NCBI RefSeq assembly: GCF_010119195.1
Contig: NZ_WRXL01000006.1
Coordinates: 62,001-126,000, forward strand
Length of the DNA: 64,000 bases
Source of the DNA: Haloarcula salina
GTDB lineage: Archaea > Halobacteriota > Halobacteria > Halobacteriales > Haloarculaceae
Direction: 5' to 3'
Within the stretch, counting starts at the first letter, position 1; the number at the start of each line of letters is the position of its first letter. The translations under genes were made by a program, and so were the position numbers. Positions 1 to 64,000 of the stretch are shown here, one piece after another. The notes beneath the pieces were generated by a model. The model was not told where the DNA came from. It ran no database searches and worked only from the letters and a program-made list of their open reading frames with translations.

Positions 1-1
1 C

Positions 2-244
2 AACCGCATCGGGACCTACCCCATCGTGGCGACGGCCAACGACGTGGGCGTGCCGGCCACCGTCGTTGGGTCGTCGTCGAAGTTCATCGGCGGCGGGTTC
101 ACGTTCACGAACTCGTATCGCTCGGCCTCGGAGGTGATGCTCGAACCGGCGGAGGGGTTCGAGGTCGCGAACCCCGGCTACGACGCGACGCCGACGCGAC
201 TGCTCGACACGGTCGTCACGGAGAACGGCATTCTGGAGTTCTGA
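2..244 (+). CDS. eIF2B-family protein, C-terminal fragment
   Basis: The reading frame is open from the window edge, so only the last 80 residues are seen. It begins NRIGTYPIVATANDVGVPA and ends with NPGYDATPTRLLDTVVTENG. This is the C-terminal Rossmann half of the eIF2B alpha/beta/delta family, where the NKIGT-like loop and the NP-x-YD-x-TP motif shape the nucleotide or sugar-phosphate pocket. Members include regulatory eIF2B subunits and the isomerases of methylthioribose-1-phosphate and ribose-1,5-bisphosphate. The fragment cannot tell these apart. The family call is firm; the substrate is not known. Confidence 0.8.
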   Translation, partial: NRIGTYPIVATANDVGVPATVVGSSSKFIGGGFTFTNSYRSASEVMLEPAEGFEVANPGYDATPTRLLDTVVTENGILEF

Positions 245-1000
245 AGGCGCACCCGGCCACCGAGCGTGACGGTGATAGGAAACTCGGATCACGGGATGGT
301 TAGCGAGACTGTCAGCCGGTTCTCAGCTGTACCAGTGATCGAAGCCACCCAGACCAGCCCTCAGTCACGCTGTCTCGTGGGACAATTATCTGAACGATCG
401 AATAGAGAACACACTGCGATCGGGTGGGAACCGATTTTTCAAATGATAGATATCAGGGTGCGTGAGCCGACGAGAACCCATACCGACCACAAACTGAAGG
501 TATCTCGCTCAGACAAGTGTTCTCCCCATACACCTGGAGGAGTATTGGAGGTGAAAAACGGTACAATGGTATCAAATATCTTAATTTCTCCCCAGTATTG
601 CCCTTCACGCGCCCACGCCGCTCCAAATATCTGTTTCTATGAATAAACCTCCGCCTTGTGGATTCGAACGGGAACAGACGGTCGAGGCTGCTTCGGGACG
701 GGTGACCCCAGTTCCGCGTCGGGTAGCTCATCACTCCGAGAGGATCGGTTCCTGCACCGCCGTGTCCGAGGCTCAGCGACGCATCTCGTCGACGCTCACT
801 CGCATATCAAATGACCACCGGATCACGTCGTCGTCACCGAATCCTCCCGATACGTACTCCTCCAGTGTGCACGATGCGTGGGGGCAGTCGAGGTATCTCT
901 CTCCGGGTCGGGAGCTCGACAGCGGACGCGGTTTCGGTCCAGACGGTGTGAATCGACGGTGTCGCCACTGCGCCGCTGTGGTGCGGTCACGCCGTCGGGT
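245..1000. other. Intergenic region, no supported gene
   Basis: About 750 bases between the eIF2B-family gene and the 3' end of the saccharopine-dehydrogenase-like gene. Several short frames are open, but none has a haloarchaeal codon pattern, an acidic product or a recognisable motif. Bases 400-650 are clearly richer in A and T than the flanks. I see no repeat, tRNA or insertion-sequence end. It may be decayed coding sequence or simple intergenic DNA. Confidence 0.5.
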
Positions 1001-2254
1001 TCAGTCCTGAGTCGGTGCGGTGGCTTCGGTGTCCGGAGTCCGTTCTTCGATGAGGGTGAAGCCGCGCGCCTCCATCTCCTCGAAGTAGCGGTCGGCGTCG
1101 AGACCACTGGTCTCGGTGATGAAGATGCCGTCCTCGTCGACAGCGCCGTCGGCCATCAGCTGCAGCGTCACCGAGAGCGGGACGCCGACGTAGCACCCGT
1201 ACTCGCGCATGAGCGTGATCTCCTTCCCGTCGAAGAACGGGAACGGCTGCTCGAAGTGGAGCACCGTCTCGTCCTCGTGTCCGTCGACCGAGCCCGTGAC
1301 CTCGGCGGACAGGATCGTCTGCGGGGTCCACTCCGTCTCGGGCGACAGTTCTTCGGGCGGTTGCCACTCGGACTCGCGGGCTTGCCCCTCGGCCTTGACC
1401 TGGTTCTGCATCACTTCGACGGGGTCGACCGTCGTCCCGTCGACGTCGACGCCCTCCGTCTCGAACGCGCCCGATGCGTGGAGGGTGCGCTCGTATTCCT
1501 TCCACTCGTCGTGCCACGCGCCGCGCGTGATGATGGTGTCCACGTCCTTCTCCTGTGCGACCGGAGCCTCGGGGAAGGTGATCGGTTCGGGGTGGGAGAT
1601 GACGTAGGTGGACTCCTCGCCGATGGGGTCGGGGAACTCGAAGATCCGCTCCTCGCTGAACGCCGGGAGGTCGTCGACGACCTCGCCGTCGACCCACTTC
1701 GCCCGCTCGTCGACGTTCGGGTCGTGTTCGTAGGTCACGGTATCGGTCAGGCCGGGTGTCGTCTGGGTGAGCAGACGCCACATTCCCCAGTAGAAGTTGA
1801 CGTCTTCGACGTCGTCGAGCGTCTCACAGCCGGCCATCCCGAGGGCGATCGTGCTCACGAGGCCACCGTTGGCGAACCACAGCGAGTTCCCGGCTTCGGC
1901 GAACTCCTCCGAGCGGCTGAGCACGTCGTCGAAGTCGAAGGCGTTCAGGTCGACGCCGGTGAGGTCTCCGACCTGCGCCATCGCGTCGAGGACGTTCTCC
2001 TCGAACTGGTACGGCAGGCCGTTCACCACGTAGTCGGCTCCCTCGAGGACGCCGGCGATGTCGTCAGCGTCAGTCGCGTCGACCGATTCGAACCGGAATC
2101 GGTCGTCGTCGAGCGTTTCGATCAGTCTCCGCGCGTTGTCCTCGTCGGCGTCGGCGACCACGATCTCGTCGAAGTCGCTGGTCTTGTGCAAGTCGTAGAC
2201 GCAGCCCGAAGTCATAGCTCCGGAGCCACCGAGGACGACGGTCTTATCAGTCAT
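1001..2254 (-). CDS. Saccharopine-dehydrogenase-like NAD(P)-binding protein
   Basis: A 417-residue protein starting MTDKTVVLGGSGAMTSGCVYDL, a Rossmann fold whose G-G-S-G-A loop binds NAD(P). A second part (about 130-400) resembles the substrate domain of the saccharopine dehydrogenase / homospermidine synthase superfamily. In archaea these proteins are often annotated only as saccharopine dehydrogenase NADP-binding domain proteins, and true lysine metabolism is rarely shown. The ATG is preceded on the minus strand by CTTAATAT about 30 nt upstream, which suits a leaderless transcript. It stands alone, divergent from uspA. The substrate is unknown. Confidence 0.8.
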   Translation of the reverse strand: MTDKTVVLGGSGAMTSGCVYDLHKTSDFDEIVVADADEDNARRLIETLDDDRFRFESVDATDADDIAGVLEGADYVVNGLPYQFEENVLDAMAQVGDLTGVDLNAFDFDDVLSRSEEFAEAGNSLWFANGGLVSTIALGMAGCETLDDVEDVNFYWGMWRLLTQTTPGLTDTVTYEHDPNVDERAKWVDGEVVDDLPAFSEERIFEFPDPIGEESTYVISHPEPITFPEAPVAQEKDVDTIITRGAWHDEWKEYERTLHASGAFETEGVDVDGTTVDPVEVMQNQVKAEGQARESEWQPPEELSPETEWTPQTILSAEVTGSVDGHEDETVLHFEQPFPFFDGKEITLMREYGCYVGVPLSVTLQLMADGAVDEDGIFITETSGLDADRYFEEMEARGFTLIEERTPDTEATAPTQD

Positions 2255-2368
2255 ACGTCGTTCATATTTCTTCAGCGGAGGATATTAAGTCTGGGGTGTT
2301 TCGTCCGCGACCACGCGTGGTGACTCGCCGTCGAAGCGATTTAGTGTGGGTCCGACGTGGTCGTCCGT

Positions 2369-2797
2369 ATGGTACTCGTCGCAGCGATAGACGATTCAGA
2401 CCAGACCGAGGCAGTGCTCAGCGAAGCGAACAGACTCGCCGACGACCTCGATACGTCGGTCCACGCGGTGCACGTCGTCTCCCGCGCCGACCTCTCGTCG
2501 ATCGCGGAGACGGCCGTCGAGGGGCAAGAACTGGTCGAGAACGCGGAGGTACAGGACATCGGTCGAGACATCGTCGCCGAGCGAACCGACGCTGCGACGG
2601 CCGAGTCGATACAGACCACGGTTCGAGTCGGTGACCCGGCCACCCAGGTAGTGGAGTACGCGTCGTCGGTCGACGCCCGGTACGTCGTGGTCGGCGGTCG
2701 CAACCGATCCCCGACGGGCAAGGCGCTCTTCGGGAGCGTCACCCAGCAGGTACTGTTCGAATCACCGGTCCCCGTTCTCAGCGTCGCGGTCGAATAG
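2369..2797 (+). CDS. Universal stress protein (UspA family)
   Basis: A 142-residue single-domain UspA protein beginning MVLVAAIDDSDQTEAVL, with the early Asp typical of the fold. The C-terminal G-x2-G-x9-G(S/T) nucleotide loop is visible as GGRNRSPTGKALFGSVTQQV, followed by the usual PVPVLSV strand. The complete loop suggests an ATP-binding subtype. A GTG 12 bases upstream is in frame, but the ATG starts directly at the first beta strand and is preferred. It lies divergent from the saccharopine-dehydrogenase-like gene and ends 18 bases before the convergent BCCT gene. Confidence 0.9.
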   Translation: MVLVAAIDDSDQTEAVLSEANRLADDLDTSVHAVHVVSRADLSSIAETAVEGQELVENAEVQDIGRDIVAERTDAATAESIQTTVRVGDPATQVVEYASSVDARYVVVGGRNRSPTGKALFGSVTQQVLFESPVPVLSVAVE

Positions 2798-2815
2798 CGG
2801 ACTCCCCCGGACCGT

Positions 2816-4447
2816 CTAGTCGTCGTCCGGCGCGACAGAACGTCGGTCGGCCACGAACCCGGCGACGGTCTGGGTGTCGTCGTTGTCCGTGTCCTCGTAT
2901 CGCTCGGTGAGGAGCACGGGGCGTGCCTGCTCCAGTTCGAGCACGAGTCCGACGATACAGAGCGCGATGACGAAGGCGATGGGCAGCCCCAGCAGCACGA
3001 CGAAGTCTTTCAGCGCCGCGAGACCGCCCGATATCAGGAGCAGCGACGTGAGGAGGCCGACCATGACGCCCCAGGAGACGCGGTTGACGGTCGAGGGGTT
3101 CTCGTCGCCCCCGGTGGTGAACATCGCCAGGCTCAGCGTCGTCGAGTCGACGGTCGTGATGAGGAACGTCAGTACGAGGAGGAGGTACGCGGCCGCGAAC
3201 AGTTCGCCGAGGGGGATGATCGATTCGAACAGGGGGAACCCCACGACGGAGATTCCCTGATTCGACGCGATGGAGAGCAGGTCGATGCGCCCCGTCGTCT
3301 GCGCCCACAGCGACGACCCGCCCATCACGACGAACCACGGGAACGAGGCCGCCGAGGTGCCGACGAGGCCGGCGAAGACGAGCTGCCGGACGGTGCGCCC
3401 GCGACAGATGCGGGCGATGAAGATCCCGATCATCGGCGCGAACGAGAACCACCACGCCCAGTAGAACACCGTCCAACCGCCGACCCACGCCATGTCGTTT
3501 GCGGCGTTCGTGTACAGGCTCATCACGACGAAGTCGCCGATGTAGCCCCCGAGCGCTTCCGTCCCGGCGGTGAGCAGGTACGTCGTCGGCCCGAAAACGA
3601 ACACGACGACGAGCAGGAAGGCGAACAGGTACATGTTGAAGTTCGAGATACGGCGGATGCCGCGCTTGACACCGAGAGCCGCCGAGATGGTGAACCCGAC
3701 CGTGAGACCGACCGTGACCAACAGCGTTCCGAGGTTGCCGACTTCGACGCCGTAGTTGTACGCGAGTCCGGAGAGGAACTGCGTCACGACGAAGCCGAGC
3801 GAGACGGCGACGCCGCCGACGGAGATGACCACCATGAGGATGTCGAGCGGCCGTACCCACTTGCTGTCCAGATTCTGGACGCCGATGAACGGTGCGAACA
3901 CCGTCGACGGCCGGATCGGAGCGTCCTTGCGGTGGACGTAGTACGAGATCGTGATCCCGACGACGAGATACGCAGACCACGGCGAGAGACCCCAGTGGAG
4001 GAACGTGTACTGGATCGCGTGCGGCACGGCGGCCGCGGTCTCGGCCTCCGAACCGAACAGCGGCATCCCGGAGCCGTAGTGATACAGCGCCTCGGCGGGA
4101 CCGTAGAAGACGAGGCCGGTCGACAGCCCCGCGGAGAACAGCATCGCCAGGACCGACCCGTACGAGAACTCGGGCGTGTCGCCCGGTTTCCCGAACTTGA
4201 TGCTCCCCCAGGGGCCGACGAGGAGCCACACGCAAAAGGCGACTGCGAGGAACATCGCCCACAGGTAGACCCACCCGAGTTCGCGCCAGAGTAGTTCGTT
4301 CCACCGCGTCAGAAGTTCGCTACTGGCTGCGGGCCGGGTCGCGATGAGGGAGATCGCGAGGATGGTGAGGAGCGCGCCGCCGGCGTACACCCACGGGTCG
4401 ATCTCGTCGACGAACGCCGTAACCAGCCCGTCGGCGTCACCGCTCAT
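2816..4447 (-). CDS. BCCT-family betaine/choline/carnitine transporter
   Basis: A 543-residue membrane protein with about 12 hydrophobic segments. The BCCT signature is present as a tryptophan-rich stretch (WTVFYWAWWFSFAPMIG, then FIARICRGRTVRQ) in the middle of the protein. The glycine-rich TM3 segment reads FSAGLSTGLVFYGP, a variant of the GMGIG motif of sodium-coupled BetP, so coupling cannot be read from it. The family imports betaine, choline or carnitine for osmoprotection or catabolism. An osmoprotectant ABC transporter lies 4 kb away. The nearest strong TATA-like box (minus-strand TTTTTATATG, 4627-4636) is about 180 nt upstream of the ATG, implying a long leader. Confidence 0.93.
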   Translation of the reverse strand: MSGDADGLVTAFVDEIDPWVYAGGALLTILAISLIATRPAASSELLTRWNELLWRELGWVYLWAMFLAVAFCVWLLVGPWGSIKFGKPGDTPEFSYGSVLAMLFSAGLSTGLVFYGPAEALYHYGSGMPLFGSEAETAAAVPHAIQYTFLHWGLSPWSAYLVVGITISYYVHRKDAPIRPSTVFAPFIGVQNLDSKWVRPLDILMVVISVGGVAVSLGFVVTQFLSGLAYNYGVEVGNLGTLLVTVGLTVGFTISAALGVKRGIRRISNFNMYLFAFLLVVVFVFGPTTYLLTAGTEALGGYIGDFVVMSLYTNAANDMAWVGGWTVFYWAWWFSFAPMIGIFIARICRGRTVRQLVFAGLVGTSAASFPWFVVMGGSSLWAQTTGRIDLLSIASNQGISVVGFPLFESIIPLGELFAAAYLLLVLTFLITTVDSTTLSLAMFTTGGDENPSTVNRVSWGVMVGLLTSLLLISGGLAALKDFVVLLGLPIAFVIALCIVGLVLELEQARPVLLTERYEDTDNDDTQTVAGFVADRRSVAPDDD

Positions 4448-4791
4448 CGCACCACCTCGTGTTCACGGCACCCGATCGCGGACGCCTTCGACCCTGAGCG
4501 CGCCTGTCACTCCGAGTTGCTCGGCGACCGTCTCCAGCGAGCGACGGCCGCGCTCGCCCGCGGAGCGGTGTCTGGTGACGGTTGACCTCTGAAGGCATGT
4601 TCTGCACGAACGTACACATTCTATCACATATAAAAATTTGCTTTGCGACCCGGCCCGCGGCGCGATGCCCGATCGGTGCGACTAGTTTTAACACCGTGAC
4701 CCGACATGGTGACGTATGGACCGGCGCGCACAGTTTCGACAGCACCGCCGCCTGAATACGCCAGCCGACGCCGAATCTGCGGGGTCGAACC
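4448..4791. promoter_or_regulatory. Divergent promoter region between BCCT gene and EamA-like gene
   Basis: A 344-base region. A minus-strand TATA-like box lies at 4627-4636 and a plus-strand TTTTAACA at about 4686-4693, both followed by unusually long leaders for this window. The BCCT-proximal 130 bases carry open frames in more than one phase, and one reads like haloarchaeal coding sequence (residues LETVAEQLGVTGALRVEGV before a stop at 4463). That frame has no convincing start. It could be a leader peptide or a gene remnant. Confidence 0.4.
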
Positions 4792-5208
4792 GTGGTCACT
4801 AATCAGTCGCTGCTCTTTGCGGTCGCCGCGATGTTCCTCTACGCCGGCTGGGCGCTCCTGGCGAAGTTCGCGACCCAGCGGATTCCGGTCGGTCACGCCG
4901 TCGCCGTGACCTACGTGGCGGGACTCGTCGCAGTCGGTGGCTATCTGCTCGTTACGGACGCGAACCTCGTGCGCTCGGTGAGCGGCCTGGGGTACGCCCT
5001 CGCGAGCGGGCTGTTCCTCGGACTGGGAACGCTCGCGTACTACTCGGCGCTGGACACCGGCTCGGCGGCGATCGCCACCAGTATCAGCGGCATGTACCTC
5101 CTCGTGACGACCGTCCTCGCGATTCTCTTCCTCGACGAGTCCCTCGGCTCGATGGAGATGGCCGGCCTCGGCCTCGCAGTCGTCGCCGTCGTCCTGCTCT
5201 CGCAGTGA
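4792..5208 (+). CDS. EamA-like (DMT superfamily) half-size transporter
   Basis: A 138-residue very hydrophobic protein with four to five membrane segments. It shows EamA-type features: an N-terminal LYAGWALLAKFATQRIP helix, a central LGTLAYYSAL segment and a final LAILFLDESLGSMEMAGLGL motif. It corresponds to a single EamA repeat, so it probably works as a dimer like the small multidrug-resistance relatives. The GTG start is the only one that keeps the first helix intact. The substrate cannot be predicted. It is followed 45 bases later by a co-directional conserved gene. Confidence 0.8.
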   Translation: MVTNQSLLFAVAAMFLYAGWALLAKFATQRIPVGHAVAVTYVAGLVAVGGYLLVTDANLVRSVSGLGYALASGLFLGLGTLAYYSALDTGSAAIATSISGMYLLVTTVLAILFLDESLGSMEMAGLGLAVVAVVLLSQ

Positions 5209-5253
5209 GCCGGCGGGCGAACTTTCATTGTGGTGGCCGCGCGACTTTCTGGC

Positions 5254-5598
5254 ATGGGAGACGAGTCCGTGACCGACGACCCAGACGACGCACCGCCGTG
5301 GTGGGACGAGAACGTCGACATCCGCGAGGAACTGGATCTGCCGGGCTACGACGCCCCGAAGTTCCAAGACGGTACCTACGTGCACACCGTGGTCGAGCGC
5401 CTCGAATCGCGGCTCGACTGTCAGATCCAGTTCATCGACCCGTCGCCGAAGAAGGCCAGTCGGTGGGAGATCCGCGTCGACGGCGACCCGGTCGAGACGG
5501 TGCATCGGACGCGTGACGTGGACGCCAATACCGTGTTCGGAATCACCGAAGCGGAGTTCGAGCGCGTCGTCGAGTCGAACGTGACGACCGACGACTGA
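5254..5598 (+). CDS. Conserved haloarchaeal hypothetical protein
   Basis: A 114-residue acidic soluble protein (MGDESVTDDPDDAPPWWDENVDI...). It has a predicted alpha/beta core with strand-like TYVHTVVERLESRLDCQIQFI and WEIRVDGDPVETVHRTRD. There is no signal peptide, membrane segment or metal motif. An upstream GTG at 5230 is in frame, but the ATG at 5254 gives the more natural N terminus. I do not recognise a characterised family. It follows the EamA-like gene and precedes a tiny zinc-ribbon gene. Confidence 0.7.
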   Translation: MGDESVTDDPDDAPPWWDENVDIREELDLPGYDAPKFQDGTYVHTVVERLESRLDCQIQFIDPSPKKASRWEIRVDGDPVETVHRTRDVDANTVFGITEAEFERVVESNVTTDD

Positions 5599-5652
5599 GT
5601 GCGACCGGCTCTCCTCGGCAGTTTTATCTGACCGCGAAGTGGAACGTCTCGT

Positions 5653-5754
5653 ATGTACGAGCACGCGTGTAGCGAGTGCAATCGAGCGTTCGAGCCGTCA
5701 CGACGAGGCGAGTGCCCGAACTGTGGGCACGTTCCGCAGTACGGAGCGGATTGA
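5653..5754 (+). CDS. Tiny single zinc-ribbon protein (33 aa)
   Basis: A 33-residue frame starting MYEHACSECNRAFEPSRRGE and ending CPNCGHVPQYGAD. The two CxxC knuckles (CSEC and CPNC) are 14 residues apart, a classic zinc-ribbon (rubredoxin knuckle) layout. Many such micro-proteins exist in haloarchaea and several influence stress responses or cell shape, but none is identified here. It is preceded by TTTTATCTG about 30 bases upstream. It is short enough to be missed by gene callers, but two perfect knuckles in a 33-codon frame are unlikely by chance. Confidence 0.7.
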   Translation: MYEHACSECNRAFEPSRRGECPNCGHVPQYGAD

Positions 5755-5833
5755 CGACGTGCGATCGAGCCGAGCACAGCCGGACGGCGAGAGAACGAGC
5801 GATCGGATGCGGATCGAGTGAGCAAGCAAATCG

Positions 5834-6997
5834 ATGTTCGAAACCTTTCGTAATCACAGCGGCAAGCAACTGAACGTCCACGCGCTGGGTATCGTAGTGT
5901 CACTCTCCGGAGTCCTCGTCGTCGCGCCGATGCTCCCGGAGATAATCGACTACTTCGAGATCACGTCGGCCGAGGCCGGCGTCTCGATCTCGTTCATGTG
6001 GGCGTGTAACGCCCTCGCGCAGTATCCCGGCGGTCGCTACTCCGACCGTCTCTCGTCCGGGATCGTCCTGGTCGTGAGCCAGAGCGTGATGATCGCGGGA
6101 TTCCTCCTGCTCGCGACCGCGGTGACGTTCCCGATGTTCGTCGGCGGTCTCGGCCTCATCGGGGCGGGGTACGGCATGTTCGAGACGGCCGGGTTCGTCC
6201 TCCTCGGGACGCACTTCACCGAGAAGCGCGGGCGGGCGTTCGGCGTTCGCGACGCGGCGGTCAACCTCGGGAGCGCCCTGTCGGCGCTGCTGGCGGTCGC
6301 CGTCGTCGGAACGACGCAGTGGCGAGACGCGTTCCTTCCGGTCCTCGTCTTGCTCGGGTTCGTCACGGTCGGGAGCCACCGACTGAACCGCCGGTCGTAC
6401 TCCGTTTCACGCGTCCGCCTCGACCTCGTCACGGTCGGGCGTCGGCTGTTCCGCTCCCGACAGACGTACGTGGTGTTGCTCGTCATGTCCGTCTCGATGT
6501 TCGTCTGGCAGGGGAGCGCGAGTTTCCTCCCCACGTACCTCCAGGCGTCGAAGTCGCTGACGTCGTTCGAAGCGACAGTCGCGTTCTCGTTCATCTTCGT
6601 CGTCGGGATGGTCGTCACGCCGCTGGCCGGAGCCGTCAGCGAGTTCTGGACGCCGATCAGGACCGGGATCGTCGCCACCGGATTCGGGATCGTCGGGCTG
6701 GCGCTACTGGTGGTCACGGACTCGTTCGTGGGCCTCGCCGCCGCGCTCTTCGCCTACGCCGTCGGCCTGACGGCCATCTGGCCCGTCATGTACGTCTACC
6801 TGTCCGAGGTGCTCTCCGACGAGACGCTGGGCGGTGACCTCGGTGCGCTGCGGACGGTGTACTTCGCGGTGGGCAGTCTCGGGCCGGCGTACGTCGGTAC
6901 GATGGCGGCTCGCTTCGACTACTCGACGGCGTTCACGAGCCTGTTCGTCTGCTTCGGCCTCACCGTCGGCGCGCTCGTCTGGCTCGCACGGCGGTAG
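5834..6997 (+). CDS. MFS transporter
   Basis: A 387-residue protein with about 12 membrane segments in two halves. The loop between TM2 and TM3 reads ALAQYPGGRYSDRLSSG, the Major Facilitator motif A (G-x-x-x-D-R). A matching region in the second half follows a cytoplasmic linker at about 190-215 (RLNRRSYSVSRVR...). The length suits a drug- or metabolite-efflux MFS protein, and no substrate is implied by context. It lies 134 bases before a convergent aldo/keto reductase gene, with no gene in between. Confidence 0.9.
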   Translation: MFETFRNHSGKQLNVHALGIVVSLSGVLVVAPMLPEIIDYFEITSAEAGVSISFMWACNALAQYPGGRYSDRLSSGIVLVVSQSVMIAGFLLLATAVTFPMFVGGLGLIGAGYGMFETAGFVLLGTHFTEKRGRAFGVRDAAVNLGSALSALLAVAVVGTTQWRDAFLPVLVLLGFVTVGSHRLNRRSYSVSRVRLDLVTVGRRLFRSRQTYVVLLVMSVSMFVWQGSASFLPTYLQASKSLTSFEATVAFSFIFVVGMVVTPLAGAVSEFWTPIRTGIVATGFGIVGLALLVVTDSFVGLAAALFAYAVGLTAIWPVMYVYLSEVLSDETLGGDLGALRTVYFAVGSLGPAYVGTMAARFDYSTAFTSLFVCFGLTVGALVWLARR

Positions 6998-7131
6998 AAA
7001 AGCGGCGGGCCGACCGACATCGGGGAACATCGAACGCGGCCCACTGTGTCTCCGTCTCGACGCGTCGTCCCCGTCACGGCTACGCGACACTCGCCGGCGG
7101 CTACCGGGACACTACCTGTCGCCGTGTTTCG

Positions 7132-7986
7132 CTACGCACGGTCCCACGGCATCGGCTCGTCGTTAATCATCAGGCTCGATTCGCGGGTGACGGTCCGTTC
7201 CTCCCGGTCGATGGTGTCGATTCGAGCGACGTCCTCCGCCGTGAGTTCCAGGTCCCGCGCGGCCCAGTTCTCCGCGACGTGGTCGCCGGTGGCCTTCGGG
7301 ACCACGGCGACCCGATCCTTGCTCAGCAACCACGCCAGCGTCACCTGTCCCGGTGTGGCGTCGTGCTCCTCGGCGACCTCGACGATCGGGTCGATTTCGG
7401 TGATCTTCCCGCCGACGAGCGGCCGGTACGCGACCAGCCAGTAGTCGTGTTCCTGTGCGTGTTCCAGCAGGCGCTCTTGCTGGAGCAGCGGGTGCATCTC
7501 GACCTGGTGGGCGAACGGGGCCGCGCCGAGGTGGTCCATCGCCTCGTCCAGCAGTTCGACAGTGTAGTTGCTCAGGCCGATCTGATCGACGTAGCCACGC
7601 TCGCGGAGTTCCGCGAACGCGGCCAGCGTCTCCTCGGCGTCGTAGGCCTTCAGCGGGAAGTGGACGTACAGGAGGTCGATGGTTTCGAGCCCGAGTTCGT
7701 CGAGGCTCTCTTTGGTCGTCTCGATGACGCGGTCGTGTTCGAGGTCTCGCGGCCGCACCTTCGTCGCGACGCAGATGTCTTCGCGCGGGACGTCCGAGCG
7801 GTCGATCGCCTCGCCGACGTACTCCTCCGTTTCGTACTGCTGTGCGGTGTCGACGTGGCGATAGCCCTGCTCCAGCGCCGACAGGACGCTGTCGATACAT
7901 CGCTCTCGCTGGTCGGGGTACCACGTACCGATACCCATGCGGAAGTCGTTGTCAGTTCGCACGTTTCGACGTAGCCGCCCACCCAT
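7132..7986 (-). CDS. Aldo/keto reductase (2,5-diketogluconate reductase-like)
   Basis: A (beta/alpha)8 NADPH-dependent oxidoreductase with the catalytic tetrad visible: Asp and Tyr in HVDTAQQY, Lys in VATKVRP and His in LLYVHFPL. The C-terminal VAVVPKATGDHVAEN segment is the cofactor-binding end. It is close in layout to small monomeric reductases of sugars and aldehydes. The ATG at 7986 gives 284 residues. A TATA-like element overlaps that codon, so initiation at the in-frame ATG at 7938 (MGIGTWYPD) is possible. It stands alone between an MFS gene and the osmoprotectant transporter. Confidence 0.9.
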   Translation of the reverse strand: MGGRLRRNVRTDNDFRMGIGTWYPDQRERCIDSVLSALEQGYRHVDTAQQYETEEYVGEAIDRSDVPREDICVATKVRPRDLEHDRVIETTKESLDELGLETIDLLYVHFPLKAYDAEETLAAFAELRERGYVDQIGLSNYTVELLDEAMDHLGAAPFAHQVEMHPLLQQERLLEHAQEHDYWLVAYRPLVGGKITEIDPIVEVAEEHDATPGQVTLAWLLSKDRVAVVPKATGDHVAENWAARDLELTAEDVARIDTIDREERTVTRESSLMINDEPMPWDRA

Positions 7987-8104
7987 AATAACGATTCACA
8001 CTTCGGAAAGAGAGCGCCGCTTCGAGACCCGCGTTTGTGGACTGTGTGCGTGTCGAGTCAGCCCAGAACGACCGCGCTCGTCACGAGACCGTATCGACGC
8101 GAAT

Positions 8105-8779
8105 TCACGCGTCCGCGGCCGCTCCGCCGCCACCGCTCGTCGTCTGCGTGTCCAGGCTCCGTTCGACGAATCCGAGAACGGTGTCGAGCGAGATGGCCAG
8201 CAGCGCGCCGGGGATCGCGCCCGCGAGAATCTGGGGGTTGTTGAACAGCTGGATGCCGGTGACGACCCAGTCGCCGAGCCCGCCCGCACCGATGAAGATC
8301 GCGAGATACGCCGTCCCGACGTTCATCACGGTGCTGGTCCTGATGCCGGCGAAGATGACCGGAACGGCCAGCGGGAGCTGGATCTTCCGGAGGATCTCCC
8401 AGTCGGTCATGCCCATGCCCTCGGCCGACCGGATCGTGCTCTCGGGCACCTCCTCGATGCCGGCGATAGTGTTGGTGATGATGGGCAACAGGGCGTACAC
8501 CCACATCGCGAGCACCGCGGAGTTGAACCCGATGCCGACGAACGGGAACACCAGCGCGATGACCGCGAGCGGCGGAATCGTCTGCGAGACGTTGCCGCCC
8601 GAGAGGACCCAGGTCTTGACTCGCTCGTTCCGCGTCGCGAGGATGCCGGCGGTCACGGCGACGACCGTGGCGGCCACTTGCGCCACGAGGACCAGCACGA
8701 TGTGTTCTCGCAACAGCGCCAGGAACGTGTCGAAGTTGCTCGTCAGGTAGGTGAACGCCTCGAACAGCAGATTACTCAT
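8105..8779 (-). CDS. Osmoprotectant ABC transporter permease (OpuCB/OpuBB type), second permease
   Basis: A 224-residue permease with about five membrane segments. It has the cytoplasmic EAA loop (SAEGMGMTDWEILRKIQLPLAVP) that docks on the ATPase, and a Gly-rich segment IFIGAGGLGDWVV typical of the glycine betaine/choline group. The tail (QTTSGGGGAAADA) is disordered. Its ATG overlaps the stop of the ATPase gene by eight bases, so it is the last gene of the four-gene operon. OpuC-type systems use two different permeases, matching the second copy at 9803. Confidence 0.92.
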   Translation of the reverse strand: MSNLLFEAFTYLTSNFDTFLALLREHIVLVLVAQVAATVVAVTAGILATRNERVKTWVLSGGNVSQTIPPLAVIALVFPFVGIGFNSAVLAMWVYALLPIITNTIAGIEEVPESTIRSAEGMGMTDWEILRKIQLPLAVPVIFAGIRTSTVMNVGTAYLAIFIGAGGLGDWVVTGIQLFNNPQILAGAIPGALLAISLDTVLGFVERSLDTQTTSGGGGAAADA

Positions 8780-9806
8780 ATACGATCTCCTTCGGTTCCG
8801 ACGAGGCGTCGTTGATCTGGTCGACGCTCACCGTCCCGACCACGCTCCCGTTCTCGACGACCGGGAGTTTCGAGCCGTCGGACTCCACGAGCTTCGAGAG
8901 CGCCGTCTCGGTGCTCTGGTCCGCGGCCACGTGGGCGGGCGTCCCGGACTCGTCGGTGGCGACCTCCGCGGGAACCGACCCTGTGGATCTGACGTCTGCC
9001 CACGACTGGCCGACGATCCGTCCGTCGGTGCTCATGATGTGGCCGACCTCGAGCACCTGCAGTTTCTTCAGGCCGCGGTTCTGGCCGATGAAGTCCTCGA
9101 CGAACTCGGTGGCCGGGTTCTCGAGGATGTTCTCGGGCGTGTCGTACTGGACGACCTCCCCGACGTCGTAGATGGCGATCTTGTCGCCCATCTTCAGCGC
9201 CTCGTCGATGTCGTGGGTGACGAACAGGATCGTGGTGTTGATCTGCTCCTGAATCTCGAGGAACTCGTCCTGGAGATTGTCCCGCGTGATGGGGTCGAGC
9301 GCCCCGAACGGCTCGTCCATGAGCATCACGTCGGGGTCGGCGGCGAGGGCGCGGGCGACCCCGACCCGCTGACGTTGCCCGCCGGAGAGCTCTCGCGGGT
9401 AGTCCTCGCGGTACTGCGCCGGCGGGAGGTCCATCAGTTCCAGCAGTTCGTCGACTCGCTCGTCGATTCGCTCCTCGTCCCAGTCGAGCAGTCGCGGGAC
9501 CGTCGCGACGTTCTCGGCGACGGTCATGTGGTCGAACAGCCCGATGTCCTGAATGACGTAACCGATACTCCGACGCAGGTCGATCTTGTCGACCTCCTGT
9601 ACGTCCTGTCCCTCGAACTTGACGGTCCCGTCGGTCGGGTCTTCGAGGCGGTTGACGAGCTTCATCGTCGTCGTCTTTCCACAGCCCGACGGCCCGACGA
9701 GGACCGTCGTGGTTCCCGGTTCGACCGAGAAACTGATTCCGTCGAGCGCGAGCGTGTCTCCGTACGATTTCCGAACGTTCTCGAATTCGATTGCGTGTTG
9801 GCTCAT
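8772..9806 (-). CDS. Osmoprotectant ABC transporter ATPase with CBS domains
   Basis: A 344-residue ABC ATPase. Walker A is GPSGCGKTT, the signature LSGGQRQRVGVARAL, Walker B VMLMDEPFGALD and the switch His lies in VTHD. The C-terminal third (from about residue 255) carries a CBS-like pair (HIMSTDGRIVGQSWAD, KLPVVENGSVVGTVSVDQIND), the region that senses ionic strength in OpuA/OpuC-type importers. The ATG sits inside the stop of the upstream permease (ATGA overlap), showing translational coupling. Substrates of the family are glycine betaine, choline, carnitine and similar solutes. Confidence 0.94.
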   Translation of the reverse strand: MSQHAIEFENVRKSYGDTLALDGISFSVEPGTTTVLVGPSGCGKTTTMKLVNRLEDPTDGTVKFEGQDVQEVDKIDLRRSIGYVIQDIGLFDHMTVAENVATVPRLLDWDEERIDERVDELLELMDLPPAQYREDYPRELSGGQRQRVGVARALAADPDVMLMDEPFGALDPITRDNLQDEFLEIQEQINTTILFVTHDIDEALKMGDKIAIYDVGEVVQYDTPENILENPATEFVEDFIGQNRGLKKLQVLEVGHIMSTDGRIVGQSWADVRSTGSVPAEVATDESGTPAHVAADQSTETALSKLVESDGSKLPVVENGSVVGTVSVDQINDASSEPKEIVYE

Positions 9807-10552
9807 GAGAGTATTTTCCAGAGTGCGCGGGTCGGTCGTGCTTGGTCGATCTGTTCGCCGTTCCTGAGTCTGAACAACTGCTCGCTGATGGCGAAGAGGT
9901 AGTCGAACGCCAGCGTCAACAGCACGAGGACGACGGTGGTGACGACGATCATGGGGACGTTCCGCTCCCGGATACCCTGGAAGATGAAGTCGCCGAGTCC
10001 GCCGGCTCCCACGAACGCCCCGATGGCGGCGACGCCGATGATGATGACCACGGCGTTTCGGAGCCCGGTCATGATGACGGGCAGCGCCATCGGGACCTGT
10101 ATCTGGCGCAGTCGCTCCACCTGCGTCATCCCCAGCCCACGGCCGGCCTGCGTCACGGCGTCGTCGACGCCGTTCAGTCCGACGTACGTGTTCCGGACCA
10201 GCGGGAGCTGTGAGTACACGACGAGCGAGACGATGACGGGCGGTTCGCCGATGCCGAAGACCGGGATGAGGAGCCCGAACAGCGCGATGCTCGGGACCGT
10301 CATCGCGACGCCGGCGAGCCACAGGACCACGGTGGCCGCCGTCTCGTTGAACGTGATCAGGACGCCGAGCGTGATCCCGATGGGAATGGCGAGCAGCATC
10401 GACACGGCGATGATGTCGATGTGCTCGGCCACCAGGACGAGCAGTTCGCCGGCGTACCGTGAGAGAAACGTCTGATACTGCTGGACACCCGACGCCTGCA
10501 GTACCGGCGTGAGATCGGCGGAATCCGCTACGAGGGTCGCCAGCGTACTCAT
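9803..10552 (-). CDS. Osmoprotectant ABC transporter permease, first permease
   Basis: A 249-residue inner-membrane subunit. The EAA loop reads QAGRGLGMTQVERLRQIQVPMALPVI and is followed by AFVGAGGLGDFIFQGI, the same arrangement as in the second permease. There are about six hydrophobic segments. It begins one base after the stop of the binding-protein gene and its own stop overlaps the ATPase start. The N-terminal extension of about 45 residues before the first full helix may be periplasmic. The operon order is binding protein, permease, ATPase, permease. Confidence 0.92.
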   Translation of the reverse strand: MSTLATLVADSADLTPVLQASGVQQYQTFLSRYAGELLVLVAEHIDIIAVSMLLAIPIGITLGVLITFNETAATVVLWLAGVAMTVPSIALFGLLIPVFGIGEPPVIVSLVVYSQLPLVRNTYVGLNGVDDAVTQAGRGLGMTQVERLRQIQVPMALPVIMTGLRNAVVIIIGVAAIGAFVGAGGLGDFIFQGIRERNVPMIVVTTVVLVLLTLAFDYLFAISEQLFRLRNGEQIDQARPTRALWKILS

Positions 10553-10553
10553 G

Positions 10554-11498
10554 TTAAATGAGTCCTTCCGATTTCAGGTGTTCTCGGGCGACGCTCGAGG
10601 GCTCCTTGTCCTCGATGCTGGCGTCCAGGTTCATCTTCTGCATCTTCTCCGTCGTCACGGTCGGCGCGACCGCATCGAGCGTCTCCTCGACTTCGGGGTG
10701 CTCCTCGATGAAGTCCTGATGGATGATGGGGACGATGTCGTAGGCCGAGAAGTGGTCCCTGTCGTCTTCGAGGATCTGCAGGTCGTATCGGAAGATCTGG
10801 GGTTGCGTCTGCCAGCCGGAGGTCGCCACCGCCTGATCGTCGTTGAGGATCTGGTAGTTCAGGCCACCGTAGCCGACTTTCTTCAGACTGACCTCGTCCC
10901 ACATGGACTGTTCGATGTCGTAGTCGCTGATGAGCGCCGGTAGCCCGTCTTCGCGCTCGGCGTACTCGGTGTACGAGACGAACGTGAAGTCGGTGTTCCC
11001 CTCGTTGATGTACCCCGCGAAGTCGCTGATGGTCTCTATTCCCGTGTCGTTCGCCCAGTCGGGGCGTGCGATGATCGTCCAGGTCGCGTCGGCCTTGGAC
11101 GGTTCGGTGAGCGTCAGCCCCCACTTCTCCTCGGCGGCCGCCTCGGCCCGGTCGTAGATCGTCTCGGGGTCGGCGATGACCTCGGACTCGCCGAGGATCT
11201 GATGCCAGAGCGTTCCGGTGTACGTCCAGTAGCTGTCGATCTCGCCGTTCTTGAGCGCGTTGACGTTCTGCGACGTGCCCCCGAGGCCGGTCTCGTCTAC
11301 GACTTCCAGGTCAGTGTTCTCTTCCAGCGCGATGATCGACATGTGAGCCAGGATCTCCTGCTCGGCGAAGCGCTTGGAACCGATGGTGATACTGCCGGCC
11401 CCTCCGCCCCCACTGCCGACCAGGCTCGTACATCCCGCCGTGCTTGCGACACCGATTGCTGCTGCTGACCGAAGGAACGACCGTCTACTATTATCCAT
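10554..11498 (-). CDS. Osmoprotectant-binding Tat lipoprotein (OpuC/OpuB type)
   Basis: A 314-residue extracytoplasmic binding protein. The N terminus has a twin-arginine motif (RRSFLRSAA) and a lipobox ending TAGC at residue 23, so it is exported folded by Tat and anchored as a lipoprotein. The mature part starts with ITIGSKRFAEQEILAHM, the start of the OpuAC/glycine-betaine-binding fold. Later parts (LGGTSQNVNALKNGEIDSYWTYTGT) are typical of OpuC/ChoX-type choline or betaine binders. It is first in the operon with its own promoter, where a TATA box at 11526-11535 implies a leaderless mRNA. Confidence 0.93.
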   Translation of the reverse strand: MDNSRRSFLRSAAAIGVASTAGCTSLVGSGGGGAGSITIGSKRFAEQEILAHMSIIALEENTDLEVVDETGLGGTSQNVNALKNGEIDSYWTYTGTLWHQILGESEVIADPETIYDRAEAAAEEKWGLTLTEPSKADATWTIIARPDWANDTGIETISDFAGYINEGNTDFTFVSYTEYAEREDGLPALISDYDIEQSMWDEVSLKKVGYGGLNYQILNDDQAVATSGWQTQPQIFRYDLQILEDDRDHFSAYDIVPIIHQDFIEEHPEVEETLDAVAPTVTTEKMQKMNLDASIEDKEPSSVAREHLKSEGLI

Positions 11499-11525
11499 GA
11501 TTCATTCTGATGGTCTGGATCCCAG

Positions 11526-11563
11526 ACATTTAAGTCTTACTGACGACCCGGAATATTCTGGGG
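11526..11563 (-). promoter_or_regulatory. Promoter of the osmoprotectant operon with candidate operator
   Basis: On the minus strand the TATA-like ACTTAAATG is centred about 30 nt before the ATG at 11498. Just upstream lies CCCCAGAATATTCC (11550-11563), containing the palindromic core GAATATTC. The same 14 bases occur again at 18586-18599 between two TrmB-family regulator genes. This position upstream of the TATA/BRE suits an activator site. Confidence 0.55.
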
Positions 11564-11695
11564 TGTGAGCCGGCCGAACACCGCGCCGTCCGCGAATCTC
11601 GGCCCAAGGTGCGTGCGACGAGTCGGACGTCCGAGAGCGCTCGAACACCCTGTATCCCAAACAATTATACAGAGGGATTGCAACAGGATGGGTGT

Positions 11696-13147
11696 ATGCC
11701 AACCGAGCATCGCAACTACTGTAACGGCGAGTGGGTCGCTTCCGAATCGGGCGAGACGTTCACCGTCACGAATCCAGCGGCGGAGACAGACGTTGTCGGA
11801 CGGCTCCCCTACTCGACCGAAAGCGACACCGAGTGGGCAATCGACGCCGCGGCCGACGCACAGGAAGAGTGGGCGAACACGTCCGGTCCCGAGCGCGGTC
11901 GCATCCTCCGCGACGCGGGCGTAATCGCCGGCGACCGGAAAGACGAACTCGTCGAGACGCTCGTTCGCGAAGAGGGGAAGACACGCTCAGAGGCAGCAGG
12001 CGAAGTCCAGCGCGCCATCGATATCCTGTTCTACTACGCGGAGAAGGCCCGCGACCACGGCGGGACCAGCAAGCCGGCGAGCGCCTCGGACCGCCAGATT
12101 CAGACGAAAAAGGAGCCGCTGGGCGTCGCCGGCCTCATCACCCCCTGGAACTACCCCATCGCCATCCCCGCCTGGAAGCTCGCCCCGGCGCTGGCGACCG
12201 GTAACACCGTCGTCCTCAAGCCCGCGTCGCAGGCACCAATCAGCGCAAAGAAACTGGTCGAGTGCCTCGACGACGCGGGGCTTCCACCCGGCGTCCTCAA
12301 CTTCGTCACCGGCTCCGGGAGCACGATCGGGAGCACCCTGGTCTCTCACGACGCCGTCGACGCCATCTCCTTTACCGGGAGCTCGAAGACCGGCGACGTC
12401 GTCTACCAGGAGGCCGCCGAGGATCAAAAGCGCGTCCAGCTCGAGATGGGCGGGAAGAACCCCACCGTCGTCATGCCCAGCGCGGACGTCGACGACGCCG
12501 TCGATATCGTCGGTGCGGGGGCATTCGGCGTCACCGGCCAGGCCTGTACGGCCGCTTCCCGCGCCATCGTCCACGAGGACGTCGCCGACGAGTTCCTCGA
12601 CGGCGTCGTCGAGTACGCCGAATCGCTCGACATCGGTCCCGGACTCGAAGACCCGGACATGGGTCCGCACGTCAGCGAGTCCGAACTGGAGGTCACGCTC
12701 GACTACGTCGACGTGGCCGACGACGACGGTGCCACGCTGGAGACCGGCGGTGACGCGCTCAGCGACGGCGAGTACGACAGCGGTCACTACGTCGAGCCGA
12801 CCGTGTTCTCCGACGTAGACACCGAGATGCGCATCGCCCAGGAGGAGGTGTTCGGGCCGCTCCTGAGCGTCATCGAAGTGAGCGACTTCGAGGAGGCCCT
12901 CGACGTGGCGAACGACACCGAGTACGGACTCTCGGCGAGCATCGTCAGCGAGAACGCCGACGAGATCGGCGCGTTCGTCGACGGCGTCGAATCCGGCGTG
13001 GTCAAGGTCAACGAGAAGACCACCGGCCTCGAACTGCACGTCCCCTTCGGCGGGATGAAAGACTCCTCGAACGAACTCTATCGCGAACAGGGCGACGCGG
13101 GAGTCGACTTCTTCACGACGACCAAGACGGTCTACTCGAACTACTGA
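11696..13147 (+). CDS. Aldehyde dehydrogenase, KGSADH-like (2,5-dioxopentanoate dehydrogenase type)
   Basis: A 483-residue NAD(P)-dependent aldehyde dehydrogenase. The catalytic Cys is about residue 284 (TGQACTAASR), the general base Glu about 250 (VQLEMGGKNP) and the cofactor helix is FTGSSKTGD. The C-terminal signature (VPFGGMKDSSNELYREQGD...DFFTTTKTVY) is like that of alpha-ketoglutarate semialdehyde dehydrogenases such as haloarchaeal XacD, which finish oxidative pentose pathways. The true aldehyde is uncertain. A TATA box at 11664-11670, 29 nt before the ATG, makes the transcript leaderless. It is convergent with the RraA-like gene. Confidence 0.88.
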   Translation: MPTEHRNYCNGEWVASESGETFTVTNPAAETDVVGRLPYSTESDTEWAIDAAADAQEEWANTSGPERGRILRDAGVIAGDRKDELVETLVREEGKTRSEAAGEVQRAIDILFYYAEKARDHGGTSKPASASDRQIQTKKEPLGVAGLITPWNYPIAIPAWKLAPALATGNTVVLKPASQAPISAKKLVECLDDAGLPPGVLNFVTGSGSTIGSTLVSHDAVDAISFTGSSKTGDVVYQEAAEDQKRVQLEMGGKNPTVVMPSADVDDAVDIVGAGAFGVTGQACTAASRAIVHEDVADEFLDGVVEYAESLDIGPGLEDPDMGPHVSESELEVTLDYVDVADDDGATLETGGDALSDGEYDSGHYVEPTVFSDVDTEMRIAQEEVFGPLLSVIEVSDFEEALDVANDTEYGLSASIVSENADEIGAFVDGVESGVVKVNEKTTGLELHVPFGGMKDSSNELYREQGDAGVDFFTTTKTVYSNY

Positions 13148-13167
13148 CCGACGCGGTCGGCGTCTGT

Positions 13168-13180
13168 CCCTTCGTTTTCG
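13168..13180 (+). terminator. Candidate U-rich terminator after the aldehyde dehydrogenase
   Basis: Twenty bases after the stop codon the transcript would read CCCTTCGTTTTCG. Archaeal termination relies on short T tracts, and almost the same element (CCTTCGTTTTC) follows ftsZ2 at 62548. Confidence 0.4.
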
Positions 13181-13216
13181 CGGCTGACTCGTCGTGAACT
13201 GGAACGCGGCCGCTTC

Positions 13217-13903
13217 TCAGAACGTTCCGTGCTCTTCGTAGGCTTCGGTCGCTTCGACGCCCTCTTCGAGCGCGTCGCGGACCGCGTCCTCCGAGGTGGC
13301 CATGTCGTGGGCGTCTTCGGCGACCTCCTCGGCGATCTCCTGGGGGACGACGACGACGCCGTCGCCGTCACCGACGACGATGTCACCCGGCGAGACCCGC
13401 ACGCCGCCGACGACCGCGTCGGTGTTCCAGTCGAGCAGTTCCCAGCGGAAGATGCAGTCGACAGGCGACGTGTACTTGTTGAACACCGGGAAGCCCCGAT
13501 CGCGGATCACACTCGTGTCTCTGACGCCGCCGTCGATGACCGCACCGGCGACGCCGCTCGGCTGGAGCGACGTGACTTCCAGTTCGCCCAGGTGGGCCGA
13601 CGTTGTGTCGTTCGTGTCGTAGATCATGACGCCGTCTTCCGGCACGTCCTCGTGCATTTCGAGGAAGCGGCCCAGGACCTCGTCGGCGTCGACGCTGCGG
13701 TTCGGTCGGCCGACGATCGGGAAGGCGCTTCCGACGACGTTCATCCCGTCTTCGAGCGGGGTGATCTGCGGGTCGAGCGTCTGTTCCTCGTGGCCGTACT
13801 CGTGGAGCACGTCGGCGATTGCCGGCGTGTACAGCTCTTCGTATTTCGCGAGCAGTTCGGTGTCCGTGACTCGTTCTCTCTCGACAGATGATTGTTCAGA
13901 CAT
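13217..13903 (-). CDS. RraA-like / HMG-CHA aldolase family protein
   Basis: A 228-residue protein of the RraA/4-hydroxy-4-methyl-2-oxoglutarate aldolase fold. The active-site segment is GAVIDGGVRDTSVIRDRGFPVF, with the D-G-x-x-R-D motif that binds divalent metal and pyruvate in class II pyruvate aldolases. The following GDIVVGDGDGVVVVPQE is the conserved C-terminal strand pair. In bacteria relatives split HMG or carboxy-hydroxy-oxoadipate late in ring-cleavage routes. Here it lies 39 bases after the Rieske gene in the same direction, so it is probably the third gene of the amidohydrolase operon. Confidence 0.85.
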   Translation of the reverse strand: MSEQSSVERERVTDTELLAKYEELYTPAIADVLHEYGHEEQTLDPQITPLEDGMNVVGSAFPIVGRPNRSVDADEVLGRFLEMHEDVPEDGVMIYDTNDTTSAHLGELEVTSLQPSGVAGAVIDGGVRDTSVIRDRGFPVFNKYTSPVDCIFRWELLDWNTDAVVGGVRVSPGDIVVGDGDGVVVVPQEIAEEVAEDAHDMATSEDAVRDALEEGVEATEAYEEHGTF

Positions 13904-13942
13904 TGGTTGGTGTGGTGTTGGATGGAGTGGTTGCAGGTGTGA

Positions 13943-14341
13943 TTACAGCGTGACGACGACGTGGCCGGATTCGTCTCGCACGGGGATCGACCGGAGCCGA
14001 CAGCCGTCGTCGACGAGGCAGTCGCCGCTCGTGGCGTCGAACTCCCAGCCGTGCCAGGGGCAGCTCAGGATTTCGCCTTCGCGATTCCACTCGAGTTCAG
14101 TTTCGAGGGAATCTCGGTCGAACTCGCCCTCGACGGTGCCGCTGAGCATCCCCTCGCACAGCGGACCGCCCTGATGGGCACACCAGTTCGGGTACGCGTA
14201 CAGCTCGCCGCCGATGTTGAACACGCCGATCTCCTTGCCGTCCAAGAGCGCGATGAGTCGCTCGCCCTCGGCCAGTTCGTCCGTCTTGGCGACGACGTGT
14301 TCGTCGTCGTCGAGCGCCAGGTCGTGGGTGTTCGTGCTCAT
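13943..14341 (-). CDS. Rieske [2Fe-2S] ferredoxin-like protein
   Basis: A 132-residue soluble protein with one Rieske domain. The cluster ligands are C54-x-H56 (CAHQGGPLC) and C94-x2-H97 (CPWHGW). The 37-residue spacing between the two halves is longer than the usual 15-17 and forms an acidic insertion. There is no transmembrane anchor and no oxygenase catalytic domain, so it is an electron carrier or cofactor protein rather than an oxygenase subunit. Its ATG overlaps the stop of the amidohydrolase gene (ATGA), arguing for tight coupling. Confidence 0.9.
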   Translation of the reverse strand: MSTNTHDLALDDDEHVVAKTDELAEGERLIALLDGKEIGVFNIGGELYAYPNWCAHQGGPLCEGMLSGTVEGEFDRDSLETELEWNREGEILSCPWHGWEFDATSGDCLVDDGCRLRSIPVRDESGHVVVTL

Positions 14342-15501
14342 GTTGATACGTCGATGTCGAAGACCTCCGCGGAGTTCTTGTAGAGCACCTTGTTACGCTC
14401 TTCCTCGGAGAAGTCACCCATGAATTTCAGCAGCGCTTCCGTGTTGTCGATGTCGAAGTGAGGGTGATCCGTCGCGAACATGAGCACGTCGCCGCCCCAC
14501 ATCTCGATGAGCTGTTTCATCATGCGCTGGTCGTTCGGTTCGTCGAGCGGCTGGGTGGCGAAGTAGAACTGGTCTCGGACGTACTCCTCGGGCGTCTTTT
14601 CGAGCAGCGGGACCTCGCTCCGTCGCTGCTTGTACTCACGGTTGAGTCTGAAGATGAGCGACAGCCACGCGATGCCGGCCTCCTGGAACACGAAGTCCAC
14701 GTCGGGGAACTTCGCCGGGGTGCCGTTCTCGAACAGGCTGGTGAGGTTGAGGAACTGCGAGTAGACGTGGCCGAGCGCGTGGTTGGCCATGTACGTCTGC
14801 ATCTCGTGTTGGATGATCGGGAAGTCAAGCCCCAGTCCGGGAGCCGCCGCGCCGTGATAGACGACGGGGAGACCGTTGTCCTCGGCCGCCCGATAGATCG
14901 GGTCGTATTTCGGGTCACCGAGGGGCGTCTTCACCCCGCTCGAATTGATGAAGACGCCGCAGATCTGATCTTCCTGGGCGATTCGGTCGACTTCTTCGGC
15001 CGCCGCGGAAGGGTCGTGCGGAACGACCGACGCCAGTCCTCGGAAGTTGTCGTGTCCGTCGAGGAACCGCTCGACGAGGACGTTGTTGGCCGCACGGTTG
15101 AACGCGACCGCCTTGTCCGTCTGCCGGACCATGTTGAGCTCCGGCAGCATGTTGACGATGGGATAGTCCACGTGGAACTCGCTGGACAGGACGTCGTCGA
15201 TGTCCTCCTTCGAGTCCGTGACCTGCATCAGCTCGGTCGGGAGTTTGCCGTTGAGGTCGCGGTTGTAGTTGTCCGTCGGGTACAGACCGTCGTAGGAGGA
15301 GTGCCCCGGCTCGAGGTAGTACTCCACTTCCTGACGGTACGGGTCGTCCAGGTGAGCCAGCATGTCGCGCTGGATCTCTTCGTGTCTGAACGACGTGTGG
15401 ACGTCCATGTCGATGACCGGGACCTCCTTCAACTGGTCTGCAAGCGGGTTTGTGCGCGCTTGCTCGCTTCGTTCGGCGAGACTGTCGGACTGGTTTACCA
15501 T
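14338..15501 (-). CDS. Amidohydrolase-2 family metal-dependent hydrolase/decarboxylase
   Basis: A 387-residue TIM-barrel protein. An N-terminal metal motif variant reads VIDMDVHTSF, a central His is in LPVVYHGAA, and the C-terminal metal Asp is in MFATDHPHFD. This is the amidohydrolase-2 pattern of ACMS decarboxylase, gamma-resorcylate decarboxylase and related enzymes, which mostly decarboxylate or hydrate aromatic and muconate-type acids. The start at 15501 is chosen because TTTATAAT (minus strand, 15526-15533) sits 29 nt upstream. Upstream in-frame ATGs at 15513 and 15585 are less likely. It leads an operon with Rieske and RraA-like genes downstream of an IclR gene. Confidence 0.88.
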   Translation of the reverse strand: MVNQSDSLAERSEQARTNPLADQLKEVPVIDMDVHTSFRHEEIQRDMLAHLDDPYRQEVEYYLEPGHSSYDGLYPTDNYNRDLNGKLPTELMQVTDSKEDIDDVLSSEFHVDYPIVNMLPELNMVRQTDKAVAFNRAANNVLVERFLDGHDNFRGLASVVPHDPSAAAEEVDRIAQEDQICGVFINSSGVKTPLGDPKYDPIYRAAEDNGLPVVYHGAAAPGLGLDFPIIQHEMQTYMANHALGHVYSQFLNLTSLFENGTPAKFPDVDFVFQEAGIAWLSLIFRLNREYKQRRSEVPLLEKTPEEYVRDQFYFATQPLDEPNDQRMMKQLIEMWGGDVLMFATDHPHFDIDNTEALLKFMGDFSEEERNKVLYKNSAEVFDIDVST

Positions 15502-15525
15502 ACACTGCACCATTCGAATACATTC

Positions 15526-15533
15526 ATTATAAA
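15526..15533 (-). promoter_or_regulatory. TATA box of the amidohydrolase operon
   Basis: The minus strand reads TTTATAAT, centred 29 nt before the ATG at 15501, the standard spacing for leaderless haloarchaeal mRNAs. Confidence 0.6.
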
Positions 15534-15568
15534 TGTTCTCCATCACCCCATCACACAGGTGTGCAGCC

Positions 15569-15591
15569 CTGATTTTGTAAGACAAAATCAG
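15569..15591. promoter_or_regulatory. Perfect 23-bp inverted repeat, candidate IclR operator
   Basis: CTGATTTTGT, then AAG, then ACAAAATCAG, with ten-base arms matching perfectly. It lies 21 bases after the iclR stop codon and about 36 bases upstream of the TATA box of the amidohydrolase operon. The core TTTTG-N5-CAAAA recurs at 16576-16590 upstream of iclR. Confidence 0.65.
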
Positions 15592-15612
15592 TAGTTTCAG
15601 GCACTCTAGCGG

Positions 15613-16392
15613 TCAATAAGTGGACTCATCGGTACGCGTGATATTGAGACTGATCACGTTCGCCGCGCTCTTGACGGCTTCGGCGAGTTCCTCGTGGTAA
15701 TACTCGCCAGTGAATTTCATCGCCGGTCCGGACAGACTGATGGCACCGAGCGTCTCATCGTTTTCGTCGAGGATCGGTGACGCGATACAGCGCAGTCCCT
15801 TCTCGTACTCCTCGAGGTCGAGTGCGAGCTGTTCCTCACGGACGGTTTCGAGTTCGTCTTCGAGCGCGTCGCGCGACGTGATCGTGTTCGGCGTGTGTTC
15901 AGTGAGTCCGTGCGTTTCGATGACGTCGTCGAGTACCCGGTCGGGCAGAAACGCGAGCATCGCTTTCCCGGTCGCGGAGCAGTGAAGGTCGTGGTACTCG
16001 CCGGCATCCGTCGAAAATCGCACTTCGGGTTCGTCCTTCGTTCGGTAGAGATACACCCCGCGCCCGTTTTCGATGGTCGAGAGGTTGGTGAGTTCGCCGG
16101 TCTCGGTGCAGATCCGGTCGGCCTCCGGTCGCCCGAAAGCGAACAGCGGCCCCTGGTTCCGTGCGGCCTCGCCGAGCGTGAGAAACCGTAGTCCGAGCTG
16201 GTAGCTATCGCCCTTCTTGATCACGTACCCCTCCTGTCGAAGCGTACTGAGGTGGTTGTGAACTGTGCTCTTCGTGATGCCCGTCTCGTCGGCGACCTCC
16301 CGAATCGTGCCCCCACCGAGGCGTTCCACTCCCTCGAGTATCGCCAACAGCGTCAGATCGGACCGAATGGGGTTCTTCGCCGTGTGTACCAT
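15613..16392 (-). CDS. IclR-family transcriptional regulator
   Basis: A 259-residue protein. Residues about 8-65 form the winged helix (LTLLAILEGVERLGGGTIREVADETGITKSTVHNHL), and residues about 80-255 form the GAF-like effector domain with the typical VYLYRT, HCSATGKAMLAF and RCIASPI segments. In haloarchaea IclR proteins commonly control sugar and aromatic catabolic genes, sensing a pathway intermediate. It lies directly upstream of and co-directional with the amidohydrolase operon, with a perfect palindrome between. The ATG at 16392 fits the family length. An in-frame start 75 bases further upstream would add a tail with no family match. Confidence 0.92.
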   Translation of the reverse strand: MVHTAKNPIRSDLTLLAILEGVERLGGGTIREVADETGITKSTVHNHLSTLRQEGYVIKKGDSYQLGLRFLTLGEAARNQGPLFAFGRPEADRICTETGELTNLSTIENGRGVYLYRTKDEPEVRFSTDAGEYHDLHCSATGKAMLAFLPDRVLDDVIETHGLTEHTPNTITSRDALEDELETVREEQLALDLEEYEKGLRCIASPILDENDETLGAISLSGPAMKFTGEYYHEELAEAVKSAANVISLNITRTDESTY

Positions 16393-17568
16393 GGTGTATT
16401 TCCGGACCGATGGCACTTTACAGTTTTGTGTGACGATATCTGGACAGTTGGCCCGTCTCTGGACCATATTTCCACAATAGAATCACGACCAGTAGCTCTC
16501 TCTAGACGGCCAAAAACGGGTGTCCACGCCATAGATTCTCACGGTCTTCGGTGCGATTCCGGATCGAATGAGCTATTTTGCGTCACAAAACGGATACGAG
16601 CCGGTCGCAACTGGGCGATCACAGCGAGACCGCGAAGAGAATAACGAGCGTACTAGTGTTATTCTGTCGTACCCGCTCCACAGGACTCCGTCCGACCGTG
16701 GGCCGATCTGTAGTCACAGCTACCGCGAGAGGGAGAGCGGATCTCGCTGCTGTCTACTGAGCTACCGATGGTCCGCTGAATCATCGTTCCGTCTCGACTG
16801 CTGGTTTTGTGTTATAGAACGCCGGGTTCGCACCGCTCTGACTGCTTCACCGGTCGACTGACAAACCAGTATTCTGTGCTCGATCTACATCCGAAGGCGT
16901 CGGTCGTGTGGCTCCGTACAGGGCACGACACCGTCTGACTGGAGGCCTCTCCATCTCTTCGTGTCTCCCCATGGCCCCCACACCGTGTCGTTGAGTCCCT
17001 CATTCGCTGTTCGTAGTCACCTGATACCATGTGGCGACAGCCACGTCTCCCTCAGAGAGGGGTACCGCTGTCAGCGCCGTTGGGGTGTGCCGAACAGAAG
17101 GTGACTGAGACTACCACCCGTACGGTTGTTATTCCCGTCGACAGAAGACAGTAGACGAATGGATTCGAAACACGCCGAAGACGGGTACGTCTCTCCGGTC
17201 AGAGATCGCGTCGCTCATCGGATCTGCTGTATGTCCTCGTCGACACCGTTCGTTTCGTGCGGACAAAGTGGGGTCGGTAGTTCATCCGGCCCAGATCTTT
17301 ATATCTATATTTGGCCCGATAGGATCAGTATATTCGATCGTACTTCGATCTTTCAGCGTTCATTCTCAATTTCCCCATTGTGTTATCGACCATGGGTTTT
17401 TAGTATTAAATATCGTATATTTGCATGAATTTCTCTCCTATGCAGTAGTTTTACTGGCGTTACGGTACCATATACGGGTCGTAGGGGTCAGAGCGTGTCC
17501 GCTGAGTCGGATTGCGACGGAGTTCACGGGACACAGACCGTCGGCGGAATGGCCGGCACGCGCGACGG
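16393..17568. other. Long AT-rich intergenic region
   Basis: About 1.2 kb without a supportable gene between iclR and the first trmB-like gene. It contains half of an IclR-like site (TTTTGTGTGAC, 16424-16434) 32 bases before the iclR start, a second TTTTG-N5-CAAAA site (16576-16590), and an A+T-rich block at about 17290-17470 with several TATA-like strings. Small open frames here lack haloarchaeal codon bias. It may hold an ncRNA or a decayed gene; I cannot tell. Confidence 0.5.
16576..16590. promoter_or_regulatory. Second candidate IclR site TTTTG-N5-CAAAA
   Basis: TTTTGCGTCACAAAA shares the outer arms of the 23-bp palindrome at 15569-15591 with a different five-base centre. It lies 184 bases upstream of the iclR start codon, consistent with autoregulation. 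Confidence 0.45.
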
Positions 17569-18399
17569 TCAGGACCCGCCGCTCTCTATGCTCTCGTTGA
17601 ACAGCAACCCGGTCGCCATCAGCCGTCGGACGATGGTGACGAGGCCGTTGTCGAACCCGCGCCCGAACACGGCCTGTTCGTGTGTTCGCCGGCCCCCGTC
17701 CGCGATTCTGCACGAGCTCACCAGGATCGCCTCGCGGTCCACCAGCAGGAGTCGACTGATCTCCGTGTTGTCGTTCGGCAGCGGCGACCGGCTCAGCCAG
17801 TCCAGCGTCGAGACGAACACTTCGATACCGCCCAGTTCGTCGCGGATGTCGGACTGGAGCGCCTCCGAAGCCGTGCCGACGATGACGTCGACACCGCGCT
17901 CGCGGGCCGCCCGTAACTGCGCTGCCAGGTCCTCGGAGAAGACGTCCTCGTGGCCGATGACCAGGAGGACTTCCTCCGACGCCCCGTCGATCAGTTCCCG
18001 CGCCCGAGCGGTGATCCCCTGATCGCCTGAGAGCGCCCACACCTCGTGCGTGACGTCTTCGGTCGAGGTGTCGGGAGCCGGTTCGAGGTCGATCAACGTC
18101 CGGCGGAGCGACTCGGTCCGGTCGAGGTACTCGGCCTTGAGCGTGTTGATGGCTTCGTCGATGGAGACGGCCCGATAGATCCGGGGGCTCAGGTGCTGCG
18201 TCTCGACGAGTCCTTTCGACTCCAGCACGCGAATCGCGTCGTAGACGCGCGTCCGGGGGACGCCGGACGTTTCGCTGACCTCTTTGGCCGTCCCGCTCTC
18301 TCGGCGCGTGAGCCCGACGAACGCTTTCGATTCGTACTCCTTGAGGCCGAGTTGCTTGAGCAACTCGACCGCTTGCTCACTGTCAGAGTGGTCGGTCAT
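17569..18399 (-). CDS. TrmB-family transcriptional regulator (first of a divergent pair)
   Basis: A 276-residue regulator. The N-terminal winged helix (residues about 10-75) reads LLKQLGLKEYESKAFVGL, then SGVPRTRVYDAIRVLESKGLV, the hallmark of TrmB. A coiled linker follows, and a C-terminal domain (about 120-260) with VLLVIGHEDVFSEDL and LDWLSRSPLPNDNTEISRLLLVDREAILVSS resembles the PLD-like TrmB effector domain. TrmB proteins sense sugars and control sugar uptake and gluconeogenesis. The ATG at 18399 is preferred over 18465. A perfect 17-bp inverted repeat lies 74 bases upstream. Confidence 0.9.
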   Translation of the reverse strand: MTDHSDSEQAVELLKQLGLKEYESKAFVGLTRRESGTAKEVSETSGVPRTRVYDAIRVLESKGLVETQHLSPRIYRAVSIDEAINTLKAEYLDRTESLRRTLIDLEPAPDTSTEDVTHEVWALSGDQGITARARELIDGASEEVLLVIGHEDVFSEDLAAQLRAARERGVDVIVGTASEALQSDIRDELGGIEVFVSTLDWLSRSPLPNDNTEISRLLLVDREAILVSSCRIADGGRRTHEQAVFGRGFDNGLVTIVRRLMATGLLFNESIESGGS

Positions 18400-18472
18400 G
18401 TAGCAGTTGGTTTCCCATTGTGTCTGGTTCTCGGCCAAGGGGTTTAGTCCGTTCCCCTGTTTCACCGACTCC

Positions 18473-18489
18473 GTAACTCGACGAGTTAC
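18473..18489. promoter_or_regulatory. Perfect 17-bp inverted repeat upstream of the first trmB-like gene
   Basis: GTAACTCG, A, CGAGTTAC. It lies in the shared 287-base region between the divergent trmB-like genes and contains GAGTTA/TAACTC arms. Either regulator is a plausible ligand. Confidence 0.5.
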
Positions 18490-18585
18490 AGATTTTTCCG
18501 GCGATAGGGAGCCTCAGGGACGTACGAGGGAGAATCCCGAAATCTATTCACCCAATTAATTACAGTACATCTATACGTGTATCTC

Positions 18586-18599
18586 CCCCAGAATATTCC
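18586..18599. promoter_or_regulatory. Second copy of the CCCCAGAATATTCC motif
   Basis: Identical over 14 bases to the motif upstream of the osmoprotectant operon (11550-11563, opposite strand). Here it lies 88 bases before the second trmB-like start and just downstream of the TATA-like CTATACGTGTA. Confidence 0.5.
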
Positions 18600-18686
18600 A
18601 GCGTGTTCCCACAGATTTGCTCACTCAGGCATCGAGATCGTACCCGCGGCCGATCGGCGTTGTTTTCACGATCTCAGTGACACCCG

Positions 18687-19481
18687 ATGTCTAGCGACGA
18701 CTCCGACCAGGCGTGGTCCACGGCAGTGAAGCAACTCAAGGCTCTGGGCCTCAGTACCTACGCCGCCAGGACGTTCGTGGCCCTCGCGTCCCTGGGCGAG
18801 GGGACGGCACAGGACGTGACGGACGTGGCAGATGTCCCCCGAACGCGCGTCTACGACGCGGCCGACGAACTCCGTGAGCGCGGGCTGGTCGACGTGAAAC
18901 GGACCAGTCCGAAGCGGTTCTGGGCGATCTCCTCGGAGACCGTCGGTCGCCACTTCGAGCAGGAGTACGACCACCGCGTGACCACCATGACCGAGGCGCT
19001 CGATTCCCTCACGGCTTCGGACCGCCGCAGCGAGCAGCGCGGCGTCTGGACGGTGACCGGTCGCGAGACGGTGTCCGAGCGCGTCGTCGATTTCGTCGCG
19101 ACCGCCGAAGACGAAGTCGTGTACACGACCGCCGAGACGTTACTCACCGACGAAATCGTCGAGAGCCTCGCGGCCGCGAGCGACCGCGGGGTCTCCATCC
19201 GACTCGCGCAGATGTCGGGGCCGGCGGAGGAACGTGTCCGGGAGACGGTCCCCGACGCGGAACTGTTCAATTCGCTCTGGGACTGGACGGACACGCCCGC
19301 GGGCCGGCTCCTCATGGCCGACCGGGAGCGGACGCTCGTGAGCGTCCTCGTCCAGGGCAACGGCGATCACCCGCCGGAACCCCGCGACGAGACCGCCATC
19401 TGGGGCGCGGGCGCGACGAATAGCCTGGTCGTCGTTCTGAAGGCGCTGTTCACCTGGGAACTCGACAGGACACGGGACTAG
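18687..19481 (+). CDS. TrmB-family transcriptional regulator (second of a divergent pair)
   Basis: A 264-residue paralogue of the neighbouring regulator. The winged helix LKALGLSTYAARTFVALASLGEGTAQDV and VPRTRVYDAADELRERGLVDV aligns closely with it, and the C-terminal part keeps the same plan (VYTTAETLLTDEIVESLAAA, LWDWTDTPAGRLLMADRERTLVSVL). The two genes are divergent and share a regulatory region. They may act on each other or on one regulon, since a motif from this region recurs at the osmoprotectant promoter. No effector can be read from the sequence. Confidence 0.9.
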   Translation: MSSDDSDQAWSTAVKQLKALGLSTYAARTFVALASLGEGTAQDVTDVADVPRTRVYDAADELRERGLVDVKRTSPKRFWAISSETVGRHFEQEYDHRVTTMTEALDSLTASDRRSEQRGVWTVTGRETVSERVVDFVATAEDEVVYTTAETLLTDEIVESLAAASDRGVSIRLAQMSGPAEERVRETVPDAELFNSLWDWTDTPAGRLLMADRERTLVSVLVQGNGDHPPEPRDETAIWGAGATNSLVVVLKALFTWELDRTRD

Positions 19482-19494
19482 CGCGGCCCCGTTC

Positions 19495-19848
19495 TCAGGA
19501 GAACGCCACCGACCCGTCGCCCCGATGATTCTCGATCAGTTCCAGCAGGTCGGCCACTTCCTCGAAGTTCGTCCCGCGCCCCACCGTCCCCGCGTCCGGG
19601 TCGTACTCGATAACGTCCGCTCGCGCTAGCATCGGTAAATCGACGTGGTGAAGGTGGACGCTCGGGGCGTCGGTGCGCTCGTGAGAGGGGGTCTCGGCGT
19701 GTGCCGGCTTCCGCAACGCCTCGGCCAGCGTATCGAGAGTCGCCCGTTCGGACGCGTCGGCGAGTCGGTCGACGACCACTCTCCGTGATGGCTTCCTCAG
19801 CAGTTCGAGGACGGTCTCGGTCGCGAGCGACTGAGTGGAGTCGGTCAT
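19495..19848 (-). CDS. DUF7344-like winged-helix protein
   Basis: A 117-residue protein with a haloarchaeal ArsR-like fold: ETVLELLRKPSRRVVVDRLADASERATLDTLAEAL, then HLHHVDLPMLARADVIEYDPDAGTV. The LHHVDLPML segment is the recognition part commonly seen in DUF7344-type regulators, which occur in many copies per haloarchaeal genome and are mostly uncharacterised. It is convergent with the second trmB-like gene, 13 bases apart. A DNA-binding role is inferred from the fold. Confidence 0.8.
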   Translation of the reverse strand: MTDSTQSLATETVLELLRKPSRRVVVDRLADASERATLDTLAEALRKPAHAETPSHERTDAPSVHLHHVDLPMLARADVIEYDPDAGTVGRGTNFEEVADLLELIENHRGDGSVAFS

Positions 19849-20014
19849 GGTGTCATACCGTGTTCAGACTTGACTGGATGAGTGTAAACAGATGCCCACA
19901 GTTCGGTCACCGGCACCATTATCCCTGTCGGTAATTCAGATCATCACAACCAGCCTGACGGGAGCGAGACGGGCCGTTCGGCGGTTCCCGGCGCGCCGGC
20001 GGTCGGGAACCGCG

Positions 20015-21505
20015 TCAGCGGATCGTCCGATCGGTGACCTGCCGCAGGCGCTCTGCCACGTCCGAGCCGAGGCCGTCCTCGGTCACGCGCCACTGCCAGT
20101 TCCCCGTCGCGGTGCCCGGGACGTTGAACCGGGCGTCGCTCCCCAGACCGAGGAGGTCCTGCATCGTCGTCATCGCGACGCCGGCGTTGGAGTTCCAGAC
20201 GGCCTCGATGAGGTCCCAGTTGATCTCGCTCCCGTCGGTCCCGAGGTTGTAGTGGAGGCAGTCTCGCTGGCGGTCCGAGAGGTCGCGGTAGTAGCCGACG
20301 ACGGTGTCGGTGTCGTGGGTCGAGGTGTAGCCGACGGACTGCTCGGGGTAGTGCATCGGCTGGTACATGTGGCCCTCCTCGCACCAGTCGGCGTACTGCG
20401 GGACGCGCATGCCGGGGAAGCCGAACTCGTCCCGGAGGGCGACGATGCCCTCGTCGAGGAAGCCCAGGTCCTCCACGAGGAAGGGGAGGTCGCCCAGTTC
20501 GGCCTCGACCGTCTCGAAGAACTGCGCGCCGGGGCCGTCGCGCCACTGGCCGGCGGCCGGGTCCTCGGCGTCGGCGGGGATCGACCAGAACTCGTCGAAC
20601 CCCTTGAAGTGGTCGATGCGGGCGATGTCGATCAGGTCGAACAGCCGCTCGAAGCGGTCGAGCCACCAGCCGTAGTCGTCCGCGCGCAGGGCGTCCCAGT
20701 CGTACACCGGGTTCCCCCAGCGCTGGCCGTCGTCGCCCATGTTCGGCGGGACGCCGGCCACCTCCGTCGGGCGGCGGTCGTCGCCGAGCCGGAACGCCTC
20801 GGGGTTGGCCCACACGTCCGCCGAGTCGAAGCCGACGTAGATGGGCAGGTCGCCGACCAGTCCGATGCCGCGCTCGTCGGCGTACGCGGCGATGTCGCGC
20901 CACTGTTCGTCGAAACACCACTGGACGAACGCGTGGTATCGGACTTCGTCGGCGAGTTCCTCGCGGTACCGCGCCATCGCGTCCGGGTCGCGGGTCTTGA
21001 TCCCCGCCGGCCAGTCGACCCAGGCCCCGTCGTCGAGCGCCCCTTTCAAGGCGGTGAACAGCGCGTAGTCCTCGAGCCACGCCGACTCGCGCTCGCGGAA
21101 CCGTTCGAAGGCAGCTCGGTCGTCGTCGCTCGCACGCTCCTCGAAGCGCTCGAACGCCGTCCGGAGACGCTCGGTCTTGAACGCGGTGACGCGGTCGTAG
21201 CGCACCTGCTGGTCCGAGACGCCGTCGGGCGGTTCGACTTCGCCGTCGTCGAGGTAGCCCCGCTCGACCAGGTCGCGGAGGTCGACGAGGAGGGGATTGC
21301 CCGCGAAGGCGGAGGCGGACTGATAGGGCGAGTTCCCGTGGACGCTCGACGTGGGCCCGAGCGGGCAGAACTGCCACAGCGACTGGTCGGCCCGGTCGAG
21401 GAAGTCGACGAAGGCCCGCGCACCCGAGCCGAGGTCGCCGATGCCGTGGGGGCTCGGCAGCGACGTGTGGTGGAGAAAGACGCCACTCTGTCGTTGGAAT
21501 CGCAT
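20015..21505 (-). CDS. malQ: 4-alpha-glucanotransferase (amylomaltase, GH77)
   Basis: A 496-residue GH77 enzyme (MRFQRQSGVFLHHTSLPSPHGIGDLG...). The nucleophile Asp is in IARIDHFKGFDEFW, the acid/base Glu in FLVEDLGFLDEG and the third Asp in STHDTDTVVGYY. The SVHGNSPYQSASAFAGNPLLVDL segment is a GH77 signature. It transfers alpha-1,4-glucan chains between maltodextrins and releases glucose (EC 2.4.1.25). There is no signal peptide, so it is cytoplasmic. It is divergent from a GT4 glycosyltransferase and opens a block of alpha-glucan genes running to about 31 kb. Confidence 0.95.
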   Translation of the reverse strand: MRFQRQSGVFLHHTSLPSPHGIGDLGSGARAFVDFLDRADQSLWQFCPLGPTSSVHGNSPYQSASAFAGNPLLVDLRDLVERGYLDDGEVEPPDGVSDQQVRYDRVTAFKTERLRTAFERFEERASDDDRAAFERFRERESAWLEDYALFTALKGALDDGAWVDWPAGIKTRDPDAMARYREELADEVRYHAFVQWCFDEQWRDIAAYADERGIGLVGDLPIYVGFDSADVWANPEAFRLGDDRRPTEVAGVPPNMGDDGQRWGNPVYDWDALRADDYGWWLDRFERLFDLIDIARIDHFKGFDEFWSIPADAEDPAAGQWRDGPGAQFFETVEAELGDLPFLVEDLGFLDEGIVALRDEFGFPGMRVPQYADWCEEGHMYQPMHYPEQSVGYTSTHDTDTVVGYYRDLSDRQRDCLHYNLGTDGSEINWDLIEAVWNSNAGVAMTTMQDLLGLGSDARFNVPGTATGNWQWRVTEDGLGSDVAERLRQVTDRTIR

Positions 21506-21668
21506 ACGCCACTGTTTCCCTGTCAGCTATTTCAAGACACGGGTAGCCCGGAGCCGCCGGGGCCGCGACGGTCGGACGAGTCGCGACCGCCGGGACCGCC
21601 GATCTGCGGGCACGCAAACATATATACCGCCTCCTTCCGACGTTGGCGTAGGAGTGCCAGCCAGAGAG

Positions 21669-22724
21669 ATGCCACCGAAAGTCCTGATGCTCGGATGGGG
21701 ATTCCCGCCGAACGTCACCGGCGGGCTCGACACCGCCGTCGGGGAACTGTTCGATCAGCTCGAACCGAGAGACGACGTGGAGTTCGAACTGGTACTGCCC
21801 GACGAGTACGCCCCGGCGGACAGGGAGGGCATCCACGGCGTCCCGACCGGAAACGGCGACATCATCACGCGGATCGGCCGACTCGCCGGGGAGTTCGCCG
21901 ACAGGGCGGCCGACGCCGACATCATCCACACGAACGACTGGTTCGGCTACAACCCCGGCTCGCGGGCCACGTCCGCCCACGACGTGGAGTGGATCAGCAC
22001 CTTCCACTCGCTGTCGGCCGACCGGAACGTCTCGCCGCCCCAGCGAGAGGTCGAGACGGAACAGCGGGTCGCCAACCGGTCCGACCACGTCGTCGCCGTG
22101 AGCAAGTTCACCCAGCGTCGGATCCGCGAGCACTACGACGTCGACTCGACGGTCATCTACAACGGCTTCTCGTCGGTCGAGCCGACCGACCGAGACGTGA
22201 AGGCCGAACTCGGCATCGACGGGCCGATGCTGTTCTTCGTCGGCCGACACACCGATCAGAAGGGAATCTCGTACCTGCTGTACGCGCTCTCGAAGCTCCG
22301 CCGGGACGACATCACGCTCGTCCTCGGCGGGTCGGGCCACCTCACCGACCAGCTCGAACGGTTCGCGGAGCTGCTTGACATCGACGACCAGGTCGTCTTC
22401 CCGGGCTACCTCCCGCAGGAGGAACTCGGAGACTACTACGAGAGCGCCGACCTGTTCGTCTCGCCGTCGCTGGCCGAGCCCTTCGGCATCACCATCGTCG
22501 AGGCGTTGTCGGTCGGCACGCGCGTCGTCGCCTGCGAGAGCGGGGCCGCCGAGCTTCTCAACGAGGACTGCGTCACAGAGGTCGAACCCAACTCTGACTC
22601 CATCGCCGACGGCATCGAACACGCGCTGTCGCTGGAGACGCCCATCGAGTACGAGGTTCGAACGTGGGAGGACGTGGCCGACGAACACGTCGAGTTCTAC
22701 CACGAGGTGCTGGACGGGGCCTGA
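21669..22724 (+). CDS. GT4-family glycosyltransferase (glycogen-synthase-like)
   Basis: A 351-residue GT-B fold retaining transferase. The N-terminal domain starts MPPKVLMLGWGFPPNVTGGLDTAVGELF, with the acceptor-side glycine loop. The C-terminal domain has FFVGRHTDQKGISYLL and the E-x7-E nucleotide-sugar motif in SPSLAEPFGITIVEALSVGT. Position next to malQ, a sugar nucleotidyltransferase and amylases suggests alpha-glucan chain synthesis from an NDP-glucose, but GT4 enzymes are diverse. The ATG at 21669 sits directly before the first strand, and the longer open frame upstream has no family match. Confidence 0.85.
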   Translation: MPPKVLMLGWGFPPNVTGGLDTAVGELFDQLEPRDDVEFELVLPDEYAPADREGIHGVPTGNGDIITRIGRLAGEFADRAADADIIHTNDWFGYNPGSRATSAHDVEWISTFHSLSADRNVSPPQREVETEQRVANRSDHVVAVSKFTQRRIREHYDVDSTVIYNGFSSVEPTDRDVKAELGIDGPMLFFVGRHTDQKGISYLLYALSKLRRDDITLVLGGSGHLTDQLERFAELLDIDDQVVFPGYLPQEELGDYYESADLFVSPSLAEPFGITIVEALSVGTRVVACESGAAELLNEDCVTEVEPNSDSIADGIEHALSLETPIEYEVRTWEDVADEHVEFYHEVLDGA

Positions 22725-22736
22725 ATCGCGGCCGCC

Positions 22737-23087
22737 TCAGCGGAGAAAGCGCACGTCCGTGACCGGCTCCGGGTGGACGACGAGGTAGCCGTCGGCGGTC
22801 GGTTCCATGCCAGTCACCGCGGTCGCGTCGGGATGGGTCTGGTACGGGCTGTCGGCGGTCTGGCTGGCGGGCTGGTAGGGGCTGTCGTACGGCGACTGGC
22901 GGTCCGCCGGCTCGCGGTCGAAGTCCTCCGGCGGCAGGTAGATCTTCTCGCCCGAGGCGGACTCGACGACGACCGCCGTGTCGCGGTCGCCGGACACCTC
23001 GATCCTGGTCCGGCCGTCGTCGATGGTCATGTCGAAATCGACGGGTCTGGGCTCCGCGCCGCCCTCCTCCTCCGGTTCGCTGCTCAT
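22737..23087 (-). CDS. Conserved haloarchaeal protein with SPY repeats
   Basis: A 116-residue acidic protein. A small beta-rich core (MTIDDGRTRIEVSGDRDTAVVVESASGEKIYLPPEDF) is followed by a proline/tyrosine repeat region: SPYDSPYQPASQTADSPYQT. It then closes with PTADGYLVVHPEPVTDVRFLR. It is of a kind seen across haloarchaea without assigned function. It is convergent with the glycosyltransferase (12 bases apart) inside the alpha-glucan block, so a link to glucan metabolism is possible but unproven. Confidence 0.7.
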   Translation of the reverse strand: MSSEPEEEGGAEPRPVDFDMTIDDGRTRIEVSGDRDTAVVVESASGEKIYLPPEDFDREPADRQSPYDSPYQPASQTADSPYQTHPDATAVTGMEPTADGYLVVHPEPVTDVRFLR

Positions 23088-23388
23088 GCCGGACCCACGG
23101 CTGTACCGAACTTAATCCTTGGCCAGCGCCCGGCGCGACTGGCAGAACCGATCAACAGGACGGTATTTCGAGAGAGGTGTCACCCGGTGCTGGAATCTTG
23201 TAACACCCGTACTGCTGTTAGACGCACCGCCGTGAAGCGCCCGTAGAGGGGCTAATACCCTGATATATTCGACACAGCAGTGCCGAACAAGCGGCGGTGT
23301 ACGGTCCGATGTCTTGAACACTGTCACATGCGATATAGTGTCATGTGAAGGGATGGGACGCGCCGGTCGTCCCCGGCGGCGCGACCGC

Positions 23389-24333
23389 TCACCGCTCGAT
23401 GACGAGCGAGCGGGCCATATCCAGGCCCTCGAGGGACACGTTCTCGCCGAGGATCGTCTCGGTGAGAGCGCAGTCGTGCACCGTGGCGTCCGGGAAGATG
23501 ATCGCCCGGTCGAGGCTGGTGTCGACCACCTCCGCGCCGGCCATCACGTGGACGGTGTCGCCGATGTCGCAGTTCTCGACGGTGGCGTCGGGGTGGACGA
23601 GCGAGCCGCCGTCGAGCTTCCACTCGACCGTCTCGAAGTACGACTCCGGCGTCCCGATGTCGAACCAGACGTCGTCGAAGGTGAAGGCGTACACCGGCTC
23701 CTGGGCCTGGAGCCACTGGATGAACCAGCCGGGCTCGTCGGGGTTGTTGTCGTCCGAGAGGTACTCCTCGAAGCGGATCGAATCGGCCGGGAAGGCGTAG
23801 CAGGCGATGGAGACGAGCGTGCTGTTGGGGTGGTCGGGCTTCTCCTGGAAGTCGACGACCTGCTCGCCGTCGAGTTCGACCAGCCCGTAGGACTTCGCCT
23901 TCTCGCGGGAACCCACGTCGTAGGCGGCGAGCGACGGGGCGTCTCGCGCCTCGAAGAAGTCGAGGAACTCCGAGGGGTCGAAGCCGATGAGGTTGTCGCC
24001 GCCGATGACGAACAGGTCGTCGTCGATGCCCTCGCGCTCGACGAGCTGGGCCAGCGCGCCGACGACGCCGAACTTCTCGTCCTCGCCGGACGTGTCCTCG
24101 ACGGAGAGCCTGACCTTCTCGTAGCCCATCTCGTCGACGTGGGCCCTGAAGTCGTCGGCGAAGGCCTCGTTCGTACTCAGGTAGGTCGTCTCGACCCGCT
24201 CGTCGTCCTCGAGCGACCGGAGGACGCCGTCGATGACGGTCGTCTCGCCGATCGGCAACAGCATCTTCGGACGTCGACGGGTGATCGGCCACAGTCGCGT
24301 CGCGTATCCGCCGGCCAAGACTATCGCGTCCAT
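23389..24333 (-). CDS. Sugar-1-phosphate nucleotidyltransferase
   Basis: A 314-residue protein. The nucleotide-binding signature is AIVLAGGYATRLWPITRRRPKMLLPIG, the metal/sugar site is VIGGDNLIGFD, and DVWFDIGTPESYFE is the sugar-binding loop of glucose-1-phosphate nucleotidyltransferases. The last 80 residues form a left-handed beta-helix (HPDATVENCDIGDTVHVMAGAEVVD). It would make an NDP-glucose donor, which fits the adjacent GT4 transferase, although the base cannot be predicted. It is co-directional with and 41 bases after the tandem GH15 gene. Confidence 0.9.
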   Translation of the reverse strand: MDAIVLAGGYATRLWPITRRRPKMLLPIGETTVIDGVLRSLEDDERVETTYLSTNEAFADDFRAHVDEMGYEKVRLSVEDTSGEDEKFGVVGALAQLVEREGIDDDLFVIGGDNLIGFDPSEFLDFFEARDAPSLAAYDVGSREKAKSYGLVELDGEQVVDFQEKPDHPNSTLVSIACYAFPADSIRFEEYLSDDNNPDEPGWFIQWLQAQEPVYAFTFDDVWFDIGTPESYFETVEWKLDGGSLVHPDATVENCDIGDTVHVMAGAEVVDTSLDRAIIFPDATVHDCALTETILGENVSLEGLDMARSLVIER

Positions 24334-24374
24334 ACCTCCACGTTCGCCGGTGACTGGTAAAGTGGTATGGGGAG

Positions 24375-27300
24375 CTAGAGCCGGAGTCGCCAGACGGTCG
24401 TCCCGGCTTCCTCCAGGTCCTCGTCGTCAGCGGCGGCGACGATGACCTGGTTCTCGCCGGGCTCCACGTCGAGCGCGACGCTGAACTCTCGGTCGTCGAC
24501 GGTGACGAACGCGCTGTCGGCGGGCGTCTTGATGACGACGCAGACGCCGGTGGTCTCGCCGGAGACGACCAGTTCGTTGCCGCGGAACTGCGTGTCGACG
24601 CGCAGCGCCGGACTGCGGTCGGGCTGGTGGACGCCGTCCTCGCGGTAGCGCTCGTGGACGAACGCCGGCGTCTCGATCGGCTCGCCCGCGCTGACGCCGT
24701 GGGCCAGGCGGACGTACTGCGCCATCGACCACGCCAGCGGCGTCGCCGACCCGGTCCCCTCGGCGAACTCCCAGTCGTACTCCGTCGTGTGCTCGCGGTC
24801 CCAGATCTGCTCGGCGATCATCCGCCCGGAGTTCGCGACCTGCTGCATCATCCGGAGGCAGTCCGCGGGGCGGACGTCCGGGTCGTCGCGGTGGAGTTCG
24901 TACTCGCCGCGCTCGCCGGTCAGCAGCGGCCAGAGGCGGCCCTTCCCCTTGTGCTCGACCGACCAGGGCGCGCCCTGGTCTTCGCGGTCGCGCTCGCCGT
25001 AGCCGTCGCCGTTGTACCGGTAGAATCCGGGGGCCCACTCGGTGTCGACGCGGATCGTCTCGTCGACCTCGGCGAGGGAGTTCCGGATCACCGCGTCGGC
25101 GTCGGGCTTGATGCCCAGGCGGACGAGTTCGAGGAAGCCGCCGTCGATGATGTTGCGCTCGTCGAGCGTCGGCCCGTCGTTGGCGAGCGTCCGGAGGTGG
25201 CCGGCCTCGGGGTCGCCGTCGAGCGTGATCCGGGGATAGTACGGCGTGTTGGTGTGGCGCTCGGTCCCGGTCTCGGTCGCCGTCCAGTCGTCGACGTTGT
25301 TCGCCCAGTGGTCGGCGAGCGCGAGCCAGACGAGCGCGTCGTCGTCGTGGCCGGTGTCGATCGCGAGCTTCGCCGCACAGGCCAGCCCGGCGATCTCCGC
25401 CGCGATGGACGACGGCGAGAATCCGGCTTCCTCCTCCCAGCGTTCCTGGGCCGTCTCGGGGCCGTTGCGGACGACGTAGTCGGCCGACCGGCGGACGTTC
25501 TCGTAGCCGTAGTCCACGTCCTCGAAGTCGACGCCGGCCTCGGCGAGGTGGTAGGCCATCACCTGCGGGAACGAGATGTTGTCCATCTGCTCGCCGCCCC
25601 AGCGGGTCGTCCCGTTCACGTAGGTGTTCTGCGGGATGAACCCCGTCTCGTCTTGCTGGTAGCGGTAGATGTACTCCAGTTGCCCGGCGGCGATGTCGAG
25701 CGAACCGACGGCGTCGAAGACCGTGAACACCTGATAGAGGTCCCGCGACCAGACGAAGTTGTAGCCGTATCCCTTGGGCTGCTCGGCGTTGACGGCCTCG
25801 CCCCACGGCACGGACGGCGAGGCGATGGACGCCCCGTGGTAGGTCTTGTCCTCGACGGCCAGGAGCGTCATGAGCGCGCTCCGGTACTGATTGGCCAGCT
25901 CCTCGTCGTCGGCGACCGCGTCGGGCAGTCGCTTGTCGTCGAGGAAGTCGCGCCAGCTCGCCGCGTATTCGGACTGAACGGTCTCGTAGCCGCGGTCGAG
26001 CGCGCCGTCGGCCTCGCCGAGTGCGGCGGCGGTGTCCGCGTGGCGCGCGAACCCGAGCGCCAGCGTCTCGCTGGTCCGAGTGCCGGTCCCGAGGCGACCG
26101 ACGAGGACGACGTTCGTCCCGTCGACCGACTCCACGGGGTCGGGGAGGTCGCCCTTCGAGTACAGCGCGTCGAGGCGGTCGCTCCCGGCCGCGCCGACCG
26201 TCGCCCAGTCGAAGCGGCCGTCCGACGCCAGCGCGACGGCGACTGAGTAGGCGTCGCCGTTTTCGTCGACCAGCAGGTCGTTGTCCGTCGCGTCGGTGTA
26301 GGCCCGGGGATTGCGGGCGACGAGGTGGTAGCTGCCGGGCTTCCCGTACCTGATGCCGCGGTCGTGGCGGTCGGTGCTGGTGAGGGCGATGTCGGCGACC
26401 GAGAACACGTCGTAGAGCTTGTCGTCCTCGGCCTCGAAGGCCACGTCGGCGACGATCGCGTCGTGTTCGGGGTCGGTGGCGTAGTCGACGGTCAGCGTCC
26501 ACCGGTGGCCCCGGCCGTCGCCCGTCTCGGTGAAGACGTGCCGGAAGAGGAGCGACTCGTCGTCGACCGGTTCGACGCGGCGCTCGACGGTGTCGTCGAC
26601 CCGGCGGTTCTCCCGGTGGGTCCGGACGGCGTAGTCGGTCTCGTCGACGCATCTGACGAGGAAGTCGAGCGTCCGGAGGTTCAGCAGGTCGACCTGCGGG
26701 TACCGCGCCTCGGTCAGGGCCCCCTCGGTGAGCGTGAACCACACGCGAGAGGGGTCCTGCTCGCCGTGGTCGGCGACGGTCCCGACGCCGTACTTCTCGC
26801 CGGTGGTCCACGTCGGGTTCGCGCTCGGCCCCTCGGTCACCGCGGAGGTCGTCGGGAGCGCGTTCAGGTCGTCGAGCAGCGCGGTCGCGTGGAGCCTGAG
26901 CGCGTGCGACCAGCCCAGCGGCGCGGCGCTGTCGAGGTCGCCGTCGTCGAAGGCCTGCTCGGCGAGGTAGCCCGCCCCGGTCGTGAGCGGCCCGTCGTCA
27001 GAGAGCAGTTCGTACAGGTCGCTCGCGCGGTCGAGGTAGGCGTCGCCGCGTCGGCCGCGGTCGTTCAGCAGCGACCCGACGCGGGCGGCGGCGAGCGCGC
27101 CCATCGCGGTCGTCACGGACCAGACCTTCTCCGCGTCCTGGTGGCCGGTCCGCCAGCGGTCGCCCTCGTAGCGGACGAGGCCCGCGACCTGGCTCCCCGG
27201 AGGGTTTCGGAACAGGGTGTCGAGCGTCGTGCTCACGTGGTCCGCCAGGCGGGTGAGCTGGTCGTAGTCGAGCGACGCCGTCTCGATGCCGAGGTACTCG

Positions 27301-28904
27301 TCCATGGCGTCTGCGAGGTGCAGCCCCGCCGCGTCGATGCGGTGGTCGGGGTCGCCGTCACGCAGGGCCATCAGGTACACCTCCATGTCCTCGTCCCAGA
27401 GGTGGTCGAGGCCGTCGATCACGCGGTCCGCGGCGTCGCGGCCGCGCTCCCGGACGTCCTCCCGGAGCGGCGCGCGAGCGACGGCCGAAAAGGCCTCGAT
27501 GAACGTCGCGGCGGTGTGGACGAACTGCCCGACCGAGTCCTCCCAGACGTTCTGGCACGGCGCGGGCAGGTCGTTGTCCGCGACGTCTGCGACGAGGGCG
27601 TCGACGCCCGCCTCGATCGTGTCGCGGATCTCGGCCGTCAGGTCGTCGTCGAGGTCGGCGCGGTGCTTTCGCAACAGGGCCGCGAGAAAGGCGGTGACGG
27701 TCGCGGTCTGGTCGGCCTGGTACTCGGGGGAGTCGTCGTGCTCGACCCTGGCGTTGGCCCAGCCCGGCGCGATCGAGCCGTCGTCCGCCCAGACGCGGTG
27801 GGGCCAGGTGCCGTCGGGACGCTGGCTGTCACAGAGGAACCGCGCGCTCTCGGCGAGGACGCCGAGCGTCTCGATGTCGATGCGGTCGCCGGCTTCGAGG
27901 AGGTGCCGCGAGACGGAGGCGTCGTCGCGGAACCAGACGTAACCGTAGCCCCCGGAGTTGGCGTAGAAGGGGTCGAACTCGGGGGCGGCGATGCGACCGC
28001 CCATCGGCGACGACAGCAGTTCCATCACCCGGAGGTCCGTCCGCACCGACTCCCAGCGCGGGGCCGATTCGGGCACGGTGACACGGGTCCGATCACGGGC
28101 GGCCTGGCGCAGTTCGTCCGCGCTCGCGTGCTCGCGCGCACACGCCGAGAGGTCGAGCAGCGCCGTCTCGCGGTCCACCTCGTCGTGGTCGGAGAGCTGG
28201 CTGATGAGCGTCGTGCTGTTGCTCCGCCCGGAGCGCTCCAGGGGCGCGGTCACGAGGAAGTCGCCGGTGAGCCGCGTCTGGTCGCGGCGCTCGGTCGGGG
28301 CGGACCGCGGGAACGTCACCGGCTCGTCGGCTAAGATCTCGGCGAGGCGCTCCGGTCGCTGTCCGTCGACGGCGTCGAGTCCCGTGGAGGCGGCGAGGTA
28401 GTCGTGCTCGCGGCGGTGGAAGACTTCGAGCACGCGCGAGTCCGCCGGCCCGCCGTCCTCGTGGATGAGCGAGCCGACGCCACTCTCGGAGCCCTCGGGG
28501 GCCATCGTGACGAACGCGACGAGCTTCGCGTCCTGGGGGACGGCCCCCCGCATCTCGACGTGTGTGACGTGGGCCCGCCCGAGCGTCAGGTCGTACTGGT
28601 GGACGGTGAACGACCCCGCGTCGTACTCGGTCTCGACGAGGCGCGTGTCGCGATAGTAGTGCTGTCTGATGGTCTCAAGGTCGTAGAACCACCGCGTCTC
28701 GTCACCGATGAGGATCCCGAGCTGGGACCGATCGATACCGGAGAGCCCTGACAGCGAGTCGGAGTAGTCTCTCAGCGTGCCGTTCTCGCCGACGTGGACC
28801 AGGCGGTCGCCGTGTCCGGAGAACGAGCCCGAGATAGTTCGCCGTTCCTCCGGGAAGCGCCCGCGACGAGTCTTGAACTCGTTGAGCGCCGTCGTAAGCC
28901 GCAT
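24375..28904 (-). CDS. Tandem GH15 protein (two glucoamylase modules fused), 1509 aa
   Basis: Two complete GH15 units in one chain. Module 1 (1-680) has a beta-sandwich, then an (alpha/alpha)6 domain with VWFRDD at about 323, acid Glu in NVWEDS (about 455), and YLAEQ plus PLGWSHA at 648-668. Module 2 (about 697-1410) starts NPTWTTGEKYGVGTV, with WSRDLYQVF at 1052, RWEEEAG at 1155, RLWPLLTGERG at 1323 and AEQIWD plus PLAWSMA at 1364-1395. A beta domain closes the protein. Both halves keep acid and base residues. GH15 enzymes release glucose from alpha-glucans. There is no signal peptide, so it is intracellular. TTTATAG 25 nt before the ATG supports a leaderless start. Confidence 0.92.
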   Translation of the reverse strand: MRLTTALNEFKTRRGRFPEERRTISGSFSGHGDRLVHVGENGTLRDYSDSLSGLSGIDRSQLGILIGDETRWFYDLETIRQHYYRDTRLVETEYDAGSFTVHQYDLTLGRAHVTHVEMRGAVPQDAKLVAFVTMAPEGSESGVGSLIHEDGGPADSRVLEVFHRREHDYLAASTGLDAVDGQRPERLAEILADEPVTFPRSAPTERRDQTRLTGDFLVTAPLERSGRSNSTTLISQLSDHDEVDRETALLDLSACAREHASADELRQAARDRTRVTVPESAPRWESVRTDLRVMELLSSPMGGRIAAPEFDPFYANSGGYGYVWFRDDASVSRHLLEAGDRIDIETLGVLAESARFLCDSQRPDGTWPHRVWADDGSIAPGWANARVEHDDSPEYQADQTATVTAFLAALLRKHRADLDDDLTAEIRDTIEAGVDALVADVADNDLPAPCQNVWEDSVGQFVHTAATFIEAFSAVARAPLREDVRERGRDAADRVIDGLDHLWDEDMEVYLMALRDGDPDHRIDAAGLHLADAMDEYLGIETASLDYDQLTRLADHVSTTLDTLFRNPPGSQVAGLVRYEGDRWRTGHQDAEKVWSVTTAMGALAAARVGSLLNDRGRRGDAYLDRASDLYELLSDDGPLTTGAGYLAEQAFDDGDLDSAAPLGWSHALRLHATALLDDLNALPTTSAVTEGPSANPTWTTGEKYGVGTVADHGEQDPSRVWFTLTEGALTEARYPQVDLLNLRTLDFLVRCVDETDYAVRTHRENRRVDDTVERRVEPVDDESLLFRHVFTETGDGRGHRWTLTVDYATDPEHDAIVADVAFEAEDDKLYDVFSVADIALTSTDRHDRGIRYGKPGSYHLVARNPRAYTDATDNDLLVDENGDAYSVAVALASDGRFDWATVGAAGSDRLDALYSKGDLPDPVESVDGTNVVLVGRLGTGTRTSETLALGFARHADTAAALGEADGALDRGYETVQSEYAASWRDFLDDKRLPDAVADDEELANQYRSALMTLLAVEDKTYHGASIASPSVPWGEAVNAEQPKGYGYNFVWSRDLYQVFTVFDAVGSLDIAAGQLEYIYRYQQDETGFIPQNTYVNGTTRWGGEQMDNISFPQVMAYHLAEAGVDFEDVDYGYENVRRSADYVVRNGPETAQERWEEEAGFSPSSIAAEIAGLACAAKLAIDTGHDDDALVWLALADHWANNVDDWTATETGTERHTNTPYYPRITLDGDPEAGHLRTLANDGPTLDERNIIDGGFLELVRLGIKPDADAVIRNSLAEVDETIRVDTEWAPGFYRYNGDGYGERDREDQGAPWSVEHKGKGRLWPLLTGERGEYELHRDDPDVRPADCLRMMQQVANSGRMIAEQIWDREHTTEYDWEFAEGTGSATPLAWSMAQYVRLAHGVSAGEPIETPAFVHERYREDGVHQPDRSPALRVDTQFRGNELVVSGETTGVCVVIKTPADSAFVTVDDREFSVALDVEPGENQVIVAAADDEDLEEAGTTVWRLRL

Positions 28905-28924
28905 ACATATCAAATCAGACCAAT

Positions 28925-28933
28925 CTCTATAAA
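28925..28933 (-). promoter_or_regulatory. TATA box of the tandem GH15 gene
   Basis: The minus strand reads TTTATAGAG, about 25 nt upstream of the ATG at 28904. The adjoining A+T-rich stretch is the only one in this otherwise GC-rich block. Confidence 0.5.
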
Positions 28934-29032
28934 CACCTGTGATTTCTGCAAATTAGTCGAACGCGCCGGATCGACGGTCGCTATCGCCCAGATTCGTCCT
29001 CGCGAACCCCTGACACGGGACTCGGCGACCGA

Positions 29033-31087
29033 TTACAGGTCGAGCGCGGCGGCGTCAGCCGGGAGCACGGCGACGCTGTCGACGGTGACCGCGCCGTCGC
29101 CGTCGGCCGCGACGGACTGGCCCGAGACGGCGTCCGTCTCGCCCGCGGCGTCGGGCACCTCGACCGTCGCCGGGTCCGTCCCGAAATTGAGGACCACCAC
29201 GGCCGCGTCCGTCTCGGTCGCTCTGGCGAACGCGACCACGCGGTCGGACGGCCCCTCGCGCACGTCGTAGGGAACGCGGACGAGGTCGGCGTCGGTCGAC
29301 AGCGCCGGGAGGCCGTGTCTGGCGGCCGAGAGGTCCCCGACGTACGCCTGGAGGGACTCGTCGGCGTGGTCCCACGCGAGGGCGTCGCGCCGGCCGCGCT
29401 GGCCGAACTCCTGGCCGGCGTACAGCAGCGGCGACCCCGGCAGGGTGAACAGCGCGCCGGCGGCGGCCTCGGCGGCCGGGCGACCGTAGTCGACGAGGTA
29501 GCGCGTCTCGTCGTGGTTCTCGGCGTAGAGCATGAACGACGCGTGGTCGGGGAAGCCGATCCGCGCCCGCTCGTCGATGGCGTCCAGGACGGTCTCGGCG
29601 TCGTCGCCGCCGCCGGCCCGCCGGAGCGCCGCGTACGTCGTCGAGTCGAAGTGCATGTCGAACAGGCCGGCCTGGAAGTCCGGAATGTACGGAATGGTCT
29701 CGTCCAGCAGGAGGAACTCGCTATCGCGGTCCTTGCAGTAGTCGTGGATCTCGCGCCAGAAGCCGTCGGGCACCGCCCACGCCATGTCACACCGAAAGCC
29801 GTCGACCAGTTCCGCCCACTGGGCGACCGCGTCGAGCAGGTGCCGACGGACCGGGAGGTGATCGAAGTCGAAGTTCGCGATGTGCTCCCACTCGAAGTAC
29901 GTCTCCGGTTCGGTCTCGGTGCGCCACTCGTACCAGTCGCGGTACTCGCTGTCCGGGTCGTCGCGGGCCGCCTCGAAGTACGGGTGCGTGCGCGCCGAGT
30001 GGTTACAGACGAGGTCGAACAGGACCCTGAAGCCGCGGTCGCGCGCGGCCTCGACGAACCGCTCGTAGTCCTCGCGCGTGCCCAGGTCCGACGCGATGGC
30101 GAAGAAGTCCGTGATGTTGTAGCCGTGGGGTGCGTGGTCGTTCTGCAAGACCGGCGTGAGCCAGAGCACGTCGACGCCCAGCGAGTCCAGGTAGTCCAGT
30201 CGGTCGACGATGGCGTCGAAGGGCGAGTCCTCGCCGTCGCCGGCGAACGTCCGGACGTATATCTCGTAGATGAGGGCGTCTTCGGCCCACTCGGGCGCGT
30301 CGTAGGGTCGCCCGGGGACGACCGCGCTCCCACCGTCGGTGGCGGTGCGGGTGAACTCCGCCTGGTCGGGCACGCTGTAGCCGGCCTCGCCGACCGCGAC
30401 GGCGTGCACGCGGGCGCGGTCCGGGAGCGCGTCCAGCGGAATCCGGAGTTCGCGCTCGCCCTCGATCACCGCGTCGGGGTCGACCTCGTCTCGGTCGTCG
30501 AGCAGGAACTCGACGGCGAGGTCGTTCGCGGTCTCGCTCGCGTCCGGGTGCGGGCTCACGTCGGCCCTGACCACGGCCTCGTCGCCCTCTACGGCGGGCC
30601 GCAGGGTGAGCCGCGGCCGGCCGCCGCCGTCGCCGGATCCGGTCTGTGCGCCGTGGCCGCTCCCAACGGGGCCGGAGCCGCTCCGGCCGCCGGAGACGCC
30701 GGGGCCGCTCCGCCCGCCAGACGAACCGGAGCGACCCGAACGGCCCGAGGTGTGGATGCCGCTCGATCTGAGCGCGCCCGGGAACGCGCGGACGGTGACC
30801 TCGTGGTCGCCGTCCGGCGCGGAGAGCCGGGCGACGTATCTGCCAGGGGCGTCCGGGACGAGGTGTTCGACGGGGTCGTCGCCGAGCGTCGCGGTCGAGC
30901 CGTCCGGGACGCGCGTCAGCCGCCAGGAGTACGTCGCCGACGGATCGGGGTCGCGAGGCGCGAGTTCGACCTCGTCCCCCGTCGCGACGAACTTCGGCGG
31001 ACCAGGGTGATGCATAGGCTCACTGCGATTGACACCGCCTTGATAGTTGTGGTGACCGTGATATTCGAACCCGGGCGGAGCCGGCAT
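29033..31087 (-). CDS. GH13 alpha-amylase-family enzyme with Gly/Ser/Arg linker
   Basis: A 684-residue enzyme. Residues about 30-105 form a small Ig/PKD-like beta domain. Residues 108-156 are a low-complexity Gly/Ser/Arg linker, and about 160-245 a second beta domain. The TIM barrel (about 265-600) carries nucleophile D434 (VDGFRCDMAW), acid/base E463 (LLLDETIP) and D526 (ENHDE). A C-terminal beta domain follows. The pattern matches GH13 maltogenic/neopullulanase-type enzymes acting on maltodextrins. No signal peptide is present. It is upstream of and co-directional with the tandem GH15 gene. Confidence 0.92.
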   Translation of the reverse strand: MPAPPGFEYHGHHNYQGGVNRSEPMHHPGPPKFVATGDEVELAPRDPDPSATYSWRLTRVPDGSTATLGDDPVEHLVPDAPGRYVARLSAPDGDHEVTVRAFPGALRSSGIHTSGRSGRSGSSGGRSGPGVSGGRSGSGPVGSGHGAQTGSGDGGGRPRLTLRPAVEGDEAVVRADVSPHPDASETANDLAVEFLLDDRDEVDPDAVIEGERELRIPLDALPDRARVHAVAVGEAGYSVPDQAEFTRTATDGGSAVVPGRPYDAPEWAEDALIYEIYVRTFAGDGEDSPFDAIVDRLDYLDSLGVDVLWLTPVLQNDHAPHGYNITDFFAIASDLGTREDYERFVEAARDRGFRVLFDLVCNHSARTHPYFEAARDDPDSEYRDWYEWRTETEPETYFEWEHIANFDFDHLPVRRHLLDAVAQWAELVDGFRCDMAWAVPDGFWREIHDYCKDRDSEFLLLDETIPYIPDFQAGLFDMHFDSTTYAALRRAGGGDDAETVLDAIDERARIGFPDHASFMLYAENHDETRYLVDYGRPAAEAAAGALFTLPGSPLLYAGQEFGQRGRRDALAWDHADESLQAYVGDLSAARHGLPALSTDADLVRVPYDVREGPSDRVVAFARATETDAAVVVLNFGTDPATVEVPDAAGETDAVSGQSVAADGDGAVTVDSVAVLPADAAALDL

Positions 31088-31356
31088 CGCGGTGTATGTC
31101 CTCGGCCGGGAGTTCCCGAGCCGACGACGACTTCGAGGCGAGACGGACAGGGTTTCGGCCGCGTCCGCGGCGTCGGTGTCGCCGGATCCGACGGGCTAGC
31201 TCTGGATCGCCCACTCCGGGTCTATCGATGACGGTAGTGCGCGTCGGTCGGCCGATAGAGCGGTGTCTCGGGCCTTCCGGAGAGCGCAGTCGCCGCGGTG
31301 ACCGGGCAATACCGTTATATCGTCGGGCCGTGCAGCCACTCGCCAACGGGATACAG

Positions 31357-32391
31357 ATGGAGGACACGGACGATCCGACGGTGGCCGATCGCCTCGTCGA
31401 ACTTCTCGAGCGGGGCGACCACGAGGCGGCGGCCGAGCGCGTCACCGACCTCGAAACGGCCGCCACCGACGAGCGGAAAGCGGCGCTGCGGTCGCTCCGA
31501 ACTCTCGCCGACTCGACGCCCGAAGCGGTCGCCCCGCTGGTCGAACCGCTTACGGCCTCCCTGACCGACGAGGAGCGGGCGGTGCGGCTCTCGACCGCGA
31601 AGCTGTTCGTCGCCGTCGCCGAGCGAGCGCCCGACGCCGTCGTGCCGGCGGTGTCCGCCCTCGCGTCGCGGCTGGGAGACGACGAGGAGTTCTACTACGT
31701 CCGGGCCCGGGCGGCCGAAGCGCTGGGGTACGTCGCCGTCGAACGGTCCGCGGAGGTGGCCTCGCCCGAGGTGCTCGCCGACTTGCGCGTCGGGCTGGCG
31801 CTCGACGAGCCGGAGGTGCGAGAGAAGCTGGCGAAAGCACTGGAATGCGTGGCGCTGGGCGACCCGGCCCGACTTCGTCACCGCGTTTCGGACCTCGCCC
31901 AACACCTGACTGACGACCGGGAACTCGTCCGGTATCACCTGACGACGGCGCTCGTCGCCGTCGGCTGTGAGCACCCCGACCGGCTCCGGGACGCGCGCGA
32001 CGAGATCAGCGAGCGCCTCGACGACGAGAGCGCCTCCGTCCGAGGTCGAGCGGCCGAGGCACTCGGGCTGGCGGCCCGCGCCGATTCGGCGGAGACAGTG
32101 GCTGTCGACTCGCTACCCGACCCCGACGACGCGGACCCGTTCGTGGCCGAGCGCGTCCGGTTCGCGGCCCGCGCGGGAGCGGACGCGCCAGTGCCCGATG
32201 GCGAGATAGCCACAGAGACCGACGCGGACAGCGGCCCGCGAGTCGGGACGCTGGCGTCGATCCGTGAGACGACGGAGGAGGCCGCCACCGCCATCGCGTC
32301 GGGCGGCGGCGAGGCCGAGTGTCGCCACTGCGGCCTCGGACTCCCGACCGATGGCCCGCCGCTGTGTCCGCGGTGCGGAGCGCCCCGGTGA
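31357..32391 (+). CDS. HEAT-repeat protein with C-terminal zinc ribbon
   Basis: A 344-residue acidic, almost all-helical protein. It is built of about 40-residue HEAT-like repeats, for example ERAVRLSTAKLFVAVAERAP, FYYVRARAAEALGYVAVE, ELVRYHLTTALVAVG and ASVRGRAAEALGLAA. A short zinc ribbon ends it (CRHCGLGLPTDGPPLCPRCG). HEAT solenoids are scaffolds, so a protein-binding role is likely but the partner is unknown. The ATG at 31357 follows a TTATAT box by about 40 bases. The much longer open frame upstream is arginine-rich and not credible. It is divergent from the GH13 gene. Confidence 0.8.
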   Translation: MEDTDDPTVADRLVELLERGDHEAAAERVTDLETAATDERKAALRSLRTLADSTPEAVAPLVEPLTASLTDEERAVRLSTAKLFVAVAERAPDAVVPAVSALASRLGDDEEFYYVRARAAEALGYVAVERSAEVASPEVLADLRVGLALDEPEVREKLAKALECVALGDPARLRHRVSDLAQHLTDDRELVRYHLTTALVAVGCEHPDRLRDARDEISERLDDESASVRGRAAEALGLAARADSAETVAVDSLPDPDDADPFVAERVRFAARAGADAPVPDGEIATETDADSGPRVGTLASIRETTEEAATAIASGGGEAECRHCGLGLPTDGPPLCPRCGAPR

Positions 32392-32395
32392 CGTT

Positions 32396-32445
32396 TTAGG
32401 CCCGCCGAAATATCGTAACCGCTATATCTCTTTAGGCTGGCCTAA
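32396..32445 (+). promoter_or_regulatory. Iron-type promoter 1: two DtxR-like boxes around a TATA box
   Basis: The distal box TTAGGCCCGCCGAA (32396-32409) and proximal box TTAGGCTGGCCTAA (32432-32445) flank the TATA-like CTATATCTC. The proximal box ends six bases before the ATG at 32451, so bound protein would cover the transcription start. The TTAGGC-N2-GCCTAA pattern resembles operators of DtxR-family iron regulators (SirR/Idr type in haloarchaea). Confidence 0.75.
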
Positions 32446-32450
32446 TCCAC

Positions 32451-33674
32451 ATGGACGACGATCGAAGCGGCGATTCGACGCGGCGGCAGTTCATCGCGAC
32501 CGGTCTCGGAGCGGCCGCGACCGGGGCGCTGGCTGGCTGCACCGGCTCCGGCGGGAGCGAGCCGTCGGGGACGGCGAGTCCGGAGCCGACTGACACGGTG
32601 ACGACCACCGAGGCGACCGACGACCGGCAGACGGCGACCGGCGGCGACAGCTATTCGGTGTCGATGGAGCCGATGGGCGATGTGACCTTCGAGTCGGTCC
32701 CCGAACGGTGGCTGGCGTACTTCAGCACCTACGGCGACATGGGAATCGCGCTCGGGCAGTTGGACGGGCTCCAGGGGCTCGTCTTCACGGAGAACTGGCC
32801 GCTCGCGTTCTACGACCACCTCCCCGGCGTGGACGTGTCCTTCGACGGCGTCACGCAGCTCATGGGCGAGAACGGGCTGGACAAGGAGGCGTTCTACGAG
32901 CTGGGCTGTGACGTACACCTGTTCGACCCGACCTTCCTGTCCCGCCTCGCCGACGGCATGGACGCCGCGGACTTCGAGGAGGTCGACGCCAACGTCGGCC
33001 CAATCGTCGGTAACTCGATCCGGCGTCGCGGGAGCGACTGGCACGACTACCGCTACTACTCGCTGTACGAGGCCTTCGAGAAAGTCGCGCAAGTGTTCCA
33101 GGAGCGCGAGCGATACGAGGCGCTGAAGTCGGTCCACGACGACCTCCTGGCGACGATTCGGGCCGATCTCCCGCCGGAGGACGAGCGCCCGACCGTCGGG
33201 CTCCTCTCTGTCAACTCCGACTTCGAGAACGGGGCGTTCTACGCGTACCCGGTCCACGACGGGAACGGGCACAAGCAGTACCGCGACCTCGGGATGCGCG
33301 GGGCGTTCGACGACCACATCGACGGCAGCTACGCCGAGTGGGACTACGAGACGATCCTCGAAATCGACCCGGACGCACTGTTGTTCCAGTACGGCTTCTC
33401 GCACGTCTCGACGGCGGAGTTCGAGCGGCGGATGGACGCGATGCGCGAGGACCCCGTCGGACAGCAGCTCTCGGCCGTCGAGAACGACCGGCTCTACCGC
33501 GGCGGGACCTCCTATCAGGGGCCGATCGTCAATCTGTTCCAGACCGAGGCCGCCGCCAAGCAGTTCTACCCCGAGACGTTCGGGGCCTGGGACGGCCTGG
33601 ACACGCTGGCCGACGCGGACGCGCGGCTGTTCGACTACCAGCGCGTCGCCGACGTCGTCAACGGGGCGCTCTGA
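32451..33674 (+). CDS. Iron/siderophore-type substrate-binding Tat lipoprotein, paralogue 1
   Basis: A 407-residue extracytoplasmic protein. The Tat motif is TRRQFIATG, the lipobox ends LAGC, and a Ser/Thr/Glu-rich spacer follows (about 32-68). A TroA/FepB-type binding fold starts YSVSMEPMGDVTFESVPERW. Features shared by all five paralogues are the HDYRYYSLYEAFEKVAQVFQE helix, the YETILEIDPDALLF strand, YRGGTSYQGPIVNLFQTE and the closing DYQRVADVVNG. Iron-siderophore capture is inferred from the fold and the DtxR-like boxes. No permease or ATPase gene is nearby. The next gene follows after two bases. Confidence 0.88.
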   Translation: MDDDRSGDSTRRQFIATGLGAAATGALAGCTGSGGSEPSGTASPEPTDTVTTTEATDDRQTATGGDSYSVSMEPMGDVTFESVPERWLAYFSTYGDMGIALGQLDGLQGLVFTENWPLAFYDHLPGVDVSFDGVTQLMGENGLDKEAFYELGCDVHLFDPTFLSRLADGMDAADFEEVDANVGPIVGNSIRRRGSDWHDYRYYSLYEAFEKVAQVFQERERYEALKSVHDDLLATIRADLPPEDERPTVGLLSVNSDFENGAFYAYPVHDGNGHKQYRDLGMRGAFDDHIDGSYAEWDYETILEIDPDALLFQYGFSHVSTAEFERRMDAMREDPVGQQLSAVENDRLYRGGTSYQGPIVNLFQTEAAAKQFYPETFGAWDGLDTLADADARLFDYQRVADVVNGAL

Positions 33675-33676
33675 CC

Positions 33677-34651
33677 ATGGCCGGCACGAACGGGCGCGCC
33701 GACGGCGCGTTCGACTACGACGTGGCCGTCGTCGGCGGCGGCCCGGCCGGCTGTTCGGCCGGCGTCTTCACCGCCCGCGAGGGGCTCGAAACGGTCGTCT
33801 TCGATCGCGGGCGCTCCTCGCTCAAGCGGTGTGCCCACCTGGAGAACTACCTCGGCTTCCCCGCCGGCATCGACGTGGAGACGCTGTACGACCTGTTCCA
33901 CGCCCACGCCGAGACCGCCGGCTGTGCGCTCGTCTCGGACATGGTCGAATCGGTCGACCGGACCGACGAGTCCGGCTTCGCGCTGGACCTGCAGGAGGGG
34001 GAGCCGGTCACCGCTCGCCGGGTGGTCGCGGCGACGCGCTACGACGGGACGTACCTGCAGGGCCTCGACGGCGAGGCGATGATCGAGACGAACGAGCACC
34101 ACGGGGAAGAGCACGAGCGCTTCGCCCGGGACTACGCCGACCGCGACGGGTCGACGCCCGTCGACGGGCTGTACGTCGCCTCGCCGACCCCGGGTGCGGA
34201 CAGGCAGGCGATTCTCGCGGCCGCTCGCGGTGCGCGCGCCGGCCGCCGGGTCGTCGCCGACGCCCGCCGCGACGACGGCTGGTGGGAGGGCGTCGCCGAG
34301 GGCGTGGACTGGGTCCGGCGCGAGGCCGAACTCGACGACGAGTGGACCGACCGCGAGCGGTGGGTGACGTGGTTCGACGAGCGCCACGCCGCGGACGCGC
34401 CCGTCGACCCGGATTCGGAGCGGTTCCAGCGCGTCCGGGACGCGACCGTCGAGCAGGCCCGGTCGGCGTACATCGACCCGGAGGAGATCGAAGCGCGGGC
34501 CGAACGGGGTCACGAAGCGCTGGCCGCACACCTCGACGCCGAATCGGCCGTCGACGGCGTCGGCGAACGCGCCCTGCTGGAGGCGATGGACGACGACGCG
34601 ATTCGCAGCTACGTCGAGGCCGACGAGACGCCCGACGGCGACGGTCTTTAG
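33677..34651 (+). CDS. Thioredoxin-reductase-like FAD protein lacking the NADPH domain
   Basis: A 324-residue protein. The FAD Rossmann motif is YDVAVVGGGPAGCSAGVFTAREG, and HLENYLGFPAGID matches the thioredoxin-reductase FAD domain. The second half of that domain (VDGLYVASPTPGADRQAILAAARGARAG) follows almost directly at about 160-195, so the NADPH-binding domain and the redox CxxC pair are missing. The last 120 residues are a charged helical extension. It starts two bases after paralogue 1 and its TAG lies inside the next promoter's distal box. A role in reducing or releasing captured iron is only an inference. Confidence 0.8.
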   Translation: MAGTNGRADGAFDYDVAVVGGGPAGCSAGVFTAREGLETVVFDRGRSSLKRCAHLENYLGFPAGIDVETLYDLFHAHAETAGCALVSDMVESVDRTDESGFALDLQEGEPVTARRVVAATRYDGTYLQGLDGEAMIETNEHHGEEHERFARDYADRDGSTPVDGLYVASPTPGADRQAILAAARGARAGRRVVADARRDDGWWEGVAEGVDWVRREAELDDEWTDRERWVTWFDERHAADAPVDPDSERFQRVRDATVEQARSAYIDPEEIEARAERGHEALAAHLDAESAVDGVGERALLEAMDDDAIRSYVEADETPDGDGL

Positions 34652-34697
34652 GCTGGCCAAAATATCGAAGCGTTTAGGTAGTGTTAGGGAGGCCTAA
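34648..34697 (+). promoter_or_regulatory. Iron-type promoter 2: two DtxR-like boxes with the same geometry
   Basis: The distal box TTAGGCTGGCCAAA (34648-34661) overlaps the stop codon of the FAD gene. The proximal box TTAGGGAGGCCTAA (34684-34697) ends six bases before the ATG at 34703. The distal box starts 55 bases and ends 42 bases before the ATG, exactly as in promoter 1. The TTTAGGTAG between them is the probable TATA region. Confidence 0.75.
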
Positions 34698-34702
34698 ACC
34701 AC

Positions 34703-35926
34703 ATGGTACCAGAACCGACGCGAAGTGGCGGACCGACGCGGCGCGAGTACGTGAAGTACGGCGGTGCGCTCGTCAGCGGCGGCCTGCTCGCCGGCTGTGC
34801 CGGTGACAGCGAGGGCGGGTCGGCGTCGACGTCGACCGACGACCCAGCGACCGAGACGGCGGCAGAGACTGACCCGCAGACCGAAACCGAGACGCCGAGC
34901 ACCGACGGCCCGTACTCGGTCTCGATGGAACCGGTCGGCGAGGTGACCTTCGAGTCCGCCCCAGAACAGTGGGTCGCGTTCTGCGGCGGGTACGCCGACA
35001 TGGCCGTGGCGCTTGGCCAGGCCGACGGGTTCGCCGGCATCGACGGCGTGGACCGCTACTACACCTACGTGTACGACGACCTCCCGGGCGTCGATATCGA
35101 CGAGGCGATGCTGGAGCAGTACCCGGAGGTGCGGACGAAGGAAGTGTTCTACGAGGTCGACGCCGACGTGCACTTCTACGACCCCGAGATGCTCAAGAAC
35201 TGGTTCGACTGGGGTCAGGAGGACGTCGACGAGATCCGCGAGAACGTCGCGCCCTTCTTCGGGAACCTCCTCTTTCGCCGCTCGGACGCGTGGCACGACT
35301 ACCAGTTTTACACCCTCTACGAGGCCTTCGAGAAGGTGGCGCAGGTGTTCCAGGAACGGGCGCGCTTCGAGGCGTTCCGGTCGCTCCACGACGAGTTCAT
35401 CGGCGGTCTCCAGGAGCGGCTCCCGCCTGAGGACGAGCGCCCCGAGGTCTTCCTGACCTTCGAAGGGACGAACGAACCCGCGACGTTCTCGCCGTACCGG
35501 CTCAGCGACAAGGGGACGAGCAAGAAGCAGTGGCACGACCTCGGTGCGAAGGACGCCCTCGTCGGCACCGATATCGAGAACCTCAGCACGACGAACCGCG
35601 GCGAGCTCGACTACGAGAACCTCCTCGAAATCGACCCCGAGGTCATCCTCGTGCGCGGCCACGAGCGCAAGTCCGCCGCGGAGTTCCGCGACGTGGTCCT
35701 CGGGTACATGCGGGATCACTCCGTCGCGAGCGAACTCACGGCCGTCCAGAACGGCCGGGTGTACCGCGGCGGCTACCTGCATCAGGGACCGATCCACAAC
35801 CTCTTCCTGACCGAGCGGGCGGCGAAGCAGCTCTACCCCGACGAGTTCGGCGAGGTGACCGACGACGAGGAACTGTTCGACCGCCAGCGCGTCGCGGATA
35901 TCGTCACGGGAGCGTTCGACGAATGA
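34703..35926 (+). CDS. Iron/siderophore-type substrate-binding Tat lipoprotein, paralogue 2
   Basis: A 407-residue paralogue. The Tat signal is TRREYVKYGGALVSGGLLAGC, followed by a Thr/Glu-rich spacer and the binding fold from YSVSMEPVGEVTFESAPEQW. It keeps the LYEAFEKVAQVFQER helix, LDYENLLEIDPEVILV, the VYRGGYLHQGPIHNLFLTERAAKQLYP segment and the closing LFDRQRVADIVTG. It is the first gene of the second transcription unit, and its stop overlaps the start of paralogue 3. The ligand-facing middle (about 90-130) differs strongly from paralogue 1, so a different ligand is possible. Confidence 0.88.
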   Translation: MVPEPTRSGGPTRREYVKYGGALVSGGLLAGCAGDSEGGSASTSTDDPATETAAETDPQTETETPSTDGPYSVSMEPVGEVTFESAPEQWVAFCGGYADMAVALGQADGFAGIDGVDRYYTYVYDDLPGVDIDEAMLEQYPEVRTKEVFYEVDADVHFYDPEMLKNWFDWGQEDVDEIRENVAPFFGNLLFRRSDAWHDYQFYTLYEAFEKVAQVFQERARFEAFRSLHDEFIGGLQERLPPEDERPEVFLTFEGTNEPATFSPYRLSDKGTSKKQWHDLGAKDALVGTDIENLSTTNRGELDYENLLEIDPEVILVRGHERKSAAEFRDVVLGYMRDHSVASELTAVQNGRVYRGGYLHQGPIHNLFLTERAAKQLYPDEFGEVTDDEELFDRQRVADIVTGAFDE

Positions 35927-37140
35927 GCGGCGACGGCCCGACCGACAGCGGGGGCCCGACGCGCCGGGACGCGCTCAAGTACGGCGGTGCGCTCGTCGGC
36001 GGCGGCCTGCTCGCCGGCTGTACCGGGGACGGCGACAGCGCGACGCCCGCGGCGACGGACGACGGGACGGGGGCCGCGACGACGACGGAAACCGACGCCG
36101 CGGCGACCGAGTCGGCCACGGGCGACGGCTCGTACTCGGTGACGATGGAGCCGGTCGGAACCGTCGAGTTCGACGCCGTGCCGGAGACGATCGCGCCGTT
36201 CACCGCCGACTACATCGACATGCTGGTCGCGCTGGGCCACGGCGAGGCGGCCCAGTCCATCTGGTACCGCGGGCGGTACAAGACGACTCACTACGAGGAA
36301 CTCGACGGCGTCTCCATCGACCTCTCGCGGCTCACCCAGCTCTGGAACGACGGCATCTCGAAGGAGCTGTTCTACGAGATGGACGCCGACTTGCACCTGA
36401 TCGACCCCCACGCCCTGACGGACTGGTTCCAGGCGTGGTCCGAGCAGGACCTCGACGAGATCCGCGAGAACGTCGCGCCGTTCCTCGGAAACGTCATCTT
36501 CCGGCGGACCGACTCGTGGCACGACTACCGCTACTACTCGCTGTACGAGGCCTTCGAGACGGTCGCGCAGGTGGTCCAGGAGCAGGCGCGCTTCGAGGCG
36601 ATCCGGGCCATCCACGAGGACCTCGTCGCGACGGTCCAGTCCCGGCTCCCCGCCCCGGACGAGCGCCCGAACGCGGCGCTCATGTTCGCCGGCGAGGAGC
36701 CCGAGGAGTTCACCCCGTACCGCCTGTCCGGCAACGGCGCGAACAAGGAGCACTTCCACACGCTCGGTCTCTCCGACGCCTTCGCGGACAGCGGCGTCGA
36801 GGGGCTCTCGACGAGCGACACGGGCACCGTCGACTACGAGACGCTGCTGGAGATCGACCCCGACTCGCTGCTCCTTCGCTACCACCGGAAAGGCAAGACC
36901 CGCGAGGAGTTCGAGGCGACGGTCCTCGACTACATGAAGGACCACGAGGTGGGCAGTCAGCTGACCGCCGTCCAGAACGACATGGTGTTCCGCGGCGGCC
37001 CCATCTACGCCGGCCCGCTGCACAACCTCTTCATGATCGAGCGGTACGCCACGGCGTACTTCCCAGACGCGTTCTCGGAGGAGCAACTGTTCGACCGCGA
37101 GCGGCTCGCCTCGATCATCACGGAGGGGGTCGACGAATGA
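35923..37140 (+). CDS. Iron/siderophore-type substrate-binding Tat lipoprotein, paralogue 3
   Basis: A 405-residue paralogue whose ATG overlaps the previous stop (ATGA). The signal is TRRDALKYGGALVGGGLLAGC, and the mature fold begins YSVTMEPVGTVEFDAVPETI. Its HDYRYYSLYEAFETVAQVVQE helix is coded by DNA identical over 43 bases to paralogue 1. The end is the most divergent of the five: NLFMIERYATAYFP and FDRERLASIITEGVDE replace the otherwise fixed AAKQLYP and RVADIVTG motifs. The function is inferred from fold and promoter context. Confidence 0.87.
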   Translation: MSGDGPTDSGGPTRRDALKYGGALVGGGLLAGCTGDGDSATPAATDDGTGAATTTETDAAATESATGDGSYSVTMEPVGTVEFDAVPETIAPFTADYIDMLVALGHGEAAQSIWYRGRYKTTHYEELDGVSIDLSRLTQLWNDGISKELFYEMDADLHLIDPHALTDWFQAWSEQDLDEIRENVAPFLGNVIFRRTDSWHDYRYYSLYEAFETVAQVVQEQARFEAIRAIHEDLVATVQSRLPAPDERPNAALMFAGEEPEEFTPYRLSGNGANKEHFHTLGLSDAFADSGVEGLSTSDTGTVDYETLLEIDPDSLLLRYHRKGKTREEFEATVLDYMKDHEVGSQLTAVQNDMVFRGGPIYAGPLHNLFMIERYATAYFPDAFSEEQLFDRERLASIITEGVDE

Positions 37141-38390
37141 CTGACGACGCGGACTCGCGGCGCTCGCCGACGCGGCGAGACGCCCTCAAGTTCGGCGGCG
37201 CGCTGCTGGGCGGCGGCCTGCTCGCCGGCTGTGCCGGGAGCGGAGACAGTGCGACGCCGACCTCGCAGTCGACGGGCGACGGCAGCGACGGAGCGACGAC
37301 GCCGACCGACGCCGCCGACGGACAGTCGACCACGACCGAGGGCTACACGGTGTCGATGTCGCCGGTCGGCGACGTGCGCTTCGACGCCGTCCCGGAAGAG
37401 GTGTTCACCGTCTACCCGCAGTACCTCGACATGGCCGTCGCGCTGGGCCACGGCGAGCGCGTGAACTCGGTGTACGTCCCCGAGATGTCGGGGACGACGA
37501 TGAACCACTACTACCACCACCTCGACGGCGTCTCGCTGGACTGGGAGGGGCTGCACGACCCGCTCACCGACGGTTTCTCGAAGGAGTCCCTCTACGAGCG
37601 CGGCAGCGACGTGCACCTCGCCGACCCCGCCTGGGTGTCGACACAGGAGGGGTGGAGCACCGACGACGTGGCCGAGGTGGCCTCGACGCTCGCCCCCTGG
37701 GTCGGGAACTTCTACAGCGGGACCCACGACGCCCCGCCGGAGGGCTACGCCGACTACCGGTACTACACCCTCTGGGAACTGTTCGGCAAAGTCGCCGAGG
37801 TGTTCCAGGAGCGGGCCCGCTACGAGGCGCTCGCGCAGGTCCACGCGGACCTCGTCTCGCACGTCCAGTCGAACCTTCCGCCGCGAGAGGAGCGTCCGAC
37901 CGCGGTGCGGGCGACCCTTTCGAGCGACGGCTCGAAGTTCTGGACGTACCACCTCAACGAACCCGGCTACTGGCTCGCGGACACGCGGCCGCTGGGGGCG
38001 AACGACGCCTTCGGCGACGAGGAGTGGAACGGGCTCTGGGGCACGGTCGACTACGAGGTGATGCTGGAGGCCGACCCCGACGTGTTCCTCCACCTCTGGG
38101 GACTCACCCCGAGCTACAGCATGGCCGACACGCGCTCGAAGCTCGAAGACAACGCCGCCGGCAGCCAGCTGACCGCAGTGAAGGAAGGGCGCGTCTACCC
38201 CGCCGGGATGCGCTATCAGGGCCCCATCATGAACCTCTTCCAGATCGAGATGGGCGCGAAGCAGCTCTACCCCGACGTCTTCGGCGCGTGGCCGACCTAC
38301 GAGGACGGCGACCACTATCCGGAGATTCCCGAGGACGAACGGCTGTTCGACCGCCAGCGCGTCGCCGACATCGTCACCGGAGACTACTGA
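37137..38390 (+). CDS. Iron/siderophore-type substrate-binding Tat lipoprotein, paralogue 4
   Basis: A 417-residue paralogue, again starting in an ATGA overlap. The Tat/lipobox signal is TRRDALKFGGALLGGGLLAGC and the fold starts YTVSMSPVGDVRFDAVPEEV. It carries a unique His/Tyr-rich segment near the expected ligand site (MNHYYHHLDGVSLDW) and a modified central helix (ADYRYYTLWELFGKVAEVFQER). The end is GAKQLYPDVFGAWPTYEDGDHYP, then LFDRQRVADIVTG. The His cluster suggests direct metal or an unusual chelate as ligand, which is an inference. Confidence 0.87.
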   Translation: MTDDADSRRSPTRRDALKFGGALLGGGLLAGCAGSGDSATPTSQSTGDGSDGATTPTDAADGQSTTTEGYTVSMSPVGDVRFDAVPEEVFTVYPQYLDMAVALGHGERVNSVYVPEMSGTTMNHYYHHLDGVSLDWEGLHDPLTDGFSKESLYERGSDVHLADPAWVSTQEGWSTDDVAEVASTLAPWVGNFYSGTHDAPPEGYADYRYYTLWELFGKVAEVFQERARYEALAQVHADLVSHVQSNLPPREERPTAVRATLSSDGSKFWTYHLNEPGYWLADTRPLGANDAFGDEEWNGLWGTVDYEVMLEADPDVFLHLWGLTPSYSMADTRSKLEDNAAGSQLTAVKEGRVYPAGMRYQGPIMNLFQIEMGAKQLYPDVFGAWPTYEDGDHYPEIPEDERLFDRQRVADIVTGDY

Positions 38391-38392
38391 CA

Positions 38393-39562
38393 ATGGACGA
38401 CGACATCGCAACGTCACCGACCCGCAGAGACTACATCAAGTACGGTGGCACGGTCGTCGGCGGCGGCCTCCTCGCCGGCTGTCGCGGCGACGAGGCGACG
38501 GACTCGACGCCGACCACCGTCACGTCGACGGATTCGGAGCCGGCAACGAGCGAGGACGCGGGTTACTCGGTGTCGATGGAGCCGGTCGGGGAGGTGTCCT
38601 TCGACGACGTGCCCGAGACGTGGCTGGCGATGACCGGCGGCTGGGCCGACATGGGAATCGCGCTCGGGCAGGACCCGCCAGCGGGGGTGACGAGCACGAG
38701 TCGCTACCACACGCACCACTACGACGACCTCCCCGGCGTCTCCGTGGACAAGGACGAGATCCTCCAGCTTTACGACGCGGGAATCGACAAGGAGCTGTTC
38801 TACGAGCTCGACGTCGACCTCCACGTCTTCGACCCGCATTTCCTGACGAACCGAATCGAGAACATCGCCGCGGAGGACATCGACGAACTGGCGACGACCG
38901 TCGCCCCGTTCTTCGGGAACACGATTTTCAGCCGGCAGTACGCCTGGCACGACGACTACCGCTACTACTCGCTGTACGAGGCCTTCGAGAAGCTGGCGGC
39001 GGTGTTCCGAGAGCGAGAGCGATTCGAGGCGTTTCGCTCCCTTCACGACGAGGTCCTCGGTGGACTCGACGAGCGCATCCCCCCGGAGCGTGAGCGGCCG
39101 TCGGTCGCCCTGCTGATGGTCGTCTCCGAGGAGCCGTCGAAGTTCTACCCCTTCCGCATCGAGCGGGGGACCGGCTGGAAGCAGTGGCGCGACCTCGGCG
39201 TCCCCGACGGCCTGGACGGGTCCGGAATCGAGTCGTTCACCGCCTCACGAGGGACGATGGGGTACGAAGCGCTGCTCGACGCGGACCCGGACTACCTGCT
39301 GCTGTACGGGTACGAGTCCATGTCGCCCGAGGCGTTCCGAGAGACGTTCCTCTCGTTCTTCCGCGACCACGAGACCGCCAGCGAACTGACCGCGGTGCGG
39401 GAGGGGAACGTATATCGGGCGGGCGGCTTCTATCAGGGGCCGATTCAGAACCTCGCACTGACCGAGCGCGCCGCGAAGCAGCTCTACCCCGGAGAGTTCG
39501 ACTCGGACGAACGGCTGTTCGACCGCCAGCGCGTCGCCGACATCGTCACCGGAGATTTCTGA
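38393..39562 (+). CDS. Iron/siderophore-type substrate-binding Tat lipoprotein, paralogue 5
   Basis: A 389-residue paralogue, two bases after paralogue 4. The signal is TRRDYIKYGGTVVGGGLLAGC and the fold starts YSVSMEPVGEVSFDDVPETW. It has a YHTHHYDDLPGVSVD segment, and the DDYRYYSLYEAFEKL helix is coded by 39 bases identical to paralogues 1 and 3. It ends FYQGPIQNLALTERAAKQLYPGEF and LFDRQRVADIVTGDF. It closes the array. The next gene (rdfA) has its own TATA-like box, so the iron block ends here. Confidence 0.88.
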   Translation: MDDDIATSPTRRDYIKYGGTVVGGGLLAGCRGDEATDSTPTTVTSTDSEPATSEDAGYSVSMEPVGEVSFDDVPETWLAMTGGWADMGIALGQDPPAGVTSTSRYHTHHYDDLPGVSVDKDEILQLYDAGIDKELFYELDVDLHVFDPHFLTNRIENIAAEDIDELATTVAPFFGNTIFSRQYAWHDDYRYYSLYEAFEKLAAVFRERERFEAFRSLHDEVLGGLDERIPPERERPSVALLMVVSEEPSKFYPFRIERGTGWKQWRDLGVPDGLDGSGIESFTASRGTMGYEALLDADPDYLLLYGYESMSPEAFRETFLSFFRDHETASELTAVREGNVYRAGGFYQGPIQNLALTERAAKQLYPGEFDSDERLFDRQRVADIVTGDF

Positions 39563-39614
39563 GTCGACGCGGGACAGCACAACGGATTTACCGCGGTCAC
39601 TCCATCTATCGACG

Positions 39615-40229
39615 ATGGGGTCCGACGGATCGAACGCCGGGCGGCGGTCGAAGGTCGCGCGACTCATCGAGTCGTACGAACTGGGTGCGATGGGGTCGGA
39701 GCTGGAGGCCGCGTGGCTCGGCGAGAGCCGCGAGCGTCAGAGCCTCCGCGCCCTGGCCGACCGCTTCAATCGGGCGCTCCTCCTCGCCGAGATCCGCGAC
39801 GCCACCATGGACGTTGTCGACGGCGAGCCCGAGAACTTCTATCGGCTCCTGACCGACGACGATGTCAGCGCTGGCACGCGCATCGAGGCCGAGAACCGCC
39901 TCGAACGCGCCGGCGTCGACGTGGACGGCCTGCGGGACGACTTCGTCACGTACCAGGCGATCCGCCACTACCTCACGGAGGTGCGTGGTGCGACCTACGA
40001 GCGCGACGCGGACAGCGGGCAGGTAGAGCGCGAGCGCGGGGGCATCGACCGCCTGCGCAGCCGCGTCGAGACCATCGTTCGGGACACGGTCGACCGGCTG
40101 AACGCCGCCGGGAAGCTCTCGGTGGGCGAGTACCGCGTCTTCGTCACCGTCGACGTCCTCTGTGCGGAGTGCGGGTCGCGTTACAGCGTCAGCGACCTGC
40201 TCCGACGCGGCGGCTGCGACTGCGAGTGA
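39615..40229 (+). CDS. rdfA: Rod-determining factor RdfA
   Basis: A 204-residue soluble protein matching the haloarchaeal RdfA family. It starts with a basic RRSKVARLIESYELGAMGSELEAAWLGE segment. The central helical part is RERQSLRALADRFNRALLLAEI, and it ends in a C-terminal zinc-binding pattern VLCAECGSRYSVSDLLRRGGCDCE. In Haloferax volcanii RdfA is needed for rod-shaped cells. GGATTTACC about 30 bases before the ATG is a likely TATA region. It converges with the SMC-related gene, six bases between stops; this pair is known to co-occur in haloarchaea. Confidence 0.88.
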   Translation: MGSDGSNAGRRSKVARLIESYELGAMGSELEAAWLGESRERQSLRALADRFNRALLLAEIRDATMDVVDGEPENFYRLLTDDDVSAGTRIEAENRLERAGVDVDGLRDDFVTYQAIRHYLTEVRGATYERDADSGQVERERGGIDRLRSRVETIVRDTVDRLNAAGKLSVGEYRVFVTVDVLCAECGSRYSVSDLLRRGGCDCE

Positions 40230-40235
40230 GCGGGC

Positions 40236-42191
40236 TCAGATCTCGTCGACGCGGTCGTAGCGCTCCGGGAGCGCCTCGGCGTCCTCCGGGAGCAGCGCGA
40301 CGACGAGGAACGCGGGGAAGTCGGCGAAGTACTCGACCAGCGCGGCGATCCGCTCGGCGTCGATGGCTTCGAGCGAGTCGAGCAGCATGAACGGCACGTC
40401 CTCGTACACGTCGTGGACGAGGTAGCCGGCGAGCGCGAAGACGAGGCCCGTGACCTCGCGCTCGCTCTCGCTCAGGTGGTCGACCGTGTCCTCGTAGACC
40501 GTGCCGCCCTCGGTGCTCCGGACGACGTGGAGATCGAACGTCGAGCCCGCGTCGCCGTCGGCGTCGTCGACCCCCTCGGTCGGCGTGTCCGTCCGCTCGA
40601 GCCAGATGCGCTCGACGTTGTCGTACTCGAGGAGGGCGAGGACCTCGGCCATCTTCTCGTTGAACTGCTCGGTCGCCTCGGCCTCGAGGCGGTCGATCCG
40701 CGACCGGAGGTCGACGAGGTCGTCGACGACCGCCTCGCGCTCGGCGACCAGTTCGTCGTCGCGCCGGATCTCCGCCTCCATCTCGGTGATCTCGTCGGTC
40801 ACCTCGTCCAGTTCGGATTCGAGGCTGTCGAGTTCCAGTTCCAGTTCGTTGGCCTCCGTGTGGAGTTCGAGCACCTCGTCGAACCCCTCGGTCCGGAGCT
40901 GGGACACCCGTTGTTCGAGAGCGGCGACGCGGTCAGAGAGGTTGTCCCGGCGCTGTCGGAGGTCGGTCACCGTCGACTGGCGGCGGTCGATCTCGCCGTC
41001 GACGTCGTCGATCGTCTCGCGCAGGTCCCGCGTCCGAGAGAGGGTGTCGCGGATGTCCCGGCGCTGCTCCAGCAGGTCGTCCAGGTCGGACTCGATGTCG
41101 TCGATGTCGTCGATGGTCTCCTGGCGGTGCTCGCGCATGCGCTCGATGGTCGACTCGATGCGCTCCGCCTTGACGTGTGAGCCGCAGGTCCAGCAGGTCG
41201 TCTTCGAGCCCCGGTAGAGCTGATCGGTGATGTCGCCGACGCTCTCTGGCTTCGCGGTTATCGCGTCGGTGATCTGGGAGTGCTCGCCGGCCAGCAGTTC
41301 CTCGTTGAACCCGATGACGTTCTGCAGTCGGGTCGTGTACTCGGAGAGCTCTCGCTTTCGCTCGCGGAGCCGTTCGACGTCCGCTTCGATGGCTTCGAGG
41401 CGGTCGTCGGGGGCGTCCGGGAGCCCGGCGAGTTCGGCGGCGAGACGGCCCCGCTCATTGCGCAGCGCCGCGATGCTCTCCTGTTCGGATTGTATCTCAT
41501 CTCGCACGCGCGCGAGTTCGGACCGGGTCGCCTGGAGTTCGTCAAGCGCCGTCTCCAGTTCGTCCCGGTTCTCGCGGGTCGTCTCCAGGTCCAGGTCGCG
41601 CTCGTCGATGCGCTCCTCGACGCGTTCTAAGTCCGCCCTGACCGCGGTGACTTCCTCGCGGAGGTCCGCCCGCTGACGTTCGAGGCCGGGGAGGTCGCGC
41701 TTGAGCGACGCGATCCGGTCGAGTTCGTCGTCGATCTCCTGCTTTCGCTCCTCCGCCTCGCTGATCTCACGGCGGATGGCGGTCACGTCGATCGGCCGCA
41801 TGATGAGGTCCCGGAGGTCGTCGCCGCGCTCGACCGCGCGCCGGGCCTCGTTGTCCTCGAGGAGAAACGCGAAAAGGTCCGCCATCGTCGCGTCGGCGAG
41901 CAGCCCGGCCCCCGAGCCGACGACGCCGTCCTGGGTCCGCGTGAGCGTCCGCTCGTAGGTCTCGCCGTCGAGAGCGAGTTCGACGCGGCCCCTGTCGGCG
42001 TCGCCCTTGACGCTCGCCCACTCGCTGCCGTGGGCCGCCATCACGGCCTGGAGAAACGAGGTCCGGTTCGTCGCGTTCCGGCCGCGGAGGACCGTCACGC
42101 CGGGAGAGACCTCGACCGTCGTCTCGTCGATCCCACCGACGTTCTCGACGGAGAACGTGGCCGTCTCCTCGGTCACCGGGAGTGAGCCCAT
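40236..42191 (-). CDS. Archaea-specific SMC-related coiled-coil ATPase-like protein
   Basis: A 651-residue protein with Rad50/SMC layout. The N-terminal head has a P-loop-like GRNATNRTS (37-45), where Arg replaces the usual Lys. Long acidic coiled coils surround a zinc-hook-like CWTCGSHVKAERI, and the C-terminal head has an ABC signature-like HLSESEREVTGLVFALAG and Walker B VPFMLLDSLEAID. The degenerate P-loop questions ATPase activity but may be normal for the family. It is adjacent and convergent to rdfA, which suggests a shared role in shape or chromosome organisation. The ATG at 42191 is preferred over 42224. Confidence 0.87.
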   Translation of the reverse strand: MGSLPVTEETATFSVENVGGIDETTVEVSPGVTVLRGRNATNRTSFLQAVMAAHGSEWASVKGDADRGRVELALDGETYERTLTRTQDGVVGSGAGLLADATMADLFAFLLEDNEARRAVERGDDLRDLIMRPIDVTAIRREISEAEERKQEIDDELDRIASLKRDLPGLERQRADLREEVTAVRADLERVEERIDERDLDLETTRENRDELETALDELQATRSELARVRDEIQSEQESIAALRNERGRLAAELAGLPDAPDDRLEAIEADVERLRERKRELSEYTTRLQNVIGFNEELLAGEHSQITDAITAKPESVGDITDQLYRGSKTTCWTCGSHVKAERIESTIERMREHRQETIDDIDDIESDLDDLLEQRRDIRDTLSRTRDLRETIDDVDGEIDRRQSTVTDLRQRRDNLSDRVAALEQRVSQLRTEGFDEVLELHTEANELELELDSLESELDEVTDEITEMEAEIRRDDELVAEREAVVDDLVDLRSRIDRLEAEATEQFNEKMAEVLALLEYDNVERIWLERTDTPTEGVDDADGDAGSTFDLHVVRSTEGGTVYEDTVDHLSESEREVTGLVFALAGYLVHDVYEDVPFMLLDSLEAIDAERIAALVEYFADFPAFLVVALLPEDAEALPERYDRVDEI

Positions 42192-42278
42192 GATCCCAAC
42201 TGTGCGAGTCACCGGCATAAGCACTGTGACGCGCGCGACGGCCGCCGAGCGGGTGGCCGCCGCCGACGCGCAGAAGGG

Positions 42279-42300
42279 CTAACAGACATATGTCTGTTAG
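42279..42300. promoter_or_regulatory. Perfect 22-bp palindrome
   Basis: CTAACAGACAT followed at once by its exact reverse complement. It lies 88 bases upstream of the SMC-related gene and 136 bases upstream of ptfC, in the divergent intergenic region. The size and uninterrupted symmetry suit a dimeric repressor operator (TetR, MarR or GntR type). Confidence 0.6.
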
Positions 42301-42435
42301 TCTATGGCTCGCCGGCGACTAGTTCCAGTCACAAACAATCGTGCAAATCCATATAGCGAGCAAATACAGTGAAGAACGCGCAGAAACACGTACGCTTATC
42401 TATCCCCTTCTATGTAGCTGTCTCCGTCGGACACA

Positions 42436-43572
42436 ATGGCACAAAACAGAGCAGAGAGCGCCCTGCGCTCTCACGTGACCTCCGTCAAGGAGGACCTGAT
42501 GACGGGCGTATCGTTCATGATCCCCTTCGTGACCATCGGCGGGATCTTCCTGGCCGTCGCGTACGCGGTGGGAGACACGCAGGCGGTCTTCGACAACACC
42601 GGGTCGGCCGGCTGGTTCCTGGCCCAGATCGGCGTCGCGGGGCTGACCATCATGGTCCCGATCCTCGGTGGCTACATCGCGTACGCTATCGCGGACCGCC
42701 CGGGGCTCGCGCCGGGCTTCCTGCTGGCGTACATCCTCCAGCAGGGGACCGTCGTCTCGGAGGCGGCGACGGTCATCGGTCTCTCCGGCGGCGAGGCCGG
42801 CGCGGGCTACCTCGGCGCGATTGTGGCCGGACTGCTCGCGGGCTACGTCGCGCGCTTCTTCAAGAACCTCGAAGTGCCCGAGTTCATCCAGCCGATGATG
42901 CCGGTGTTGCTCATCCCGGTGGCGACGATGGCGGTCCTGACGCCCATCATGCTGTTCGTGCTGGGCGTCCCCGTCGCGCTCGCCAACGAGGCGCTGACCT
43001 CCTTCCTGCAGTCGATGCGCGGCGGGCAGGCCATCGTCGTGGGCCTCATCCTCGGCGGGATGATGGCCTTCGACATGGGCGGTCCCGTCAACAAGGTCTC
43101 CTACGTGTTCGCGACCGGGCTCATCACGGAGGAGATCTACGCGCCGATGGCCGCGGTCATGATCGGCGGGATGATCCCCCCGATCGGTCTGGCGCTCTCG
43201 AACTTCATCGCGCCCCACAAGTACGCGGCAGAGATGTACGAGAACGCAAAGAGCGGCGTCGTGCTGGGCTTCTCGTTCATCACGGAGGGCGCGATTCCGT
43301 ACGCCGCCGCCGACCCGCTCCGGGTCATCCCGGCCATCGTCGCCGGGAGCGCCGTCGGCGGCGGGATGTCGATGGCGCTGGGCGTGACGATGCCCGCGCC
43401 CCACGGCGGCATCTTCGTCATCCCGCTGTCGAACAAGCCGCTCATGTTCCTCGCGAGCATCGTCGTCGGCTCACTGGTCACGGCCGTCATCGCGACGGTC
43501 ATCAAGCCCGACTTCGAGGACCGCGTCGACACGGGCGCCGAAGCGAGCACCGCACAGCCGACCGACGACTGA
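42436..43572 (+). CDS. ptfC: PTS fructose-type EIIC permease
   Basis: A 378-residue membrane protein with about eight to nine membrane segments. It is a fructose-family EIIC: an early MTGVSFMIPFVTIGGIFLAV segment, and the conserved loop GGPVNKVSYVFATGLI, then the later GFSFITEGAIPYAAADPLRVIP signature around the sugar site. It takes up sugar with phosphorylation by EIIB. The Haloferax counterpart imports fructose. CTTATCTAT at 42395-42403 gives a very short leader. It is first in the operon ptfC-ptfA-ptsH-ptsI-ptfB. Confidence 0.93.
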   Translation: MAQNRAESALRSHVTSVKEDLMTGVSFMIPFVTIGGIFLAVAYAVGDTQAVFDNTGSAGWFLAQIGVAGLTIMVPILGGYIAYAIADRPGLAPGFLLAYILQQGTVVSEAATVIGLSGGEAGAGYLGAIVAGLLAGYVARFFKNLEVPEFIQPMMPVLLIPVATMAVLTPIMLFVLGVPVALANEALTSFLQSMRGGQAIVVGLILGGMMAFDMGGPVNKVSYVFATGLITEEIYAPMAAVMIGGMIPPIGLALSNFIAPHKYAAEMYENAKSGVVLGFSFITEGAIPYAAADPLRVIPAIVAGSAVGGGMSMALGVTMPAPHGGIFVIPLSNKPLMFLASIVVGSLVTAVIATVIKPDFEDRVDTGAEASTAQPTDD

Positions 43573-43586
43573 CGACACACCACACA

Positions 43587-44063
43587 ATGACAGACGCAAT
43601 CGAAGCGGACGACATCGACGAACTGATCCCGGCGAGCCACATCTCGCTGACTGAACCGCCCGCGGAGAAGGAGGCCTGCATCGAGTACCTGCTGGACCTG
43701 CTGGTCGAGGCCGGACGAGTCGAGGACCGCGAGACGGCGCTCGCCGCGCTGCTGGAGCGCGAGTCCGAGACCACCACCGGCGTCGGAATGGGCATCGGCA
43801 TCCCCCACGCGAAGACCGACGCAGTGAGCCGCCCCTCGCTCGCGTTCGCCCGCTCAGAAGACGGCGTCGACTTCGGCTCGATGGACGGCGAGCCGGCGAC
43901 GCTCATCTTCATGATCCTCGTGCCGGCCTCGGGCAGCGAGGACCACCTCAAGATCCTCAGTTCGCTCTCGCGGGGCCTGATGCACGAGGAGGTCCGCGAC
44001 GACCTCCACGCGGCCGAGGACGAGGCCGCCGTCCAGGACGCGCTCCGGGAGGCCATCGCATGA
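43587..44063 (+). CDS. ptfA: PTS fructose-type EIIA
   Basis: A 158-residue cytoplasmic phosphocarrier. The phosphorylated His is H74 in GMGIGIPHAKTD, with the downstream LIFMILVPASGSEDHLKILSSLSRGL segment typical of fructose/mannitol EIIA. It passes phosphate from HPr to EIIB. It starts 14 bases after ptfC and its stop overlaps the ptsH start. Its own N-terminal tail (TDAIEADDIDELIPASHISL) is standard. Confidence 0.94.
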   Translation: MTDAIEADDIDELIPASHISLTEPPAEKEACIEYLLDLLVEAGRVEDRETALAALLERESETTTGVGMGIGIPHAKTDAVSRPSLAFARSEDGVDFGSMDGEPATLIFMILVPASGSEDHLKILSSLSRGLMHEEVRDDLHAAEDEAAVQDALREAIA

Positions 44064-44338
44064 GTCGCGAGCGCGTCGTCACCATCGTCCCCGAGGCGGG
44101 CCTGCACGCCCGCCCGGCCTCCGCGTTCGTCAAGGCCGTCACCGACCACGACGCCGAGGTCTCGGCCGGGCCGCCGGACGGCGACCTCGTGCAGGCCGGG
44201 AGCATGATCGCCGTCACCAGCCTCGGGGCCGGCCAGGGCGACGACCTCAGGCTGGTCGCCGAGGGGCCCGACGCCGAGGCCGTCCTCGACGAACTGGAAC
44301 GGATCCTCACCACGCCCGAGGAGGAACTGGACGCCTGA
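44060..44338 (+). CDS. ptsH: PTS phosphocarrier protein HPr
   Basis: A 92-residue HPr. The active His is H16 in PEAGLHARPAS, and S48 in QAGSMIAVTSLGA lies where bacterial HPr carries the regulatory serine. Whether a kinase acts on it is not known; none is seen in this window. It has a short acidic tail. Its ATG overlaps the ptfA stop (ATGA) and ptsI begins two bases later. Confidence 0.94.
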   Translation: MSRERVVTIVPEAGLHARPASAFVKAVTDHDAEVSAGPPDGDLVQAGSMIAVTSLGAGQGDDLRLVAEGPDAEAVLDELERILTTPEEELDA

Positions 44339-44340
44339 CG

Positions 44341-46023
44341 ATGGCCCAGCGCACGCTCCGGGGGACCGGCGCGACGCCCCGCTCTGGCGTCGGGACGGTC
44401 GTCTGGTACGGCCGCGACATCTCGCTTCCGGACCCCGACGGCGCGGTCGACCCCGAGGCCGAAATCGAGCGGTTCGCCGACGCCGTCGGGACGGCGCGCG
44501 CCGAACTGGAAGCCGAGCGCGAGGCGACGGCCGAACGGGTCGGCGAGAGCGAGGCCGCCGTCTTCGACGCCCACATCCAGTTCCTCGAAGACCCGACCAT
44601 CGAGGACGCCGTCGAGACGAGCATCAGCGACGGCCTGGACGCGGCGAACGCCGTCGACGACGCCTTCGGCGAGCACATCGAGCAGTTCGAGGGAATGGAC
44701 GGCCGGATGGCCGAGCGCGCGGACGACCTCCGGGACGTTCGCGACCGGCTCCTCCGACTGCTGACGGACGGCGAGCGCGTCGACCTCAGCGACCTGCCCG
44801 AGGGCAGCGTCGTGCTGGCCGAGCGACTGACCCCCAGCGACACGGCCCAACTCGATCCCGAGCGCGTCGCCGGCTTCGCGACGGTCACCGGCGGGCGGAC
44901 CTCCCACGCGGCGATCTTCGCCCGCTCGCTCGCGCTGCCGGCCGTCGTCGGCGTCGGCGACGAACTGGAGACCGTCGAGGAAGAGACCGAGGTCGTCGTC
45001 GACGGCGACGGGGGACGACTGCTCGTCGGGCCGGACGACGACGAGCACGAGGCCGCCGCGGCGGACTCGGGCGCGACCGTCGTCGAGGGCGCGGTCGAGA
45101 CGGCCGACGGCCGAGAGATCGAGGTCGCGGCGAACGTCGGCCGTCCCGAGGAACTCGAACCCGCGGCGGACCGCGGGGCCGACGGCGTCGGTCTCTACCG
45201 GACCGAGTTCCTCTTCCTCGACCGGGAGACGCCGCCCTCGGAGGACGAGCAGTACGAGGCCGTACGGGAAGCGCTCGACACCTTCCCCGAGGGCCGCGTC
45301 GTCGTCCGCACGCTGGACATCGGGGGCGACAAGCGCATCCCCTACCTCGACCTGCCCGAGGAGGAGAACCCCTTCCTCGGCGAGCGGGGCATCCGGCGCT
45401 CGCTCGACCCCGATTCGGACCTGTTCGCGACGCAGCTCCGCGCGCTCCTGCGCGCCGCCGCCGACGGGGCGGGCGACCTCGCGGTCATGTTCCCGCTCGT
45501 CGCCACGGTCGAGGAGCTCGACGCCGCGCTGGCCGCGCTCGACGACGCGCTCGACGACCTCGAAGCCCGCGGCGTCGACGCCGAGCGACCCGAAGTCGGC
45601 GTGATGATCGAGACGCCGAGCGCCGTGTTCGTGGCCGACGAACTCGCCGCGCGCGTGGACTTCCTCTCCATCGGCACGAACGACCTCACGCAGTACGTGA
45701 TGGCCGCCGACCGGGAGAACGAGCGCGTCGGCGACCTCCACGACCCGACGCATCCGGGCGTGCTCCGGGCCATCCACCGCACGGTCGAGGCTGCCCACGC
45801 CGCGGACGCCTGGGTCGGGATGTGCGGCGAGATGGCCGGCGACCCCGACCTGACGGAACTGCTGGTCGGCCTCGGTCTCGACGAACTCAGCATGAGCGCC
45901 GTCACGATTCCCGACGTGAAAGCCGCCGTCCGGGAGACGGAGTACAGCACCGCGAGCGAGCTGGCCGACGCCGCTCGCTTCGCCGCAACGCGCAGCGCGG
46001 TTCACGACGCACTCACCCAATGA
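44341..46023 (+). CDS. ptsI: PTS enzyme I (PEP-protein phosphotransferase)
   Basis: A 560-residue enzyme. The N-terminal domain holds the phosphorylated His (about 189, GGRTSHAAIFARSLALPAVVG). The C-terminal PEP-binding barrel has GLYRTEFLFLDRE, LDIGGDKRIPY and FLSIGTNDLTQY, with catalytic Cys about 494 in GMCGEMAGDP. It transfers phosphate from PEP to HPr (EC 2.7.3.9). The length is close to bacterial EI. Its stop overlaps the start of ptfB, so all five subunits are translationally linked. Confidence 0.95.
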   Translation: MAQRTLRGTGATPRSGVGTVVWYGRDISLPDPDGAVDPEAEIERFADAVGTARAELEAEREATAERVGESEAAVFDAHIQFLEDPTIEDAVETSISDGLDAANAVDDAFGEHIEQFEGMDGRMAERADDLRDVRDRLLRLLTDGERVDLSDLPEGSVVLAERLTPSDTAQLDPERVAGFATVTGGRTSHAAIFARSLALPAVVGVGDELETVEEETEVVVDGDGGRLLVGPDDDEHEAAAADSGATVVEGAVETADGREIEVAANVGRPEELEPAADRGADGVGLYRTEFLFLDRETPPSEDEQYEAVREALDTFPEGRVVVRTLDIGGDKRIPYLDLPEEENPFLGERGIRRSLDPDSDLFATQLRALLRAAADGAGDLAVMFPLVATVEELDAALAALDDALDDLEARGVDAERPEVGVMIETPSAVFVADELAARVDFLSIGTNDLTQYVMAADRENERVGDLHDPTHPGVLRAIHRTVEAAHAADAWVGMCGEMAGDPDLTELLVGLGLDELSMSAVTIPDVKAAVRETEYSTASELADAARFAATRSAVHDALTQ

Positions 46024-46469
46024 AACTCGTCGCAGTCACGTCCTGCCCGACTGGGATCGCCCACAGTCAGATGGCAGCCGAGAACCTAGAACAGACAGCC
46101 GAACAGCTTGGCCACGACATCAAGGTCGAGGTCCAGGGCGCGATGGGCGCGGAGAACGAGCTCTCCGCGGCCGACATCGAAGCCGCCGACGCGGTCATCA
46201 TCGCGGCGGACACGGCGGTCAACCGGGACCGCTTCGAGAACGTCCCGCTCGTCAAGGGGACCGTCAAGGACGCCGTCAACGACGCCGAAGGCATGATCGA
46301 AGAGGCTCTCGCCGCCGCCGACGGCGACGCCAGTAGCGACGGTGCCAGCGCGGGCGGCTCCGACAAGTCAGACGCCGGCAGCGGTGGCGATACCGGCGGA
46401 CAGCAGCGCCGCCGCGGTGGCGACCGCTCCAAGAGCCTCGTCGCGCGGCTGAAGCGCCTGTTCAGTTGA
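46020..46469 (+). CDS. ptfB: PTS fructose-type EIIB with unusual C-terminal tail
   Basis: A 149-residue protein. Residues 1-100 are a standard fructose EIIB with phosphorylated C9 (TSCPTGIAHSQMAAE). It then continues with a Ser/Gly/Asp low-complexity linker (about 101-128). The end is a basic tail QRRRGGDRSKSLVARLKRLFS, which can form an amphipathic helix. Standard EIIB domains are about 100 residues, so the tail is extra. It may tether EIIB to the membrane near EIIC. It is the last gene of the operon. Confidence 0.93.
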   Translation: MKLVAVTSCPTGIAHSQMAAENLEQTAEQLGHDIKVEVQGAMGAENELSAADIEAADAVIIAADTAVNRDRFENVPLVKGTVKDAVNDAEGMIEEALAAADGDASSDGASAGGSDKSDAGSGGDTGGQQRRRGGDRSKSLVARLKRLFS

Positions 46470-46590
46470 TCCGATCTCCGCCGAACCACATCGTCGGTCG
46501 CCGATGCGAACACGAACGGCGTCGGCGACCGGTTCGGAGAAGCGAAGCCGGCTGATACCGATACCTCCACTCGCAGTCTCGCCCCACTGG

Positions 46591-47124
46591 TCACCCCTCG
46601 CGGACGGTGAACGTCTCGAGCCGGTAGGTGTCCTCGCCGGTCGGGTCGCCGGGGTTGACGCCGACCACCGACCGACTGCTCCAGTAGACCGTGATTCGGA
46701 CCCCGTCCGCGCTCCCCGCCGGGTCCACGTAGACGGTTTCACCGGCGTCCCACGTCGACCCGATGCCGACCTGCGGGGGATTGTTCCCCGACGACTCGGT
46801 GAACTTCTCCAGGCGACTCGCGTAGGCGTCGTTCGCGGGGGTCCCGTTGTCCGGCGACCCGCCGATGTCGAGGTCCGTCGAGCCAGTCACGTAGAGTTGC
46901 TCGGTCTCGGCCGCGTCGCCGGCGACCAGCGTGATCGCGACCGTCTGTTCGCCGCCGTCCGGGACGAGGTCGTGCGAGAGGTCCATGACCGGGGCCGTCG
47001 ACTGGAGACCGGACCCCATGTCGACGACGAAGACAGTCATCGTCGCGGCGAGAACGACCGTCACAGCGACCAGTAGAACGACGCTGATAACCGACGAGAC
47101 GCCCCGTGATCCCCAGTCACCCAT
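46591..47124 (-). CDS. Archaeal type IV pilin-like protein
   Basis: A 177-residue protein with a class III signal. MGDWGSRG is the short charged leader, and VSSVISVVLLVAVTVVLAATMTVFVV the hydrophobic stretch, so cleavage by PibD-type prepilin peptidase after Gly8 is predicted. The exported part is acidic and beta-rich (DLSHDLVPDGGEQTVAITLVAG...), as in the Pilin_N/DUF1628 group. The start at 47124 is chosen because the leader begins there and TATTTAC lies about 27 nt upstream. Longer in-frame starts would bury the signal. No assembly genes are nearby. Confidence 0.85.
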   Translation of the reverse strand: MGDWGSRGVSSVISVVLLVAVTVVLAATMTVFVVDMGSGLQSTAPVMDLSHDLVPDGGEQTVAITLVAGDAAETEQLYVTGSTDLDIGGSPDNGTPANDAYASRLEKFTESSGNNPPQVGIGSTWDAGETVYVDPAGSADGVRITVYWSSRSVVGVNPGDPTGEDTYRLETFTVREG

Positions 47125-47421
47125 CTGCCTCGAAAGAGGGGGAATGGGAAGTAAATACGTTTCGGGCAACTCAGGTCTCGTTCCCGAATCCCCCGCCCTC
47201 GCGGGGAGGCCGACGACCAGTGAAGGCACTCCGTCACCGCGCCCGCGACCGCGGCGATAGAGCGCTATAGAGATCTCAATAGCTACTCGTCGAAACGCTC
47301 ATAGAAACACCGATAAAGTTTCTCAGCAGTTTTCAGCCCGTCTCATGCGTTCGTGAAACGTCACGAAAAACAGCTAAAACGTCTCGCGGCCGGGGAAATC
47401 GTACTGAATCGACGCCAACGG

Positions 47422-47463
47422 TCTGTCCGTTATATGCGGGTATGGAGACATAGAACGGACAGA
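47422..47463 (+). promoter_or_regulatory. Promoter flanked by a perfect 10-bp inverted repeat
   Basis: TCTGTCCGTT (47422-47431) and AACGGACAGA (47454-47463) are exact reverse complements, 22 bases apart. The TATA-like TTATATG (47430-47436) starts in the left arm, and the right arm falls at the expected transcription start, nine bases before the ATG at 47472. Confidence 0.5.
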
Positions 47464-47471
47464 GCCCACTC

Positions 47472-47729
47472 ATGTCTACCTCCACGCCCTCCACCAGAGA
47501 ACGGCCGGACGCCGTCGCGACGAGTCAGAAGCTCGCGTCGGACGCCCTCGGCACGGTCACCGCGGCGGTCCGAGCGCTGGCCTTCTGGCTGACGATCCCG
47601 CTGCCGGCCGTGCTCGTCGTCACGCTCGTGTCGGGACTCGTCGCGTCCGCGCCGCTGGCCGTCGCCGGCCTCGTCGGACTGAACGTCGCCTGCGCCGTCG
47701 TCGGCCGGAACCACTCGCCGGAGGCATGA
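47472..47729 (+). CDS. Small two-helix membrane protein
   Basis: An 85-residue protein. A Ser/Thr-rich soluble N terminus is followed by two hydrophobic segments (TVTAAVRALAFWLTIPLPAVLVV and SAPLAVAGLVGLNVACAVVG). There is no known motif. Its stop overlaps the start of a zinc-ribbon gene (ATGA), so the two are made together. The promoter is framed by a perfect inverted repeat, suggesting specific control. Function unknown. Confidence 0.7.
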   Translation: MSTSTPSTRERPDAVATSQKLASDALGTVTAAVRALAFWLTIPLPAVLVVTLVSGLVASAPLAVAGLVGLNVACAVVGRNHSPEA

Positions 47730-47911
47730 CGCTCGAAGCCTCCCCCGCGCGAGCCGCGGCCGACGGCCGGACGAAGCGGACCCTGTTCTGTCCGACCTGC
47801 GGCCACGAGAGCGCGATGGACGACGGCTGGATCGACGACGACGGGACCGAGCGCCGTCGGCTGCTCTGTCCGGGCTGCGGCGACACGGTCGTCGACCGCC
47901 CCCGGCCCTGA
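47726..47911 (+). CDS. Small zinc-ribbon protein (61 aa)
   Basis: A 61-residue protein with two CxxC knuckles: FCPTCGHESAMDDGWIDD and LLCPGCGDTV. It is the typical haloarchaeal zinc micro-protein layout. It is translationally coupled to the small membrane protein upstream and followed after about 50 bases by another membrane protein, so the three may form one unit. No function can be assigned. Confidence 0.75.
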   Translation: MTLEASPARAAADGRTKRTLFCPTCGHESAMDDGWIDDDGTERRRLLCPGCGDTVVDRPRP

Positions 47912-47958
47912 CTCGTTCCGTCGCCACCGTTTTGCGGACTCAGGACCCACTGTCCGCC

Positions 47959-48318
47959 GTGCCGAATCTCCGTCGCGATGCCGCGTTCGCCGGGCTCTCT
48001 GGGGTGTGTCTGCTGGCGTCTCTGTTCCTGACCGGCGAAGCGGCCGCGCTGGGCTCGTTCCCGGCGGCCGCCGCCGGCGTCGGGGCGGCGCTCGCCCTCG
48101 AGGCGATGTTCGTCGCCGACACGCCGGTCCGGACGCTGTGGGAGCGCCGGGGGGTCAGGCTCGCGAGCGCGGCGGCGCTTGTCGCGGGCGCGCTCGGCCT
48201 CGCGACGGTCGGCGGGCCGCTCGTCGTCGCCGCCGCCTGCTGGGGGCTCGCGACGTACTTCGTCCTGCTCGTACTCGTTCTCGGGGGCTACTGGGGCGAC
48301 GCGGGGAGCGAACCGTGA
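47959..48318 (+). CDS. Hypothetical four-helix membrane protein
   Basis: About 119 residues, with four hydrophobic segments (LSGVCLLASLFLTGEAAAL; PAAAAGVGAALALEAMFV; LASAAALVAGALGLATVGG; AAACWGLATYFVLLVLVLGGYW). The GTG at 47959 gives the most natural N terminus (PNLRRDAAFAG). A TTG at 47932 would add nine residues. It is third in a possible small operon with the two preceding genes and converges with the LarA-like gene. I recognise no family. Confidence 0.65.
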   Translation: MPNLRRDAAFAGLSGVCLLASLFLTGEAAALGSFPAAAAGVGAALALEAMFVADTPVRTLWERRGVRLASAAALVAGALGLATVGGPLVVAAACWGLATYFVLLVLVLGGYWGDAGSEP

Positions 48319-48339
48319 CGGTGACAACCACCCAGAGCG

Positions 48340-49647
48340 TCAGTCTCCCGAGTCGGACGTGAACGTCGCAGTTCCGTCCTCGAAGGTCAGCGACTCGCGG
48401 GCGACGGCCTCGGCGGCGTCGGGGAGGTCCGCGACGACGGCCGCCGAGACGCGAAGGTCGGCGAGGTCCTGCGTGTTGCGGATCCAGACGATTCGGACCG
48501 TCTCGGGGTCGTAGCCACCGAGAGCGGTCAAGGCCGTCCGGAGGGCGAACTCGTCGTCGGGCGCGACCACGGGGAGCGTCGCCTTCGCCAGGGAGCCGCT
48601 GGTGAGCACGTTCGCGTAGGTCTTGTCCAGGTCGAGCTGGTCGATCGCCGCCTGCCGCGTGAGGTCCGCGAGACCGATGCCGGCCCCGTTGCCCTTCGTC
48701 GCCTCGGTGAGCCCGCGGGCGTACAGCAGCTTGACGGCCGGTTCGTCGGGGTCGGGCGCGTTGAGGACGCGGTAGCGGCCGACGACGTTCGTGTCCATCC
48801 CCGCGCCGGAGATCTCCTTGCCGAGTTCGTCGACGACGAGCAGGTCGATGTCGTCGACCGGGAGCGTCGCCATCTCGTCGTAGGCGCTCGCTAACAGGTC
48901 TGGCTCGCGGTCGAGGAACGATCCGACCGGGACGGCCTCGACGCGGGCGGTCTCCTCGTGGAAATTCTCCACGAGGGCGATGCCGCCGAGCAATGACAGG
49001 GCGGACTCGACGACGGGGAGCGCGGCCTCCAGCGTCTCGACGTACCCTTCCTGGATGGCCGTCGAATGGAACGCCTTCGCGCCGCGTTGCTTCCCCAGGC
49101 CGACGACGGACATCTTCGTCAGCCCGCTCTCGACGCGGCCGCTGTAGTTAGTGTGGGCCTTCACGCGGTTCACTACGAGGACGGCGTCCGCTTCCAGCGC
49201 CGCCGTCGAGACGTGGACCGTCATCTCGGTGTCGCCGACCGTCACCGATTCCAGTTCCTCGGTGTCCATCCCCGCGTCGATCGGTGCGTCGAGGCGGTCC
49301 TCGGTGATTTCGAGCGCCGACAGGACCTCGCGCTGGCCCTCGGCCGTCGCACCGCCGTGGCTCCCCATCGCGGGGACCACGACCGGCTCGAGCCCCCGCT
49401 CGCGGATAGATTCGACGACGGCCCGGGCGATGTCGTCGATGCGGTGGATGCCGCGGCTACCGACGGCGACGGCGACGGTGGCTCCCGCGTCGAGCCGGTC
49501 GAAGTCGAGGGCGTCGAGTTCGGCCCGGGCGGCCGCCACCGGATCCGCGACGCTGGCGGTCTCGGGGTCGTACCTGACCCGAGCGAACGCGGGGAGCGGC
49601 TGTGGTTCGATGAGGTCGTCCACGGCCGCTCGGTCGGGGAAGTCCAT
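48340..49647 (-). CDS. Lactate-racemase-domain (DUF2088/LarA-like) protein
   Basis: A 435-residue protein. The N-terminal half has VAVAVGSRGIHRIDDIARAVVESI and PAMGSHGGATAEGQ, as in DUF2088 proteins related to LarA. VVNRVKAHTNYSGRVESGLTKM contains a conserved Lys/His cluster in the nickel-pincer domain region. LarA racemises lactate with a nickel-pincer cofactor, but many relatives act on other 2-hydroxy acids and some are only distantly similar. The cofactor genes larBCE are not in this window. The ATG at 49647 starts at MDFPDRAAV. It follows the acyl-CoA dehydrogenase gene by 43 bases. Confidence 0.78.
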   Translation of the reverse strand: MDFPDRAAVDDLIEPQPLPAFARVRYDPETASVADPVAAARAELDALDFDRLDAGATVAVAVGSRGIHRIDDIARAVVESIRERGLEPVVVPAMGSHGGATAEGQREVLSALEITEDRLDAPIDAGMDTEELESVTVGDTEMTVHVSTAALEADAVLVVNRVKAHTNYSGRVESGLTKMSVVGLGKQRGAKAFHSTAIQEGYVETLEAALPVVESALSLLGGIALVENFHEETARVEAVPVGSFLDREPDLLASAYDEMATLPVDDIDLLVVDELGKEISGAGMDTNVVGRYRVLNAPDPDEPAVKLLYARGLTEATKGNGAGIGLADLTRQAAIDQLDLDKTYANVLTSGSLAKATLPVVAPDDEFALRTALTALGGYDPETVRIVWIRNTQDLADLRVSAAVVADLPDAAEAVARESLTFEDGTATFTSDSGD

Positions 49648-49690
49648 ACCGGACGAACGGCGGCGCGCCATACAAAATCCGCGATCGGCC

Positions 49691-50854
49691 TCACTCGAAC
49701 GCCGAGATGCCGGTCAGGTCGTGGCCGAGCACGAGCGAGTGGATGTCGTGGGTTCCCTCGTATGTGTAGACGGTCTCCATGTTCGTCAGGTGGCGCATCG
49801 GCGGGTAGTCGGCGGTGATGCCGTTCCCGCCGAGCATCTCGCGGGCGACGCGGGACTGCTCGCGGGCCATCCGGGCGTTGTGTCGCTTGGCCATCGACAC
49901 CTGCTCCGGCCGGAGGTCGCCCCGCTCTTTGAGGTCGGCAAGCCGGTGGGCGAGCAGTTGCCCCGTCGTGATCTGGGTCGCCATCTCCGCGAGCTTCTCC
50001 TGCTGGAGCTGGAAGCCGGCGACGGGGCGGCCGAACTGCTCGCGGTCTGTCGCGTACGCGCGTGCGGTCTCGAAGCAGTTTCTCGCGGCCCCCACCGTGC
50101 CCCAGGCGATGCCGTAGCGGGCCTGCGTGAGACAGGACAGCGGCCCCTTCATCCCCTCGACGCCCGGGAGGACGCTCCCCTCGGGGACGCGGACGTTCTG
50201 GAGCGCGATCTCGCCGGTGATCGAGGCGCGAAGGGAGAGTTTCTCGTCGATCTCGTTCGTCGTGACGCCGTCGCGGTCCGTCTCGACGAGGAAGCCCCGG
50301 ACCGGGTCGCCGTCGGCGGAGCGGTCGCGCGCCCACACCAGCGCGAGGTCGCTGATCGGCGCGTTCGTGATCCAGGTCTTCGACCCGTTGAGGACGTACC
50401 CGTCGCCGTCGCGCTCGGCGCTCGTCTCCATGCTCGCGGGGTCCGAGCCGTGTTCCGGTTCGGTGAGTCCGAAACAACCCACCCGCTCGCCCCTGCCGAG
50501 TGACGGGAGCCACCGTTCTTTCTGTGCCTCGCTGCCGTAGGCGTGGATCGGGTACATGACGAGCGCGCCCTGCACGCTGGCCATCGAACGGACGCCGCTG
50601 TCGCCCGCCTCCAGTTCCTGCATGAGGAGGCCGTACGCCGTCTCGCTGATCCCCGGCAGGTCGTACTCCTCGATAGTCGGCGCGTAGAACCCCAGTTCGC
50701 CCATCTGCGGGATGAGGTCGGTCGGGAACGTCCCGTCGAGCCAATGAGTCCCCACATCGGGCCTGACCTCCGACTCGACGAACTCGCGGGCGGTGTCGCG
50801 GACCATCCGCTCCTCCTCGCCGAGATCGGCCTCCAGGCCGAGGTAATCGATCAT
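49691..50854 (-). CDS. Acyl-CoA dehydrogenase, glutaryl-CoA-dehydrogenase-like
   Basis: A 387-residue flavoprotein. It has CFGLTEPEHGSDPASMET and TWITNAPISDLALVWAR for FAD and substrate. A SLRASITGEIALQNVRVPE segment and an end of ETVYTYEGTHDIHSLVLGHDLTG hold the catalytic Glu before G-T-H-D. The last two patterns are those of glutaryl-CoA dehydrogenases (lysine/aromatic degradation, EC 1.3.8.6), which oxidise and decarboxylate glutaryl-CoA to crotonyl-CoA. The substrate is inferred from motifs. It is upstream of and co-directional with the LarA-like gene. Confidence 0.9.
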   Translation of the reverse strand: MIDYLGLEADLGEEERMVRDTAREFVESEVRPDVGTHWLDGTFPTDLIPQMGELGFYAPTIEEYDLPGISETAYGLLMQELEAGDSGVRSMASVQGALVMYPIHAYGSEAQKERWLPSLGRGERVGCFGLTEPEHGSDPASMETSAERDGDGYVLNGSKTWITNAPISDLALVWARDRSADGDPVRGFLVETDRDGVTTNEIDEKLSLRASITGEIALQNVRVPEGSVLPGVEGMKGPLSCLTQARYGIAWGTVGAARNCFETARAYATDREQFGRPVAGFQLQQEKLAEMATQITTGQLLAHRLADLKERGDLRPEQVSMAKRHNARMAREQSRVAREMLGGNGITADYPPMRHLTNMETVYTYEGTHDIHSLVLGHDLTGISAFE

Positions 50855-51228
50855 ACGCCTCCAACGGCTGCGTCTCAGGTAAGGATTTCTCCGAGTCCCC
50901 CGGTCGAAGCCTGGGGCAGACCGCGAAATCGGGCCACGAGTCGGGCTGTACGACAGCGGAAGCAGTAGTGTTACCCAGACGGGCAGATATGAGATCGTAT
51001 TGCCAACTCTACATCCATTTTGGCGGTTTATAATCCTATTCTATCGTAGAGAACACCATATATTTAAAAGTACGGCCATTTCGGGCCGTTGTACCCCCGG
51101 ATTTGCGACAGCACGTCCGCACATCCAGCATTGTAGCCACCCATATTTTGACGATAAACGGAGCGGAGATGGTGTCGCACAGTTAGATATGGAAACGTAT
51201 TTCTACAGGTGTGCACACATTGGCTACT
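50855..51228. other. Intergenic region with AT-rich patch and short hairpin
   Basis: A 374-base stretch between divergent genes. Bases 51000-51070 are A+T-rich with several TATA-like strings (TTTATAATCC, CATATATTTAAAAG). At 51072-51089 ACGGCC-ATTTCG-GGCCGT could form a six-pair hairpin. GTATTTCT at about 51196-51203 is the likely promoter of the next gene. No protein gene is supported. A small RNA cannot be ruled out. Confidence 0.4.
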
Positions 51229-51564
51229 ATGAGCGACGAAGACGACATCGAAGACGAGAACGTTACGGTATCGATGGAGATCTCCGGAGATTACGAAGAA
51301 GTCATGTCGAAGCTATCGATGGAAGAGTCGGGGACGACGTCGCTCGCGCCGCTCCTCGACGACCTCGAGACGCTGCTCGAAACCGTCGTCCGGATGGACG
51401 GCGGCACGCGGAGCGCCATCGCACAGAAGCTCCCCGACACGATGAGCGTCACGTTCGACGCGCAGGCGGTCGTGGACACGCTGCAGGTGCTCGAACGGTA
51501 CGACCTCGTCGTGCTCGAAGGGAACACCTGGAAGCCCGGCCCCCAGCTCACGATCGAGGAGTGA
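51229..51564 (+). CDS. Conserved haloarchaeal small protein, possible winged-helix
   Basis: A 111-residue acidic protein (MSDEDDIEDENVTVSMEISGDYEEVMSKLSMEESG...). It is mostly helical in the middle (LLDDLETLLETVVRMDGGTRSAIAQKL) with a C-terminal FDAQAVVDTLQVLERYDLVVLEGNTWKPG, which looks like the last helix and wing of a winged-helix domain. No nearby gene suggests its role. The ATG at 51229 lies about 30 nt after a TATA-like string. A GTG at 51211 is in frame but less likely. A regulator role is a guess. Confidence 0.6.
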   Translation: MSDEDDIEDENVTVSMEISGDYEEVMSKLSMEESGTTSLAPLLDDLETLLETVVRMDGGTRSAIAQKLPDTMSVTFDAQAVVDTLQVLERYDLVVLEGNTWKPGPQLTIEE

Positions 51565-51782
51565 GTGTCCCGCCGCCGCCGACCACGCGGGCAGCGGCGT
51601 TTGGCGACCGAGAAAGAGGCGTATAACAAACACCCGATAGCGTGCAGTATCCAGTGCGGGCACGAAGCGTGCTCGTACGCTCCCAGCGGCCGTGTTCCCT
51701 TGCTCCCCTGTACGGGAGGGCGGCTGCCCGCCGGGTGTCACCCACCCGGTCTTGTTCCCCATTGACCAGACCGACCGGTAGC

Positions 51783-52331
51783 TCAGCGCTCGGTCGCGCC
51801 GGCCAGGTCTTCGACTGCCAGTTCGACGTTCCACTTGTTCGCCTTCCAGACAGCGTCGAACAGCGCGCCGAGTACGGGGACGGACCCACCGACGGCGTCG
51901 ACGGAGACGTTCGCGAGCATCGCGAGCAGCGTGCCGTAGGAGACGCCTAGCCGCGCCGATTCGAGGACGATGTACAGCGAGACGCCGGCCGCGACGGCGT
52001 CACCTGCCCCGGGCACCACGCCCAGCAGCGGATCGATTCCGACGCGGTAGTCGGTGCCTGGAATTTCGACGCTCTCGTCGAGGAGGGTGGCGACGGCGGC
52101 CATCCGTCGGACCGCGGCGCGGTCGACCGTCGGCGGTAACTCGCCGCGGATTTCGGCGTCGAACGCGTCTTCAAGGTCTGATATCGCTGACTCGTCGGGA
52201 CCTTCGTCCGACGAGGTGCGTGGGCCATCGCCGACGGGGATGTCGACCGCGTCGTCGTGATCGGTTTCGTGGTCGCCGTCGGTCGCGTGCTCGTCTCCCG
52301 CGTCGGTGTCGTCCGTGTCGTCAGTGGACAT
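51783..52331 (-). CDS. DUF4112 membrane-associated protein
   Basis: A 182-residue protein. The first 70 residues are a highly acidic, disordered tail (TDDTDDTDAGDEHATDGDHE...). Residues about 80-175 match DUF4112: MAAVATLLDESVEIPGTDYRVGIDPLLGVVPGAGDAVAAGVSLYIVLESARLGV, then VPVLGALFDAVWKANKWNV. The family has two or three hydrophobic helices and unknown function. The start at 52331 (MSTDDTDDT) is preferred to one 18 bases upstream. It is convergent with the preceding small gene; about 220 bases between hold no gene. Confidence 0.85.
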   Translation of the reverse strand: MSTDDTDDTDAGDEHATDGDHETDHDDAVDIPVGDGPRTSSDEGPDESAISDLEDAFDAEIRGELPPTVDRAAVRRMAAVATLLDESVEIPGTDYRVGIDPLLGVVPGAGDAVAAGVSLYIVLESARLGVSYGTLLAMLANVSVDAVGGSVPVLGALFDAVWKANKWNVELAVEDLAGATER

Positions 52332-52480
52332 AGCGACACGTCGGGGCACTGGCGCATAGTGCCGCGGCCTGCATAGGCCACCCGCAGTCGCGCCTCGGGT
52401 CGGCGGCGTGACCGGCGGCGTCTGTGGCTTTCACATGCAGGCTATGGCCTTGAACGTACGAGCGGCGTATCCAGGATGCA

Positions 52481-52834
52481 ATGTCATCAGTCGAACCCCT
52501 CGCCGACGCGGACCACCTGAGCGAGCGCGAACGCGAGTGCCTGGAACTGTGCCAGCAAGCGACGGAAGTGTGCGAGTGGTGCGCCGACGAGTGCACGCGC
52601 ATCGACGGGATGACCGACTGCGTCAGACTGTGTCGCGACGTGAGCGACATCGCGGCGCTGCACGCCAAGTTCCTCGCGCGCGGGTCGGACCACCGGGAGG
52701 CCCTGGCCGGTCTCTGTGCGACGGTCTGTCAGGACTGCGCCGAGGAGTGTGAGAACCACGAGTACGACCACTGCCGCACCTGTGCCGACGTCCTTCGCGA
52801 GTGTGCGGAGGCCTGCGAATCGATGGTCAAGTAA
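52481..52834 (+). CDS. Cys-rich four-helix-bundle protein (DUF326-like, putative copper binding)
   Basis: A 117-residue protein with 15 cysteines spaced along predicted helices: ECLELCQQATEVCEWCADEC, DCVRLCRD, LCATVCQDCAEECE, HCRTCADVLRECAEACE. This is the DUF326/Csp-type pattern, where Cys side chains line the core of a four-helix bundle and store copper(I) in characterised bacterial Csp proteins. There is no export signal, so it is probably cytoplasmic. It stands alone between a DUF4112 gene and a PRC-barrel-like gene. Metal binding is inferred from the Cys pattern. Confidence 0.85.
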   Translation: MSSVEPLADADHLSERERECLELCQQATEVCEWCADECTRIDGMTDCVRLCRDVSDIAALHAKFLARGSDHREALAGLCATVCQDCAEECENHEYDHCRTCADVLRECAEACESMVK

Positions 52835-52964
52835 CGAACCACGGCGAACGGGCCGGCGCGAACTCGGCCCTTCGGCGCGGTGAGGAGACTGTTCTACCGA
52901 ACCAGCGTTCGAAGAATGTGACCGCGAAGCCGTCGGCTCGTCTCCCGACGGAGACGGACTGGCA

Positions 52965-53213
52965 CTACAGGTTCGAGTGCAGTCGGATCTCGTCGTCGGT
53001 GACCGTGTCGACGGCCTCTTGCTGGAGCGGATAGCCGTCGTCGTCGTCGGTGTCTTCCCAGCCGAGTTTCGTCTTGAGTTTCGTCGTCAGACCCGGGTCT
53101 GGGTCGACGTACGCGGTCCCGTATCGGTACCCGCTAACGATTCCAATCTCTGTGCCGTCTTCGGCGACGACCGTCTTCCCGACGTCGTCGTCGGTGATCT
53201 GAGCAGTTGACAT
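52965..53213 (-). CDS. PRC-barrel-like small protein
   Basis: An 82-residue protein. The first half is a PRC-barrel-like beta unit (MSTAQITDDDVGKTVVAEDGTEIGIVSGYRYGTAYVDPDPG), and the second half (WEDTDDDDGYPLQQEAVDTVTDDEIRLHSNL) is acidic and ends in a family-typical IRL motif. Such single PRC-barrel proteins are common in haloarchaea with unknown roles. The start is the ATG at 53213; the long in-frame extension upstream is not conserved-looking. It is divergent from the HTH_10 gene. Confidence 0.75.
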   Translation of the reverse strand: MSTAQITDDDVGKTVVAEDGTEIGIVSGYRYGTAYVDPDPGLTTKLKTKLGWEDTDDDDGYPLQQEAVDTVTDDEIRLHSNL

Positions 53214-53404
53214 CGCACTCAACCGTAGCGGCGTCTCGCCCATCACCCCGCTGCTTGCATAGGCAGTAGCGACGCGGCGGTCAGGCGGAGAGCGCCGTTC
53301 GACGGTTCCGACCCAAACCGGACCGGAGCCGTCCACAGCACGCGGGTACGGTGTACAGGTCAACAGAAAAACATAAGCGTATACCATTCGCACGACAACC
53401 ATTG

Positions 53405-54064
53405 ATGCCCACCATCGTTTCCGGTTCGGTTCCGGCGAGCGACCTCGCGCTCGCGTACTCGCTCGAACAGCTCCCAGAGTTACAGTTCGAGATCGAGCGG
53501 ATCGTCACGAGCGGCGGCGACGCACTCATGCCGATGCTGTGGGTCCGCGGCAGTACACGCGAGGAAGTGGAAGCGACGCTGGAGGAGGACCCCACCGTCG
53601 ATAACGTCGAACTCCTCGGCGACTTCGACGACGAGTGGCTGTTCAGAATGGAGTGGATCGCACACATCGATCTCCTCGTTCAGATGATCACCAACTCGGA
53701 GGCGACCATCCTCGACGCGGTTGGACAGGGCGACCGCTGGAAGTTGCGCGTTCTCTACCCTCGCCGGTCGCTGTTCTCGAAGACCCACGACTTCTGTGAG
53801 AGCCACGGCCTCGACTTCGACGTGGCCTCGATCCGCGAGCTGGACGAGGAGCCCGCGGGTCGCTACGGCCTGACGACGGCGCAGTACGAGATTCTCTCGG
53901 AGGCCTCGAAGCGCGGTTACTTCGAGGTCCCCCGTGGCGTGAGCCTGGAAGCGCTCGCGGACGACCTCGATATCTCTCATCAGGCGGCGTCCGAGCGGCT
54001 CCGGCGCGCGACCGACGCGCTCGTCGAGGACGCGCTGTTCGTCGGCTTCGATGGCATCGACTGA
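53405..54064 (+). CDS. HTH_10 (bacterio-opsin-activator-type) regulator
   Basis: A 219-residue protein. The N-terminal sensing part (1-150) is of the haloarchaeal Bat-like type (PTIVSGSVPASDLALAYSLEQLPELQFEIERIV). The C-terminal HTH_10 domain (about 160-215) reads LTTAQYEILSEASKRGYFEVPRGVSLEALADDL, followed by DISHQAASERLRRATD. HTH_10 proteins are numerous transcription regulators in haloarchaea. CATAAGC at 53372-53378, 29 nt before the ATG, makes it leaderless. Target genes are unknown. Confidence 0.88.
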   Translation: MPTIVSGSVPASDLALAYSLEQLPELQFEIERIVTSGGDALMPMLWVRGSTREEVEATLEEDPTVDNVELLGDFDDEWLFRMEWIAHIDLLVQMITNSEATILDAVGQGDRWKLRVLYPRRSLFSKTHDFCESHGLDFDVASIRELDEEPAGRYGLTTAQYEILSEASKRGYFEVPRGVSLEALADDLDISHQAASERLRRATDALVEDALFVGFDGID

Positions 54065-54077
54065 CCCGCGACGGGCA

Positions 54078-54452
54078 TCACTCCTCTGACGAGGAAGAGG
54101 AGGACCGGCGGCGACGGCGAAGGTACGCCAGCAGTGCGACGACGCCGACCGACAGGGCTCGGCGTGACCGGAGCCGACTCGCGGCGCCGGAACTCGACTG
54201 AGACTGGTCGGCCGCCTCGTCGGCGGCGTCCGCGTCGGCGGTATCCGTATCGGCGTCGAGGTCCTCCGGGTCCACGTCGATCTGACGGGACTCGGCCGAG
54301 GCATCATCCCGGTCACGCTCGTCGCTCTCCTGCTGAACCCCCTCCGCGAGCGCCTCCCTGACGGCCTCTTTGACGGGTCGTTTGATCGCTTCTTCTACGC
54401 TCGACTGCAGTCGCCCGGGTGACCGGGACTGCAGCGATGGTGAGTCACTCAT
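54078..54452 (-). CDS. Haloarchaeal hypothetical protein with low-complexity tail
   Basis: A 124-residue protein. The N-terminal helix (LQSSVEEAIKRPVKEAVREALAEGVQQE) could coil. A long Asp/Ala/Ser-rich middle (DVDPEDLDADTDTADADAADEAADQ) follows, then a short basic/hydrophobic stretch SVGVVALLAYLRRRRRSSSSSSEE near the end that may be a tail anchor. I recognise no domain. It is in the same direction as, and 84 bases after, the YihY-type gene, and converges with the HTH_10 gene 13 bases away. Confidence 0.65.
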   Translation of the reverse strand: MSDSPSLQSRSPGRLQSSVEEAIKRPVKEAVREALAEGVQQESDERDRDDASAESRQIDVDPEDLDADTDTADADAADEAADQSQSSSGAASRLRSRRALSVGVVALLAYLRRRRRSSSSSSEE

Positions 54453-54536
54453 CTTACAGCTATGGACAGGAGCCACGGATAGAGGTAGATGGTGCTTGCC
54501 AGTGCAACGCCGCGAATCGCGTCCGAGCCGTCCGAA

Positions 54537-55295
54537 TTACCAGTCTAGCGTGGCGTTGACGACCACGCCGAGCAGCAGGACGTTGGCGGCCAGGTACAGC
54601 GCGGTGATGAACAGGAGAATCGCCCCGATGAGCCCGTAGGCCGCGTACTCACCGGCGGTGCCGGTGTAGTAGACGAAGCCGATCTGGATGACGACCCATC
54701 CGACGGCGGCGAGGACCGTGCCGGGTAGGACGTGCCGGAGGGAGGTGTCGACCGGTGGGAGGACGTAGTAGACGGGGAGGAATCCGACCGCCAAGACGAC
54801 CAGCGCCGTGGCGGTACCGACCAGCCGCGGATACGGGACGTCGAACTGGAGATACGTGAGCGCGATACTGGTCGCCGAGAGGAGCGCGACCGCGCCGAGG
54901 AGCACCCCCATGACGAGCAGGCTGCGAGCGAGCTGTGCGGGCAGCGAGATAGACGCGACGGCGTCGTACACCTGGGTGAAGGCGATCGAGAGCCCGCGGA
55001 ACACCTTGCTCCCGCTCCAGACCACGAACAGCAGGCCGAGTACCCCGGCGGTCCCGTGGCCGCGCGCGTTCTCGATCAGTCGCTCCAGCACCGCCTGCGT
55101 GCTCGCCGAGACGACCGATCGCAGAGCGTCGAGGAGCGTCGCGGTCGCGCCGACCGCCGAGAGCACGGCCAGCGCGACGACGAGCAGCGGGACGATGGAG
55201 GCGAAGGCGTAGTACGCGATGCTCGCGGCCATGAAGGGGACGTTCTCCTCGCGGACCGTTCGGACGATCTCACGCCCGGTCGCGAGCGCGCTCAT
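54537..55295 (-). CDS. YihY/BrkB-family membrane protein
   Basis: A 252-residue inner-membrane protein with six hydrophobic segments. Family features are the early EENVPFMAASIAYYAFASIVPLLVVAL segment, the WSGSKVFRGLSIAFTQVYD motif between TM2 and TM3, and VLPGTVLAAVGWVVIQIGFVYY. The YihY/UPF0761 family (once named RNase BN in error) has no established transport substrate. Start and length match the family well. It lies alone, divergent from the aspartoacylase-family gene. Confidence 0.88.
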   Translation of the reverse strand: MSALATGREIVRTVREENVPFMAASIAYYAFASIVPLLVVALAVLSAVGATATLLDALRSVVSASTQAVLERLIENARGHGTAGVLGLLFVVWSGSKVFRGLSIAFTQVYDAVASISLPAQLARSLLVMGVLLGAVALLSATSIALTYLQFDVPYPRLVGTATALVVLAVGFLPVYYVLPPVDTSLRHVLPGTVLAAVGWVVIQIGFVYYTGTAGEYAAYGLIGAILLFITALYLAANVLLLGVVVNATLDW

Positions 55296-55491
55296 CGGCC
55301 CGTGACGCAGTCCCCGTGTTTCGGTTCACTGCCGCGGTGCGACGTCCGTGTCGGAGGGGCGTTCATGATAGTGAGTCTACACCTGGAGCGAAAAGAACAC
55401 CGGCCTGCGCTGGCAAGTCGGTCGGCCTGGAAGGCGGCGTCTTCGGAGGGCGAGCCCACACTATTTGTCCCCCTGTCGCCTGACAGACCGT

Positions 55492-56556
55492 ATGACGAAC
55501 CCGTTTCGCTACGACGGCGAAGTCGCGCCGGGCGAGGTCCGACACCTCAGATACGAAGTCGGCGAGACGTACCTCGGCGACCCCATCGAGATTCCGGTGA
55601 CGGTCCTCAACGGCGAGCACGACGGCCCGACCGTCGGCCTGACCGCGGCGCTCCACGGCGACGAACTCAACGGCGTCAAGGTGATCCAGGAGGTGGCCGA
55701 CCGCTACGACCCGGACGACATCCACGGGACGGTCGTCTGCTGTCACGTCCTGAACGTCCCCGGCTACCTCGCACAGACGCGGGACATCCCCATCTACGAC
55801 CAGGACCTCAACCGGGCGTTCCCCGGCAAGCCCCGGAGCAACACCGCAGAGCGGATGGCCGACCGCATCTACCGGACGTTCGTCGAGAAGTGCGACCTCC
55901 TGCTCGACTTCCACACCTCGACGCGGAACCGGACCACGATGTTCCACACGCGCGCGGACACGACCAACGAGCGGGTCGACCGCCTCGCGCGAGCGTTCGG
56001 CGCGAACGTCGTCATCTCCGGGCCGGGCGACGTGGGATCGCTCCGACGGACGGCCACCGAGAACGGTATCCCCGCGGTCACCGTCGAGATGGGGAAGGCC
56101 CACCGCTTCCAGCCGACGCTCATCGAGCGTGCCCTCGACGGCGTCGCGAGCGTCTTCGCCGAGTTCGGCGTCGACCCGACGGCGACTGTCGGTTGGCCGG
56201 GCTGGTTCCGGGTGGTCCCCGCCGACCAGGGCGACAAGACCTGGCTCCGGGCGGACACTGGCGGCCTCGTCGAGATGCGGTGGGGGCCGTACCCGCTCGT
56301 CCGCGAGGGCGAGACCATCTGTACGATCACGGACCACTTCAAGCACAGCGAGAAGGTGGTCGAGGCACCGTTCACGGGAATCCTCGTCGGCGTGCTGGAG
56401 AACCCCGTCGCCCAGCCCGGCCACCCGCTGTGTCACCTCGTCCGCATCGACGAGACGACGCGCGACGAGATCCAGGCCGAGATCGACCGGGGCGAGTTCG
56501 ACGGCTACCGCCAGCGCGGCCTCCGCTGGCGCGGGGAGCGGTCGGAACTGGACTAG
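55492..56556 (+). CDS. Succinylglutamate desuccinylase/aspartoacylase-family protein (M14-like)
   Basis: A 354-residue zinc hydrolase-like protein. Ligands are His and Glu in ALHGDELNGVK and His in LLLDFHTSTRN; the catalytic Glu lies in AVTVEMGKAHR. The C-terminal beta part (ITDHFKHSEKVVEAPFTGILVGVLENPVAQPGHPLCHLV) is the biotin-like domain found in this group. Members remove acyl groups from amino acids or related compounds; the substrate here is unknown. CTATTT at 55461-55466 lies 28 nt before the ATG. It converges with the second aldo/keto reductase. Confidence 0.9.
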   Translation: MTNPFRYDGEVAPGEVRHLRYEVGETYLGDPIEIPVTVLNGEHDGPTVGLTAALHGDELNGVKVIQEVADRYDPDDIHGTVVCCHVLNVPGYLAQTRDIPIYDQDLNRAFPGKPRSNTAERMADRIYRTFVEKCDLLLDFHTSTRNRTTMFHTRADTTNERVDRLARAFGANVVISGPGDVGSLRRTATENGIPAVTVEMGKAHRFQPTLIERALDGVASVFAEFGVDPTATVGWPGWFRVVPADQGDKTWLRADTGGLVEMRWGPYPLVREGETICTITDHFKHSEKVVEAPFTGILVGVLENPVAQPGHPLCHLVRIDETTRDEIQAEIDRGEFDGYRQRGLRWRGERSELD

Positions 56557-56772
56557 CCGTCAGACGCGTAATCGATTCCTGATACGAACGGTGTCGGAAA
56601 CTATCTGCTTTCGTATGTTTCGATTCGCGTTTACAGTCAGATTTCGTATGTGAAACGGCAGACTCAGGCGATACAGGTAGTGGAGATTGACCGATGAATA
56701 CGGTCCTTCATCTGTCTGTTGATCGTCACTAAAACACATACGAAGGACGATATAAGTAGAGCGGTGTGTCTC

Positions 56773-57777
56773 CTACCAGCGGTGGTGGACCGCGTCGAAG
56801 ACGTGCTGCTCGTAGCTGTCGCGGACCGCGCCGTGGACCTGGTTCGACAGCGGGTCCAGCTCGCTGACCGCCGCGTTGTCCTGCACGTGGTCGGGGTCGG
56901 TCGATCCGGGGATCACCGTCGAGACGGCCTCGTGGTCGAGGATCCAGCGCAGCGCCATCTGGGCCATCGTCATCCGCTCGGGGACGTGCTCGCGCAGGTC
57001 GTCGACCGCGTCGAAGCCGGCGTCGACCGGGAGGCCCGCGAACGTCTCGCCGCGGTCGAAGGCCTCGCCCTCGATGTTGAAGTTCCGGTGGTCGTTCTCG
57101 GGGAACTCCGTCTCTCGCGAGAGCTTCCCGGTCAGCAGGCCCGATGCCAGCGGGACGCGGACGATGACGCCGATGTCGCGGCGCTTGGCCTCTTCGAAAA
57201 ACAGTTCGGCCGGGCGCTGGCGGAACATGTTGAAGATGACCTGGACCGTCTCGACGCCGGGGTACTCGATGGCCTTCAGCGCCTCCTCGACGCGCTCGAC
57301 GCTGACGCCGTAGTGGGCAAGCTTCCCCTCGTCTTTCAGCCGCTCCATCGCCTCGAACGTCTCCGGCTGGTAGTAGGCGTCGGTCGGCGGGCAGTGCAGT
57401 TGCACCAGTTCCAGCGTGTCGGTCCCGAGGTACTCGCGGGAGCGGTCGACGAACTGCGAGAGGTTCTCGTAGTCGTACCGCTCGGCCGTGTGCGGGTCCA
57501 GCCGGCGGCCGGCCTTCGTCGCGACCGTCACCTCGTCGCGTACCTCGCGCTCGTCGAGCACCTCGGCGATGCGCTGCTCGCTGAAGCCGTCGCCGTACAC
57601 GTCGGCAGTGTCGAGGAAGTCGATGCCGGCGTCCAGCGCGGTCCGCACCGCCTCGCGTCCCGCCTCCTCGGAGACGTCGCCCCAGTCACCGCCGATGTTC
57701 CAGGTGCCCAGGCCGACCTCCGTCACGTCGAATCCCGTCGAGCCAAGCTGTCTTCGGTTCACGCACGTCCGTATCAC
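56773..57777 (-). CDS. Aldo/keto reductase (YajO/Tas-like)
   Basis: A 334-residue NADPH-dependent reductase. The tetrad is visible: Asp and Tyr in FLDTADVYGDG, Lys in VATKAGRRLD and His in LVQLHCPPTD. The cofactor end is VSTVIPGSTDPDHVQDN. It belongs to the larger AKR subfamily with NADPH-dependent reduction of aldehydes and quinones, and differs from the one at 7132-7986. The start is either GTG at 57777 or the in-frame GTG at 57762 (NRRQLGSTG), which is closer to the family norm. The 216 bases after its stop, up to the convergent gene, hold no gene. Confidence 0.9.
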   Translation of the reverse strand: MIRTCVNRRQLGSTGFDVTEVGLGTWNIGGDWGDVSEEAGREAVRTALDAGIDFLDTADVYGDGFSEQRIAEVLDEREVRDEVTVATKAGRRLDPHTAERYDYENLSQFVDRSREYLGTDTLELVQLHCPPTDAYYQPETFEAMERLKDEGKLAHYGVSVERVEEALKAIEYPGVETVQVIFNMFRQRPAELFFEEAKRRDIGVIVRVPLASGLLTGKLSRETEFPENDHRNFNIEGEAFDRGETFAGLPVDAGFDAVDDLREHVPERMTMAQMALRWILDHEAVSTVIPGSTDPDHVQDNAAVSELDPLSNQVHGAVRDSYEQHVFDAVHHRW

Positions 57778-57886
57778 TGGGACTCACTTGGGGGCTACGG
57801 TATCCCACAGGGAAACCCGTGAACGATGAAAGGGCGGAGTGCCCGATAGCCGGCAGTCGTTCGGACGTGCCGTTCGGTCGCCGGGG

Positions 57887-58045
57887 CTATTCGACCCACT
57901 TCGTCCGGCGGACGTCGTACGCCCCACACTCCGGACACGAGTGGTACTGCAGGTCAAACGACGCCTGGCACGCCAGACAGGTGTACCGGCGCCTCGAATC
58001 CTCCCCTGTATGGGAGTCCGTACGTACTCTGTTGAACAACCCCAT
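57887..58045 (-). CDS. Small zinc-ribbon protein (52 aa)
   Basis: A 52-residue frame: MGLFNRVRTDSHTGEDSRRR, then YTCLACQASFDLQYHSCPEC and GAYDVRRTKWVE. The CxxC pairs (CLAC and CPEC) are spaced 12 residues apart in a rubredoxin-like zinc ribbon, and the aromatic residues between them suit the fold. It sits between the second aldo/keto reductase and the aminotransferase on the minus strand. A longer open frame overlaps it in another phase but reads as arginine-rich noise. Function unknown. Confidence 0.72.
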   Translation of the reverse strand: MGLFNRVRTDSHTGEDSRRRYTCLACQASFDLQYHSCPECGAYDVRRTKWVE

Positions 58046-58207
58046 CGACGACCACGCGTAGCTTCGTCACACGAGGATAAAAATAGGCGAGATCGTTCAC
58101 ACAGCCCGCGGCTCCGCAGTCTTGCGGTTTCCGTTGGTGTCAATCGGCCATGAAGACTGACGAGGTCATCAGCGTCGTCGGCACCGAACCGTGTCAGCCA
58201 TCGCGGG

Positions 58208-58215
58208 ACTTAATG
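58208..58215 (+). promoter_or_regulatory. TATA box of the aminotransferase gene
   Basis: ACTTAATG, centred 29 nt before the ATG at 58240, supporting that start over the in-frame ATG at 58150. Confidence 0.5.
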
Positions 58216-58239
58216 ACTGTCCGTGAGGAATCACCAGCC

Positions 58240-59421
58240 ATGGACGGACCACCGACCGTCGAAGAACTGACACCGCCCGAGCGAACGCTGATGGGGCCCG
58301 GGCCGAGCGACGTGCACCCGCGCGTGCTCAAGGCCATGAGCACGCCGCTGGTGGGCCACCTCGACCCCTCGTTCATCGACATCATGAACGAGGTCCAGGA
58401 ACTGCTTCGGTACACGTTCCGGACCGACAACCAGTGGACGATTCCCGTCTCCGGGACCGGGTCGGCGGCGATGGAGGCCGCCGTCGGGAACGTCGTCGAA
58501 CCGGGCGATACGATGCTCGTCCCGTCGAACGGCTACTTCGGCGACCGGATGGCCGACATGGCCCGGCGCGCCGGTGGCGAAGTCGTCACCGTCGACGCGC
58601 CGTGGGGCCGGCCGCTCGACCCCGCGGCGGTGGCCGACGCCTTCGACGAGCACAGCCCCGACGTGTTCGGCTTCGTCCACGCCGAGACCAGCACCGGCGT
58701 CCTCCAGCCGTCGGTCTCCGAACTCACCGACATCGCCCACGAGAACGACGCGCTGGTGATCGCCGACACCGTGACCTCGATCGGCGGCGTCGAGCTCCGC
58801 GTCGACGAGTGGGGCGTCGACGTGGCCTACGCCGGCCCGCAGAAGTGCCTCTCGTGTCCGCCCGGCGCGAGCCCGCTGACCCTCAACGACGACGCGATGG
58901 ACAAGGTCCTCTCGCGCGAGGAGGACCCCCGATCGTGGTACCTCGACATCTCCCTGCTCGAAGGCTACTGGGGCGAGGAGCGAGCCTACCACCACACCGC
59001 CCCCATCACGAACGTGTACGCGCTGCGCGAGGCGCTCCGCCTCGTCGCCGAGGAAGGCATCGAGTCCCGCTGGGACCGCCACCGGCGCGTCGCGAGCGCG
59101 CTGAAGGCCGGCGTCGAGGGCATGGGCCTGGAGATGAACGCCCCCGAGGAGTTCTGGCTCCCGAGCCTGAACACCGTCCGCGTCCCCGGCGGTGTCGACG
59201 ACGGCGCGGTCATCCAGTACCTGCTCGACGAGTACGACCTGGAGATCGCGAGCGGCCTCGGCGCGCTCTCGGGCGACATCTGGCGCATCGGGTGCATGGG
59301 CCACTCCGCCCGCCGCAAGAACGTCAGCTACCTGCTGGCGGCGCTGGGCGACGCGCTCACGGAGCAGGGCGCGGCCGTCGACGTGGACGCCGGCCTGGCG
59401 GCGATGAGCGAGCGGTTCTGA
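58240..59421 (+). CDS. Class V aminotransferase (alanine-glyoxylate / serine-pyruvate type)
   Basis: A 393-residue PLP enzyme. The start motif LTPPERTLMGPGPSDVHPRVLKAMSTPLVGHLDPSF is characteristic of alanine-glyoxylate/serine-pyruvate aminotransferases. The PLP Lys lies in VDVAYAGPQKCLSCPPG, and the C-terminal substrate Arg is in DIWRIGCMGHSARRKNV. It moves the amino group of alanine or serine to glyoxylate or pyruvate; the exact pair cannot be read. It is a single gene with its own leaderless promoter. Confidence 0.92.
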   Translation: MDGPPTVEELTPPERTLMGPGPSDVHPRVLKAMSTPLVGHLDPSFIDIMNEVQELLRYTFRTDNQWTIPVSGTGSAAMEAAVGNVVEPGDTMLVPSNGYFGDRMADMARRAGGEVVTVDAPWGRPLDPAAVADAFDEHSPDVFGFVHAETSTGVLQPSVSELTDIAHENDALVIADTVTSIGGVELRVDEWGVDVAYAGPQKCLSCPPGASPLTLNDDAMDKVLSREEDPRSWYLDISLLEGYWGEERAYHHTAPITNVYALREALRLVAEEGIESRWDRHRRVASALKAGVEGMGLEMNAPEEFWLPSLNTVRVPGGVDDGAVIQYLLDEYDLEIASGLGALSGDIWRIGCMGHSARRKNVSYLLAALGDALTEQGAAVDVDAGLAAMSERF

Positions 59422-59911
59422 GCCGACGCGATGGCGACGTGACACATCGGGTTCTCGTGTGAGTATCCGAATTACAAGAAACGCTATTTCCTGTGCGGAA
59501 ATATCATCGAACGTGAAGAAAGCCCCTCGCACAAGCGTAGCGATTCAGAACTCAACGCGTGGACGCCAGTACTCCCAGTCGGATCGGAAAGCGAGATCAG
59601 TGACGTGAAGGCACGGACTCCTTTCCGATGCAGCCCCCCCTTTCACTGCAGTGATCGATGCGTCGAAGCCATCTCGATCCGGGCCGACGAACGAGTTCTC
59701 GATCTCCGTGCCGCCTCCGATCTTGAATTTGCAGCTGCCGTACTCGCGACCCCCCGGACTACCGCTCCCGAGACCGCGGCGACCCCCAACTGGAACCAAG
59801 TTCCACTCCGGATTTTGCCGTCGCTCGCGGGAAACCGAAACCAGCGAGAGAGGTTCTACACCACGCAAACGTGGCGGACGCTATCAGCCACGGTTCGGCT
59901 GAAAACCAAGT
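59422..59911. other. Region downstream of tRNA-Tyr without a convincing gene
   Basis: A 490-base stretch. A minus-strand frame of 107 codons (59545-59868) begins 44 bases past the tRNA 3' end. Its codon use is less GC-biased at third positions than that of real genes here, and I recognise no motif. Position just downstream of a tRNA is where integrated elements often leave traces, but no second copy of the tRNA end is seen in this window. It is best left as unassigned. Confidence 0.4.
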
Positions 59912-59984
59912 CCGCCCTCCCCGATTTGAACGGGGGACAAGTCGATCTACAGTCGACTGCTCTACCAGTCTGAGCTAAGGGCGG
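59912..59984 (-). tRNA. tRNA-Tyr (anticodon GTA)
   Basis: A 73-nt cloverleaf on the minus strand. Acceptor stem CCGCCCT/AGGGCGG pairs fully. The D arm is GCTC-AGACTGGTA-GAGC, the anticodon arm GTCGA-CTGTAGA-TCGAC with anticodon GTA, a five-base variable loop TTGTC, and the T arm CCCCG-TTCAAAT-CGGGG. The loop carries no intron and CCA is not encoded. It reads UAC/UAU tyrosine codons. Confidence 0.97.
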
Positions 59985-60025
59985 TCTGCACCCGAAAATA
60001 CCCCGCCGTCCGGACTTAAGGGTTG

Positions 60026-60220
60026 TTATTCGCGAGAGCTTCGTCGGTCGGTCACACGACTCGCCGGGAACAGGGTCATCGTCGCTCTAGGGTCACTGCA
60101 CATCCGAACCCACTGCCGTCGTTCGATCGGTGTGTCGCTCTCCTGAACCCGGTCGATACCGTCGACTGTCTCCGCTAAGGACATCCGACTCGTGTCAGAC
60201 GTTCGACTCGTGTCAGACAT
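60026..60220 (-). CDS. Possible small protein divergent from cdrL
   Basis: A 64-codon frame starting MSDTSRTSDTSRMSLAETVDGIDRV and ending VTDRRSSRE. The first twelve residues come from a 15-base tandem repeat with an 18-base period. CATTATCAG on the minus strand about 25 nt upstream could drive a leaderless mRNA. There is no known domain and the C-terminal half is basic, unusual for this organism. The alternative is that the repeats are regulatory DNA of cdrL and the frame is accidental. Confidence 0.3.
   Translation of the reverse strand: MSDTSRTSDTSRMSLAETVDGIDRVQESDTPIERRQWVRMCSDPRATMTLFPASRVTDRRSSRE
60186..60218. repeat. Two 15-bp direct repeats upstream of cdrL
   Basis: CGACTCGTGTCAGAC occurs at 60186-60200 and 60204-60218, separated by GTT. 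They end 50 bases before the cdrL start codon. Confidence 0.75.
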
Positions 60221-60267
60221 CGCGGGAAGATTGAAATACCCTGCTGATAATGTGCATAGTGAGTCGG

Positions 60268-60885
60268 ATGAGTAAGATCACGTTCCGTGCGGACGACGAC
60301 CTCATCGAGCAGCTAGAGGCGTTCGACGCCTCGAAGAGCGAGGTCATGCGCGAGGCGCTCCGAGAGTACCTCGGAGAGTCGGAGACGCAGTCGTCCGACG
60401 CGGCGTCGGTCGCGGACCCCGAGACGATCGACGAGCTCATCACGGAACGCGTCGACAGCATCATCTCCGAGCGACTGGAGGAGCGGGTGCCGACGCGGCC
60501 CCGCCAACCTCAGGACGTCAACGTAAACATCTCGCTGGACGGTACGACACGGGACGGTCTGTCGGACGAAACCGCCCGACAGCACGTGTCTGACACCGAC
60601 GCCGACGGCGACGACGAGCGGTCGTACGCCGACGGTCAGACAGCAGGCGCGACCGGGCGTAAGACAGAGGGAGACCGGCGTGCCGGAACCGGCGAGGAGC
60701 CGCGTAAGACGTGCGCGCAATGTGGCGGAAACGTGGGCACAGACCACGTGTACTGCCCGAATTGCGGAGAGAAGTCGTCCCGGCGCGTGTTCTGTGATTG
60801 CGGCGACGAGCTCCGGTCGGACTGGGGCTTCTGCCCGAGCTGTGGGAGACGGACGCCCGCTGCCGACGTGCTCGATCAAGCCTGA
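60268..60885 (+). CDS. cdrL: CdrL-like ribbon-helix-helix protein with double zinc ribbon
   Basis: A 205-residue protein. Residues 1-40 form a ribbon-helix-helix DNA-binding unit (MSKITFRADDDLIEQLEAF, then SKSEVMREALREYLG). A disordered acidic middle follows, with SDETARQHVSDTDADGDDE. Two zinc ribbons close it: TCAQCGGNVGTDHVYCPNCG and FCDCGDELRSDWGFCPSCG. Size, order and position before cdrS-ftsZ2 match the long cell-division regulator of haloarchaea. It probably binds the promoter region between it and cdrS. The ATG at 60268 starts directly at the ribbon strand. Confidence 0.85.
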   Translation: MSKITFRADDDLIEQLEAFDASKSEVMREALREYLGESETQSSDAASVADPETIDELITERVDSIISERLEERVPTRPRQPQDVNVNISLDGTTRDGLSDETARQHVSDTDADGDDERSYADGQTAGATGRKTEGDRRAGTGEEPRKTCAQCGGNVGTDHVYCPNCGEKSSRRVFCDCGDELRSDWGFCPSCGRRTPAADVLDQA

Positions 60886-60930
60886 AACGACGTTTACGCC
60901 CGCCAGAAGCACTGTAGGGCCGTAAACGAC

Positions 60931-60947
60931 GCAGTGTATGACACTGC
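60931..60947. promoter_or_regulatory. Perfect inverted repeat just upstream of the cdrS-ftsZ2 TATA box
   Basis: GCAGTGT-ATG-ACACTGC. It ends seven bases before the TATA-like TTTTAATA (60955-60962), overlapping the expected BRE region. Confidence 0.6.
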
Positions 60948-60954
60948 CCGTAAG

Positions 60955-60962
60955 TTTTAATA
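60955..60962 (+). promoter_or_regulatory. TATA box of the cdrS-ftsZ2 operon
   Basis: TTTTAATA is the only A+T-rich element in the 236-base region between cdrL and cdrS. It predicts a start near 60984 and thus a leader of roughly 140 nt, much longer than for other genes in this window. Confidence 0.55.
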
Positions 60963-60987
60963 CATCAGGGTCAGTGGTACATCTTGC

Positions 60988-61005
60988 GTAAGACGGTCGT
61001 CTTAC
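60988..61005. promoter_or_regulatory. Perfect inverted repeat at the predicted cdrS-ftsZ2 transcription start
   Basis: GTAAGACG-GT-CGTCTTAC. A related single half (CGTCTTACC) recurs at about 61096-61104, 18 bases before the cdrS ATG. GTAAACG-type heptamers at 60891, 60922, 61055 and 61074 flank it. Confidence 0.6.
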
Positions 61006-61121
61006 ACAACGGAGAGAGCGAGGGGATGACGCCCTCGTACTGCGGTTCCGACGTGTAAACGGACGGGCGGGCCGTAAACGCGGCCCGGTCGCACCGTCTT
61101 ACCCAAGGGGAACTACCAAAC

Positions 61122-61301
61122 ATGGAGCGTGTGACACTACGGATTCCGAAGCAGCAGATCGAAGAGGTCGAACAAATGGTCGAGACGGGCGAGTACCCGA
61201 ACCGTAGCGAGGCGATTCGCGCGGCCGTCCGGGAGATGCTCGCCGAGGAAGGCTCCGAGCGTGCCTCCGAGAAGCAAAAGCGGTCCTGGGCCAAGGTGTA
61301 A
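61122..61301 (+). CDS. cdrS: CdrS, short ribbon-helix-helix cell-division regulator
   Basis: A 59-residue CopG-type protein: [19 protein letters not shown], then [20 protein letters not shown]. The first strand pairs in a dimer to contact DNA, and the [13 protein letters not shown] helix is the family signature. A short charged tail ends WAKV. It lies two bases before ftsZ2, the conserved haloarchaeal cdrS-ftsZ2 unit in which CdrS controls ftsZ2 and other division genes. It is too short for most gene callers but certain in context. Confidence 0.95.
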
Positions 61302-61303
61302 CG

Positions 61304-62536
61304 ATGCAGGACATCGTCAACGAGGCCCTCGAACGCGACGAGCAGGAACAGAAGCAGCTGTCCGACGAGAACGTCGACGGGTTCGGCGACCCGCGAATCG
61401 TCATCGTCGGCTGTGGCGGTGCCGGGAACAACACGGTCAACCGCCTGTACAACATCGGCGTCGAGGGCGCCGACACCGTGGCCATCAACACGGACAAGCA
61501 GCACCTCAAGATGATCGAAGCCGACACGAAGATTCTGGTCGGCAAGTCCCTCACCAACGGCCTCGGGGCCGGCGGTGACCCGTCGATGGGCGAGCGGGCC
61601 ACGGAGATGGCACAGGGGACGATCAAGGAAGTCCTCGGCGACGCGGACCTCGTGTTCGTCACCGCCGGGATGGGCGGCGGGACCGGGACCGGCGCGGCCC
61701 CGGTCGTCTCGAAGATCGCCAAGGAGCAGGGCGCGATCGTCGTCGGCATGGTGTCGACGCCGTTCAACGTCGAGCGAGCGCGGACGGTCAAGGCCGAGGA
61801 AGGCTTAGAGAAGCTCCGCAACGAAGCGGACTCCATCATCGTCCTCGACAACAACCGCCTGCTCGATTACGTCCCGAACCTCCCGATCGGCAAGGCGTTC
61901 TCGGTAATGGACCAGATCATCGCCGAGACCGTCAAGGGCATCTCCGAGACCATCACCCAGCCGAGCCTCATCAATCTCGACTACGCCGACATGACCTCCA
62001 TCATGAACCAGGGCGGCGTCGCGGTGATGCTCGTGGGTGAGACCCAGGACAAGAACAAGACCGAGGAGGTCGTCAAGGACGCGATGAACCACCCGCTGCT
62101 GGACGTGGACTACCGCGGCGCGAGCGGCGGGCTGGTGCACATCACCGGCGGCCCGGACCTCACGCTGAAGGAGGCCGAGGGCATCGCCCAGAACATCACC
62201 GAGCGCCTGGAGGCCAACGCCAACGTCATCTGGGGCGCGCGCATCCAGGAGAACTACAAGGGCAAGGTTCGCGTCATGGCCATCATGACCGGCGTCCAGT
62301 CCGCGCAGGTGCTGGGTCCGACGACCCAGAAGCAGGCCAACAAGTCCCGGCAGGCGATCCAGGAGGTCGACGACGACACCTCCTTCGACGCCTCCGACAA
62401 CGTCGAAAGCTTCGACAGCCCGGCCGCGAACGGCGGTCGAAGCGGCGGCCGCAACACCGGCTACGGCGAGACCGACGGCGGACAGGACCAGCACGAGAAG
62501 AACAACGGCCTCGACGTCATCCGGACGAACGAGTAA
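61304..62536 (+). CDS. ftsZ2: Cell division protein FtsZ2
   Basis: A 410-residue tubulin-superfamily GTPase. The nucleotide loop is [22 protein letters not shown], the tubulin signature [20 protein letters not shown] (about 122-141), and the T7 loop contains [11 protein letters not shown]. The N-terminal extension ([19 protein letters not shown]) and pairing with cdrS mark it as FtsZ2 rather than FtsZ1. FtsZ2 constricts the division ring in haloarchaea. The C-terminal tail is disordered (about 345-410) and ends in DVIRTNE. Confidence 0.97.
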
Positions 62537-62547
62537 CTCGGCGGCCC

Positions 62548-62560
62548 TTCCTTCGTTTTC
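62548..62560 (+). terminator. Candidate U-rich terminator after ftsZ2
   Basis: CCTTCCTTCGTTT lies about 12 bases after the stop codon. It is nearly the same as the element after the aldehyde dehydrogenase gene. Confidence 0.35.
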
Positions 62561-62627
62561 AACACCGAACAGCGATGCGGTTCGGCGCAGTGAACAGACA
62601 CGCATGTCAGACGAACCGCAGCGAGCA

Positions 62628-63623
62628 TCAGACCGCTTCGAGCGCGTCCAGCAGATTGCACTTCCGACAGAGGTCACGGGCCGTCGGCGCGCCGCAGTTC
62701 TCGCACTCGCCGTAGTCCCTGTCGCCGTTCTCGCCGCCGTAGGTGTCGGCGGCCAGCGCGGCGAGCTTCTCGTAGCCCGCCATGATCGAGTGGCGCGTCC
62801 CGGGATGGTTCTCCTCCAGGCCGAGCATGAGCTCCTGGATCTCGCCGCGATAGGCCTCCTCGGCGTGGGGGCACTCGGTGATGTGCGCCGGCAAGTCCTG
62901 GAAGCGAGCGTACAGCGCGACCTCTTTCTCGGGGATGTCCCGGAGCGGCTTGGCCCGCGGGACGTGGTGGTCCTGTGACTCTCGCGTGCGCTCGGTCGGC
63001 GCGTCGGCGGCCGAGTCGAACGGGCCGAGCGACGCCTCGAAGTGCTTGGCGATCTGTTCCACGTCGCCCTCGAGGACGTTCATCAGCGCCGTCTCGGCCT
63101 CGTCGTCTAAGTTGTGGCCGGTCAGCAGCTTGTCCGCGTCGAGTTCCTCGGCGTAGCGCGAGAGGAGGTCCCGGCGGAACACGCCGCAGTACGCGCAGGC
63201 GGCCATGCCCTCCGGGTCGTCTTCGACCACGTCGTCCATCTCGACGCCGAACTCCTCGGCGTAGGAGACGACCTCGTGACGGATGCCCAGGTCGTCGGTC
63301 AGTTCCTCGCAGGCGTCGAGGCTGGCGTCGCGGTAGCCCTCGATGCCTTCGTGGATAGAAAGCGCGACGAGTTCGATGCGAGGGTCCTCGGCGAAGGTGT
63401 CGTGGAGGATCTGCGTGAGGACGACGCTGTCCTTGCCCCCCGAGAGCCCGATGACCCACGTCTCGGGGTCCTCGACGGTGGCGTCGTCGGACACCAGCCC
63501 GTCTTCGCGGATTCGCCGACGGACCCGTTTCGTCACCGTCCGGCAGAGGTGAGACTCACAGAGGTAGAGCCCGGAGTAGGCCGCGTGTAGCACCGCGTTC
63601 TCGCCGCACTTGTCGCACTCCAT
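62628..63623 (-). CDS. ncsA: tRNA 2-thiolation protein NcsA (TtuA/Ncs6 family)
   Basis: A 331-residue PP-loop enzyme. An N-terminal zinc finger (MECDKCGENAVLHAAYSGLYLCESH) is followed by the PP-loop GLSGGKDS at 59-66. The catalytic CAYCGVFRRDLL and the GHNLDDEAETALMNVL segment follow, then a C-terminal zinc finger ECENCGAPTARDLCRKC. It adenylates U34 of Lys, Gln and Glu tRNAs for sulfur insertion. In Haloferax it works with the ubiquitin-like SAMP2. It is convergent with ftsZ2, about 90 bases apart. Confidence 0.93.
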   Translation of the reverse strand: MECDKCGENAVLHAAYSGLYLCESHLCRTVTKRVRRRIREDGLVSDDATVEDPETWVIGLSGGKDSVVLTQILHDTFAEDPRIELVALSIHEGIEGYRDASLDACEELTDDLGIRHEVVSYAEEFGVEMDDVVEDDPEGMAACAYCGVFRRDLLSRYAEELDADKLLTGHNLDDEAETALMNVLEGDVEQIAKHFEASLGPFDSAADAPTERTRESQDHHVPRAKPLRDIPEKEVALYARFQDLPAHITECPHAEEAYRGEIQELMLGLEENHPGTRHSIMAGYEKLAALAADTYGGENGDRDYGECENCGAPTARDLCRKCNLLDALEAV

Positions 63624-63736
63624 CTTACCGGGGACTCGTTCCCGCAGCGGTGAGAGGGTTTCGCCTCGGGGCCGTCAGCCGGCACGTCGGATGCGACGCT
63701 GTCAGTCAGCGTCGGACGCGCCGGTAGCGACCCGCT

Positions 63737-64000
63737 TCAGAGCGCGCTCGGCCCGTGGCGCAAGGCGTCGACGACCGCCTCGACGGTCTCCTCGCGACCG
63801 GTCGAGGAGAACAGTTCGTGTCCGCCGTCGTAGAGGCGGATGCGGTCGGCCGGGAGCCGCGCGCCGACGGCCCGCGGATCGACGACGGCGTCGGTGAGCG
63901 AGCAAAAGGCGACGGCCTCCTCGCGGGCCGGCGGGAGCGACCGCTGGGCGCGCATGATCGCTCGAACGAACGCGGGCGAGAACGCCGACGGGGCCTCCGC
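63737..64000 (-). CDS. Alpha/beta hydrolase, C-terminal fragment
   Basis: The frame is open to the window edge, so only the last 87 residues are visible. AFCSLTDAVVDPRAVGARLP holds the late catalytic Asp position, and RIRLYDGGHELFSSTGREETVEAVVDALR the catalytic His of an alpha/beta hydrolase fold of the lysophospholipase/monoglyceride-lipase kind. The nucleophile is outside the window. The substrate cannot be predicted. Confidence 0.75.
   Translation of the reverse strand, partial: AEAPSAFSPAFVRAIMRAQRSLPPAREEAVAFCSLTDAVVDPRAVGARLPADRIRLYDGGHELFSSTGREETVEAVVDALRHGPSAL

Follow-up and report, generated by a model that had tools for sequence, protein, structure and literature searches.

Control of the cdrS-ftsZ2 operon probably operates at two levels, through operators of an RHH regulator in the DNA and through a structured leader RNA at the start of the message. 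The words that make up the putative operators and their spacing are conserved, as is the structure of the RNA, and both are distributed class-wide in the Halobacteria. The features are given below in coordinates of the window, that is, the whole 64-kb stretch of DNA that was analysed.

60268–60885, plus strand: cdrL (Pfam CdrL_M, DZR and RHH_1, all over cut-off)
60891–60928, no strand: CGTTTAC ... GTAAACG heptamer pair, ahead of the first repeat (sequence)
60931–60947, no strand: putative upstream operator GCAGTGT-ATG-ACACTGC, an inverted repeat with 7-bp arms (sequence)
60955–60962, plus strand: TATA box TTTTAATA (sequence; similar box at compared loci)
60986, plus strand: predicted transcription start, approximate (spacing from the TATA box)
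60986–61121, plus strand: predicted structured leader RNA, a three-way junction of P1, P2/P3 and P4 (fold, covariance model, covariation)
60988–61005, no strand: putative start-site operator GTAAGACG-GT-CGTCTTAC (sequence, cross-genome conservation)
60988–60996, plus strand: word A, GTAAGACGG, 5' strand of P1, pairing with word D
60998–61061, plus strand: P2 (60998–61007 with 61053–61061) with apical P3 (predicted fold)
61064–61091, plus strand: P4 hairpin with a GUAAAC loop (predicted fold)
61094–61102, plus strand: word D, CCGTCTTAC, 3' strand of P1, immediately ahead of the SD-like stretch
61105–61111, plus strand: SD-like AAGGGGA, directly after word D
61122–61301, plus strand: cdrS (Pfam RHH_1; NikR-like match in a PDB search)
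61304–62536, plus strand: ftsZ2 (Tubulin and FtsZ_C domains; FtsZ2 identity from its position behind cdrS)

Judged from its domains, the product of cdrL is a regulator composed of RHH, CdrL_M and a double zinc ribbon, and a likely reader of the GTAAGAC words described below. The initial annotation had placed a dense control region ahead of cdrS, with a TATA box adjoining the repeat GCAGTGT-ATG-ACACTGC and a leader of about 140 nt. This picture held: the repeat ends at 60947 and the box begins at 60955, the leader measures 136 nt (60986–61121) when counted from the predicted start near 60986, and conserved operator-like sites accompany it. A TATA-like box also lies approximately 28–30 nt upstream of the start-site palindrome in the compared loci. 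No long ATG-started frame was seen within the leader. For Haloferax cdrS, a transcription start site and a 5' UTR are described in the accessible text of PMC8406309.

The start-site palindrome is an inverted repeat with 8-bp arms, holding two words (A and B) 11 bp apart. Such a palindrome is not rare by itself, as perfect inverted repeats with 8-bp arms and spacers of 0–4 occur at 27 start positions in the window; the strong evidence is its conservation between genomes. The initial annotation had made its proposal depend on the repeats being kept in relatives, and across the Halobacteria we found them kept class-wide. GTAAGAC followed 2–6 nt later by GTCTTAC was present in 116 of 117 loci, in nearly all of 30 more loci picked to cover deep lineages, and in 50/50 additional genomes, a sample drawn from covariance-model R1 matches and biased towards the leader. 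Spacing between A and B equals 11 bp in 55 of the 68 non-redundant leaders, while some genera show gaps of anywhere between 2 and 6 nt, which is awkward for a rigid operator. Within the 3.79-Mb genome, GTAAGAC-N4-GTCTTAC has a single site at up to one mismatch, and its next-best relative carries two mismatches. Relatives of the same genus share their leaders with named Haloarcula records, which makes Haloarcula or a near relative the very likely source of the DNA. One two-mismatch relative elsewhere in the genome, GTAAAACGCACGTTTTAC (locus L002, 1501–1518), is flanked by a small minus-strand ORF and by an ORF that by eye resembles UMP kinase.

A related word recurs upstream: GTATGAC (60936–60942) sits within GCAGTGT-ATG-ACACTGC, 50 bp ahead of the first base of the leader. 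Words of the GTAAGAC/GTATGAC type lie between −85 and −25 in 52 of the 68 non-redundant promoters, most of them at −50 ± 1, against a background of 0.6% per 60 nt. The further genomes carry such a word upstream in 44 of 50 cases, of which 30 are at −50 ± 2, and Halorussus-, Haladaptatus- and Halobacterium-like genera have a complete second palindrome at this position. The two different perfect inverted repeats reported earlier are therefore both present, but they contain the related words GTATGAC and GTAAGAC and are not unrelated elements.

The four GTAAACG heptamers of the initial annotation are also present (GTAAACG or CGTTTAC at 60891, 60922, 61055 and 61074) and strongly clustered, with four in 236 bp versus ~0.011 expected; the count of GTAAACG across the 64 kb is 5, versus 3.08 expected. 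We considered them as one conserved operator and rejected this, since two fall within parts of the leader RNA (the 3' strand of P2 and the loop of P4) and the other two are not class-wide. The sequence CGTAAACG at the heptamer pair recurs by eye in many members of the genus.

By sequence, GTAAGAC words mark cdrS promoters and GTCAGAC marks the promoters of ftsZ1 and cdrL. The GTCAGAC-type word occurs in 12/16 ftsZ1 promoters and 37/67 cdrL promoters, and in only 3/68 cdrS promoters. The ftsZ1 promoter of the same genome (locus L189, ~1265–1295) reads GTCAGACGCGTGTCAGACG, with two words 11 bp apart, an arrangement like that of most relatives compared; at ftsZ1 the spacing is 11 bp in 18/22. In the cdrL promoter of the window (60183–60218), GTCAGAC words stand at 60194–60200 and 60212–60218, upstream of a GATTGAAATA box, and looser words at 60183 and 60201 lie 11 bp ahead of each. 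The cdrL reading frame itself contains two GTAAGAC words (60659–60665 and 60704–60710).

Methanogen relatives served as an outgroup. According to the accessible text of PMC7439475, they are without CdrL, and they possess cdrS-ftsZ without a match to the leader model. GTCAGAC-type words were found in 29 of their 31 regions upstream of cdrS-ftsZ (one of the 31, L297, is a false start, and 30 have FtsZ downstream), and 26/30 word distances inside a region are exact multiples of 11 bp. Short repeated words at regular helical spacing, as looked for in RHH operators, are thus seen in the A–B pair, in the outgroup and at ftsZ1.

The leader itself is predicted to fold with a minimum free energy (MFE) of −65.3 kcal/mol and a z of −4.45. 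Over 68 non-redundant leaders the mean z is −3.78, compared with −0.45 for coding controls, and leaving out words A, B and D gives a mean of −1.47, which is only modestly structured. Word A forms the 5' strand of P1 and word B the 5' strand of P2, with word C as the P2 partner of B; in the MFE structures of the 68 leaders, A:D is paired in 88% and B:C in 82%. By eye, word D is missing in three deep lineages (L173, L187 and L188), and in Halobaculum-like loci C reads GTGAGG, which is still able to pair with B.

A covariance model of the leader matched 376 of 391 Halobacteria genomes, spanning 80 of 84 genera, with a single match in nearly every one of these genomes, and in the subset of matches where position was compared, they stand just before cdrS. 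The model had no match among the non-Halobacteria genomes of the phylum sample, and a search of Rfam identified no family for the leader (the best was mir-4018, at 17.7 bits versus a gathering score of 66). Weak opposite-strand matches in L103, L042, L071, L112 and L263 mostly cover the leader start and upstream DNA, as expected from the inverted words. By these models, the 136-nt leader is a conserved structured RNA, a feature absent from the initial annotation. The accessible portions of PMC7439475, PMC8406309, PMC4983044, PMC8303175, PMC7247131 and PMC7617429 describe no structure for the cdrS leader; literature coverage was short on subscription journals, and an earlier description is possible.

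The conserved secondary structure is accompanied by covariation, with weak significance for single pairs. On alignment A4, which like A5 was fitted to the covariance model, the covariation score was 0.241, compared with 0.053–0.114 for slid structures, and 22/37 pairs had substitutions at both positions in at least one sequence. Under a simplified phylogenetic null, the best three of 5565 column pairs all lie within the structure, as do the best five of 5671 in a second alignment; the E-values from this simplified null are rough, the best being 0.03 and 0.07, with just one pair below 0.05. A structure-blind MAFFT alignment of 132 leaders placed inner P2 pairs at ranks 1, 2, 6 and 10, with a pair of P1 at rank 7. 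RNAalifold on A4 recovered P1 and part of P2 only. P1 provides little covariation evidence because it hardly varies.

How the words divide between DNA and RNA can be judged from their phasing. C and D are out of 11-bp phase with A, unlike the ftsZ1 and outgroup words, and RNA pairing explains them better than DNA phasing does. The A–B pair, in contrast, keeps the 11-bp phase of ftsZ1 and the outgroup, so the start-site palindrome seems to double as a DNA operator and as the 5' strands of the RNA. We think it unlikely that every GTAAGAC word, leader included, is simply an operator half-site and the RNA fold a by-product of inverted repeats. The upstream copy outside the transcript and the related arrays in the outgroup agree with such a reading, and the words themselves supply much of the folding energy of the leader; however, C and D are out of phase with A, the structure-blind alignment shows covariation of inner P2 pairs that lie outside the words, and the Halobaculum-like GTGAGG departs from the word yet can pair with B. 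The converse, in which the palindrome works solely at the RNA level, as a 5' hairpin or switch element, without any protein reading the DNA, would suit the near-universal pairing potential of A and B with loops of 2–6 nt. In the 68 leaders a forced A–B hairpin averages 5.2 kcal/mol above the MFE, a difference that also agrees with that reading and makes a switch between A–B and A–D/B–C possible in the model. We regard an RNA-only role as very improbable, given the same word ~50 bp upstream, outside the transcript, the full second palindrome in some genera and the in vivo binding of the region by CdrL in Halobacterium (PMC7439475). A ligand-sensing riboswitch would match the class-wide three-way junction, its near-invariant segments and the two possible pairings of A. 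It is improbable for a leader that occurs nearly always as one copy per genome, ahead of one operon, that has variable segments within stems and no evident compact invariant pocket, and in which neither a poly-U terminator nor masking of the SD-like stretch was seen.

With the palindrome taken as both operator and RNA strand, the question of its reader concerns two RHH proteins. In Halobacterium, ChIP-seq of CdrL picked out a single bound region, the one upstream of cdrS-ftsZ2 (PMC7439475). CdrS ChIP in Haloferax gave 18 sites, the ftsZ1 promoter being a target, and the accessible text of PMC8406309 does not name cdrS among them; no word sequence for CdrS is given in the portion of that text that was searched. 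We favour CdrL as the reader of GTAAGAC and infer CdrS as the reader of GTCAGAC, because of the distribution of the words by promoter together with the CdrL ChIP-seq peak. The initial annotation had suggested operators for both proteins in this region; the words fit CdrL, whose ChIP-seq peak is confined to this region, better than CdrS. Autoregulation, with CdrS and not CdrL reading the GTAAGAC words, would be in keeping with CdrS being of the RHH type and showing a NikR-like match, and with the outgroup cdrS promoters, whose GTCAGAC arrays are one base off GTAAGAC. The absence of cdrS from the named Haloferax sites (PMC8406309), the presence of GTCAGAC and not GTAAGAC at the CdrS target ftsZ1 and the CdrL peak at cdrS-ftsZ2 (PMC7439475) make this quite unlikely.

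We therefore propose the following mechanism around CdrL. At the DNA level, an RHH regulator, most likely the CdrL protein of the adjacent gene, would recognise the word pair at the start site and the word or words just upstream of the TATA box as its operator. A protein bound at the start site would compete with initiation, and the simplest expectation is that cdrS-ftsZ2 transcription falls when CdrL is abundant, the sign being our inference. At the RNA level, A and B would pair with D and C to form the three-way junction, which closes just ahead of the ribosome-binding region and may adjust how well the cdrS-ftsZ2 message is translated or how stable it is. For its part, CdrS is the probable reader of GTCAGAC in the ftsZ1 and cdrL promoters, which would close a two-regulator loop. 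In Halobacterium, cdrS-ftsZ2 mRNA rises without a proportionate increase in ribosome footprints, for which the authors propose post-transcriptional control of cdrS/ftsZ2 (accessible text of PMC8303175); the mismatch is compatible with such control of the operon. A more ambitious version, doubtful as a whole, holds jointly that CdrL reads the palindrome as DNA, that the same palindrome as RNA picks the A–B hairpin or the A–D/B–C junction and so links initiation to translation, and that GTCAGAC gave way to GTAAGAC as the operator word at the time the CdrL paralogue emerged.

Babski et al. (PMC4983044, accessible text) report that most Haloferax transcripts are leaderless and judge structured-leader control untypical of haloarchaea. 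A structured leader matched in 376/391 genomes ahead of cdrS-ftsZ2 would clearly depart from that rule. It offers a way into the question of how cells set the expression of their division genes, so far only partly understood, and with GTAAGAC and GTCAGAC told apart, the CdrL/CdrS circuit can be tested one site at a time.

The NikR operator is GTATGA-N16-TCATAC. NikR and other RHH operators share with our sites an RHH protein as reader, a proposed one in our case, and the NikR half-site resembles GTATGAC; unlike in the NikR operator, the words here are close-set, ~11 bp apart. Pfam found no NikR-type metal-binding domain in CdrS or CdrL, and CdrL has zinc ribbons. The CdrL/CdrS system of Halobacterium and Haloferax comprises the same genes in the same order, and CdrL binding upstream of cdrS-ftsZ2 is published for it; the accessible texts (PMC7439475 and PMC8406309) contain no CdrL site sequence, leader RNA structure or difference between CdrL and CdrS words. 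Archaeal ribosomal-protein leader RNAs, a set that includes the Halobacteria S15 leader, precede genes other than cdrS-ftsZ2 and, going by their description in the accessible text of PMC7247131, are likewise conserved structured 5' leaders ahead of one operon.
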